Made by a program: the position numbers and the translations under genes. A DNA stretch of 33,353 nucleotides from Candidatus Zixiibacteriota bacterium (lineage in GTDB: Bacteria; Zixibacteria; MSB-5A5; GN15; FEB-12), in the NCBI GenBank assembly GCA_040752815.1, contig JBFMGC010000031.1, positions 1-33,353 on the forward strand, written 5' to 3'. Shown piece by piece: positions 1-33,353 of this stretch (within the stretch, counting starts at the first letter, position 1; each line of letters starts with the position of its first letter). The notes beneath the pieces were generated by a model. The model was given only the letters and a program-made list of their open reading frames with translations. It searched no databases and was not told the origin of the DNA.

Positions 1-57
1 CCCGGGGCGTTTCGGTCCCCCCCCGGCTTGCTGGTGGCCCGCCTAGGCCACAATAAA

Positions 58-86
58 GAGCGGCAGGGTTGGGAACTCTGCCGCTC
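58..86 (-). terminator. Hairpin terminator after the Asp-Thr repeat protein gene
   Basis: A 13-bp stem (58-70 with 74-86, one G-T pair) closes a 3-nt GGG loop. On the minus strand it lies just past the stop of the gene ending at 113 and is followed by a short T-rich stretch (CTTTATT). This fits a rho-independent terminator, though the T tract is imperfect. Bases 1-57 show nothing else that I recognise. Confidence 0.6.
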
Positions 87-112
87 AAGGACGTGCCATT
101 CGCTTCCGGCGG

Positions 113-826
113 CTACTCCACGGGAGTCGCGGACAGACAGATATCGATCGAGTGGCCGAACGACGGCGGCTTGCTGGTAGTGATATGTATGGTCGTGTTA
201 GGCACCAGGGTCACGTCAAGGACCAACTCCAGAGTCTCCGAAAGCCTCCAGGAGTAATCCTCGCCGTTGATATCGACAGTCAGCGTGTGAGCCGGGCGAT
301 CGCGCTCCGGCAGGGCGGCAAACTCCAGACGGTAAAGCCCCGCACTGTTGCGGAACAGCCAGACTATCTCCTGCTGCGCCGAGGACAGGCGGTCACAGAG
401 CATCGGCGGGTCCCCCGGCTCGATCACGATCACCGTGTCTACCAGCGTATCCACCAGAGTGTCCACCAGCGTGTCGAAGAGGGTATCACCCGGATTGATG
501 ATGATCACGGTGTCTATCACGGTGTCGACGAGGGTGTCAAACAAAGTGTCGCCTGGATCGACTATGATTATCGTGTCAATCACCGTGTCGATAAGAGTGT
601 CGCCGGGAAGGGTGTCGGTTAGTATGACCGTATCGACGATGATCAGGGTATCGCCTTCTACGATAATGAACGTCGTATCATACCGATAAATCGTGTCTAT
701 GTGCCCCGGCCCGGGTGACGGCGACGGCGAGATGTCGCTGGAATCCAGCGGCTGCGAGCAGTTGGACATGATCTGGAAGGAGAAGATCAGCAATCCGATT
801 ACGAACAGGAAGGCAGCTCTGTTCAT
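113..826 (-). CDS. Secreted/lipoprotein-like protein with Asp-Thr-rich tandem repeats
   Basis: The ORF opens with MNRAAFLFVIGLLIF, a hydrophobic export signal, followed by Cys in a poor lipobox (MSNC), so it may be a lipoprotein. I chose the ATG at 826 because it overlaps the upstream stop as ATGA and has a GGAGG ribosome site; the longer upstream start lacks that support. Residues about 45-140 are degenerate repeats of the type GDTLFDTLVDTVIDTV, alternating Asp-Thr with hydrophobic residues, three to four copies. The C-terminal ~95 residues are non-repetitive and look like a small beta domain. It is translationally coupled to the OmpA-like gene, so an envelope role is inferred. The family is not recognised and no function is assigned. 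Confidence 0.8.
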   Translation of the reverse strand: MNRAAFLFVIGLLIFSFQIMSNCSQPLDSSDISPSPSPGPGHIDTIYRYDTTFIIVEGDTLIIVDTVILTDTLPGDTLIDTVIDTIIIVDPGDTLFDTLVDTVIDTVIIINPGDTLFDTLVDTLVDTLVDTVIVIEPGDPPMLCDRLSSAQQEIVWLFRNSAGLYRLEFAALPERDRPAHTLTVDINGEDYSWRLSETLELVLDVTLVPNTTIHITTSKPPSFGHSIDICLSATPVE

Positions 827-1779
827 TTTCCGCCTCCAAGGCAATAGTGAACCAATATGGAAATGAGGAACTGACCGTTTTTCGACTCGGAGAAGTTGGA
901 TTCGGCAACCCGGTGTTTCGAGGGATTATATAGCGCGGTTACCGATGCAAACTCAAACGGGGTGGCGCGCAGGCCCAACAGAGGACCCTCAGACATGCTC
1001 ACGTAATCGTAGTAGCGTTGCGAGATTTCCTCGATCCGAATCCAGCCGCCGACCACGCCCACCGGCAGGTTGTCGACAGGACGATACACCGCCAGACCGG
1101 CCGCCAGGCGCCGCCAGGTATCAAGCTCGACATTCATGAAGCGGTAGCTGTTGTCCCACATCGTGTGCCCGAACATACCTTCCACGTACAGGACCCGTTT
1201 CCAGGTGATCGCGCCGGCCACAATCGGCACCGCGCCAAACGGCGTGGTGGACAGCCCGGCCCCGGCCTGCAGGCCAAAGCTCTCTATGAAGCTCGCCGGC
1301 ACTTCCCGAACTTCAGTGAAGTGCTTTTCTACCGGCGGACGGTTCTCCAGCGCTGCCACGCGGGCGCTCAAATCATTCGTTTCGGGGATGAGCCGAACGC
1401 TGGCGAAACGGTACTCGTCCCCGACTTCGTACGTTTCCTGAGACTCGATTGTGATTTGTGTCGAATCGACGCCGAAATCGTACACGAGCACATTGCGCAG
1501 AAGGTGGGCGCGACCGAGCGCCAGGCCGGGGTTCTTGGCGTCGTGATGCTCGTCGAATTCAACACCGTCGGCGCTGCCGGTGATTATCGCTCGCGCGCCG
1601 GGATGCAGACGCAGGGAGTCGGCGATCGCCTGCAGAGCTTGATGGTAGGGATGGAGGAAATCCGGTTCGATGCTTCCGCCGACTCCGAGCGGGAATCCGG
1701 AAACCACCACTTCCTGTGCCGAGCCACCGCCGACAAGCAGTGTCAGCCAACCTGCGATCAGTAGTGCTATTTTTATCAT
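823..1779 (-). CDS. OmpA-like domain followed by outer-membrane beta-barrel
   Basis: 318 residues with a clear signal peptide (MIKIALLIAGWLTLLVGGGSAQ). Residues about 35-135 resemble an OmpA/MotB-type peptidoglycan-binding domain: a helix with LQAIADSLRLHPG, then the strand AIITGSADG, then ALGRAHLLRNVLV. A short linker follows (ARVAALENRPP), then ~170 residues of alternating hydrophobic/aromatic strands with Gly turns, as in small outer-membrane barrels. The order is unusual, since classical OmpA has the barrel first. It is first in a two-gene unit with the Asp-Thr repeat protein (ATGA overlap at 823-826). Likely an envelope structural or anchoring protein; substrate unknown. Confidence 0.75.
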   Translation of the reverse strand: MIKIALLIAGWLTLLVGGGSAQEVVVSGFPLGVGGSIEPDFLHPYHQALQAIADSLRLHPGARAIITGSADGVEFDEHHDAKNPGLALGRAHLLRNVLVYDFGVDSTQITIESQETYEVGDEYRFASVRLIPETNDLSARVAALENRPPVEKHFTEVREVPASFIESFGLQAGAGLSTTPFGAVPIVAGAITWKRVLYVEGMFGHTMWDNSYRFMNVELDTWRRLAAGLAVYRPVDNLPVGVVGGWIRIEEISQRYYDYVSMSEGPLLGLRATPFEFASVTALYNPSKHRVAESNFSESKNGQFLISILVHYCLGGGK

Positions 1780-2191
1780 TTGTCAACCTGCGGTTGCCGT
1801 TTGTGGGAACGGTCCGCAAGACTGCTTGAGTGAATTGGGTGGGTACTGGCCCGCCGACAATGATCTCGGCTGTTCAACGATTCAACAAACTAAGTTGCTG
1901 TCGTCGTTTGTCAGTCACGAATTCTGTGGTCGGCTCACTTCGGGCCTGCAGTATCTTGCGTTTTTCGTTCCAAGTGAACGGCAAACTTCTTTTTTGTCCG
2001 GCGCGTTACCGGCGTAAGTGTCGGTTGGAGCCCGGGATCGACTATTTCCGGAGGGTATTAGAGCAAGAATCGTTCCGGGCCGGGGATTTTGCCCGAGTTA
2101 GGTCGGAGAGTTGGCCCGCAGAATCGCTGTCGTGCGATTTTTCTTTTCAAAAGCAAGATAGCGAGCACGCCACATTTGGAATGATAGTCGT
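1780..2191. other. Intergenic stretch without a recognised gene
   Basis: 412 bases between the OmpA-like gene start (minus strand) and the end of the DUF6265 remnant. It should contain the promoter of the envelope gene pair, but I could not single out convincing -35/-10 boxes. The ORFs crossing it read as shadows and have no recognisable protein features. Confidence 0.5.
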
Positions 2192-2554
2192 TTACCGCTT
2201 ATGGCAGATTATGACTTCCTGGGTCGGCTCGGAATCGGTGTGCGTGAACGTGACCGTGATCCGCAGAGAATCCTCCGCGAACCGCTCGTATGTAATTCCG
2301 CCGAATTCTACTTTGCGATAGGCGGCTGCCCGGAACGGAAAGGAGAAAACCTCGCCTTTCTCCTCCCAGCCGGTCAGATCAGCGTTGAAATGCTTGAGGC
2401 GCAACTGAGGTCCAGTCGAATCAGGAACGATGGTCATCAATTCGTAGAATTGCACCGCGTCATTGACCGCCAGCTTGAACGTGCCGACCATGGTTCCCCC
2501 CGACACAGGCGCCCAGATTTCCTCGCACACGCCGCCGAACGCTTCGCCCTCCGG
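2192..2554 (-). pseudogene. DUF6265-family gene, 5' end removed by IS insertion
   Basis: From the codons for EGEAFGGVCEEIW onward the minus strand encodes a typical DUF6265 body (SGGTMVGTFKL, FYEL, LRLKHFNADLTGWEEK, FGGITYER), a small protein of unknown function. The apparent start (MPKSSISKQS...) is translated from the end of the insertion sequence, and the reading is native only up to about 2554. The DNA right of the element (3753 onward) reads weakly like a missing N-terminus (residues such as LSESDILTLAN) but with a stop and frame problem, so the 5' part has probably decayed. Interrupted, hence called a pseudogene; a hybrid short product started inside the IS cannot be excluded. Confidence 0.75.
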
Positions 2555-2622
2555 TAAGCTCCCCCATAAGGTAGACTGTTTTGAGATAGAGCTTTTTGGC
2601 ATATTGAAGCCAGGAGGTATCT

Positions 2623-2889
2623 ATGAAGCGGTCGCAGTACAGCGAGAGCCAGATTGTCGGGATCTTAAAAGAAGCGGACAGCGGCGTCACGGTGAAGGAG
2701 ATCTGCCGGAAATTCGGGATCAGCGATGCCACATACTACAAGTGGAAATCGAAATACGGCGGACTGGAAGTGTCGGACGTTCGGCGGATGCGGGAGCTGG
2801 AGGCGGAGAACGCCAAGCTGAAGCGGATGTATGCGGACATCTGTCTTGAAAATCAGGGGCTGAAGGATCTGTTGTCAAAAAAGCTCTGA
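2623..2889 (+). CDS. IS3-family transposase OrfA (HTH protein)
   Basis: 88 residues. The N-terminus is the transposase-8 helix-turn-helix (MKRSQYSESQIVGILKEA ... EICRKFGISDATYYKWK) that binds the IS ends. Residues about 52-80 form a leucine-zipper-like coiled coil (RELEAENAKLKRM) used for OrfA/OrfAB oligomerisation. An AGGAGG-type ribosome site precedes the ATG. Near the 3' end the sequence A-AAA-AAG (2877-2883) is in the correct phase for -1 slippage into the orfB frame, which stays open from there, so OrfAB is expected as the active transposase. Intact; no stop or frame damage seen. Confidence 0.92.
   Translation: MKRSQYSESQIVGILKEADSGVTVKEICRKFGISDATYYKWKSKYGGLEVSDVRRMRELEAENAKLKRMYADICLENQGLKDLLSKKL
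2877..2883 (+). promoter_or_regulatory. A6G slippery heptamer for -1 frameshift (orfA to orfB)
   Basis: A AAA AAG lies in frame six bases before the orfA stop. A -1 shift continues as K-A-L-R-P-S-E-R-R-E-A directly into OrfB with no stop. Programmed -1 frameshifting at this heptamer is the known way IS3-family elements make the OrfAB transposase. Confidence 0.8.
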
Positions 2890-2912
2890 GGCCATCAGAG
2901 CGTCGGGAAGCG

Positions 2913-3740
2913 GTGGCGTATCTGGTGGCCGAACACGAGGTGTCGATTGGTCGGTCGTGTGCCGCAGTCGGGATGTCCCGAGCGGCCTGGTACAAGCCAC
3001 CGCAAGACCGTTTGGAGCGGGACAAGGAAGTGATCGAGGCGTTGACACGGGTCACCGACGAAAACCGTCGCTGGGGATTCTGGCTGAGTTATGACCGGTT
3101 ACGCTTTGAAGGCTACGGCTGGAATCACAAGCGGGTGTATCGGGTGTACTGCGAACTGGGGCTGAAGCATCGGCGGCGGACCAAGAAGCGCCTGCCGGCT
3201 CGGGACCGCCAGCCGTTGGATACGCCGTCGGTACCCAATGCGGTCTGGGCGCTGGACTTCATGAGCGACGCGCTCTATGTGGGACGTCGCTTCCGGACAT
3301 TGAATGTGCTGGATGAAGGAGTACGAGAAGCATTGACGATTGAGATCGATACCTCGCTACCCGGTGAACGGGTCATCCGAGTCTTGGAGCGGCTGTCGAC
3401 CTGGCGGGGGCTGCCACAGGCGATTCGTTGTGACAACGGCCCGGAACTGACCTCCCAGGTCTTTGTGGACTGGTGCCAGCGCATGAATATTGCTATCCGA
3501 TACATCCAACCGGGCAAACCTAACCAGAATGCCTTCATCGAACGATTCAATCGAACCTATCGCGAGGAGGTGCTGAACAGCTACTTGTTTGAGGATTTGG
3601 ATCAAGTGCGGGAGATCACGTACGACTGGCTGATCACCTACAACGAGCAACGTCCCCATGACGCCCTGGGTGGCCTGCCGCCAACGGTCTTCCGTGAACA
3701 ACAAACCGCCAAAAACTCTACTTATGAATTGTCTACTTGA
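2913..3740 (+). CDS. IS3-family transposase OrfB (DDE catalytic subunit)
   Basis: 275 residues from the first ATG, though the natural product is probably the OrfAB fusion. An HTH_21-like segment (residues about 30-90, with NRRWGFWLSYDRLRFEG) precedes the rve integrase core. The catalytic triad is visible: D115 (VWALDFMSD), D174 (IRCDNGPE) and E210 (NAFIERFNRTYREEVL), with 35 residues between the second Asp and the Glu, i.e. DD(35)E. The C-terminal YNEQRPHDALGGLPP is the usual IS3 ending. No disruption seen, so the element may still be mobile. Confidence 0.93.
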   Translation: MAYLVAEHEVSIGRSCAAVGMSRAAWYKPPQDRLERDKEVIEALTRVTDENRRWGFWLSYDRLRFEGYGWNHKRVYRVYCELGLKHRRRTKKRLPARDRQPLDTPSVPNAVWALDFMSDALYVGRRFRTLNVLDEGVREALTIEIDTSLPGERVIRVLERLSTWRGLPQAIRCDNGPELTSQVFVDWCQRMNIAIRYIQPGKPNQNAFIERFNRTYREEVLNSYLFEDLDQVREITYDWLITYNEQRPHDALGGLPPTVFREQQTAKNSTYELST

Positions 3741-3923
3741 CAGGGAAGCTTACGGAATCAGTTGGCCAGCGTCAATATATCGCTTTCGGACAAACTGAGA
3801 CATACGTGGAATCGCAAGTGAAGGAGGGTTCGTGGTAGGAAGAAAAGTAGGTAGCACGAAACAGGCCAGAAAGGGCCAGGCCGGAATCGCTGCCTACTAT
3901 GGGAGACACTCAAATAGGGCCGG

Positions 3924-4118
3924 CTAACCTATAGTACAGCTCATATCAACGCCGCAGCACATGGGGGATTTAATCTTGCCGTGGCCGTTTGGGCACTCGG
4001 AAATTTGCACCTGCCGACCGTCATCCAGTTTCAGAACGCCGTTGACAAGGGGGGCGTTGCACTTGGCACAGGTGGCGTTGACCGCCATACCGCATGTCCT
4101 GCATTCATAAGTAGCCAT
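3924..4118 (-). CDS. Small zinc-ribbon protein
   Basis: 64 residues starting MATYECRTCG. The ATG at 4118 was chosen over an upstream start because it has GGAG at a good distance (gaaggagttcaaATG). Cysteines fall in pairs: CRTC (7/10), CAKC and CPNGHGK in the middle, and a C-terminal SPMCCGVDM. These fit one or two structural Zn (or Fe) sites; the SPMCCG ending recurs in small rubredoxin/zinc-ribbon-like proteins. Soluble and cytoplasmic as far as visible. Role unknown; redox or metal handling is only a guess. It stands alone between the IS and a repeat-containing gap. Confidence 0.75.
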   Translation of the reverse strand: MATYECRTCGMAVNATCAKCNAPLVNGVLKLDDGRQVQISECPNGHGKIKSPMCCGVDMSCTIG

Positions 4119-4262
4119 TTGAACTCCTTCGTGCGCACTCGCTCCCAGCGTGACTTGTGGGAGGCCACATAGTTCAGGTCCAATACTCTCTGGAGTCAAA
4201 CCGGGATAAGTCCCCGCAGGTTCCGGAGGGGTCGATTATGGACATTAAGAAGTTCCGTAGAT

Positions 4263-4312
4263 CAGGACCCTTGCGGTCCTGACACCTATGCGTCAGGAGG
4301 ACGAACCTCCTG
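4263..4312. repeat. Pair of small hairpin repeats
   Basis: Two perfect 7-bp stems with 5-nt loops lie back to back: CAGGACC-CTTGC-GGTCCTG (4263-4281) and CAGGAGG-ACGAA-CCTCCTG (4294-4312). They sit between the zinc-ribbon gene and the tRNA fragment. They could be part of a dispersed palindrome family or act as terminators; neither has a clear T tract. Confidence 0.55.
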
Positions 4313-4341
4313 GCCTACAAGTGGCGGCAGGTCACATAGGA

Positions 4342-4382
4342 CCAACAAAAAATCGCCATCAGGGACTCGAACCCCGAACCCG
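4342..4382 (-). repeat. Displaced tRNA-Lys 3'-end fragment (att-like direct repeat, left copy)
   Basis: This stretch repeats 6048-6090 almost exactly, including CCAACA + poly-A, the acceptor 3' strand (GCCAT), and the whole T-arm (core of 23 identical bases from CGCCATCAGGG). It lacks any matching 5' tRNA half: the next ~60 bases do not fold into D- and anticodon arms. The minus-strand tRNA 3' end faces this copy, the arrangement left by an element integrating at a tRNA 3' end. A decayed second tRNA-Lys gene is the alternative. Confidence 0.65.
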
Positions 4383-4421
4383 GGTGGTTCCGAGCGGCAG
4401 TTCACCGGACTATAATCTTAC

Positions 4422-5855
4422 CTAGTAAGCTTTGTCTTTCAGTAACCTTCCTTTTAGGATGTTTCTGCCAAGTATGAAGCAGTAGAAGCTTGCCGGCTTA
4501 AACTCTAACTTGACATTGTCAAGTGTTTTTGAACCGCTGCGGCTCACTGTGGTTACAGCCGCTCGTTTAAGGTTGTGTTGGTGACAGAATGCTACGAGGT
4601 TTCCTAACTCAGAGGGCTTGTCCAAGAAGCGATCTGACCACTTAACCTCCACAGCCCATAGTGGGTCCTGTGTTTCTCGGTTGAGACTCACTATGTCCAC
4701 CTCCCCCTTGTTCCAGCGCGCGTAGTATAACGGAGCCGTTGGTGAGTGGAACCACTGCGAGAAGATTGCAGTCTCCACCAAAGAACCCATGAATTTGTCG
4801 TCAGACGTGATAGGCGTAAACAACGCCGTCCTAATTGAGGGGTTCGTCAAGTACACTTTAAAGAAGTTCTTCCTTCTGAATCTCTTGGCGCTTTTGTCGA
4901 CCCTGTGAACGACTCTTATCAGAAACGCCGCCTCTAGGTACTCGATGTACTTCTTGATCGTGTTTTTCGCCACACCGGAGTTTTTCGAAAGCTCGTTCAA
5001 CGATATCTCATTTGCAGTATTGAAAGCTAGAGTGGTGAATAGGGAATTCAACTCCTGAATGTCTTGAACCCCGTAGAGGCTTGGCAGGTCCCGAAGAAGC
5101 ACTTTGTCGATGATGTCGCTCTTGATGAATCGGCTCGGGTCTTTTTGTATTTCCTTAGACAAAATCACTTCGGGATAACCACCATAGTTGATGTAGTCGA
5201 CGAAGAGGCCGTTTAGCCTTTGCACATCCCGATCGGCGAGCTTGTCCATCTTGTTCCCCTGCAGTCGTGAAACAAGTTGATCCTCGCTCAGGAGAAGCAG
5301 AAATTCGTAAAAGGTTAACGGTGGCAACAAGAAATCCGTAAACCTACCGGCGCCAGATTCGGTGCTTTTCAAGCGAAGAGCCGCAGCTGCAGAACCAGAT
5401 GCTAAGAATCGAATGTTCGGATGAGTGTCTACAAGGATCTTTAGGTAGCGTTCCCAGTCTTTCATATACTGAATCTCGTCCAGGAACACAAAGCACTCTT
5501 CATTGTGGGTGTCAACCCCAGCAGTCTGAGAGTAGATTTCCAGAAGTTCGTCCACGCTGAGTTCGTTGTAGAGCGGATGATCCACGGAAATGTAGCAGAT
5601 TCGCGCTGGACCAATGGAGGTTCTTAGCAGCCATTGTATGGCGTGGTGGATCATGACCGTCTTACCTACTCTACGTGGCCCCAGCAAGACCACCGCTCGA
5701 TTCACAGTGCTTTCGGTCAAGAGCGGGTACATCAGATCCAAGTAGGGACGCGGAGTCATGGTCGCCATAACGTCTGGGATTCCTGTCGCCTTCTCCCACC
5801 ACGGGTTCTCGCTTCTGAGACGCATTGCAACCTGTTGACTTGAAATCCTTTGCAT
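4422..5855 (-). CDS. AAA_14/DUF4143 family ATPase
   Basis: 477 residues from the ATG at 5855, chosen over a GTG four codons upstream because GAGG sits 6 nt before it. The N-terminal AAA domain shows Walker A (LGPRRVGKTVMIHH, ~residue 60) and Walker B (CFVFLDEIQYM, ~125). The middle has a winged-helix-like segment (NEISLNELSKNSGVAKNTIKKYIEYLEAAFLI). The C-terminal DUF4143 part contains a nuclease-like strand pair (GEVDIVSL ... LWAVEVKWSD). Family members are common, patchily distributed and often horizontally acquired; their biochemical role is unsettled. It looks richer in A/T than its neighbours and lies alone between two tRNA-Lys 3'-end repeats, suggesting a single-gene insertion. Confidence 0.88.
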   Translation of the reverse strand: MQRISSQQVAMRLRSENPWWEKATGIPDVMATMTPRPYLDLMYPLLTESTVNRAVVLLGPRRVGKTVMIHHAIQWLLRTSIGPARICYISVDHPLYNELSVDELLEIYSQTAGVDTHNEECFVFLDEIQYMKDWERYLKILVDTHPNIRFLASGSAAAALRLKSTESGAGRFTDFLLPPLTFYEFLLLLSEDQLVSRLQGNKMDKLADRDVQRLNGLFVDYINYGGYPEVILSKEIQKDPSRFIKSDIIDKVLLRDLPSLYGVQDIQELNSLFTTLAFNTANEISLNELSKNSGVAKNTIKKYIEYLEAAFLIRVVHRVDKSAKRFRRKNFFKVYLTNPSIRTALFTPITSDDKFMGSLVETAIFSQWFHSPTAPLYYARWNKGEVDIVSLNRETQDPLWAVEVKWSDRFLDKPSELGNLVAFCHQHNLKRAAVTTVSRSGSKTLDNVKLEFKPASFYCFILGRNILKGRLLKDKAY

Positions 5856-5881
5856 GTCTAACCTCACTTACGATCACCGTT

Positions 5882-5916
5882 CTGATCTTATTTGATCTAT
5901 CGACATATAAGATCAG
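5882..5916 (-). promoter_or_regulatory. Inverted-repeat operator candidate upstream of the ATPase
   Basis: Perfect 10-bp arms CTGATCTTAT (5882-5891) and ATAAGATCAG (5907-5916) are separated by 15 nt, 27-61 nt upstream of the ATPase ATG, in a markedly AT-rich promoter region. Further AAGAT half-sites continue to about 5930. Position and symmetry suggest a repressor or autoregulator site; no binding protein is evident nearby. Confidence 0.5.
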
Positions 5917-6059
5917 CATCTTAATCTTAAATAATAAGCGGTTAACGGTGGGGAGTCAAGAGCAAGCTTCGAAAAGGGGGTGGTGCCATCTCACGAGCTC
6001 TACTGTCTGGTGACAGAGAAGAGTATGACAACCCATTGAGCGATCCCCCAACAAAAAAA

Positions 6060-6132
<73 letters not shown>

Positions 6133-6160
6133 ATTTTAGGCATGACCCCAGCGATAGATT

Positions 6161-6232
6161 TGAGGGTGGATGGGATCGAACCATCGGCCCGCTGCTTAAA
6201 AGGCAGCTGCTCTACCACTGAGCTACACCCCC
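6161..6232 (-). tRNA. tRNA-Lys (anticodon TTT)
   Basis: 72 nt, acceptor GGGGGTG/CACCCTC (one G-U), discriminator A. D-loop AGTGGTAGAGC, anticodon stem GCTGC/GCAGC with loop CTTTTAA giving TTT, T-arm GATGG-TTCGATC-CCATC. No encoded CCA. It lies 28 nt upstream of the CTT tRNA, so the two lysine isoacceptors are probably co-transcribed. Confidence 0.95.
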
Positions 6233-6312
6233 GTCAATCTATCCCTGATACGGGCCAAATTTTCAGGGGCATATATATTATTCACGGGTCGACCGATGTC
6301 AACCCATTTTCG

Positions 6313-6969
6313 CTAATCGGTCCCTTTGATGGGGCCGATCGGCTGACCCAGGCTATCCAGCCCCATGGCCGCCAGGCTGTCCGCCTGAATCCGATGGAGA
6401 CTGTCCTGGACCCGACGCATCCACTCCAGCCGAGCGGCGGTGGAGTCCTGGAACCGGGTTACTTCCGTCTCCGGAATCTCCTTAATCTTGATGACCTCAT
6501 AGATCATGTTCTGGCCAAACCAGGGATGCCCTTCGGGGAAACCCAGCTTGCCCGGCACGAACACGCGACGGCTGCCGCCGAATCTCATGCCGACTATGCC
6601 GTCGCTGAGTCCCGGAAGCGGGTGTACACCGACTTTTGCCTTATAGGCCATCCCGGGGCGTCCCACCGAGGTCCCCACCCCGGACAGCTTGTCGAGTCCG
6701 CTCCCGCCAGCCATCCAGCAGTTGTAATCGAATTCGACAAACATCCCATCCGCGATCTCCCGGCCGTCGCCGACTGCCATTTCCTGAAAGCGCACGCCCG
6801 ACGGCTTCAGCTGAATGGCGGCCGTGTCGCCGGCGCCGGCCATTTCCACCGGCTGTATCTGAGTCACACCCTGCCCCTGATCCTGGGTCGACGGTTCAGT
6901 CTTGTCGGAGCTGCACCCGAGCGCCAGCAGGCTAACCAGGGTGAAAGTCGCGGTCGCGAGACGTAACAT
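6313..6969 (-). CDS. FKBP-type peptidyl-prolyl isomerase lipoprotein, divergent
   Basis: 218 residues. Signal peptide with lipobox LALGC, so a lipid-anchored envelope protein. Residues about 55-165 form an FKBP domain (SGVRFQEMAVGDG, FVEFDY, LPGLSDGIVGMRFGGSRRVFVP, LGFPEGHPWFGQNMIYEVIKI). The first strands and flap differ from the consensus, including VEFDYNCWMAGG, so catalysis is less certain than in the upstream paralogue. A C-terminal helical tail (~50 residues) follows. AAGGAG precedes the ATG, 9 nt after the previous gene's stop, so the two FKBPs form a pair. Likely assists folding of exported proteins. Confidence 0.85.
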   Translation of the reverse strand: MLRLATATFTLVSLLALGCSSDKTEPSTQDQGQGVTQIQPVEMAGAGDTAAIQLKPSGVRFQEMAVGDGREIADGMFVEFDYNCWMAGGSGLDKLSGVGTSVGRPGMAYKAKVGVHPLPGLSDGIVGMRFGGSRRVFVPGKLGFPEGHPWFGQNMIYEVIKIKEIPETEVTRFQDSTAARLEWMRRVQDSLHRIQADSLAAMGLDSLGQPIGPIKGTD

Positions 6970-6978
6970 CGTGGCTCC

Positions 6979-7482
6979 TTACTTTACCGCCTTGATAAAG
7001 TCGATCTCGAAAATCAGGTTGGTTTTCGCGGGGATCGGACCGCCGCCGGCCTCGCCGTAGCCGAGCGCCCATGGGATATAAAGCCGTCTCGTCCCGCCTT
7101 CCTTCATGCCGACCATCCCGTCCGACCAGCCCTGAATCAGGTTCTGGCCCAGGGTACAGGTGAACGAGCGGTTGGCGTCTTTGGAGCTCTGAAACCGCTG
7201 GACTTTCTGAAGCCCGGTGCTGTCCGAAAACCAGAGAGTGTAATGGCATTCCACCCGCGTGCCGAGAGCGGCTTCCGCTCCCGTGCCCACTACCAGATCC
7301 TGATAGCGTACACCCGACGTTTTTGATAGAATCTCCGGCTCCACCGGCTGCACTTTTTCCATAGCTGTCTCCGTTTTCGGTTGGGCCGTCGCCGTGTCTT
7401 TCTCGGCTTCGCCCGACTCTGATTTACATCCGACCGCGGTCACCAGCGCCAGCGAAAACGCCAGGGCAATAGTTTTGGTCAT
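6979..7482 (-). CDS. FKBP-type peptidyl-prolyl isomerase lipoprotein
   Basis: 167 residues from the ATG at 7482, preferred over 7500 because GAGGAG lies just upstream and the signal peptide (MTKTIALAFSLALVTAVGC, lipobox TAVGC) then starts correctly. The FKBP fold is clear: SGVRYQDLVVGTG, ECHYTLWF, TCTLGQNLIQGWSDGMVGMKEGG, RRLYIP, LGYGEAGGGPIPAKTNLIFEIDFIKA. The G-W-x-x-G-M-x-G-M-x-x-G-G core and the YG...IP-x-N-x-L-x-F strand match active FKBPs. Predicted periplasmic proline isomerase/chaperone, encoded directly before a divergent paralogue and after purA. Confidence 0.92.
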   Translation of the reverse strand: MTKTIALAFSLALVTAVGCKSESGEAEKDTATAQPKTETAMEKVQPVEPEILSKTSGVRYQDLVVGTGAEAALGTRVECHYTLWFSDSTGLQKVQRFQSSKDANRSFTCTLGQNLIQGWSDGMVGMKEGGTRRLYIPWALGYGEAGGGPIPAKTNLIFEIDFIKAVK

Positions 7483-7537
7483 CTTATGTGCTCCTCTCAT
7501 GTAAGAAACTGATTGTATGTTCTGAACTGTTTCTTGG

Positions 7538-8812
7538 TCACACCATAATAGTCTGTTCGCGTTTGGCGCCGGTCGAAACCACGCAAATCTCGGCGCCGAG
7601 ATCGTCGGCCACGAATCTCAGGTAACTTCTCGCATTGGGCGGCAACTGCTCAAACGACGTCATACCGGTGGTGTCGGCTTTCCAGCCGGGCAATGTTTTA
7701 TAAACTGGTTTTACGTGCGCAAGTTCGGCAAGATCCAGCGGCACCTGATCAATTGTCTCACCGTCGAGTTGATAATGCGTGCAGATTTTGATTTCGTCAA
7801 GCTCGTCGAGTACATCCAGCTTGGTGACTGCAATCGAAGTTACGCCGTTGATGCGGGCCGCATGTCGCAGCGCCACCAAATCGAGCCATCCGCAGCGACG
7901 GGGCCGTCCGGTAGTCGCGCCGTACTCATCGCCGAGTGTGCGTAATTGCTCGCCAATTGTGTCTACGAGTTCCGTTGGAAACGGCCCCGCTCCCACACGC
8001 GTGGTGTACGCCTTGACCACGCCGACTACCTCGTCGATCAGGCGCGGCCCGATCCCGAGTCCGGTCAGCACACCGCCGACAGTAGTGTTGGACGAAGTCG
8101 CGAACGGATATGTCCCCAGATCGACATCGAGCATCGACCCCTGCGCCCCCTCGAACAGAATCGTCTTGCCCTGGCGGTGCGCCTGCAGCAGGTGGAAAGA
8201 CACATCGACCATCATCGGCTTCACCAGTTTGGCGAACTGAAGCAAACGCTCATAAGTACGGTCGAGATCAGCCCGCTCATCGTCGGAGCCTTCGAGATAC
8301 CGGGCTTTGATGACGCGCTGATAATCAAGACGCCGGCGCAGCCGCTCCGGGGCGAACAAATCGACCACTCGGATGCCCTGGCGCGCCACCTTGTCGACAT
8401 AGGCCGGCCCGATACCGCGCATGGTCGTCCCGATAGAACCGGTGCCGCGGGTGCGCTCGTCGACGGCATCAATCAGTTTATGGTACGGCAGCACGAGATT
8501 GGTTGCCGGGGAAATGAAGAGGCGGCTGCGGCAATCAATACCTTTGCCCTCGAGAAAATTGAGCTCTTCCTCAAACCCGAACGGATCGAGCACCACTCCG
8601 TTGCCGATATAGCATAGCTTACCGGGCTGGAGGATTCCCGACGGTATGAGGTGCAGGACGTACTTGCAATCGCCAACTACGATAGTATGGCCGGCGTTGG
8701 CGCCGCCCTGAAAGCGGGCGATAATGTCGGCCTCGGAGGCCAGCAGATCGACAATCTTCCCCTTGCCTTCGTCGCCCCACTGGCAACCCAACACTACTCT
8801 GTTCTTACCCAT
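7538..8812 (-). CDS. purA: Adenylosuccinate synthetase
   Basis: 424 residues, full length for PurA. It joins IMP and aspartate with GTP to give adenylosuccinate, the first committed step to AMP; cytoplasmic. Visible signatures: WGDEGKGKIVD at the N-terminus (GTP/IMP loop with the catalytic Asp), NAGHTIVV (catalytic His), GIGPAYVDK, FEGAQGSMLDVDLGTYP, and the C-terminal TTGRPRRCGWLDLVALRHA and SVTKLDVLD-like GTP-site motifs. It overlaps the end of engB by 8 bp, so the two are probably translated from one message with lon upstream. Confidence 0.97.
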   Translation of the reverse strand: MGKNRVVLGCQWGDEGKGKIVDLLASEADIIARFQGGANAGHTIVVGDCKYVLHLIPSGILQPGKLCYIGNGVVLDPFGFEEELNFLEGKGIDCRSRLFISPATNLVLPYHKLIDAVDERTRGTGSIGTTMRGIGPAYVDKVARQGIRVVDLFAPERLRRRLDYQRVIKARYLEGSDDERADLDRTYERLLQFAKLVKPMMVDVSFHLLQAHRQGKTILFEGAQGSMLDVDLGTYPFATSSNTTVGGVLTGLGIGPRLIDEVVGVVKAYTTRVGAGPFPTELVDTIGEQLRTLGDEYGATTGRPRRCGWLDLVALRHAARINGVTSIAVTKLDVLDELDEIKICTHYQLDGETIDQVPLDLAELAHVKPVYKTLPGWKADTTGMTSFEQLPPNARSYLRFVADDLGAEICVVSTGAKREQTIMV

Positions 8813-9476
8813 TCTGTTTAACCCTTGTATGCTGCCGATAATCCTCGACTAACCGGCGCACCGACCCCAGCAGTTCATCCTTGCCGGTGCCGGTGACGGC
8901 CGAAAACGCTATGGCTTCGGCGCCCAGTTCCTGCTCGATCTGCCGCACCTTGCGCGCCTGCTTGTCACGACTCAGTTTGTCCGATTTGGTTACCGCTATC
9001 ATAACCGGCAACTGCCGTTCGCTCAGCCGCTCGACAAGCTGCATGTCCTGCTCGTTGGGATCGCGACGGGCATCTAACAGCAGGACCATGCCGATCAGGT
9101 CGTCGGCCGACGTTAGATACTCTTCAATGAGCGCGCCCCACTGCTCGCGAAGCGTCCGGCTGACCTTGGCGTAGCCGTAGCCGGGGAGGTCCACCAGGTA
9201 GAATCTGTTATCGACCTTGAAGAAGTTCAGTGACCGCGTCCGCCCCGGGGTAGACGACACCTTGGCCAGTTTTCTCTGGCCGAGAATCTGGTTCAAGAGC
9301 GATGATTTCCCCACGTTGGAACGTCCAGCCACCGCCACCTGGGGGAGGCCATCACGGGGGAGCTGATCAAGCGCAAAATAAGAACCAACAAACGTTGCTT
9401 CCGGTTTCTTAAAAACGATTGGTGAACTCTCCAAAATCGCCGGTACGCGCCAAGGGACGGCTTTGGCCCCGCGCAT
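8805..9476 (-). CDS. engB: Ribosome-biogenesis GTPase EngB/YsxC
   Basis: 223 residues. GTPase motifs in order: G1 GRSNVGKSSLLN, switch G2 region TPGRTRSLNFF, G3 DLPGYG, G4 TKSDK and G5 SAVTG. EngB supports late assembly of the large ribosomal subunit. It has ~20 extra N-terminal residues relative to many homologues, and no convincing ribosome site precedes the ATG at 9476, so the start is uncertain. It begins 5 nt after the lon stop and overlaps purA by 8 bp, consistent with an operon. Confidence 0.95.
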   Translation of the reverse strand: MRGAKAVPWRVPAILESSPIVFKKPEATFVGSYFALDQLPRDGLPQVAVAGRSNVGKSSLLNQILGQRKLAKVSSTPGRTRSLNFFKVDNRFYLVDLPGYGYAKVSRTLREQWGALIEEYLTSADDLIGMVLLLDARRDPNEQDMQLVERLSERQLPVMIAVTKSDKLSRDKQARKVRQIEQELGAEAIAFSAVTGTGKDELLGSVRRLVEDYRQHTRVKQNG

Positions 9477-9481
9477 CCGGC

Positions 9482-11881
9482 TTAATTAACACGAGCCGAC
9501 GGCCTTCGGCTGACCGTCGCCCGCGGCCGCACAGCCGGTACTTCGAGCAGCGCCTCTTTCAAAACTTCTTCGATCGACCGCACGTAGTGCAAGTCCAATC
9601 CGGTTAACAGTTCTTTCGGCAGTTCGACTATGTCTTTTCGATTGCGAGCCGGCAGCAGCACTTTGACAATCCCGTGCCGCTTGGCCGCCAGCAGCTTCTC
9701 GTTCAGCCCGCCAATCGGCAGCACGTCGCCGCTCAAGGTTATCTCACCGGTCATGGCGAGATCGGTTCGTGACGGTGTCCCCGTCAGCGCGGACAGGATC
9801 GCCACCGCGAGCGCAATACCGGCAGAGGGTCCGTCCTTGGGCACGGCGCCCTCCGGAATATGAATGTGCAGCTCGAGCTTGTCAAAAAACCCGGCGTCCA
9901 GTCCGAATTGGGTGGCGCGATTACGAATGTATGAAAGAGCGGCCGTTGCCGATTCCTGCATCACCTCGCCGAGCGAGCCGGTCAGCGTGAGCTTGGCCTT
10001 GCCGCGCATCGGCACTACTTCGACCGGCATAACCTCGCCGCCGGATTCGGTCCAGGCGAGAGCGATTGAGTAGCCGACAGTCGGCTGAGTTTTGAGATTG
10101 GTGTCGATATACTTGCGCTGGCCTAGCGTCTTATGCACGCGCGCGACGTTGATATGCAGCGCATACCGCTTCTTGCCGCCGGCGATACCCAGCGCCACTT
10201 TGCGCAGCAGCGCGCCCAGTTGCCGTTCCAGCTCCCGCACGCCCGCTTCGCGGGTATAGTAGCGGATGATCTCGTAGAGCGCCTCATCGTCGGTTTTGAT
10301 CCTCATCTTCTCAAGCCCGGTCTCTTTAATGAGCTTGGGCAACAGGTAATCACGAGCGATGGCGGCCTTTTCGAAATCGAGATACCCGGGAAGGCGGATA
10401 ATCTCCATTCGATCGCGCAGCGGCTCCGGTATGCCTGCAGTTGAATTGGCAGTGGTGACAAACAATACGTCGGACAGATCGTACTCAACCTCGAGGTAGT
10501 TGTCCCAGAAGGTGTTGTTCTGCTCCGGATCGAGGACTTCAAGCAGCGCCGCCGCCGGATCACCGCGGAAATCCTTGCCGATCTTGTCTACTTCGTCCAG
10601 CAGAAACACCGGGTTGGTCGAGGCAGCTTTCTTGAGCGACTGGATGATTCGTCCGGGCAGCGCGCCGATATAGGTTCTGCGGTGACCGCGTATCTCGGCC
10701 TCGTCGTGTATGCCGCCCAGGGACATCCGCACGAACTTCCGCGACATGGCGCGGGCGATCGAACGCCCCACCGACGTTTTTCCCACTCCCGGCGGTCCTA
10801 CCAGGCAGAGAATGGGACCCTTCACTTTCGATGCCAGGCGAATCACCGCGAGATGTTCAAGGATACGCTGCTTCGGCTTCTCCAATCCGTAGTGGTCGCC
10901 GTCGAGAATAGACTTCACTTCATTGAAATCGGTCCGGTCCGGCGTGCGGGTTTTCCAGGGCAGGGCCAAAAGCCACTCGACATAGGAGCGCACTACGCCC
11001 GCCTCCGCCGAGTACGGGTGCATCTTGGCCAGCTTGCGGATTTCTTCTTCGGCCTTGGCTACTACCGCTTCGGGGTACTCCGAGGAATCGAGCCGGCTAT
11101 AGAGATCGTCGACATCAGCCCCCGCGTCTTCACCCTGGCCCAATTCGTCCTTGATCGCCTTGAGTTGCTGCTGCAGGTAGACTTCCCGCTGGCTGCGCGA
11201 CATCGATTCACGAATGTTGCCGTCGATCCTGTGCTCGATCTTGAGAATCTCCAGCTCCTCGCGCAATACCTCCGACAGGAACACAAATTGATCTTTGACC
11301 GATACCGTCTCGAGCAGCTTCTGCTTGATTTCGATCTTGTGCAGCAAATGGGCGGCGATGGTGTCGGCCTGAAGATCATAGGAATCGATCGACGCTACCG
11401 CCACGAGCACCTCATCGGGTATGCGCCGGTTGAGCCGCACATACTCGGTAAACTGCTCGGACACCGCGCGCGAGAGCGCCTCGGTTTCGCGATCGTACTT
11501 CTCCTTATCGCGGCGGAGCACATCCACCTGACCGGTGATTATCTCGCCCTCAGTGGTAAGTGATCGCACCCGGGCGCGGATCATTCCCTCCACCAACACC
11601 TTAAGGGTACCGTTGGGCATTTTCATGACCTGCAGAATTCGCGCCACCACTCCGATTCCGAACAGGTCCTCCTGGGTGGGGGTGTCGGTCGCGGCGGAAC
11701 GCTGCGCCACCAACAGTACCTGCTTGTCCTGCACCATCGCCTCCTGAAGCGCTTTGACCGTAAAGCTTCGGCCAACCAGGAGCGGGTATATCATATGCGG
11801 AAAGACGACCACGTCCCTAAGCGGAATCACAGCCAGTCGGGGGCGGATATCGATCGTTTCGACGTTGTAAGTTACTTTCAC
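9482..11881 (-). CDS. lon: ATP-dependent protease La (Lon)
   Basis: 799 residues from a GTG at 11881, chosen because GGAG lies 7 nt before it and the protein then starts just before the conserved LAVIPLRDVVVFPHM. The in-frame ATG at 12001 would add 40 unconserved residues. Domain order: LON substrate-binding domain (~1-190), coiled coil, AAA+ module with Walker A GPPGVGKTS and Walker B FLLDEVDK, then the protease domain with catalytic Ser in PKDGPSAG and Lys in GGLNEKLLAAKR. Soluble hexameric protease for damaged and regulatory proteins. First gene of the lon-engB-purA run. Confidence 0.97.
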   Translation of the reverse strand: MKVTYNVETIDIRPRLAVIPLRDVVVFPHMIYPLLVGRSFTVKALQEAMVQDKQVLLVAQRSAATDTPTQEDLFGIGVVARILQVMKMPNGTLKVLVEGMIRARVRSLTTEGEIITGQVDVLRRDKEKYDRETEALSRAVSEQFTEYVRLNRRIPDEVLVAVASIDSYDLQADTIAAHLLHKIEIKQKLLETVSVKDQFVFLSEVLREELEILKIEHRIDGNIRESMSRSQREVYLQQQLKAIKDELGQGEDAGADVDDLYSRLDSSEYPEAVVAKAEEEIRKLAKMHPYSAEAGVVRSYVEWLLALPWKTRTPDRTDFNEVKSILDGDHYGLEKPKQRILEHLAVIRLASKVKGPILCLVGPPGVGKTSVGRSIARAMSRKFVRMSLGGIHDEAEIRGHRRTYIGALPGRIIQSLKKAASTNPVFLLDEVDKIGKDFRGDPAAALLEVLDPEQNNTFWDNYLEVEYDLSDVLFVTTANSTAGIPEPLRDRMEIIRLPGYLDFEKAAIARDYLLPKLIKETGLEKMRIKTDDEALYEIIRYYTREAGVRELERQLGALLRKVALGIAGGKKRYALHINVARVHKTLGQRKYIDTNLKTQPTVGYSIALAWTESGGEVMPVEVVPMRGKAKLTLTGSLGEVMQESATAALSYIRNRATQFGLDAGFFDKLELHIHIPEGAVPKDGPSAGIALAVAILSALTGTPSRTDLAMTGEITLSGDVLPIGGLNEKLLAAKRHGIVKVLLPARNRKDIVELPKELLTGLDLHYVRSIEEVLKEALLEVPAVRPRATVSRRPSARVN

Positions 11882-12031
11882 GCTGTATCTCCGGCGCGTT
11901 ATCTGGCGCCCAAACCCTAAAGTATAACCCTCCCGACCCCGGCCACAAAGAACTTTTTCCGTGGGTGAGTTTACGGCGATTTGCCTCACAATTGATGTCA
12001 CCGAAAGGAGATACGATCATGAGTCTAGTTG

Positions 12032-12063
12032 GTCGAAACGAGCCCGCTTCGGGCCGTTTCGAC
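12032..12063. repeat. 32-bp palindrome, family A, copy 1
   Basis: GTCGAAACG and CGTTTCGAC bracket a G/C centre with a CTT turn, an almost perfect hairpin between lon and the porin gene. A near-identical copy in the opposite orientation lies at 19735-19766. In both, the palindrome is followed at a similar distance by a CCCACC...GGTGGG palindrome (here 12120-12138), so the repeated unit is composite, ~110 bp. Confidence 0.7.
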
Positions 12064-12180
12064 ATCGCCCGATAGCCCTCAAGGCCGTCCTTTCCCTCAT
12101 TGCGATGCTTCTCCGAGAGCCCACCCGCAAGCGAGTGGCCCACCGGCCTTGCGATGATGTGCCTCTCGACAACGCCGTCC

Positions 12181-13374
12181 TCAAATCACCAACTGAAATT
12201 GCGTCTGCACGAACAGATCGGTCCGATCATCGAGATACCGCTGCCAGTCGACTGTCACCTGCAGCTTCAGGCGGTGATCCACAAGGTATCGGTTCACGCC
12301 GAGCGACAGTTCGCTGTGGTCCTGGATAGCGAATGGGGTTTCGTTGACCAGCCCCTGCGTCTCGCCGATGTCGCGAATAAGATCGTTACGAAGATGAACC
12401 ACGGCAAAACGGGATGACACCTCCCAGCGCGAATCGATCCGATAAGTCAGCCTGGCCAGCAGCCCAATCATCGCCGTCTTGACCTCGGCCCTCTCTCCGA
12501 CTCGCGAACCACCCGCATAGCCGACCAGTCCCAGTGACCACCCCTCATACTTGGCGAGCAGTTCCGGCGCGATACGCCAGCTGAAGTCGGTGTAGCGCCC
12601 GGCCTCGAGATCCCACGCGCCGTTGATGCCGACACTGTATCGCAGCGGGCCGCGCTCCGAGTCGGTATCGGAGCTGACATCGATACCACCATGATTGTAC
12701 GCCAGGCGAACAAACAGCTCAGGATTGAATTCGGTCTTGACCGTCTCGCCAGTCAGATCAGATGGATTGGATAGATCGATATCATACACCTTGGCGATCC
12801 CGATCCCGTGCGAGGCTCTCGCGTCCTTGCCCGAGAAGACACCGAAGGCGTATTCGTATTCTGGCGGGCTGTCGAATCCGTTGTGGAGCGAAAATCCGAG
12901 TTGCCGCTCCGCCCCAAAGTACGGACTGACAATCGGCCAGTCGACAAAAGTCAGGCGCAGCCGTGACTGGTTGCGATATCGCGTGAACGGCGTTTTGAAC
13001 TGGCCGAAACGGAACTGCACATGGCGGCTTGCCTTCCAGTCGAAATACATATCGAGCAGCTCAAGCGCGCCCGGCAGAGTGTTTATCTGGAGCAGGAAGC
13101 CGAGATTGTGTTTCGGGAAATTCCCTCTGAGCACCGGCCGCACGGTGCGAAAGTAACCGAGTAGTTTTTCGGTGCGCGCGGCAGTCCCCCCTTGATCCCT
13201 GCTCTCGAAATCGAGCCGCATTTGAGCTGAAAAGCCGATCCGCACACTGTTGCTGTCGCTGTCATAGACACGAAACGGCCCGAAGGCTGCTGGTTGCGTT
13301 CCGGTCTGGGCGTTGAGCGTGCCCGCCATCAGGCAGAGCGAACCGAGGAGTAGAGTTATTCGGGAGAAGCGCAT
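12181..13374 (-). CDS. Outer-membrane porin, phosphate-selective porin O/P-like
   Basis: 397 residues with a signal peptide (MRFSRITLLLGSLCLMAGTLNAQ). The rest alternates hydrophobic and polar residues with aromatic girdle positions typical of 16-18-stranded porins. Early motifs VRIGFSAQMRLDFESRDQGG, FDWKASRHVQFRFGQFKTPFTR and PYFGAERQLGFSLHNG match the porin O/P (OprO/OprP-like) superfamily as I know it. It probably forms a diffusion channel; anion or phosphate specificity is not shown by the sequence. Monocistronic, reading toward lon with repeats between. Confidence 0.8.
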   Translation of the reverse strand: MRFSRITLLLGSLCLMAGTLNAQTGTQPAAFGPFRVYDSDSNSVRIGFSAQMRLDFESRDQGGTAARTEKLLGYFRTVRPVLRGNFPKHNLGFLLQINTLPGALELLDMYFDWKASRHVQFRFGQFKTPFTRYRNQSRLRLTFVDWPIVSPYFGAERQLGFSLHNGFDSPPEYEYAFGVFSGKDARASHGIGIAKVYDIDLSNPSDLTGETVKTEFNPELFVRLAYNHGGIDVSSDTDSERGPLRYSVGINGAWDLEAGRYTDFSWRIAPELLAKYEGWSLGLVGYAGGSRVGERAEVKTAMIGLLARLTYRIDSRWEVSSRFAVVHLRNDLIRDIGETQGLVNETPFAIQDHSELSLGVNRYLVDHRLKLQVTVDWQRYLDDRTDLFVQTQFQLVI

Positions 13375-13666
13375 TGGTCACCAACAGAGAAGAGGAGTCC
13401 AACTTGTCGTGGTTCAAAGTAGTTTTGTCGACAGCGAAGAACAAGGGAGAGTTGGCTATGGTGATAATCAAACCATTATGGGTCGTATCAGTCCGCCGAC
13501 TCGAGTGCCAATAACGATAGGCTGTTCAGAATTGTCGTTGACTAATTAGCCCTCATTTTTTATTTTTATGGCGCTTAGCCGTGCGCCTACGCCGTGCGGT
13601 CCGCTTCACTCCTCATCTAAGATCTGTCCCCCCGGCGCGGGTATCTTTCGAACAAAGGAGTTGCGT

Positions 13667-16195
13667 ATGCGGATAGCAATCTTGATGGCCGCTGCTGCGG
13701 TCATGGTTGGGTCGTGCCCTGCCCTGGCGGTGATGGGACAGGTTGTTTCAGACCACCCGGATGATATCTACTGGGATAACAGCATTGCCACCTCCGGAGG
13801 TGGAGTTGATGGCCCGGTTTGGGCACTTGCCGTTTACTACGGAAAACTTATTACGGCCGGCAACTTCACCACGGCTGGTGGGATGACGGTCAATCATATC
13901 GCCGCCTGGGATGGTACCTCATGGTCGGCGTTGGGATCAGGCATGAACGACGCTGTTAATGCGCTGACCGTATACAACAATGAACTAATAGCTTGCGGAG
14001 ACTTCACTACCGCCGATGGCAATAGTGTCAATCACATAGCCGCCTGGAATGGAAACTCATGGTCACCTCTCGGTGCGGGTCTGTCCGGTGCTGCCCCAGC
14101 GCTAACGGTGTACAACGGGAATTTAATAGCGGGCAATAACATGTGGCTATACGGAACAGATATTGCTTCTTGGGATGGCACAGGATGGTCCATCGTGTAC
14201 CACGAGCCCGGGTACTTAGGCTGGTGGTCTACGGTATGCGGACTTACAGTCTACCAAGGACATTTGGTGGCGAGTTTTGTCATCTTCCAGGGCAGCTACT
14301 TCGCGGGTAGAGCTGGAATATGGGATGGCAGCACCTGGTCGATACTTCCGGGAGGTGGCGGCCCAGTGATAGAATACGACAACAAGTTGATTCTCTCCAC
14401 GTACTTCAATGACTTTATGGGCTATTCCGCTATGGGACTTTTCGCTTGGGATGGGAGCGATTCGACATCCATACTTGACGAAGCTTTCAGTCAAGGAATC
14501 GGCTGTCTCGAGGTCTACGAAAATCATTTGATAGCCGGAGGGAGCCTTGCTGATACCAGCCTGTATGACATCGCCGCTTGGGATGGCAGTACATGGACTT
14601 CTTTGGGTTCCGGCGTGGGTTCCGGTGTGTTCGCTTCGCCCATGGCTATGACAGTTTACGACGGCAAGCTTGTCGTTGGAGGCAACTTCACTACCGCAGG
14701 AGGCAAGACCTCTCCGTATATAGCCCTCTGGACCAAGCAGATGGCTCGTCGTGCCTGGCACGTGGCGATCGACGGCAGCGATGAGACGGGCGACGGCTCG
14801 GAACAGTATCCCTTTGCCACCATTCAGCACGGCATAGACGCCGCGGCGGCCGGGGATACGGTATTGGTGGCAGCAGGTACTTACAGCGGAGACGGGAATC
14901 AGGAAATCAGCTTCAGAGGGAAAGACATCGTCCTGGCGTCCAAGGAAGGCGCTGAGACGACGGTAGTGAGATGTGAGCTCGATACCAATGAGTGCGTGCC
15001 TTACCTTTGGATGAGGTACTGCCCAGCGGTCCGTGCCTTCGTGTTCTCAAATGGAGAGACAAATAGTGCCGTGCTCGACGGATTCACGATCACGGGAGCT
15101 GTACACGACAGACCTCCGGGATGGCCCATCACCTACTCCGGCGGGGGGGCCATCATCTGCTCGGGCGGGAGCCCCACGATCAGGAACTGCATAATCACGG
15201 GGAATGAGGGAACAAACGGAGGTGCGATTTTTTGCGACGCCTCCTCTCCACGAATTGAACACAATCAGATAGTGGGGAATATCGTGGCTAGTCATTGCTT
15301 TGGGGGGGTGATGGGTGGCGGCATCAGTTGTCGGAATTCGAATGCTATTATCACGGATAATACTATCTTCGGCAACCATGCGCCCTCGGGTGGAGCCATT
15401 GGTGTCTCGGGCGGCAGCCCGACAATCATCCGAAACTTGATGATTAACAACTCCGCCACCTGGGGCGCCGCTATAAGATGTTTCCGTGGCTCACCGTTCA
15501 CAGAGGCAAACACACTAGCTAACAATTACGCCGAGCCGCTCTACGATTGCCCGCTCGGCAGTTCTGTTCTCTCGGGAACTGGTACTTGGCACACTAATTC
15601 TACGGGGCACGAATCCGTAGTCTACGTTGGGGAAGCGGATATGGTGTTGGAGAGATGTCTGATCGCTTCGAATATCGGGGTCGCCATGTATTGTGACAGC
15701 ATGGCAAGTGCTACCATTCGGAGATGCGATATAGCAGGTAACACTGAAGGTGACTGGACGGGATGTATTGCTGATCAGATAGCAATCAACGGTAATATGT
15801 CAGCCGACCCCATGTTCTGCGACACCGCCACCGGCGACTACCACCTCTCCGCCTACTCCCCCTGTGCGCCGGCGAACAACTACTGGGATGGCACCATAAT
15901 TGGCGCGCTTGAACCCGCCTGCGATAACATGGTCTGCGGCGACGCCGACATGGACGGCCAGGTGACCGCGGCCGATGTGCACTTACTCCTGGAGTACTAT
16001 TTCTTTCAGGCGTCGCCTGATCTGTATGTTCCCGTCGGTGCGGTAGACATGGACTGCAATGATCGCATCAGCCTGAATGACCTGGTCATGCTGGCGGGAT
16101 ACGTAAACGGCTTCGGCCCGACACCCTGCTGTGTGCCACCGCCGAAGCGACCCGACCTACCGAGACGTGACAGGGACGACGGATTTGGAGAGTGA
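13667..16195 (+). CDS. Large secreted protein: propeller-like repeats, parallel beta-helix, dockerin-type end
   Basis: 842 residues from the ATG at 13667, which has AAAGGAG upstream and opens a signal peptide (MRIAILMAAAAVMVGSCPALA); the ORF extends further 5' without support. Residues ~35-385 hold about six repeats of the form LITAGNFTTAGG..VNHIAAWDGTSWSALGSG, propeller-like. Then comes a DUF1565/right-handed beta-helix region (DGSEQYPFATIQHGIDAAAAGDTVLV; repeated ISGNxA/GGGI steps such as SGGGAIICSGGSPTIRNC), ~residues 395-745. The C-terminal ~60 residues (CGDADMDGQVTAADVHLLLEYY ... DMDCNDRISLNDLVML) are a type-I dockerin-like calcium-binding pair. Probably an extracellular or surface protein; ligand unknown. 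Confidence 0.88.
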   Translation: MRIAILMAAAAVMVGSCPALAVMGQVVSDHPDDIYWDNSIATSGGGVDGPVWALAVYYGKLITAGNFTTAGGMTVNHIAAWDGTSWSALGSGMNDAVNALTVYNNELIACGDFTTADGNSVNHIAAWNGNSWSPLGAGLSGAAPALTVYNGNLIAGNNMWLYGTDIASWDGTGWSIVYHEPGYLGWWSTVCGLTVYQGHLVASFVIFQGSYFAGRAGIWDGSTWSILPGGGGPVIEYDNKLILSTYFNDFMGYSAMGLFAWDGSDSTSILDEAFSQGIGCLEVYENHLIAGGSLADTSLYDIAAWDGSTWTSLGSGVGSGVFASPMAMTVYDGKLVVGGNFTTAGGKTSPYIALWTKQMARRAWHVAIDGSDETGDGSEQYPFATIQHGIDAAAAGDTVLVAAGTYSGDGNQEISFRGKDIVLASKEGAETTVVRCELDTNECVPYLWMRYCPAVRAFVFSNGETNSAVLDGFTITGAVHDRPPGWPITYSGGGAIICSGGSPTIRNCIITGNEGTNGGAIFCDASSPRIEHNQIVGNIVASHCFGGVMGGGISCRNSNAIITDNTIFGNHAPSGGAIGVSGGSPTIIRNLMINNSATWGAAIRCFRGSPFTEANTLANNYAEPLYDCPLGSSVLSGTGTWHTNSTGHESVVYVGEADMVLERCLIASNIGVAMYCDSMASATIRRCDIAGNTEGDWTGCIADQIAINGNMSADPMFCDTATGDYHLSAYSPCAPANNYWDGTIIGALEPACDNMVCGDADMDGQVTAADVHLLLEYYFFQASPDLYVPVGAVDMDCNDRISLNDLVMLAGYVNGFGPTPCCVPPPKRPDLPRRDRDDGFGE

Positions 16196-16297
16196 CGTGC
16201 TGATCTGCTGGGTGAAGATGTGCCTGTAGGGTACGAGGCCGAATGATCTTGCCACGAACGGCGTACCGCAAAACCACTCTGCCATTCGAGCCTGAGG

Positions 16298-16858
16298 TCA
16301 CACGGTGTGCTCGAGGACGATCTTGAGCCCGATCAGGATCAGTATAATCCCTCCTATTAGCTCCATCCGTTTGCCGAACTTGATCCCTAATCGGCGGCCT
16401 GAAACCATGCCGACTCCGGTCATGGCAGCGGCCACCAGGCCGATAATTGCGCTCGGTGTCCAGATCTCGACCTGAAGGAACGCCATGCTCAGGCCGACCG
16501 TGAGCGCGTCGATACTGGTCGCCAGCGACAAGGCCACCAGGCTCCTCTTGCGAGTGGGATCGGCCCGGGTGACGCGCTGGTGTTCGGAGGAGAACGACTC
16601 GCGTATCATCCTGATTCCGATAACCGCCAGCAGCACGAACGCAAGCCAGTGGTCGAAATTGCGGATGTAGTGCTCCACCTGTGAGCCGCAGTACCAGCCG
16701 ATCACCGGCATCATGAACTGAAACAGACCGAAATGGAAAGTGAGGCGGAAGAACGGGCGGAAAGTCAGACTCTGACGCTGCGAGCCGATCACCAACGCGA
16801 CCGCGAAAGCGTCCATCCCCAGGCCGACAGCGATTACCAGTGTAGTGAGCCAGGACAT
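16298..16858 (-). CDS. mntP: Putative manganese efflux pump MntP
   Basis: 186 residues and about six transmembrane helices, the usual MntP (YebN/DUF204) size. The paired acidic motifs are visible: GLGMDAFAVALVIG in helix 1 and ATSIDALTVGLSMAF in helix 4, the two inverted halves of the family. It exports Mn2+ across the inner membrane in characterised bacteria. The central loop (SEHQRVTRADPTRKRS) is basic. No yybP-ykoY manganese riboswitch was recognisable in the ~50 bases between its start and the tRNA-Glu, so regulation is unclear. Confidence 0.93.
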   Translation of the reverse strand: MSWLTTLVIAVGLGMDAFAVALVIGSQRQSLTFRPFFRLTFHFGLFQFMMPVIGWYCGSQVEHYIRNFDHWLAFVLLAVIGIRMIRESFSSEHQRVTRADPTRKRSLVALSLATSIDALTVGLSMAFLQVEIWTPSAIIGLVAAAMTGVGMVSGRRLGIKFGKRMELIGGIILILIGLKIVLEHTV

Positions 16859-16909
16859 GTCGCGCGCGGAACTACCGGTCCAGAAGCAGGCGGGCCAGTC
16901 AGAATAAAA

Positions 16910-16981
16910 TGACCCCGACGGGAGTCGAACCCGTGTTACCGCCGTGAAAGGGCGAGGTCCTAACCACTAGACGACGGGGTC
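16910..16981 (-). tRNA. tRNA-Glu (anticodon TTC)
   Basis: 72 nt. Acceptor GACCCCG/CGGGGTC, discriminator A, D-arm GTC-TAGTGGTTAG-GAC, anticodon loop CTTTCAC flanked by CGCC/GGCG giving TTC, T-arm ACGGG-TTCGACT-CCCGT. No encoded CCA. Confidence 0.95.
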
Positions 16982-17438
16982 CTTACGGCAAACGGCAATT
17001 ATACCGGTTTTGTGCCGGCAGTCAACAACCTTGATCGGCCCGTAAGTAGTTTGCGGAGTCCTCGTTGACGGTAAAAGGTGATGTCTGCACTTCACCCATT
17101 TGCAGGCCGCATCGCCCGTCACGGCGATTCAACAGCGGCGTCGCGAAGCCTAGGTACCTGAGAGAATCGCCTAACTCTTTCTGGCCGTGGAGATTCCAGT
17201 GCCGAAAAATTGTCTCTTGACATACTCGCCTGTGCCCCATTAAAATACCGCCGCAGTATGGCCCATACTCCCTTCGGCTCGCCGGGGTCCGCTTAGGGAA
17301 GCTGGACGACTGTCCCACGCCTCGCAAGGACGCGACCCGGCTTGTTTTATCTGCGCCTCAAAGTTGATTTATCAGCCTTACGAAACGACTATACCTCCGC
17401 ACTCGTGTGAAATCCGGTATCGAGAGGAGTAAACAGGC
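16982..17438. other. Intergenic stretch without a recognised gene
   Basis: 457 bases between tRNA-Glu and the small membrane protein gene. A minus-strand ORF of 101 codons (17022-17327) has no recognisable motif, no ribosome site and an improbable composition, so I leave it out. The last 25 bases contain GAGGAG, the ribosome site for the next gene. Confidence 0.5.
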
Positions 17439-17852
17439 GTGGCAACTATCCCCACGACGATCAACTGGCGCGCCCTAGCTGGGGTCGCCCTCGTGACCGG
17501 CCTTGCGGTCTATAACCTGCCGGGTGTGGTCACGTGGCCGGCGCTCCGTTTTCCTGGCCGAATCAAACCTGACGACATCACCACGTACACCGCCCGGTTC
17601 GACGCGCTCCGAGATACCCTCCAGTTTCATCGGGTAGCAGGATACCGCGACGACGGTCAGCACGGCGGCGGCTGGTTTCTCGCCCAGTACGAGCTCGCGC
17701 CCACAGTGCTCGTTCAGGGGGCAGAGCAGCCGTTGGTGGTCGGTAACTTCCACTCCGACGATTCCCCGGAACTTCACTGGGTCCGTGAGAATTTGAGACT
17801 CATTTGTGACTACGGCAAAGGCGTGAGTCTGTACAGCGGAGTGAGCCGGTGA
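17439..17852 (+). CDS. Membrane-anchored hypothetical protein
   Basis: 137 residues, GTG start with GAGGAG upstream. One N-terminal hydrophobic segment (WRALAGVALVTGLAVYNLPGVVTW) and an extracytoplasmic remainder containing FDALRDTL, GYRDDGQHGGGWFLAQYELAPTVLV and VGNFHSD. I do not recognise the family. It overlaps the following membrane glycosyltransferase by GTGA (17849-17852), so it was probably an accessory to that enzyme, perhaps in polyisoprenyl-linked sugar transfer. Because the partner is broken, it may now be functionless. Confidence 0.65.
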   Translation: MATIPTTINWRALAGVALVTGLAVYNLPGVVTWPALRFPGRIKPDDITTYTARFDALRDTLQFHRVAGYRDDGQHGGGWFLAQYELAPTVLVQGAEQPLVVGNFHSDDSPELHWVRENLRLICDYGKGVSLYSGVSR

Positions 17853-19316
17853 CTTTGTCAGCGCTCCTGATCGCGGCAGGTATACTGCTGCCGTCGCTGG
17901 TCGCCTGGCTTCTGCTCACTCGCTATTGGCCGGGTTCAGTAGCGGACACTTCCAATCGCCTTCTCCGGGTTGCGCTCGCCGCTCCTTTGGGATTGTGGTA
18001 CAGCTCGATCCGCTTCTTCATCTGGTCGCTCCTCTTCACCCCCGAGAGTCGGAGGGCGGCGCTGGTCCACGCCCTCATGATGATTGTCGCTGCGATCTTC
18101 TTGTTTGCGACAAAGCATGTGCACGGGAAAACAGACGCTTCACCATCGGCCGCCGCCTCGCTGTCGCCCGACCTCCCCACGCCCGCGCTCGCCGGAGCGG
18201 ATACTGGCCTTGTGGGGCGGTGTTGCTGCGGCCGGTCTGGCCGTATGCGGGTTTGTCTCCTTTGCGCTGCGCCACCCGCACGGGCTGTGGGACGCCTGGG
18301 CGATCTGGAACCTTCGCGCCCGCTTTCTCTACCGGTTGGCATCGTATTAGGCCGACAGCTTTTCACCTGAGCTGTTCTGGTCCAGCCCCGATTATCCGCT
18401 CGGACTGCCGGGTTCAGTGGCGTTGCTCTGGAAGCACGCAGGCGGTGAGACAGTTCTGGTCCCGATTTTCATCGCGGCCTTGTTCTTCCTAGCGACCGGT
18501 GCTGTGCTGTACGCCGGTCTGAGAGTGTTATCCGGGCAGGTTGCGGCGGCACTCGGACTGATCGCTCTGGCGGGTACACCGTTTTTCGTGCGACATAGCG
18601 CCGCGCAGTACGCCGATGTCCCGGTCGGGTTCTTCTTCCTGACAACCGTGATACTCCTGGCTGTATACGATTGCGATCCCGGCAAACGTCGCGGCTGGCT
18701 GGTCCTGTCAGGCATGGCGGTGTCGCTGGCCGTCTGGACCAAGAACGAGGGACTACTCTTTCTCGTTGCTCTGGCAACTGCGCGTCTGCTGCCGGCGGCG
18801 GTTGGTCGCGAGTGGCGGCAGTTGGGCCGCGATATGCTCGCACTGGCGCTTGGCGCCGCACCGGCCCTGCTCGCGCTGGTTGTGTTCAAGATCGCGTTTG
18901 CTCCGCCCGACGGTCTCCTGGCGCTCCAGGGTTGGGGCGCGATAGTCGAAAAGCTCGGTGACTGGTCGCGCTATCAGGAAGTAGCGGCGGCATTTGTCAA
19001 AGAGGTGAGCTCTTTCGGCGGCGGTATGAGTGTGGTGATTATACTGACGTTCGCCCTGGCCGGGGCTGACTGGCGGCGATTCAAACAACGCTACTGGCTG
19101 AGCGGGATGATGGTATTATTGGTAATGGTAATCGGTTTTTTCTTCGTTTACATCATCACACCGCAAAGATTGACCTGGTACATGGGCGTTTCATTGAATC
19201 GGATTCTACCGCAGCTCTGGCCGATGACCGTATTTCTTGTTCTCGTAAATCTCCGACCGACAGGGATCGGTGGCCCACCCGCGTCCGGTGGCCCACCCGC
19301 TTGCGGGTGGGATTGA
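17849..19316 (+). pseudogene. Broken GT39-like multi-spanning glycosyltransferase
   Basis: Read together, the pieces look like an ArnT/PMT-type (GT39-like) membrane glycosyltransferase. The first frame (from 17849) gives N-terminal helices. Between about 18130 and 18190 the homologous frame shifts by one base, to SPERILALWGG...HPHGLWDAWAIWNLRARFLY. A TAG at 18348-18350 then interrupts that frame before ADSFSPELFWSSPDYPLGLPGSVALLWKHAGG and eight or so more helices. The native end is at about 19255; the last residues (GGPPASGGPPACGWD) are translated repeat DNA. Two independent lesions make decay more likely than one sequencing error, but read data would settle it. Confidence 0.75.
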
Positions 19317-19766
19317 GATGCCCCTCGCGCGGCACACCATCGGTGCCCCAGGGCTTGCCCTGGGATGAATCTGGTGGTCATCGCCGAAGAGCGTGCTCCC
19401 CTCCGCCGGCAGATGAGGACATCTGCCTGGCAAGTTCACACACCGTTGCCTGGTGGCCCACCGCTTGCGGTGGGATGGAGAGATCCCTCGGACGTCACAC
19501 CCTCGGTGGCCCACCATTTATGGTGGGATTGAGGTGCCCTTGTAACTGATCGGCAGGCCTCCGCGCCTGCCGTCGATTGCCAAGGGGGGGATGTAACCCC
19601 GCCGATCAGAAGAGAGCGAGATTCGTTTCGCATACAAACAACCCCGGTGCCCCATCCTTTGGGTGGGAGTGAGACGACTCCCGCGCACCAAGAATTAAGG
19701 AAAACAAGGACGATCTCCGGGACAATCGGGTAATGTCGAAACGGCCCGAAGCGGCCTCGTTTCGAC
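19265..19766. repeat. Cluster of dispersed palindromic repeats (families A, B and C)
   Basis: The gap between the broken glycosyltransferase and the transporter is mostly repeat DNA. Family B (GGTGGCCCACC-x-GGTGGGATxGAG) occurs around 19270, 19292-19311, 19457-19474, 19510-19527 and 19647-19670. Family C (GCCGGCAGATG-AGGA-CATCTGCC) lies at 19405-19431. Family A (GTCGAAACG...) lies at 19735-19766. The rest of the stretch, to 19820, shows no gene. Confidence 0.75.
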
Positions 19767-19820
19767 CTACAAAACATAATATCGTCATAGCAAGCATCCC
19801 GACCTGCTATATTAGCCCTC

Positions 19821-21008
19821 ATGCTTGACTCGTCACGCCTCTCCGCACAGCCGATGTACCGCTTTCTCATGGTCCTGACCATCAGCTCGACCATGGGCCT
19901 GCAGGCCTGGCGCACCCTGTTCGATAACTTTTCGGTCAACGTGGTGGGGATCGACGGTAACCAGATGGGGATCATTCAATCGGTGCGCGAGATTCCGGGG
20001 TTCCTGGCGCTGCTGGTGGTGCTGGTTATGCTGCTGCTCAAGGAGCATCGCATCTCGGCGCTGTCGGTGCTAACTCTCGGTATCGGTGTCGCCATTACTG
20101 GCTTGTTTCCGTCGTATCTCGGCCTGATCGGCACCACGCTGGTGATGAGCCTCGGTTTCCACTACTACGAAACCACGAACCAGTCGCTTACTTTGCAGTA
20201 TTTCGACGAGAAAACATCGCCGCTGGTGCTGGGCAAATTGCGCGGGATCAGCGCGGGGGCCAATATCGCGGTCGGCCTGCTGATTTTCGTACTGACACCG
20301 TACCTGCCGTACGTGTGGCTCTATGGGCTATTGGGCGGCATGATCGCGCTCTCAGGCGTGTGGGGCCTGCTGCAGAAGCCGACCCGCGACGACTTGCCGG
20401 TCCAGCACACCACGATGATCTTGCGCAGACAGTACTGGCTCTACTATGTACTGACCTTCCTGGCCGGAGCGCGGCGGCAGATCTTTGTCGCCTTCTCGGT
20501 TTTCCTCATGGTGAAGAAATTCGGATTCGATGTTCAGGAAATCACCGTGCTGTTCGTCATCAACAACGTGGTGAACTACTTTCTAAGTCCGGCGATCGGC
20601 TGGGCGATCGTGCGTTTCGATGAACGCAAGGTGCTTTCGCTGGAGTATTTTTCATCGGTGTTCATATTCCTCGGCTATGCCTTGGTCGATTCCAAGTGGC
20701 TGGTGGCGCTTCTGTACATGGCCGACCATATCTTCTTCAATTTCGCGGTCGCCATTCGGACATTCTTTCAGAAGATCGGCGATCCCAAAGACGTTGCCCC
20801 GAGCATGGCGGTCGGGTTTACGATCAACCATATCGGCGCGGTGGTGTTTCCCGTTGTCGGCGGACTGCTCTGGGCGGTAGACTATCGAATTCCGTTCGTG
20901 GCCGGGGCGGTGTTAGGACTGGGGTCTCTCATGTTCGTACAGATGATCCCCGGGCAGGTGCGCCTACGGCAGGCAGGCTCTCGCGGGCCTATTTCGGCTG
21001 CGACGTAA
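19821..21008 (+). CDS. MFS-type transporter
   Basis: 395 residues with 11-12 hydrophobic helices in two halves, typical of the major facilitator superfamily. The first loop (GNQMGIIQSVREIPGFLALL) and the matching loop after helix 8 (RFDERKVLSLEYFSSVF) fit MFS topology. Substrate not recognisable. There is no Shine-Dalgarno before the ATG; instead TATATT lies 8 nt upstream, as for a leaderless transcript. Its 3' end overlaps the convergent kinase-like gene by 20 bp (20989-21008). Confidence 0.85.
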   Translation: MLDSSRLSAQPMYRFLMVLTISSTMGLQAWRTLFDNFSVNVVGIDGNQMGIIQSVREIPGFLALLVVLVMLLLKEHRISALSVLTLGIGVAITGLFPSYLGLIGTTLVMSLGFHYYETTNQSLTLQYFDEKTSPLVLGKLRGISAGANIAVGLLIFVLTPYLPYVWLYGLLGGMIALSGVWGLLQKPTRDDLPVQHTTMILRRQYWLYYVLTFLAGARRQIFVAFSVFLMVKKFGFDVQEITVLFVINNVVNYFLSPAIGWAIVRFDERKVLSLEYFSSVFIFLGYALVDSKWLVALLYMADHIFFNFAVAIRTFFQKIGDPKDVAPSMAVGFTINHIGAVVFPVVGGLLWAVDYRIPFVAGAVLGLGSLMFVQMIPGQVRLRQAGSRGPISAAT

Positions 21009-21864
21009 CCACCAACCAGAGTATAACCAGCAGCAATACGAGAACCGAGATCATCAGGTACTGCCTCGGACCGAGAGACCATTTCCTGCGTTCGACGGTC
21101 GCCGGCTCGGTCTCGAGCGACATCATGGCCTGAATCGTCAATATCAGTTCTTCGGCCGACGCAAACCGTTCGCCCGGGGATGCCGCCAGGAGCCGTCCGA
21201 GCAGCAGCCGCGCCACCCCGGGAGCCTGCTGTTCCGAGAACTGCGAGAAGACGACCGGCGGTGAACCCTGGGGAATCTGACCGGTCAGGAGGTGATATAG
21301 GACGACACCGAGCGCATACAGGTCGCCTGACGGTGTGGCCTGGGCGCCACGGGACAATTCGGGAGCGAGAAATACGGACTGCTCTGCGTTTGGTAGTCCC
21401 GTTGCGATGGCCCCCAGCCCGGAGTCGACCAGCCGTGTCCGGCCCTGAGAGTCGACAAACACATTCGATGAGGTGACATTGCCGTGCACCAGGCCGGTGT
21501 CGTGAATTGACTTGAGAGTGCACGCCAGCTCCAGAGCTAGGTTCAGCCAGCGGTCGTATTCGACGGGAGCACTAATCGCAAGTGCAGAGACATCCTGACC
21601 GTCGACATACTGCCTGGCAACAAACCAGCAGCCGTCGGCCTCTTCCAAAGCGTAGAAGCGGGCGATGCCGGCATGCTCGAGCGCGTTTATTTGCTCCATT
21701 GATGCAAGAAATCGCTGTCGCCAAGCCTCGTCAGCAGCGTGCGGGCGACGCATTTCCTTGATGACCACCGCCCGCTGTGAAGTCGAGTCGATAGCCGACC
21801 AAGTGATGCCGTTCTTCCCCTCGCCTAATTTCTCTGCTATCTCATAGTGAAGAAGCCGTTTCAT
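20989..21864 (-). CDS. Membrane-anchored Ser/Thr kinase-like protein, probable pseudokinase
   Basis: 291 residues. Protein-kinase fold: glycine loop GEGKNGIT (~14-21), ATP-lysine K36 (VVIKE), catalytic loop region HGNVTSSN (127-134), metal site D147-S-G, APE region (FLAPE), and DLYALGVVLYHLLTGQIP of helix F. The HRD catalytic Asp is replaced by Asn129 (HGN), while Lys36, Asn134 and Asp147 are kept. That pattern is known from predicted pseudokinases, so phosphotransfer is doubtful. A C-terminal helix (YLMISVLVLLLVILWLVV) anchors it with the kinase domain in the cytoplasm; there is no extracytoplasmic sensor. Partner unknown. Confidence 0.82.
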   Translation of the reverse strand: MKRLLHYEIAEKLGEGKNGITWSAIDSTSQRAVVIKEMRRPHAADEAWRQRFLASMEQINALEHAGIARFYALEEADGCWFVARQYVDGQDVSALAISAPVEYDRWLNLALELACTLKSIHDTGLVHGNVTSSNVFVDSQGRTRLVDSGLGAIATGLPNAEQSVFLAPELSRGAQATPSGDLYALGVVLYHLLTGQIPQGSPPVVFSQFSEQQAPGVARLLLGRLLAASPGERFASAEELILTIQAMMSLETEPATVERRKWSLGPRQYLMISVLVLLLVILWLVVTSQPK

Positions 21865-22005
21865 GAGTTAACGCCGCCGTTCAGGTCGGACAAACATCAC
21901 GCACCGGCGGATAGAAGCAACAAGAAACGGAAGACGTACGAGAGGAGGCCCCAAGGGTGTAGGTCGGGATGCTTGTCATCCCGACACGATGGCCGTCGCA
22001 CCCGG

Positions 22006-22290
22006 AGCCCCACCTTTTGGGTGGGGATGAGACGACTCTGCCGCAGACGACTCCTGGTGGCCCACCCGGCTGCGGGTGGGATGGAGATTACTCTGGCATG
22101 AAGAGCTGCCATCCGCCGGCAGATGAGGGCATCTGCCGGGCACGGACACAAAGCCGTCGGAGGATGAGCCTCGGTGGCCCATCCGCTTGCGGGTGGGATG
22201 GAGATTACTCTCGCATGAAGAGCTGCCATCCGCCGGCAGATGAGGGCATCTGCCGGGCACGTTCATATATTCGCCGGCAGATGACGACCC
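22006..22290. repeat. Two 89-bp direct repeats within a palindrome-rich gap
   Basis: 22056-22144 and 22173-22261 are the same 89-bp sequence with four mismatches by eye. Each begins with a family-B palindrome (GGTGGCCCAyCC...GGGTGGG), continues through GATGGAGATTACTCT and ends with a family-C palindrome (GCCGGCAGATG-AGGG-CATCTGCCGGGC). A family-B-like hairpin precedes them (from 22006) and a partial family-C copy follows at 22272. No gene lies between 21865 and 22302. Confidence 0.85.
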
Positions 22291-22302
22291 GCCGCATCGT
22301 TC

Positions 22303-23076
22303 TCAGTTGTTGTGGCGTGTATCCGGATTGAGCGTTCGATCCAGGAGCGTTAGCAGTTCCTCGGACCGGATCGGCTGCGAAATGCAGCCCGCCGCGCGTA
22401 GTGTCAGCGAGGCCTGCTCCGCGGCGGAGATCGCCTGCGGTGCGCCGGCCAGAACCAGAGGCAAATCTGGACAGGCTTCGCGCAAACGGGCCAGGCGCTC
22501 CGTGTTCTCGGCAGAAGTGGTGTCGATTCCCGCGATAATCGCATCGAAACTGCCGCGCTGAAGTTCCTCGAGAGCCTCGTCGCCGCCCGCCGCTGCAAAC
22601 GACAGGTAATTGCCGAGCGAGAGGGTTTCGGTCAACCTGTCGCGGAGTTCATCCTCGGCCACATCAATCAGAATTCGTCGCGGCGGCGGCAGACGCTTCC
22701 CGGTGCGGTTGGCTTTGAGCGTCTTCTCGATCAGGTCCTCGAGGAGCTCGATACGAAACGGCTTGGAGAGATAACCATCAGGCGCGGCCGCCGCCATCGT
22801 CTCTTCCGATACTACCCCAGTAATAAACAGCACCGGAAGCAACGGACACGCCCGCCTGATTTTCTTGGTCAGTGTGAGTCCGTCCATGTGGGGCATCTTG
22901 ATATCGGTAATGACCAGATCGAAATCGTGATGTCCCTCTTCGCGCAACAGCGCCATCGCCTCGACCCCATCGGATGCCGCCGTCGATTCGTAACCGATCG
23001 CCGTCAGGGTATCGACAAGCAGCGTGCGCAGCATCGGATCGTCATCGACCACCAATACCTTGCCCTTGGACGCCAT
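22303..23076 (-). CDS. Double-receiver response regulator, second receiver degenerate
   Basis: 257 residues, no output domain. Receiver 1 (~5-125) is complete: acidic pair in VVDDDP (11-13), phospho-acceptor D58 (LVITDIKMP), Thr in FITG, and K105 (YLSKPF). Receiver 2 (~133-250) keeps the fold pattern but the acceptor position reads AIIAGID (Gly), and the Lys-Pro becomes SQP, so it should not be phosphorylated. It may serve as a protein-protein platform. It begins 3 nt after the phosphomannomutase stop and is likely co-transcribed with it. No cognate kinase is adjacent. Confidence 0.9.
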   Translation of the reverse strand: MASKGKVLVVDDDPMLRTLLVDTLTAIGYESTAASDGVEAMALLREEGHHDFDLVITDIKMPHMDGLTLTKKIRRACPLLPVLFITGVVSEETMAAAAPDGYLSKPFRIELLEDLIEKTLKANRTGKRLPPPRRILIDVAEDELRDRLTETLSLGNYLSFAAAGGDEALEELQRGSFDAIIAGIDTTSAENTERLARLREACPDLPLVLAGAPQAISAAEQASLTLRAAGCISQPIRSEELLTLLDRTLNPDTRHNN

Positions 23077-23079
23077 AAC

Positions 23080-24423
23080 TCAACCTCGAATGATCTTGAG
23101 GATCTCGTCGGTTTTGGTCTTCAGCAGTGTCGCGTTGTCGGCTTCGACATTCAGGCGCAGCAGCGGCTCGGTATTCGACGGCCGCAGGTTGAACCAGAAA
23201 TCGTCGAATGTGACCGTAAGCCCGTCGATCTCGTCCTGTCGGCCCGCTACAAACGCCTGCTTGACCCGCGCAATTGTCTCCGCGATTGAATTCACCCGGC
23301 TGTTAATCTCGCCTGACCGGACATACGGATCGATCTGCTTGACCATCTCATGCAGCGGTTTGCCTTCGGTAGAGATGAGTTCCAGGCAGACCAGAAACGC
23401 GATCAGGCCGGAGTCGGCAAACCAGAAATCGCGAAAATAAAAATGCCCGGAATGTTCGCCGCCAAAAACGGCGTTGTGCTTCTTCATGAGCGGCTTGATC
23501 AACGCGTGCCCCACCCGCGTGCGAATCGCCTTGCCGCCGGAGCGCTCGATCAGCCCCGGCACGGCGCGCGAGCAAATCAAGTTGTAAAGCACCGTTTCTC
23601 CGGGATGTTTCGCAAGGAGAGATTTGGCCACCAGCGCGGTCACCATGTCGCCGCCGAGCTGCTTACCGAATTCATCGACTAAGAACATCCGGTCCGCGTC
23701 GCCATCGAACGCCACCCCGAAATCTGCTTTGGTCTCGGCGATCTTCTTCTGCAAATCGGCCAGGTTTTCTAACTCTATCGGCGATGCCGGGTGATTGGGG
23801 AAACTGCCGTCCAGCTCGAAATACAGCGGCGTCACCTGAATCGGCAGCTTACCAAGAACCGGCGGCAGGGTGAGACCGGCCATCCCGTTGCCGGCGTCAA
23901 TCACGATACGATACGGTTTGACTTTCGATACCTCGATAAACGACAGGCAGTGCGCAGCGTAATTCTCGGCAATGTCCTTGCGGATCGTGACGCCCCGCGA
24001 CGGAATGGTCACGAGGTGCTGGTCTTTTTGGATCGCTTCCAGCATCTGGCGAAGCCCCAGTTCACCGGAAAGCGGCTCGGCCTTGGCGCGGCAGATTTTG
24101 AAGCCGTTATACTGTTTCGGATTATGGCTGGCGGTGATCATCACGCCGCCGTCGTAATCGAACTTGCCGACCGCGTAGTAGAGACCGTCGGTGGAGCAGA
24201 GTCCCAGGTCGACCACATCGGAGCCGGAGTCGTTCAGCCCCCTGATGAGATTCTCGGCCAGCTCATCCGATGAAACCCTCATATCGCGACCGACCGCCAC
24301 TGTCTTGGGGCGAAGATAGGCCGCCAGGGCCGCCCCGATATGATACGCGGTCTCGCCGCTAAGCTGCTCGGGCGTCGTGCCCCTGATATCATAGGCTTTG
24401 AAAATGGTGGGGTCAATATTCAT
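23080..24423 (-). CDS. Phosphomannomutase/phosphoglucomutase
   Basis: 447 residues, the length of bacterial PMM/PGM (ManB/AlgC type). Interconverts mannose- or glucose-6-phosphate and the 1-phosphate, feeding GDP-mannose and polysaccharide synthesis. All four active-site elements are present: phosphoserine loop TASHNP (S99), metal loop DGDADR (240-245), sugar loop GEHSGH (322-327) and phosphate loop RPSNTEP (414-420). N-terminal FKAYDIRGT is diagnostic. Which sugar is preferred cannot be decided here. The response-regulator gene follows after 3 nt, which may link sugar metabolism to a signalling adaptor. Confidence 0.95.
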   Translation of the reverse strand: MNIDPTIFKAYDIRGTTPEQLSGETAYHIGAALAAYLRPKTVAVGRDMRVSSDELAENLIRGLNDSGSDVVDLGLCSTDGLYYAVGKFDYDGGVMITASHNPKQYNGFKICRAKAEPLSGELGLRQMLEAIQKDQHLVTIPSRGVTIRKDIAENYAAHCLSFIEVSKVKPYRIVIDAGNGMAGLTLPPVLGKLPIQVTPLYFELDGSFPNHPASPIELENLADLQKKIAETKADFGVAFDGDADRMFLVDEFGKQLGGDMVTALVAKSLLAKHPGETVLYNLICSRAVPGLIERSGGKAIRTRVGHALIKPLMKKHNAVFGGEHSGHFYFRDFWFADSGLIAFLVCLELISTEGKPLHEMVKQIDPYVRSGEINSRVNSIAETIARVKQAFVAGRQDEIDGLTVTFDDFWFNLRPSNTEPLLRLNVEADNATLLKTKTDEILKIIRG

Positions 24424-24644
24424 ACCCGGATTCGGAACTCCTCGGCCAAAGGGCGTTACTGCACTTGATATACGCTACCGGCCAGGACGGCCGAGATCAA
24501 GATATAAATCGGTAACGCTTTTCTTGCCACGAGCGTCCCAAGAGAGGATATATTACTGCGGCTGCGCAACTGACCCGCCATGACAGCCTCGAACGGCGGC
24601 GACTGCGGCCGAGTATAATGGGCATACACCGATTGGAGAATATG

Positions 24645-25382
24645 ATGAACAGAATGAATGCTGTGTTGATAGCGACTGCAGTTGCGATCCTGCCCGCGAC
24701 ATCCGTATGGGCCGGACCGTTGTTGACTATACCTGAGCCTGAGTTTGATTTCGGCTACATCCCCCAGAACTCGAAAGTCGCGCACGTCTTCTGGCTGCAC
24801 AATACCGGCGACCAGGAAATGAAAATCGCCAAAGTCAATCCGGGCTGCGGTTGCACGCAGGCGCCGCTCGATAAAGAGATAGTGCCTCCGGGCGACAGCG
24901 CACGGCTGGAGATAATTTTTTCGTCGCGGTTGTATTTCGAGCGCGTAGTCAAGACGCCGGTGATTGAGATTGCCGGTCTGGCCGACCCTCACACTGTTAA
25001 GATCATCTCGTACGTCGTCCCGCGGCCCGATTCGACCTTCCCGCTGCGGCTGGAGCCGTTCAAACTGGACATCTCGCAGTACGGCGAGGCGGTTCGCGAC
25101 CGGGCATCGCTTGAGATAACCAATGTCTCGGACAAAGAGCTTGCTATCAGTTTAATAGCCGGGGTGGAGGATATTGGCACGCTGACTCTTCCACCAACCG
25201 TCGGCCCAGGCCAGACCGTCACAGCCGAGTTAGTGCTCAAGCCGGAAGCGCTGGCTAACGAACTAGAGCGCTCGTTCACGTTTGAGGTGGGCGACGAGCA
25301 CCACAGCCGTTACACCGTCCCGATCCGCCGCAAACTCCGCGACCCTCGCGTGGGGCAGTTGACAGCACCCGCAGGAGAGTAA
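24645..25382 (+). CDS. DUF1573 Ig-like secreted protein
   Basis: 245 residues from the second of two adjacent ATGs (24642, 24645); GGAG spacing favours 24645. A signal peptide (MNRMNAVLIATAVAILPATSVWA) leads into a DUF1573 domain: FDFGYIPQNSKVAHVFWLHNTGDQEMKIAKVNPGC-type strand pattern, then GCGC, VPPGDSARLEIIF. The second half repeats a similar Ig-like strand pattern (LEITNVSDKELAIS ... LPPTVGPGQTVTAELVLK). Periplasmic or surface protein; function unknown for the family. Its stop codon abuts a family-B palindrome at 25394-25411. Confidence 0.88.
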   Translation: MNRMNAVLIATAVAILPATSVWAGPLLTIPEPEFDFGYIPQNSKVAHVFWLHNTGDQEMKIAKVNPGCGCTQAPLDKEIVPPGDSARLEIIFSSRLYFERVVKTPVIEIAGLADPHTVKIISYVVPRPDSTFPLRLEPFKLDISQYGEAVRDRASLEITNVSDKELAISLIAGVEDIGTLTLPPTVGPGQTVTAELVLKPEALANELERSFTFEVGDEHHSRYTVPIRRKLRDPRVGQLTAPAGE

Positions 25383-25393
25383 AGTCTCGGTGC

Positions 25394-25661
25394 CCCACCG
25401 CTTGCGGTGGGTGAAGATTCCACAAGGTGCCCCACCCTTTGGGCGGGAGTGAGGAGTCCGGATTCACAAAATGCTGGATGACAAAGACCCTATTCCATGT
25501 TATCTTTCCGACAAAGGGATGTAAGCAATGGGACATCATCGAGGAATCTCCCCCCACCGTCCGCCGAAGGCGGAGCGGGGCATACGTGCTTATTAGAGGT
25601 ACGATGGTCATCTCGGAGAATGTAACTACCCACAGCAAGCTGTGGGCTACCGGGCTACCCC
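25394..25661. repeat. Palindrome-rich intergenic stretch
   Basis: Contains CCCACCGC-TT-GCGGTGGG (25394-25411), CCCACCC-TTT-GGGCGGG (25431-25447), TCCGCC-GAA-GGCGGA (about 25560-25574) and a CCCACAGC-AA-GCTGTGGG variant near 25630-25650. No gene is recognisable in it. The last copy overlaps the C-terminal codons of the adjacent gene remnant. Confidence 0.65.
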
Positions 25662-25985
25662 CCCATGCCACATCCAGACATTCGGTTCAATGTATGAGCC
25701 CTCGTTCTTTGCGACATCAATACGCACCGGCACGAGCGCGCCGGGGATCACATAGTCGCCACTGCGCGGACATGTCATACCGGTCCATGACTCCCACTCC
25801 GCAACTGCCCCGACAATCCGCATCGCCGTGTGGCACGGCTTGATTATCCGCCCGCCTGCTTTGGCGTGCACCCGAAGCCAGGGATCGTACGGGAAGCCGT
25901 TGTCGCCGGTCCACGTGATGTACTGATCGATAGATACGTGAGGATGCTTGGTCTTACGATTCGGTCGCACCGGCGCGATCAGTCT
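25661..25985 (-). pseudogene. C-terminal remnant of an unnamed conserved protein
   Basis: The minus strand encodes ~105 residues that look protein-like: KHPHVSIDQYITWTGDNG, FPYDPWLRVHAKAGGRIIKP, AVAEWESWTGM, SGDYVIPGALVPVRID and YIEPNVWMWH. The pattern resembles the C-terminal region of a larger conserved bacterial protein family whose name I cannot give with certainty. Upstream (25986-26100) the frame runs through repeat DNA, and the last residues (GGVAR) also come from repeat DNA. No start codon with a ribosome site is evident. I read it as the surviving 3' part of a gene bounded by repeats; a short functional ORF cannot be ruled out. Confidence 0.55.
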
Positions 25986-26089
25986 GGTAGGTCGGGTTCC
26001 GAGCGTTAACCATTCGTGCGAGAAACCCGACATCGCGCTTTCTAAATCACACCTTAAAAGGTTTTCATCCCACCCGGAGGGTGAGCCAC
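25986..26089. repeat. Repeat pair between gene remnant and cupin gene
   Basis: GTCGGGTT at about 25991 and AACCCGAC at about 26024 form an 8-bp inverted repeat around 25 nt. Further right, CCCACCC-GGA-GGGTG (26069-26083) is a diverged family-B palindrome, abutting the 3' end of the cupin gene. Confidence 0.55.
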
Positions 26090-26428
26090 CTATGTGTGCG
26101 CAGTCGCGCGGACAAAATCCTCGCGTACGGGATGAAAGATGTCGATCACGTAACACCGCTTGATCGCCCGCGCTCCGTGCGGTGTCATCGGCGGCAACAC
26201 GAACGGATGCCCCGCGGTCAGTCGATAAGGTATACCCTCGACTGTCAACTCCATCTCTCCTTCAATCACATCCACTATCTGCTCGTTGTGATGCGAGTGC
26301 ACCGGCAGCACCGCGCCATCGTCCAAAATGACATGCGCCACGCTGACATTGCCGGTACTCACCACCCTCGCGCGAATACCCTTGGTGAGTTCAAGCTCTT
26401 TGACGGACTGAAGATCGATAAGTGGCAT
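26090..26428 (-). CDS. Single-domain cupin protein
   Basis: 112 residues, ATG preceded by AGGAG. One conserved beta-barrel cupin: motif 1 LPVHSHHNEQIVDVIEGEMELTV (His-x-His ... Glu ... Gly) and motif 2 LPPMTPHGARA supply a typical metal site of three His and one Glu. Members include sugar isomerases, dioxygenases and simple ligand-binding proteins; nothing here decides among them. Soluble. It stands alone, divergent from the redox operon, so its promoter shares the 26429-26740 gap. Confidence 0.88.
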   Translation of the reverse strand: MPLIDLQSVKELELTKGIRARVVSTGNVSVAHVILDDGAVLPVHSHHNEQIVDVIEGEMELTVEGIPYRLTAGHPFVLPPMTPHGARAIKRCYVIDIFHPVREDFVRATAHT

Positions 26429-26740
26429 AGTTAGTGTCTCCTATGGGCCATTAACTTCCTCGTGAATGTTCTGCGAACCGACTCCTTACGCCAAGTTACG
26501 CCACGACCGGTAAACTCACAAGGGCCACTGATTCTGCGCAACAAATATAAGACATCTTATAAGACCGTGTTAGTCTGGTTATTTGTACTGATCGAGTATG
26601 TTATTGTGCTGCTTGTGGATAGCTTATTGCGCTCAGACGGCCCTGTGCTCGACTTTGTGAAAATTTTCCTAAATTCCTGTTGACCGTCGCCGACATATAG
26701 GTATATTTCTCCAAATTCAGAAAATTCAGAAATGTCATAA
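26429..26740. promoter_or_regulatory. Divergent promoter region with palindrome
   Basis: 312 bases between the cupin gene and the redox operon. It holds a perfect 16-bp dyad TATAAGA-CA-TCTTATA (26546-26561), a probable operator. The stretch 26575-26740 is AT-rich. A plus-strand 73-codon ORF here encodes a hydrophobic helix but has no ribosome site and is not called. Confidence 0.5.
26680..26730 (+). promoter_or_regulatory. Sigma-70-like promoter and direct-repeat leader of the redox operon
   Basis: TTGACC (26680-26685), a 16-bp spacer and TATATT (26702-26707) form a good housekeeping-type promoter 34 nt before the ATG at 26741. Immediately downstream AAATTCAGA is present twice in tandem (26713-26721, 26722-26730). 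This may be a regulator site or 5' leader element. No Shine-Dalgarno is visible before the ATG. Confidence 0.6.
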
Positions 26741-27523
26741 ATGGACCGACCAGACCCTAACAAGGACTACCTGACCACCACTCAGGCGGCACGCCTGCTG
26801 GCGGTCTCACCCGATACGGTGCTCAAGTGGGTCCGGGCTGGGAAGGTCAAGTCATACCGCACCCTGGGCGGGCACTTTCGCATCCCGACTGGCGAATTAG
26901 GTGTTCTTGGCACCACCAAGTCTGCGCACCTTGGCGCCGTTGAAGAAACTACGCCCGTCATGCATCAGTACTGCTGGGAGTTTCTGGCGGCGGGCGGCGA
27001 GATCAAGCCCGAATGCCGTGACTGCATCACCTTTCGATCGCGAGCCCGCCGCTGCTATGAGCTCAAAGAGCTCCCAGGCGGGCTGGGCTGTCTCAACCTG
27101 ATGTGCGATACGTCCTGCACCGACTGCGAATACTACAAGCTGGTCCACGGCCAGGGGCTGAACGTGCTGATTCTCACCGGATCGAGTTCCATTCTGAAGA
27201 GCCAGGAGAAAGTGGAGCAGGTCGAAGGGCTCAGGGTGAAGTTTTGTGTCAGCGAGTACGACGCGGCTGTCGCCATTCAGTACTTCCGGCCCGACTATGT
27301 CGTGGTAGATTGCGCGTTCGGCAAGAAACGCACCGGCAGCATCTGCAACAGCTTATTTGGCGACATTCGCATTCCGGTGGCGCGGATAATTCTCTCATCA
27401 CGCAGTCGCGATATCGACGATTACTGCGATCGCGAAGTTTTCGGCTGGATTCGCAAGCCGTTCGATCTCGAACAGCTCAGGCAGTGCATCCGCGGGGTTC
27501 CGTCAATGGCTGATAATCAGTGA
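26741..27523 (+). CDS. HTH regulator with eight-Cys central region and degenerate receiver
   Basis: 260 residues. N-terminal excisionase/MerR-type helix-turn-helix (YLTTTQAARLLAVSPDTVLKW ... YRTLGGHFRIP, residues 10-50). The central part has cysteines at 78, 92, 95, 105, 117, 122, 126 and 129 (CWEF, PECRDC, RRCYEL, LGCLNLMC, SCTDC), similar to CW-type Cys-rich motifs; it could hold Zn or an Fe-S cluster. Residues ~139-258 follow a receiver pattern with D190 (YVVVD) and K239-P240, but the acidic pair is missing (NVLILTG). First gene of the operon, so it probably regulates it, with redox or metal sensing through the cysteines. That role is inference. Confidence 0.82.
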   Translation: MDRPDPNKDYLTTTQAARLLAVSPDTVLKWVRAGKVKSYRTLGGHFRIPTGELGVLGTTKSAHLGAVEETTPVMHQYCWEFLAAGGEIKPECRDCITFRSRARRCYELKELPGGLGCLNLMCDTSCTDCEYYKLVHGQGLNVLILTGSSSILKSQEKVEQVEGLRVKFCVSEYDAAVAIQYFRPDYVVVDCAFGKKRTGSICNSLFGDIRIPVARIILSSRSRDIDDYCDREVFGWIRKPFDLEQLRQCIRGVPSMADNQ

Positions 27524-27549
27524 GGATATGTATTTGCGAGGTTGTTGGC

Positions 27550-28158
27550 ATGGCTGATCAAGTCAAAGTGAGTAGTGAAGCGACACCGGCAGTGGATCGC
27601 ACTCAGGGTGACGCGTCGGATACACTCAAGATCAAGAAGACCACATTGCGCCTGGTGAAAGGGGATATCACCGTCCAGGCGATCGAGTCGTTCGTGTACT
27701 ATGCCCGGCCTGATCTGGCGCTCGGCTCCGGGTTCGGGACCGCAATCGCCCAGCGCGGCGGCCCGGCTGTGCAGGAGGAACTCAATGGTCTCGGGCCGCT
27801 GGCGACGGGCGACGTTGTCATCACCGCCGCCGGTGACATGAAGGCAGAGTACATCATTCATGCGGTGGGTCCCCGGTTTCAAGAGGAGGATCTGGAAGCG
27901 AAACTCAAACTGACTGTCCAGAACTGCCTGGTGAAAGCAGAGGAAAAGGGAATTCGGGCGATTGCCTTTCCCCCGATGGGGGCCGGGTTTTACGGCGTGC
28001 CGCTCGATCTCAGCGCTCGTATCACCCTGGGCGTGATCGGCGATTATCTGATGCGCCAGACCGGCATCACCGACGTCGTCGTGTGCCTGTTCGACAACCG
28101 TGAGTACCTGCCGTTCCAGAAACAACTGGCGGCAATAGCCGCGCAGAGAGGGAGGTAG
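27550..28158 (+). CDS. Divergent macro-domain protein
   Basis: 202 residues from the ATG at 27550 (GAGG 8 nt upstream); an in-frame earlier start would overlap the previous stop. Macro-domain pattern: LRLVKGDITVQAIESFV at the start, GFGTAIAQRGGPAVQEEL (ligand loop), GDVVITAAGDMKAEYIIHAVGP, and AIAFPPMGAGFYGVPLDLSARI. The usual Asn-Ala-Ala-Asn ligand motif is replaced by YYARPDLALGSG, so ADP-ribose binding or hydrolysis is not assured; another nucleotide-like ligand is possible. It lies 4 nt before the cytochrome-b-like gene. A macro domain in an electron-transfer operon is notable; its job there is unknown. Confidence 0.88.
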   Translation: MADQVKVSSEATPAVDRTQGDASDTLKIKKTTLRLVKGDITVQAIESFVYYARPDLALGSGFGTAIAQRGGPAVQEELNGLGPLATGDVVITAAGDMKAEYIIHAVGPRFQEEDLEAKLKLTVQNCLVKAEEKGIRAIAFPPMGAGFYGVPLDLSARITLGVIGDYLMRQTGITDVVVCLFDNREYLPFQKQLAAIAAQRGR

Positions 28159-28162
28159 GACA

Positions 28163-28840
28163 ATGAGCCTGGAATTCGTTCGCGGTACGCTTCATGATGC
28201 GGCTCTTTGTTTCATGGCTGTAGTCTACATTATTCGAGTTTACTGGCTGACCCGTTTTCCGGCGGGGATGGAGCGCCAGGCGCCGACCAGCGCGGGAAGC
28301 GCCAAACCCCGCAAGAGCATTGTCTATTCGTGGGCCAATGTCGCGATGCCGTGGGCAATGGAATCGACTCGAACCAAGTTCTTTCTCTATCTCCAGTTCG
28401 TGGTCTTCCATCTGGGTGTGACCGCGGCAATAGCGCTCATGTTTTCGATATCGTTTTACTTCAAAGGCGGCCCGCTGCCGCCCACACTGGCGACTATTTT
28501 TAGGATTGTCATCGGCGCGGCTTTTGTCGTCGGCTTGCTCCGGATCATTCGACGAATCAGCAATATCTACGTGCGGGCAATCAGCTCCCCCGATGACCAT
28601 TTCGCGGTCTGGCTTCTGACAGCCTGGTTCGGACTGGGTGTTCTGGCAGCGCCCAACGACTACAGCAACGGCGACTGGCAGGCATACGCGTTCTTCCTGA
28701 TGGGGTCGTTCTTCCTTGTTTATGTCCCCTTCTCGAAAATCTCACACTACCTGTATTACCCGTTTACGCGGTATTACTTAGGCAAAACCCTTGGCCGCCG
28801 CGGCGTATTCCCGATCAGGCGGGCGGCCCCGCAGCGATAG
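28163..28840 (+). CDS. Cytochrome b-type membrane subunit (NarI/TmcC-like)
   Basis: 225 residues, GGGAGG ribosome site. Five hydrophobic helices (about 8-30, 72-97, 107-129, 148-166, 172-195), the NarI/nitrate-reductase-gamma topology also used by DsrM, TmcC and HmcE. Histidines suited to heme b binding are seen in helix 2 (VVFHLG) and helix 5 (KISHYLYYPF). The partner HdrD-like gene starts 12 nt downstream, the usual pairing in which the membrane subunit passes electrons between the quinone pool and the cytoplasmic Fe-S protein. Quinone use and direction are inferred. Confidence 0.82.
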   Translation: MSLEFVRGTLHDAALCFMAVVYIIRVYWLTRFPAGMERQAPTSAGSAKPRKSIVYSWANVAMPWAMESTRTKFFLYLQFVVFHLGVTAAIALMFSISFYFKGGPLPPTLATIFRIVIGAAFVVGLLRIIRRISNIYVRAISSPDDHFAVWLLTAWFGLGVLAAPNDYSNGDWQAYAFFLMGSFFLVYVPFSKISHYLYYPFTRYYLGKTLGRRGVFPIRRAAPQR

Positions 28841-28852
28841 AGGATGTAACTG

Positions 28853-30604
28853 ATGGAAACCACGCTGACAACAAGATCACACAAAGCTGAAATCGTTATC
28901 GAGCGCCTGGGCAAGAAGCTCAATCGCCAGATTGTCGGTTCGCTGCTGGGCTGTGTTCACTGCGGCAACTGTATCGAGTCTTGTCATTATGTATTGGCGA
29001 ATCCGGGCGATCCCACCTACGCGCCCGCCTGGAAGGGCGACCAGTTACGGCGCATTTTCAAGCGCCACTACGACTGGACCGGCCGGATGTTCCCCTGGTG
29101 GGTGCACGCGAAAAGCCTCTATACCGATCAGGATCTCGAAGACCTCAAAGACATCGTGTTCGGCAAGTGCACGAATTGTCGTCGCTGCACGATCAACTGC
29201 CCCATGGGTGTCGACCTGCCCACGTTTAACCGTATGGCGCGCGGCCTGCTGGTTTCGGTCGGCGTGATGCCCGAGGGCGTGGCGGTAGTCAGCAAGGATC
29301 AGTGGGAAATCGGCAACCAAATGGGGGTGTTGAAAGAGGACTATGTCGACACCCTGCAATGGTTGACCGACGAGATGCGCATGGAATACGGAGAAAACTA
29401 CCCGGGTATCCCGATCGACAAGCAGGACGCCAATGTCGTTTACTCGATCAATCCGCGCGAGGTGAAGTACGATCCGAGGACTATCTCCGATGCGGCGATG
29501 ATTTTCAACGCCGCCGGCGAGGACTGGACTATGCCGTCGGAGGGCTGGGACATGACCAATTTCGGTTTGTTCTCCGGCGACGACGATTTGGGTGGGGCCT
29601 GCTCGCGCCGGTTGTTCGAGAAAGTACAGGAGCTGGGCGGCCGGACACTGGTTATCTCAGAATGCGGTCACGGCTACCGCTCCACTCGCTGCGAGGGGCA
29701 GAACTGGGCGAAGATGGATGTCGATTTCAGGATGGAGAGCTCTATCGAGACCATGCTTCGCTATATCAGGGAGGGGCGAATCAAAGTCGACAAGACCAGG
29801 AACGACATCCCGGTTACCTTTCACGACTCCTGCAACTACGCCCGCGGCTGCGGCGTGACCGAGGAGCCGCGCGAACTGCTGCAGCTCATCTGCTCCGACT
29901 TTCGTGAAATGTATCCCAATCGGGCCGAGAATTACTGCTGTACCGGCGGCGGCGGGGCGATGTCGATGTCCGAGTACACGCCCCGACGCTTGAAGTCCGC
30001 GAAGATTAAAGCCGATCAGCTTAAGGCAACCGGCGCCAAGATTGTCGTGACTACCTGCCATAACTGTGTCGACGGCTTGGCCGATCTGATCAAACACTAC
30101 AAGCTGGACATGAAAGTCACACAGTTGGTCAACCTGTGCGCCAACGCCCTAGTGTGGAAACCGGAGGTAGTGGCCGTTCCTGCCGAGGTAGTACCGGTAG
30201 CAGCAGTTGCTGCGAGCCTGGCCGGTTATCGCATACTTGTCGCCGATGATGAGCCGGACTTCGTGACGTTTGTATCAACGGTGCTGGAAGATCACGGCGC
30301 CACAGTGATTTCCGCCAGCGACGGCAACCGGGCGTTCGAGCTTGCCCGCTCCGAGAAACCGGATCTAATCACGCTCGATATCTCCATGCCCGGTAAATCC
30401 GGTATCGAAGTATTCGAGCTGCTGAGACACACTCCGGAGACTAAGCAGATTCCTGTTTGCATTATCACTGGCAAGCCGGAGATGCGGAAATTGATATACG
30501 ATCGTCCTGTCCCGCCGCCTGAAGGGTACCTCGACAAGCCGGTAGACGATGAGACGATCCTGTTCAACGTGCGCAAGACGCTCAAGATCGAGCACGTGGC
30601 ATAG
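28853..30604 (+). CDS. HdrD-like iron-sulfur protein fused to a receiver domain
   Basis: 583 residues. Two ferredoxin-type [4Fe-4S] motifs: C34-C37-C40-C44 (CVHCGNCIESCH) and C106-C109-C112-C116 (CTNCRRCTINCP). The middle carries the HdrD/DsrK/TmcB-type segment (AGEDWTMPSEGWDMTNFGLFSGDD, ECGHGY). Then a CCG domain: C327, C362-C363 (YCCTGGGG), C402-C405 (TCHNC). After a Val/Ala-rich linker (~436-457), residues 458-583 form a full receiver: D465-D466, phospho-acceptor D509 (LITLDISMP), T539 and K562 (LDKPV). Catalytic electron-transfer subunits are normally not response regulators. Phosphorylation may tune electron flow or docking; this is inference. Confidence 0.92.
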   Translation: METTLTTRSHKAEIVIERLGKKLNRQIVGSLLGCVHCGNCIESCHYVLANPGDPTYAPAWKGDQLRRIFKRHYDWTGRMFPWWVHAKSLYTDQDLEDLKDIVFGKCTNCRRCTINCPMGVDLPTFNRMARGLLVSVGVMPEGVAVVSKDQWEIGNQMGVLKEDYVDTLQWLTDEMRMEYGENYPGIPIDKQDANVVYSINPREVKYDPRTISDAAMIFNAAGEDWTMPSEGWDMTNFGLFSGDDDLGGACSRRLFEKVQELGGRTLVISECGHGYRSTRCEGQNWAKMDVDFRMESSIETMLRYIREGRIKVDKTRNDIPVTFHDSCNYARGCGVTEEPRELLQLICSDFREMYPNRAENYCCTGGGGAMSMSEYTPRRLKSAKIKADQLKATGAKIVVTTCHNCVDGLADLIKHYKLDMKVTQLVNLCANALVWKPEVVAVPAEVVPVAAVAASLAGYRILVADDEPDFVTFVSTVLEDHGATVISASDGNRAFELARSEKPDLITLDISMPGKSGIEVFELLRHTPETKQIPVCIITGKPEMRKLIYDRPVPPPEGYLDKPVDDETILFNVRKTLKIEHVA

Positions 30605-30639
30605 CGCGCGAGCGTGACTGCCCGGCAGAGGTGGCCTGC

Positions 30640-32082
30640 ATGGAAAACCAGCGACGTCGGTACAGTGATAAAGTCTTCGATGCCCTGCCCGGTTATCTGA
30701 CCGTGCAGGATCGGAATTTTCGCATAGTCGCCGCCAACGAGTCGTTTCGATCCGATTTCGGCGATTACCAGGGTCGCTTCTGCTACCAGGTTTACAAGCA
30801 GCGGCCCGAGCCATGCGAGGATTGCCCGGTGGCACGCACGTTCCACGACGGACAAAAACATCGGAGCGAGGAGCTGGTAAGAACGCTCGACGGCCGTGCG
30901 GTCTCGGTGCTGGTTTACACGACCCCGATTCTCGGGGAAAACGGCGAGGTCGCCGAGGTAATCGAGATGTCAACCGATGTCACGGAGTTGAAGAACCTGC
31001 AAAAGCAGCTTCGGGACAGCCAGCGCAAGTACCGCCAGTTGTTCGAGGATGTGCCCTGCTTTATCTCGATTCAGGATCGCGAACTGAATATTGTCGACGC
31101 TAACCGGCTACATCGGGAGACGTTTGGTGTCGGCTATGGCCGCAAGTGCTACGATGTGTACAAGCACCGCACCAAAGAGTGCGTGCCGTGCACGGTACAG
31201 CAGACCTTCCGTGACGGCCTCACCCACTCGCACGAAGAGGTTGTGACGTCTCAGACCGGCGAGACAATTAACGTGCTGGTCCACACCGCGCCGGTGCGGG
31301 GCGAGAACGGCGAGATCGAAAACGTGATCGAGATGAGTGCCGATATCACCCAGCTCCGCCAGTTGCAGGACAAGCTGGCCTCGGTGGGGATGCTGATCGG
31401 CACGATCTCGCACGGCATCAAAGGGTTGCTCAACTCGCTCGATGGCGGCATTTATCTGATCAATTCGGGCCTTAAGAAAGACGATCGGGCGCGGATCGAT
31501 AAGGGATGGGATATCGCGCTTCGCAATGTCGAGCGGATTCGCTCGATGGTGATGGACATACTATACTACGCCAAAGATCGCGAACCGAACTGGGAGACGA
31601 TCACCGGCAGCGATCTCGCCAAAGATGTCTGCAATCTGATGGTCGAGCGGGCGAAAAAGATGCAGATCGATCTGGAGTGCGCGATGAGCGGCGACGGCCG
31701 TTTCGAATGCGATCCGCAGATGATCCGCTCCCTGCTAGTCAACCTGGTGGAGAATGCGCTCGATGCCTGCCGCATCGACGCGGAGAAACCGTCGCATCAG
31801 GTGAAAGTCGAACTTCGGGAACAGCCGGAAGCGGTTCAGCTGGTGGTGACCGATAACGGTATCGGCATGGATCGGGAGACTCGCGAGAAGGCGTTCAGCC
31901 TCTTTTTCTCATCCAAGGGAGCGGGTGGAACCGGGCTGGGGCTGTTTATATCGAATAAGATCGCCCAGGCGCACGGTGGGCGGATACTGGTGGAATCGGA
32001 GGAAGGCAAGGGGAGCAGCTTTCTGGTTGAACTGCCGCGTCGCCGGCCACATATTGCTCCGACAGACGCGAATGTGACATAG
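30640..32082 (+). CDS. Histidine kinase with two cysteine-bearing PAS domains
   Basis: 480 residues from the ATG at 30640 (GAGG 8 nt upstream; a GTG three codons earlier is less likely). No membrane segment, so cytoplasmic. PAS1 (~10-115) and PAS2 (~133-240) each hold C-x10-C-x2-C: C48/C59/C62 (EPCEDCP) and C170/C181/C184 (KECVPCT). The H-box is atypical, ISHGIKGLLNSLDGG with H258. The ATPase core is complete: N box NLVENALDAC, G1 DNGIGMD, F box FFSSKG, G2 GGTGLGLFIS. Neighbouring receivers (the HdrD fusion and the stand-alone regulator) are the obvious targets. The cysteines suggest redox or metal-cluster sensing. Confidence 0.92.
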   Translation: MENQRRRYSDKVFDALPGYLTVQDRNFRIVAANESFRSDFGDYQGRFCYQVYKQRPEPCEDCPVARTFHDGQKHRSEELVRTLDGRAVSVLVYTTPILGENGEVAEVIEMSTDVTELKNLQKQLRDSQRKYRQLFEDVPCFISIQDRELNIVDANRLHRETFGVGYGRKCYDVYKHRTKECVPCTVQQTFRDGLTHSHEEVVTSQTGETINVLVHTAPVRGENGEIENVIEMSADITQLRQLQDKLASVGMLIGTISHGIKGLLNSLDGGIYLINSGLKKDDRARIDKGWDIALRNVERIRSMVMDILYYAKDREPNWETITGSDLAKDVCNLMVERAKKMQIDLECAMSGDGRFECDPQMIRSLLVNLVENALDACRIDAEKPSHQVKVELREQPEAVQLVVTDNGIGMDRETREKAFSLFFSSKGAGGTGLGLFISNKIAQAHGGRILVESEEGKGSSFLVELPRRRPHIAPTDANVT

Positions 32083-32100
32083 CGACAGAGGAATACGAAT

Positions 32101-32481
32101 ATGGCCGAAAAGAAAAAAATTCTCGTTGTGGACGATGAACCGGATACGGTGGAGTGGCTGACAGCGTTTTTCGAGGACAACGGTTACGCCACGTCGTTTG
32201 CCTACGACGGCTTCGACGGCTTCGAAAAAGTCAAGGCCGAGGGGCCGGACCTGATCACGCTGGATATCTCGATGGACAAGGAGTCGGGGATCAAGATGTA
32301 TCGCAAGCTTCACGACGACAAGGAGGCGTCGAAAATCCCCGTCATCATGCTGACCGGGGTGACATCGGATTTCAAACGGTTCATCTCGACCCGCACGCAG
32401 GTCGACCCGCCGCAGGCGTATTTCGAGAAGCCGGTCGACCGCGAAGCGCTGCTCAAAAAGGTGCGGGAGCTGATAGGGTAG
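32101..32481 (+). CDS. Stand-alone receiver (CheY-like) response regulator
   Basis: 126 residues, one complete receiver: acidic pair in LVVDDEP, phospho-acceptor in LITLDISMD, Thr in MLTG and the Lys in FEKPVD. It resembles the receiver fused to the HdrD-like protein more than generic ones: both share the PDLITLDISM string and a short insertion with R...PPxxYxxKPVD before the Lys. They are probably duplicates served by the same kinase. No output domain, so it acts by protein contact or as a phosphate sink. Last gene of the operon. Confidence 0.92.
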   Translation: MAEKKKILVVDDEPDTVEWLTAFFEDNGYATSFAYDGFDGFEKVKAEGPDLITLDISMDKESGIKMYRKLHDDKEASKIPVIMLTGVTSDFKRFISTRTQVDPPQAYFEKPVDREALLKKVRELIG

Positions 32482-32582
32482 GAGGCCCCACAGGCTCTTC
32501 TCGCTAGTTCGAATTCCCATTACTTGTCGCGTCAGGTCTCGGTCCGCCCACTCTTCCATCGGGGCCGGACAAGAACCCGCTG

Positions 32583-32730
32583 CCATAGGCGCTAACTTAT
32601 TGTCCGAAGTCGTGCCTGGCGTACCTCCCGGCGCGCCAGGTCACTGGGGCCAATCGGATATACCGCGAAGCATGGGGCCGTGGTGGACGAGGACGTCCAC
32701 CACGCACAAGAGTTAAGTTAGCGCCTGTGG
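32583..32730. repeat. MITE-like element with terminal inverted repeats and inner hairpins
   Basis: Ends match as inverted repeats: AGGCGCTAACTTA (32587-32599) and its complement (32714-32726), extending outward to CCAyAGGCG. Inside are a perfect 10-bp hairpin GTGGTGGACG-AGGA-CGTCCACCAC (32680-32703) and a looser GTGCCTGGCG/CGCCAGGTCAC stem (about 32612-32645). No ORF. It may be a non-autonomous mobile element, a structured RNA or a bidirectional terminator; no target duplication is evident. Confidence 0.6.
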
Positions 32731-32788
32731 AACCCGCCGCAACTCCCGCAACTTCTTGGGTCCTCCCGCGATAATCTATCGAAAGTTC

Positions 32789-32819
32789 TTGACCCGGTAC
32801 TTTGGTACAGGGTTTATCT
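32789..32819 (+). promoter_or_regulatory. MerR-type promoter with 19-bp spacer and dyad operator
   Basis: TTGACC (32789-32794), a 19-bp spacer and TTATCT (32814-32819). The spacer holds the dyad ACCCGGTAC-TTTG-GTACAGGGT (32792-32813), arms matching at 8 of 9 positions. Overlong 19-bp spacers with a central dyad are the hallmark of promoters that MerR-family activators untwist. Located just upstream of the merR-like gene, so autoregulation is likely. Confidence 0.75.
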
Positions 32820-32848
32820 TTGGGAGAACAAACGGAGGTGCGCGAGCG

Positions 32849-33244
32849 ATGTTGATAGGAAAAGTCGCCCAGGCAGCCGGTGTCAATATCCAGACGCTGC
32901 GGTATTACGAACGGCGCGGCCTGGTCAGGTCGCCGGTTCGACGATCATCGGGCTACCGCGAGTATCCCCCGGACGCGGTCGACCGGATTCGCTTTGTAAA
33001 ACGATCTCAGGAGCTCGGCCTTACGCTGGCTGAAATCGGTGAGCTTCTTAGGCTCAGAGAAAGTCAACGGGCACGCTGCAGCGATGTGCGCCATAGAACG
33101 CAGTTGAAAATCGCCGAGATTGACAACAAGATCAGGAGCCTGACCGCCATGAGGAGCGCACTGGCAGTGTTGCTCAGGTCGTGTTCCTCCAACGCGACGG
33201 TCAGATACTGCCCGATTATAGAATCCCTAGAGCCCATTTCATAA
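32849..33244 (+). CDS. MerR-family metal-responsive regulator, mercury-type cysteine triad
   Basis: 131 residues from the ATG at 32849, which has GGAGG upstream; the longer ORF start runs through the promoter. N-terminal winged HTH (MLIGKVAQAAGVNIQTLRYYERRGLV ... SGYREYP), then a dimerisation helix and metal-binding end. Cysteines C77, C112 and C121 are spaced C-x34-C-x8-C, the spacing of the Hg(II) ligands in MerR (C82, C117, C126 in the Tn501 protein). Hg(II) sensing is therefore likely, though related thiophilic metals are possible. No mer transport or reductase gene is seen; the only downstream gene is cut by the window end. Confidence 0.9.
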   Translation: MLIGKVAQAAGVNIQTLRYYERRGLVRSPVRRSSGYREYPPDAVDRIRFVKRSQELGLTLAEIGELLRLRESQRARCSDVRHRTQLKIAEIDNKIRSLTAMRSALAVLLRSCSSNATVRYCPIIESLEPIS

Positions 33245-33318
33245 CCTGACATTAGGCACAGTTTAAGCTTGCGTCATACAACGGCTTATGATACCCGGCC
33301 ATTGAAAGGAGTTGTTCA

Positions 33319-33353
33319 ATGGCCAAGGAACGGTGGCAGCTAACCGACCAGCA
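33319..33353 (+). CDS. Start of an unidentified gene, cut by the window end
   Basis: AAAGGAG stands 8 nt before an ATG at 33319 that opens MAKERWQLTDQ and runs off the window. Eleven residues are too few to name a family. It lies 74 nt after the merR-like gene in the same direction and may be part of its regulon. Confidence 0.6.
   Translation, partial: MAKERWQLTDQ

Follow-up and report, generated by a model that had tools for sequence, protein, structure and literature searches.

A conserved gene core of macro protein, cytochrome b, HdrD/receiver protein, kinase and receiver associated with dissimilatory sulfite reductase genes

Related redox modules and layout of the locus

The described systems closest to the locus studied here are Tmc, Hmc and DsrMK(JOP). 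Tmc places a TmcC-like membrane cytochrome beside a TmcB-like [4Fe-4S]/CCG protein, while DsrMK(JOP) combines a cytochrome b with a CCG protein and is tied to DsrC and dsrAB. The Hmc operon layout includes Rrf1/Rrf2, and EtfD, found in mycobacteria, is a single chain that works with ETF. Published work calls the cytoplasmic partner of Tmc and Hmc unknown, DsrC or ferredoxin (PMC4215793), states that DsrM binds two haems (PMC10504309) and predicts that CCG proteins of the type described below act on DsrC (PMC10553843, PMC10504309).

The window, i.e., the whole stretch of DNA analyzed, is the 33,353-nucleotide contig JBFMGC010000031.1 of a Candidatus Zixiibacteriota bacterium (GCA_040752815.1; positions 1-33,353, forward strand). 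Six open reading frames (G1 to G6), all on the plus strand, cover positions 26741-32481 with spacings of 26, 4, 12, 35 and 18 nt, and both coordinates and domains agree with the initial annotation of this stretch as six closely spaced genes. The features are as follows.

26680..26707, plus strand: promoter-like site TTGACC-16-TATATT before G1 (consensus match only, 10 of 12 positions)
26741..27523, plus strand: G1, HTH_17/MerR-type DNA-binding protein (Pfam/NCBIfam), a lineage-specific first gene
27550..28158, plus strand: G2, macro-domain protein lacking the catalytic Asn and Asp of MacroD (Pfam Macro, alignment, structure model)
28163..28840, plus strand: G3, NarI/TmcC/HmcE-like membrane cytochrome b (weak NarI match; TmcC/HmcE matches)
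28853..30604, plus strand: G4, HmcF/TmcB/DsrK-like Fe-S protein with a fused receiver (4Fe-4S, CCG, Response_reg)
28952..28984, plus strand: G4 [4Fe-4S] motif 1, Cys34-Cys44 (79 or 80 of 81 rows, remainder gaps)
29168..29200, plus strand: G4 [4Fe-4S] motif 2, Cys106-Cys116 (81 of 81 rows)
29831..30067, plus strand: G4 CCG motif, Cys327, Cys362, Cys363, Cys402 and Cys405 (81 of 81 rows each; Pfam CCG)
30227..30586, plus strand: G4 receiver domain, phospho-acceptor Asp509 at 30377-30379
30640..32082, plus strand: G5, histidine kinase with C-x10-C-x2-C in both of its PAS domains (two PAS_4 stretches, HATPase_c)
32101..32481, plus strand: G6, single-domain receiver (Pfam Response_reg)

A single good promoter had been proposed for the six genes. 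The site is indeed present upstream of G1, but the four promoter-like sites found between 26400 and 32900 are not clearly above the 2.4 +/- 1.4 of shuffled sequences. Terminator-like sites, of which the plus-strand ones fall at 28476 (inside G3) and 31435 (inside G5), were also close to the shuffled number (7 versus 5.4 +/- 2.3).

Protein components and comparison with known systems

Kinship of the cytochrome b and HdrD-like pair to Tmc/Hmc/Dsr modules, already recognized in the initial annotation, was borne out by the best NCBIfam matches. G4 has the broad HdrD/DsrK-type architecture of two [4Fe-4S] motifs plus a CCG motif (Pfam CCG, Fer4), and none of its 13 cluster cysteines is substituted in 81 aligned rows, with one or two gaps in motif 1. 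Its best NCBIfam match was HmcF (3e-93), but the bit scores lie far below the family cut-offs: 313 for HmcF (NF045711, cut-off 750), 307 for TmcB (NF045724, cut-off 735) and 240 for DsrK (NF045796, cut-off 400), as does that of G3 for TmcC (50 bits; NF045723, cut-off 240). No CxxCH motif was found in the six encoded proteins, and neither the c-type cytochrome subunit of Tmc and Hmc nor the multihaem cytochrome of Hmc is present among the six genes of the window. The operon also differs from Tmc in the receiver fused to its Fe-S subunit and in the macro gene (the latter in 73 of 73 loci among the best 80 of 208). On the basis of these scores and the lack of cytochrome c, we rejected an assignment to Tmc, Hmc or DsrMK; the operon is a novel variant of the Tmc/Hmc/Dsr-type modules.

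The only haem histidines of G3 are His83 (28409-28411) and His195 (28745-28747), invariant in 78 of 78 rows, whereas the DsrM-like protein of the same genome, aligned to G3, also has the second pair, so that G3 carries two of the four haem histidines and departs from the two-b-haem pattern of DsrM. Because G3 keeps only one of the two NarI/DsrM pairs, it is not certain that electrons can cross the entire membrane through it. The structure model of G3 matched NarI weakly (best E value of 0.0037) and added little beyond the histidine mapping. G3 and G4 are best read as a putative DsrMK/Tmc-like pair transferring electrons from quinone to DsrC. Mycobacterial EtfD (PDB 9ojn) has a chain that matches the HdrD-like part of G4 (2.9e-11) and, weakly, the G3 model (E value of 0.13), but unlike the window operon it has no receiver, macro or kinase. 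A homologous pair, with about 41% identity to G4, occurs in a three-gene DsrC-cytochrome b-HdrD operon of the same phylum, in which dsrC adjoins the pair and occupies the slot of the macro gene of the window (7 of 7 fetched stretches; in the other 4 genomes with this type, DsrC is about 0.7 kb away by coordinates), and no receiver, kinase or macro gene was recognized in the stretches fetched.

The macro fold of G2 is supported by Pfam (Macro) and by an AlphaFold model (pLDDT of 93) with TM-scores of about 0.75-0.83 to macroH2A1.1, OiMacroD and MacroD2, i.e., it is the fold common to MacroD-type macrodomains and macroH2A1.1. The catalytic residues of the MacroD type were taken as the Asn of NAAN and the Asp of GGGVD (OiMacroD N30/D40). 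Among 75 aligned rows, the position of the former (53) holds Arg in 34, Gln in 16, Thr in 16, other residues in 9 and Asn in none, and that of the latter (63) is Gly in all 75, which separates G2 from MacroD-type ADP-ribosyl hydrolases. The atypical nature of this domain had been overlooked in the initial annotation.

The two-component proteins keep their signature residues. G5 retains His258 of the H-box (31411-31413) and Asn372 of the N-box in 69 of 69 rows. Both receivers have the acidic pair, Asp, Thr/Ser and Lys of phosphorylatable domains: in G4, Asp509 is kept in 81 of 81 rows and Asp465, Asp466, Glu467 and Lys562 in 80 of 81 (one gap), with Thr/Ser at 73/8, while in G6 (Asp55 at 32263-32265) the phosphorylation residues are kept in 57 of 57 rows, with Thr/Ser at 55/2. 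The kinase and two receivers named initially thus retain these residues in the aligned orthologues, and a feedback of redox state by phosphorylation, as had been suggested, is a reasonable inference from them. The PAS cysteines of G5 (48, 59, 62, 170, 181 and 184) show no substitution in the aligned rows, and comparison of the PAS part with solved structures gave one marginal relative (E value of 0.0016). Pfam recognizes no output domain in G6, which groups separately from the G4 receiver across phyla. For both, the best NCBIfam receiver match was the DVU0259 family (NF045717), with 107.9 bits for G6 and 78.7 bits for the G4 receiver, each below the cut-off of 160 bits; DVU0258-0260 lie beside tmc in D. 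vulgaris.

Conservation and spread of the five-gene core

A core of five genes (macro, cytochrome b, HdrD/receiver, kinase and receiver) keeps its order over 80 loci, a count that favors close relatives because the best 80 of 208 confirmed loci were retained. Among these best 80 and given enough flank, the macro gene adjoins that of the cytochrome in 73 of 73 loci (those whose sequence extends over 1.8 kb or further upstream of G4), the cytochrome b gene is present in 74 of 74, the kinase is in place in 66 of 68 (missing or elsewhere in 2) and a G6-type receiver in 54 of 65 (missing or elsewhere in 11). The idea that redox pair, kinase and two receivers form one unit was thereby upheld, and chance clustering of the genes was rejected, as the gene order over the 80 loci is far beyond chance. 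G4 proteins of these best 80 of 208 share 65-82% identity with that of the window, and their loci are filed under 15 phylum names (taken from NCBI record titles, mostly metagenome bins), with 17 of the 80 unplaced. In a tree built from the window and 46 of the 80 loci, macro-associated G4 proteins formed one clade; three of these loci (L038, L068 and L116) stop short of the macro gene and were labeled by kinship. Receiver-fused relatives without the macro gene also exist (L137 and L139, as well as L186 within its fetched stretch). A search of a plasmid collection with G4 gave no place covering 80% of the protein, and the published literature, seen mostly as search listings, yielded no description of a macro/HdrD-receiver operon. 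An apparent fusion of G4 to an acyltransferase (genome G023, locus L150) was rejected, since undetermined bases lie between the two parts.

The first gene behaves differently. When the six-gene order was sought in relatives, as had been proposed, the five-gene core was recovered, but a G1-type gene precedes the macro gene in only 15 of the 62 loci whose sequence reaches beyond 3 kb upstream of G4 (among the best 80 of 208). Elsewhere the slot holds other regulators or dsrC, including an Rrf2-type gene before macro in 19 of 76 loci, an arrangement that resembles Hmc with its Rrf1/Rrf2. The six-gene conserved unit was consequently rejected, the first gene being replaceable, and the Cys-rich HTH factor, initially regarded as a fixed part of the operon, is one of several first genes. 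Within the G1 type, Cys 78, 92, 95, 105, 122, 126 and 129 are invariant in 18 of 18 aligned rows, and its C terminus is receiver-like (Pfam E value of 0.0046, below the cut-off) with the acidic pair absent.

Association with dsr genes and candidate function

Within the phylum of the window, dsrA was found in 30 of the 34 operon genomes versus 22 of the 98 others, the 34 including genome G083 (without macro) and the incomplete or broken matches G023, G091, G097, G098 and G120; one of the four operon genomes with no dsrA is 94% complete. DsrC was detected at an E value of 0.001 in 34 of 34 operon genomes versus 49 of 98 others, and as strong single-domain matches in 31 of 34 versus 41 of 98. In Acidobacteriota, all 11 genomes with the receiver-fused form have dsrA (6 of 6 without the five already known to hold the operon) versus 20 of 385 others. 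Across phyla, for 44 of the 80 loci, dsrA occurs in 39 of 44 operon genomes (none in 5) and DsrC in 42 of 44; the Fisher tests on these co-occurrences ignore relatedness. Five operons (L075, L091, L097, L104 and L173), from two distant groups, form part of a dsr cluster, in which dsrC precedes them and dsrM/dsrK-like genes follow. Both dsrA co-occurrence and location in dsr clusters, as expected of a Dsr-pathway accessory, were therefore found, with exceptions. Many dsrA genomes, namely, 22 in the phylum of the window and 20 in Acidobacteriota, are without the operon, which is thus not needed for sulfite reduction. Unfused G4 homologs at 57-60% identity have DsrC no more than 3 kb away in 4 of the 5 stretches fetched. 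No DsrC was found in the five fetched for the nearest tree relatives (unfused USP type, 62% identity, L132-L136) or in those of L137-L139.

We consider it somewhat probable that the operon is an optional, phosphorylation-controlled accessory of the dissimilatory sulfite-reduction (Dsr) pathway, a reading based on its cohesion under 15 phylum names, its occurrence mostly in dsr-bearing genomes and its location, at times, within the dsr cluster. G3 and G4 would form a DsrMK/Tmc-like complex that links menaquinol by electron transfer to a thiol-disulfide carrier in the cytoplasm, for which gene neighborhood and co-occurrence make DsrC the likeliest candidate. G5 may sense redox state, sulfur species or a bound cluster and phosphorylate the receiver fused to G4, by which the complex would be turned up or down posttranslationally; it may also phosphorylate the free receiver G6, as a second output or phosphate sink. 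G2 could recognize an ADP-ribose-like nucleotide without hydrolyzing it and thereby signal NAD status to the complex, and the first gene, here the Cys-rich HTH protein, a lineage-specific transcription switch. The fuller picture, in which a respiratory complex is throttled by its phosphorylated built-in receiver, with a dead macro domain reporting NAD-derived nucleotides and the cassette spread through some 15 phyla, is more tentative and, in our estimate, falls somewhat short of an even chance. Throttling of this kind would place the control of sulfite respiration at electron delivery to DsrC, in addition to transcription.

Other arrangements of the same parts can be envisaged. The redox pair might be the sensor rather than the regulated enzyme: electrons passing through it would determine how oxidized or reduced the Cys-PAS kinase is, the receiver on G4 would serve for docking, and the real output would be G6, directed at other targets. 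The kinase is seldom separated from the redox pair (66 of 68 loci among the best 80 of 208), the PAS cysteine motif is invariant and recurs in the kinases of all four relatives inspected that are unfused or without macro, and the two receivers group separately, all of which would suit such a sensor. We nevertheless regard it as unlikely, since the phosphorylation site of the G4 receiver is complete in 80 of 80 ungapped rows, which mere docking would not require, and G6 brings no output domain. That the operon is a plain Tmc/Hmc/DsrMK-type module with ordinary regulators, a neutral fusion and a housekeeping ADP-ribose hydrolase agrees with the best matches of G3 and G4 and with TmcB loci above the cut-off, where a G6-matching receiver is encoded no more than 6 kb away in 6 of the 8 stretches fetched (directly beside the tetrahaem gene in 2 of 8) and kinase-like genes occur in 3. 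The scores far under the family cut-offs, the lack of CxxCH in the six genes, a macro gene in 73 of 73 loci whose product misses the catalytic Asn/Asp in 75 of 75 rows and a fusion retained under 15 phylum names (both locus counts among the best 80 of 208) make this explanation quite improbable.

A general DsrC- or thiol-linked redox device that occurs in the same genomes as dsr genes but has no part in sulfite reduction seems very unlikely to us. Unfused Acidobacteriota relatives do lie near DsrC (4 of 5 fetched) with dsrA in none of 8 genomes (E value of 1e-60), and some operon genomes are without dsrA, but dsrA accompanies the fused form in all 11 Acidobacteriota genomes that have it, and the operon is found inside dsr clusters in two distant groups. 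In our judgment, little has been described of how sulfite respiration is controlled in the many uncultured dsr-bearing phyla; the main texts of four dsr papers (PMC10504309, PMC10591310, PMC11406059 and PMC7596348) do not contain the terms "macro," "histidine kinase" or "response regulator." A respiratory Fe-S subunit governed by phosphorylation of its own receiver, if this is indeed what happens, would be an uncommon form of control for a respiratory chain. The operon would also bring a macro domain that lacks the catalytic residues of MacroD into energy metabolism, and the proteins and residues for testing are now named.

The tie of this locus to dissimilatory sulfite reductase and DsrC had been overlooked in the initial annotation. 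In the genome of the window, the operon is located on contig C31 and dsrAB on contig C23.

Organization and conservation of the operon

Six plus-strand open reading frames lie at 26741-32481, as described in the initial annotation, with gaps of 26, 4, 12, 35 and 18 nt. Domain scans gave HTH_17/MerR with a weak receiver-like end for G1 (the Cys-rich HTH protein), Macro for G2, a weak NarI match plus TmcC/HmcE matches for G3 (the cytochrome b), 4Fe-4S motifs, CCG and Response_reg for G4 (an HmcF/TmcB/DsrK-like Fe-S protein fused to a receiver, or HdrD-receiver), two PAS_4 stretches and HATPase_c for G5 (the kinase) and Response_reg for G6. A promoter-like site does precede the operon (26680-26707), as had been claimed, although the number of such sites in this region does not clearly exceed chance. 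The flanking genes are as follows.

26090-26428, minus strand: small cupin protein gene, upstream
32849-33244, plus strand: MerR-family regulator gene, downstream

Also downstream is a 17-nt inverted repeat (32583-32599 and 32714-32730, 94% complementary, 114 nt apart) with a second, perfect one of 11 nt inside it; the arrangement may represent a small mobile element or a structured RNA.

Relatives of the HdrD-receiver fusion were confirmed at 208 loci in a pattern scan of a species-genome collection, and the best 80 loci were kept (65 to 82% identity to G4 of the window). Among these best 80 of 208, counting only loci with enough flank, G3 adjoined G4 in 74/74 and the macro gene adjoined G3 in 73/73, while the kinase followed G4 in 66/68 and the receiver followed the kinase in 54/65. 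Median gaps between the core genes (G2 to G6) were 1 to 25 nt, with gene starts set mechanically, and pairwise identities of the genes correlated (Mantel r with G4 of 0.47 to 0.67). The proposed six-gene order held in relatives for G2 to G6, but the Cys-rich HTH gene came first in only 15/62 loci with enough flank.

First gene in the 76 loci with a macro gene (nearest recognised plus-strand gene within 800 nt upstream)
Rrf2-type: 19/76
G1-type: 16/76
Sigma-54 activator: 12/76 (LMWPc and PAS domains in the one scanned)
DsrC: 6/76
MerR-Cys: 3/76
None recognised: 14/76 (divergent G1-type gene in four)
Near contig end: 6/76

A small conserved ORF, about 65 aa long and bearing an SCGVLYGTLRD-type motif, was found upstream of the macro gene in 14 loci (L050, L055, L058, L059, L069, L070, L074, L076, L078, L086, L092, L094, L100 and L103), in 12 of them between the sigma-54 activator and the macro gene; the one ORF searched had no Pfam match at E 0.01.

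The best 80 of 208 loci carried 15 phylum names, with 17/80 unplaced. Since the G4 tree needed at least 29 changes of phylum label, against a least possible 14 and 42.7 in shuffles, transfer of the cassette between phyla is probable, although misnamed bins may contribute to the signal.

Conserved residues and the macro protein

Across the 81 aligned G4 rows, apart from one or two gaps, no substitution was seen at the 13 Cys that make up the two 4Fe-4S motifs and the CCG motif, nor at the acidic pair, Asp509 and Lys562 of the receiver; the acidic pair, Asp and Lys of G6 were kept in 57/57. In the kinase, Cys48, 59, 62, 170, 181, 184 and 377, His258 and Asn372 were each present in 69/69 rows and Cys140 in 68/69; a fourth Cys of PAS1, where the window has Gly18, was found in 41/69. 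Each long G5 row had two copies of the PAS Cys motif (68/68), and the kinases of L132, L136, L137 and L138 had one or more. Cys377, invariant in the 69/69 operon kinases, lies in the N-box of the ATPase (NALDAC). By profile alignment, His83 and His195 of G3 (78/78 rows) fall on His56 and His205 of NarI, and the second NarI His pair is absent.

The predicted model of G2 was confident (pLDDT 93, pTM 0.86) and matched macroH2A1.1, OiMacroD, MacroD2 and YmdB. With the register read from an alignment to MacroD2, the catalytic Asn position held Arg in 34, Gln in 16, Thr in 16 and other residues in 9 of the 75 rows, and Asn in none, and the catalytic Asp position was Gly in 75/75. OiMacroD structure titles name N30A and D40A, a spacing of ten, equal to that of the two positions in G2. 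Because both catalytic positions are replaced while Asp39 (69/75) and His104, Gly107 and Pro108 (75/75 each) are kept, G2 is likely a binder rather than a MacroD hydrolase.

Relatives among known redox modules

The unit is a variant within the Tmc/Hmc/Dsr class of redox modules. Among eight fetched loci with TmcB over its cut-off, a G6-matching receiver lay within 6 kb in six (directly beside the tetrahaem gene in two), so receivers near such modules are of an already known kind. By the same search, a macro gene appeared in 0/8. What is new here is that the receiver is fused, that the macro gene is constant and that the unit is tied to dsr genes. The earlier proposal, that carrier redox state could be sensed and fed back by phosphorylation onto enzyme and transcription, concerns a unit that is real and highly conserved, and it is a plausible reading, with a mechanism that we infer, but its six-gene frame needed correcting and it missed the pathway.

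In a 64-row tree, macro-type G4 proteins formed one clade (support 99), neighboured by an unfused group (no receiver on G4; L132 to L136) whose operons hold cytochrome, HdrD, USP-like, HEAT, receiver and kinase genes, mostly preceded by a sigma-54 activator and with a TPR gene in L135. Fused relatives without macro (L137, L139) branched outside, and in L138 the receiver is encoded separately, between HdrD and the kinase. The G4 receivers formed a group of their own (support 91) to which G6 did not belong, and the tree gave no resolved group for G6; this fits an old duplication.

Association with dsr genes and DsrC

The window's genome carries dsrAB (G000:C23:41003-43263) and two DsrC genes. 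In its phylum, 34/132 genomes had the fused G4, whole or as a clear fragment; relatedness ignored, dsrA (E 1e-30) was present in 30/34 of these versus 22/98 others (absent from G013, G040, G098 and G120), and DsrC (E 0.001) in 34/34 versus 49/98. Strong single-domain DsrC matches gave 31/34 versus 41/98. In Acidobacteriota (the phylum of G154), the receiver-fused form occurred in 11/396 genomes, with dsrA (E 1e-60) in 11/11 versus 20/385 others, relatedness again ignored, and in 0/8 genomes with an unfused relative; no macro gene was seen in the fetched stretch of one of the 11 (G469). The unfused relatives, at 57 to 60% identity, are in G826, G635, G681, G611, G768, G784, G736 and G539 (L181 to L185 fetched). 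Across phyla, disregarding relatedness, 39/44 operon genomes had dsrA and 42/44 DsrC. In the phylum of a Syntrophaceae record (G146), only 10/297 genomes had the fused form.

In four Syntrophaceae/Syntrophus records (L075, L091, L097, L104) the operon lies inside a dsr cluster. There, dsrA, dsrB, a dsrN-like gene (assigned by Pfam in L075 and from its position and length in L091, L097 and L104) and dsrC are followed by macro, cytochrome, HdrD-receiver, kinase and receiver, and these in turn by dsrM/dsrK-like genes, with DsrD present in L075. A genome of the window's class (L173, the same place as L047) showed dsrA, dsrB, cobB/dsrN-like, a gene for a DsrL-like NAD(P)-binding protein, and dsrC; after a 79-aa ORF came macro, cytochrome, HdrD-receiver and kinase, and then genes for an RsbRD_N protein and DsrM (531 bits, cut-off 300). 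In L174, G1, macro and G3, with the beginning of G4, come about 1.7 kb beyond dsrC, and in L171 and L172 the operon is about 6 kb from dsrA on the opposite strand.

DsrC, the proposed electron carrier, is predicted as a partner of TmcB and DsrK in published work (PMC10553843, PMC10504309), while another paper leaves the partner open (PMC4215793). All seven fetched relatives at 41% identity were DsrC-cytochrome-HdrD operons, and DsrC lay within 3 kb in 4/5 fetched Acidobacteriota relatives at 57 to 60%, directly after HdrD in two. It was seen in 0/5 fetched stretches of the USP-type sister group and in none of those of L137 to L139.

A second operon of the window's genome (G000:C23:30033-33654, L140:4034-7655), about 7 kb from dsrAB, encodes G1-like, DsrC, DsrM-like and DsrK-like proteins. 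Of the two C-terminal Cys, its DsrC retains just the last one, and its DsrM-like protein, unlike G3, has both NarI His pairs. Many genomes of the phylum also have open frames of about 215 to 255 aa with two DsrC domains (for example L084:6074-6718), whose profile matches stop near position 101 and do not reach the C-terminal end of the profile; in L084, one such frame directly precedes the macro gene.

Follow-up and report, generated by a model that had tools for sequence, protein, structure and literature searches.

A widespread, apparently uncharacterised iron-sulfur electron-transfer subunit with a covalently attached receiver domain in mostly Dsr-bearing bacteria

In dissimilatory sulfite reduction, DsrC acts as the sulfur-carrier protein. 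The complexes closest to the one described here, DsrMK, Tmc and Hmc, are of a kind that joins a membrane cytochrome b to an iron-sulfur subunit. DsrMK is known to reduce DsrC-trisulfide (PMC10504309); for Hmc and Tmc, DsrC has been put forward as the partner on the cytoplasmic side (PMC4215793). Hmc contains multihaem cytochrome and NrfD-type subunits (PMC4215793, PMC10924467), and published Hmc loci adjoin response regulators and kinases (PMC5109826; PMC10924467); PMC10924467, citing Keon 1997, gives Rrf1 and Rrf2 as Hmc regulators. In the Tmc complex of Desulfovibrio (TmcB, NF045724; TmcC, NF045723) the gene order is cytochrome b followed by the iron-sulfur subunit, and Tmc-type loci encode a receiver of the DVU0259 type (NF045717) nearby as a separate protein. 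Within our sample of 297 Desulfobacterota genomes, TmcB-type operons carry a receiver of this family within ~0.5-2.4 kb. The literature searched yielded no paper under the gene names DVU0258, DVU0259 or DVU0260, and no description of a CCG-receiver fusion; the search missed most subscription journals, so this absence is only moderate evidence.

The window, by which we mean the whole 33,353-nucleotide stretch of DNA analysed (contig JBFMGC010000031.1 of a Candidatus Zixiibacteriota bacterium), contains at 28853..30604 (+) a single, stop-free open frame of 583 amino acids. Domain scans, alignment and a structural model identify the product as an HdrD/TmcB/HmcF/DsrK-like iron-sulfur subunit with a C-terminal receiver (REC). 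Pfam searches returned Fer4_8 (residues 31-120, E 1.6e-9), CCG (321-405, E 1.4e-11) and Response_reg (PF00072; 461-570, E 1.1e-18), all above cut-off. An earlier note on this DNA had described two [4Fe-4S] motifs, a CCG domain, a Val/Ala linker and a complete receiver, and this description holds. The [4Fe-4S] motifs are formed by C34/37/40/44 and C106/109/112/116, the CCG domain provides one complete motif (C327...C362C363...C402xxC405), and in an alignment of 81 fused proteins all of these cysteines are invariant or nearly so. The receiver spans residues 458-580, with its key residues at the positions the note had listed. The phosphoacceptor D509 is conserved in 81/81 sequences, D465, D466 and K562 in 80/80 with one gap, and position 539 is Thr in 73 and Ser in 8. 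The domain thus has the acidic pair, phosphoacceptor Asp, Thr/Ser and Lys of a phosphorylation-competent receiver. We also observed a cysteine, C536 (window 30458-30460), three residues ahead of T539 and conserved in 75/81 fused proteins; it has no counterpart in the lone receiver of the window and is possibly of redox relevance.

The linker, at ~436-457, is rich in Val, Ala and Pro and variable, the stretch 430-460 spanning 17 to 50 amino acids among the aligned sequences. An AlphaFold2 model built on a 50-sequence alignment (mean pLDDT 87.7, pTM 0.71) consists of two well-folded parts, and its only long low-confidence stretch is the linker at 438-452 (pLDDT <50). With Foldseek, one part of the model retrieved EtfD and HdrB-type structures and the other the receivers PhoP, RR468 and DivK. 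The variable linker and the pTM value would argue against a rigid, built-in switch. We obtained dN values of 0.10-0.14 for the HDR part and 0.14-0.22 for the REC part, with dS saturated in nearly all comparisons, so that no useful dN/dS ratio results; judged from low dN against saturated dS, the fused protein is under strong purifying selection.

HdrD combines two 4Fe-4S motifs with two CCG domains, each with its full set of cysteines. The window protein has one complete CCG domain only (321-405), its first CCG half retaining just E270-C271-G-H273 and C280, and membership of HdrD was therefore rejected. The earlier note had called the subunit HdrD-like; the nearest named families are HmcF, TmcB and DsrK rather than HdrD. 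Among NCBIfam models the best match was HmcF (NF045711) at 312.9 bits against a cut-off of 750, followed by TmcB at 307.3 bits (cut-off 735) and DsrK (NF045796) at 239.6 bits (cut-off 400). Simple membership of any of the three was rejected on these scores. At the superfamily level the protein is of the HmcF/TmcB/DsrK type: it combines a pair of [4Fe-4S] motifs and a single complete CCG motif with a TmcC/HmcE-like cytochrome b encoded next to it. Since these three models rank first and none reaches its cut-off, we assign it to this type, yet to a family of its own.

The likeness to the described complexes can be drawn more finely. Like Tmc, the window locus pairs a cytochrome b and an iron-sulfur subunit of this kind in the same order, and its receivers belong near the DVU0259 family, the model of which (NF045717) is the top-scoring receiver model for both the fused REC (78.7 bits) and the lone REC (107.9 bits), although neither reaches the cut-off of 160. 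Unlike in Tmc-type loci, the receiver is part of the subunit itself, and the window cassette has no recognisable periplasmic cytochrome of the TmcA type. Hmc (HmcF; HmcE, NF045716) provides the best model for the iron-sulfur part and also has regulators adjoining its operons, but Hmc has no receiver fusion and the window protein is far under the HmcF cut-off. With DsrMK the locus shares a cytochrome b and a CCG iron-sulfur subunit, found in the same genomes and at times the same neighbourhood, whereas the true DsrK of the host is another gene (C55, 713 bits) and the window protein stays under the DsrK cut-off.

To see how widespread the fusion is we scanned GTDB genome contigs and recovered 208 relatives. 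The fused set comprises the best 80 of these loci: all have the fused layout, with identities of 65-83%, and a few are clipped by contig ends. They cover 15 named phyla, among them Zixibacteria, Acidobacteriota, Myxococcota, Thermodesulfobacteriota, Planctomycetota, Calditrichota and Gemmatimonadota, with 17 loci lacking a phylum name, and three come from contigs with chromosome in the title (CP070813, CP070812 and CP070717). An artefact or meaningless fusion, whether an assembly join, a frameshift or a decaying passenger domain, is hardly credible in the light of these loci. The phosphorylation residues are conserved and the receiver part is predicted to fold confidently as a receiver, and we found no point in support of such an origin. 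The missed stop, frameshift or assembly join that the earlier note had named as fatal to its reading is excluded in practice by the same layout recurring in 80 independent loci. The note had also known of no standard family with this layout. Such a layout nevertheless occurs widely in Dsr-bearing bacteria and is not confined to the window, and unfused versions with a neighbouring receiver gene exist. It is common, then, though no characterised example was found in the literature searched. The fused family appears to be a widespread and apparently uncharacterised combination of a known type of electron-transfer subunit with a covalent regulatory domain.

In the window the fused gene sits in a tight operon, with intergenic gaps of 4-26 bp and a 4-bp overlap at 27520, in the order HTH-Cys regulator, macro, cytochrome b, HdrD-REC, PAS-PAS kinase and lone receiver. 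The cytochrome b subunit (28163..28840, +; 225 aa) ranks with TmcC/HmcE in NCBIfam, below cut-off, and its H83 and H195 are conserved in 98-100% of 59 sequences. Across the fused loci the recurring order is macro, cytochrome b, HdrD-REC, kinase, REC. Counting those of the 80 loci with enough flank, cytochrome b lies upstream in 76/76, a macro gene is present in 73/73, a kinase follows directly in 66/68 and a lone REC is found in 55/66. The macro-domain protein (27520..28158, +; 212 aa) is the constant first member of the cassette and keeps both phosphate-binding (ligand) loops, while its catalytic NAAN has become YYAR; with the loops kept and the NAAN lost, it may be an ADP-ribose- or NAD-related reader.

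The histidine kinase (30631..32082, +) has two PAS domains and a conserved phospho-acceptor, H261. Both PAS domains carry a C-x10-C-x2-C motif, conserved to at least 95% among 65 kinases, and the second has a fourth conserved cysteine, C143, a pattern that suggests a metal or Fe-S redox sensor. Downstream lies the stand-alone DVU0259/DivK-type receiver (32101..32481, +; 126 aa), which shares 43% identity with the fused receiver. The first gene of the window operon (26741..27523, +) encodes a MerR/excisionase-type HTH, seven invariant cysteines and a degenerate receiver, and is the probable transcription factor of the operon. The upstream regulator varies among the fused loci, being HTH-Cys, Rrf2, a sigma-54 PAS regulator or MerR-Cys, with Rrf2-type genes upstream in 13/64 loci; relatives of the HTH-Cys regulator occur in 22 loci and lie upstream of the cassette mainly in Zixibacteria. 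This HTH/7-Cys family with its degenerate receiver, which has further members at L137:6825-7655 and L060:10249-11118, adjoins DsrC-cytb-HDR operons as well as fused cassettes, and is a candidate for redox-sensing transcriptional control of dsr-type genes. Elsewhere in the window we noted an IS3-like integrase/transposase ORF (2913-3737) with HTH_21 and rve_3 domains, and a MerR-family regulator (32756-33244) near mercury-resistance MerR (137 bits, with 151 needed) that has no mer gene between it and the window end.

The cassette is tied to dissimilatory sulfite reductase. In a sample of 132 genomes from the host phylum the fused protein, fragments included, was found in 34 and DsrA in 52, with both in 30; DsrA is therefore present in 30/34 genomes with the fused gene and 22/98 of the others (Fisher p ~1e-11, relatedness ignored). 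Among fused-gene genomes of the phylum that are at least 90% complete the figure is 22/23, and in a set of fused-gene genomes drawn mostly from other phyla it is 43/50. The 22 DsrA-bearing genomes of the host phylum that lack the fusion show that it is not essential for Dsr. The host genome itself carries DsrAB, DsrK and AprA; a search for DsrD gave no match in the host, and the control genomes were likewise matchless. Of the 80 fused loci, 18 have a dsrM, dsrC, dsrN or dsrAB gene no more than 7 kb away, and in four (L048, L064, L070 and L077) the cassette is placed between dsrAB-dsrN-dsrC and dsrM.

The gene dsrC is rarely inside the fused operon itself, a point against DsrC as partner. It stands first in the operon of the nearest unfused relatives in the host phylum (L124-L134). 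These are 40-43% identical to the fused subunit and form a strict three-gene DsrC-cytb-HDR operon in 11/11 loci, with the same type of cytochrome b; for this operon we found no name. It differs from the fused cassette in having DsrC at its head and being without receiver, kinase or macro gene. The DsrC proteins end in ACKLAG...DGCV, with both conserved cysteines of true DsrC. Their genomes gave no match to DsrA, so that these Zixibacteria apparently have DsrC-linked electron transfer without sulfite reductase. Together with the precedents of DsrMK, Hmc and Tmc, the operon of these sisters makes DsrC, on grounds of genomic association, the likely redox partner of the fused complex. In an Elusimicrobia locus (L060:8745-9491) an ORF with two tandem DsrC/TusE-like domains follows ~11 bp after the fused gene.

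Taken as a whole, the best explanation is a quinone/DsrC-type electron-transfer complex in which phosphorylation sets activity or docking, and to this we would give an even chance. In a membrane complex of two subunits, of the kind of DsrMK, TmcCB and HmcEF, the fused protein would form the catalytic, cytoplasmic part and the cytochrome b encoded just upstream the other. The complex would move electrons between the quinone pool and either DsrC or a thiol/disulfide protein resembling it. The receiver would be phosphorylated at D509 by the Cys-rich PAS kinase encoded alongside, a probable sensor of redox state. Phosphorylation would change the contact of the receiver with the CCG active site, DsrC or the complex, tuning electron flow after translation, while the lone downstream receiver may relay the signal or compete for phosphate and the HTH/Cys-rich regulator would handle transcription. 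The direct switch on electron flow proposed in the earlier note gains from this comparison a phosphorylation-competent, covalently attached receiver that is found across phyla beside a kinase gene; we infer both the pairing of that kinase with the receiver and the change in electron flow.

The main rival reverses the direction of the signal. Here the complex would be a redox sensor whose subunit reads the state of the quinone or of DsrC thiols, and the tethered receiver would report it to the kinase and also to the lone receiver; these two would then drive transcription, electron flow itself being unregulated. Signalling genes dominate the operon (HTH-Cys regulator, Cys-rich PAS kinase and lone REC), sigma-54 or Rrf2 regulators lie upstream in other phyla and the cassette shows no recognisable periplasmic cytochrome subunit, all of which would fit. 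The subunit is, however, conserved like an enzyme, with every cluster ligand invariant; it co-occurs with the Dsr pathway, and its unfused relatives belong to plain DsrC operons that have neither a kinase nor a receiver. Receivers are moreover normally recipients of phosphate rather than controllers of kinases, and we consider this reversed reading unlikely.

The origin of the fused receiver can be followed among unfused relatives. In the sample of 297 Desulfobacterota genomes, four loci (L178, L186, L187 and L188) have operons of cytochrome b, HDR, REC and kinase in which the first REC is separate from the HDR gene; in three of them (L178, L186 and L187) the kinase is followed by another REC. 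In the receiver tree the fused RECs form one clade (100/99), the sister of which consists of RECs encoded directly after an unfused HDR (90/83), and most of the lone receivers of the cassettes fall in another clade (99/92). The fusion probably arose once, by the joining of two neighbouring genes. Descent by duplication of the lone receiver gene at 32101 was rejected for the fused REC, as most lone RECs form their separate clade and the fused ones group with the RECs that follow unfused HDR genes. One related lineage has a 62%-identical subunit without a fused receiver, and most of its members retain a separate receiver and kinase downstream; in two of them (L179 and L182) universal-stress-like and HEAT-repeat-like proteins are encoded between the subunit and these genes. 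The lineage nests within the fused clade of the HDR tree, so that secondary loss of the REC is the simpler and probable reading and a pre-fusion state is less likely, although one deep branch is weak (91/49).

This apparent loss, in a lineage that mostly has a separate receiver, also bears on whether the receiver does anything to catalysis. It could serve as a tether, a dimerisation domain or a phosphate sink that recruits the kinase or buffers the phosphate of the lone receiver, an idea in keeping with the flexible linker of variable length and with the second receiver within the same operon. Against it, the same receiver family is linked repeatedly to this type of subunit, in TmcB/HmcF-type loci, as a separate gene and in the fused clade. 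Such repeated linkage, fused or separate, points to the subunit as the target of the receiver, and we regard a mere tether or sink as improbable.

Two-component systems are known mainly for the control of transcription and motility. A receiver fused to a respiratory catalytic subunit and kept with a kinase in ~15 phyla, mostly in Dsr-bearing genomes, suggests that a respiratory enzyme is itself a direct target of two-component signals, and makes phospho-control of anaerobic respiration a concrete hypothesis. The fused gene also offers a Rosetta-stone hint as to what the separate receivers beside TmcB-type genes may act on. In its fullest form, which we put forward tentatively and rate somewhat short of an even chance, a two-component kinase would control a respiratory complex directly through a receiver built into its catalytic subunit, a post-translational switch on dissimilatory sulfur respiration across phyla. 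The DVU0259-type receivers close to TmcB-type genes would then be accounted for as well, as acting on the TmcB-type subunit. The cassette also marks an uncharacterised electron-transfer complex, for which genomes of sulfur-cycling organisms can be searched.
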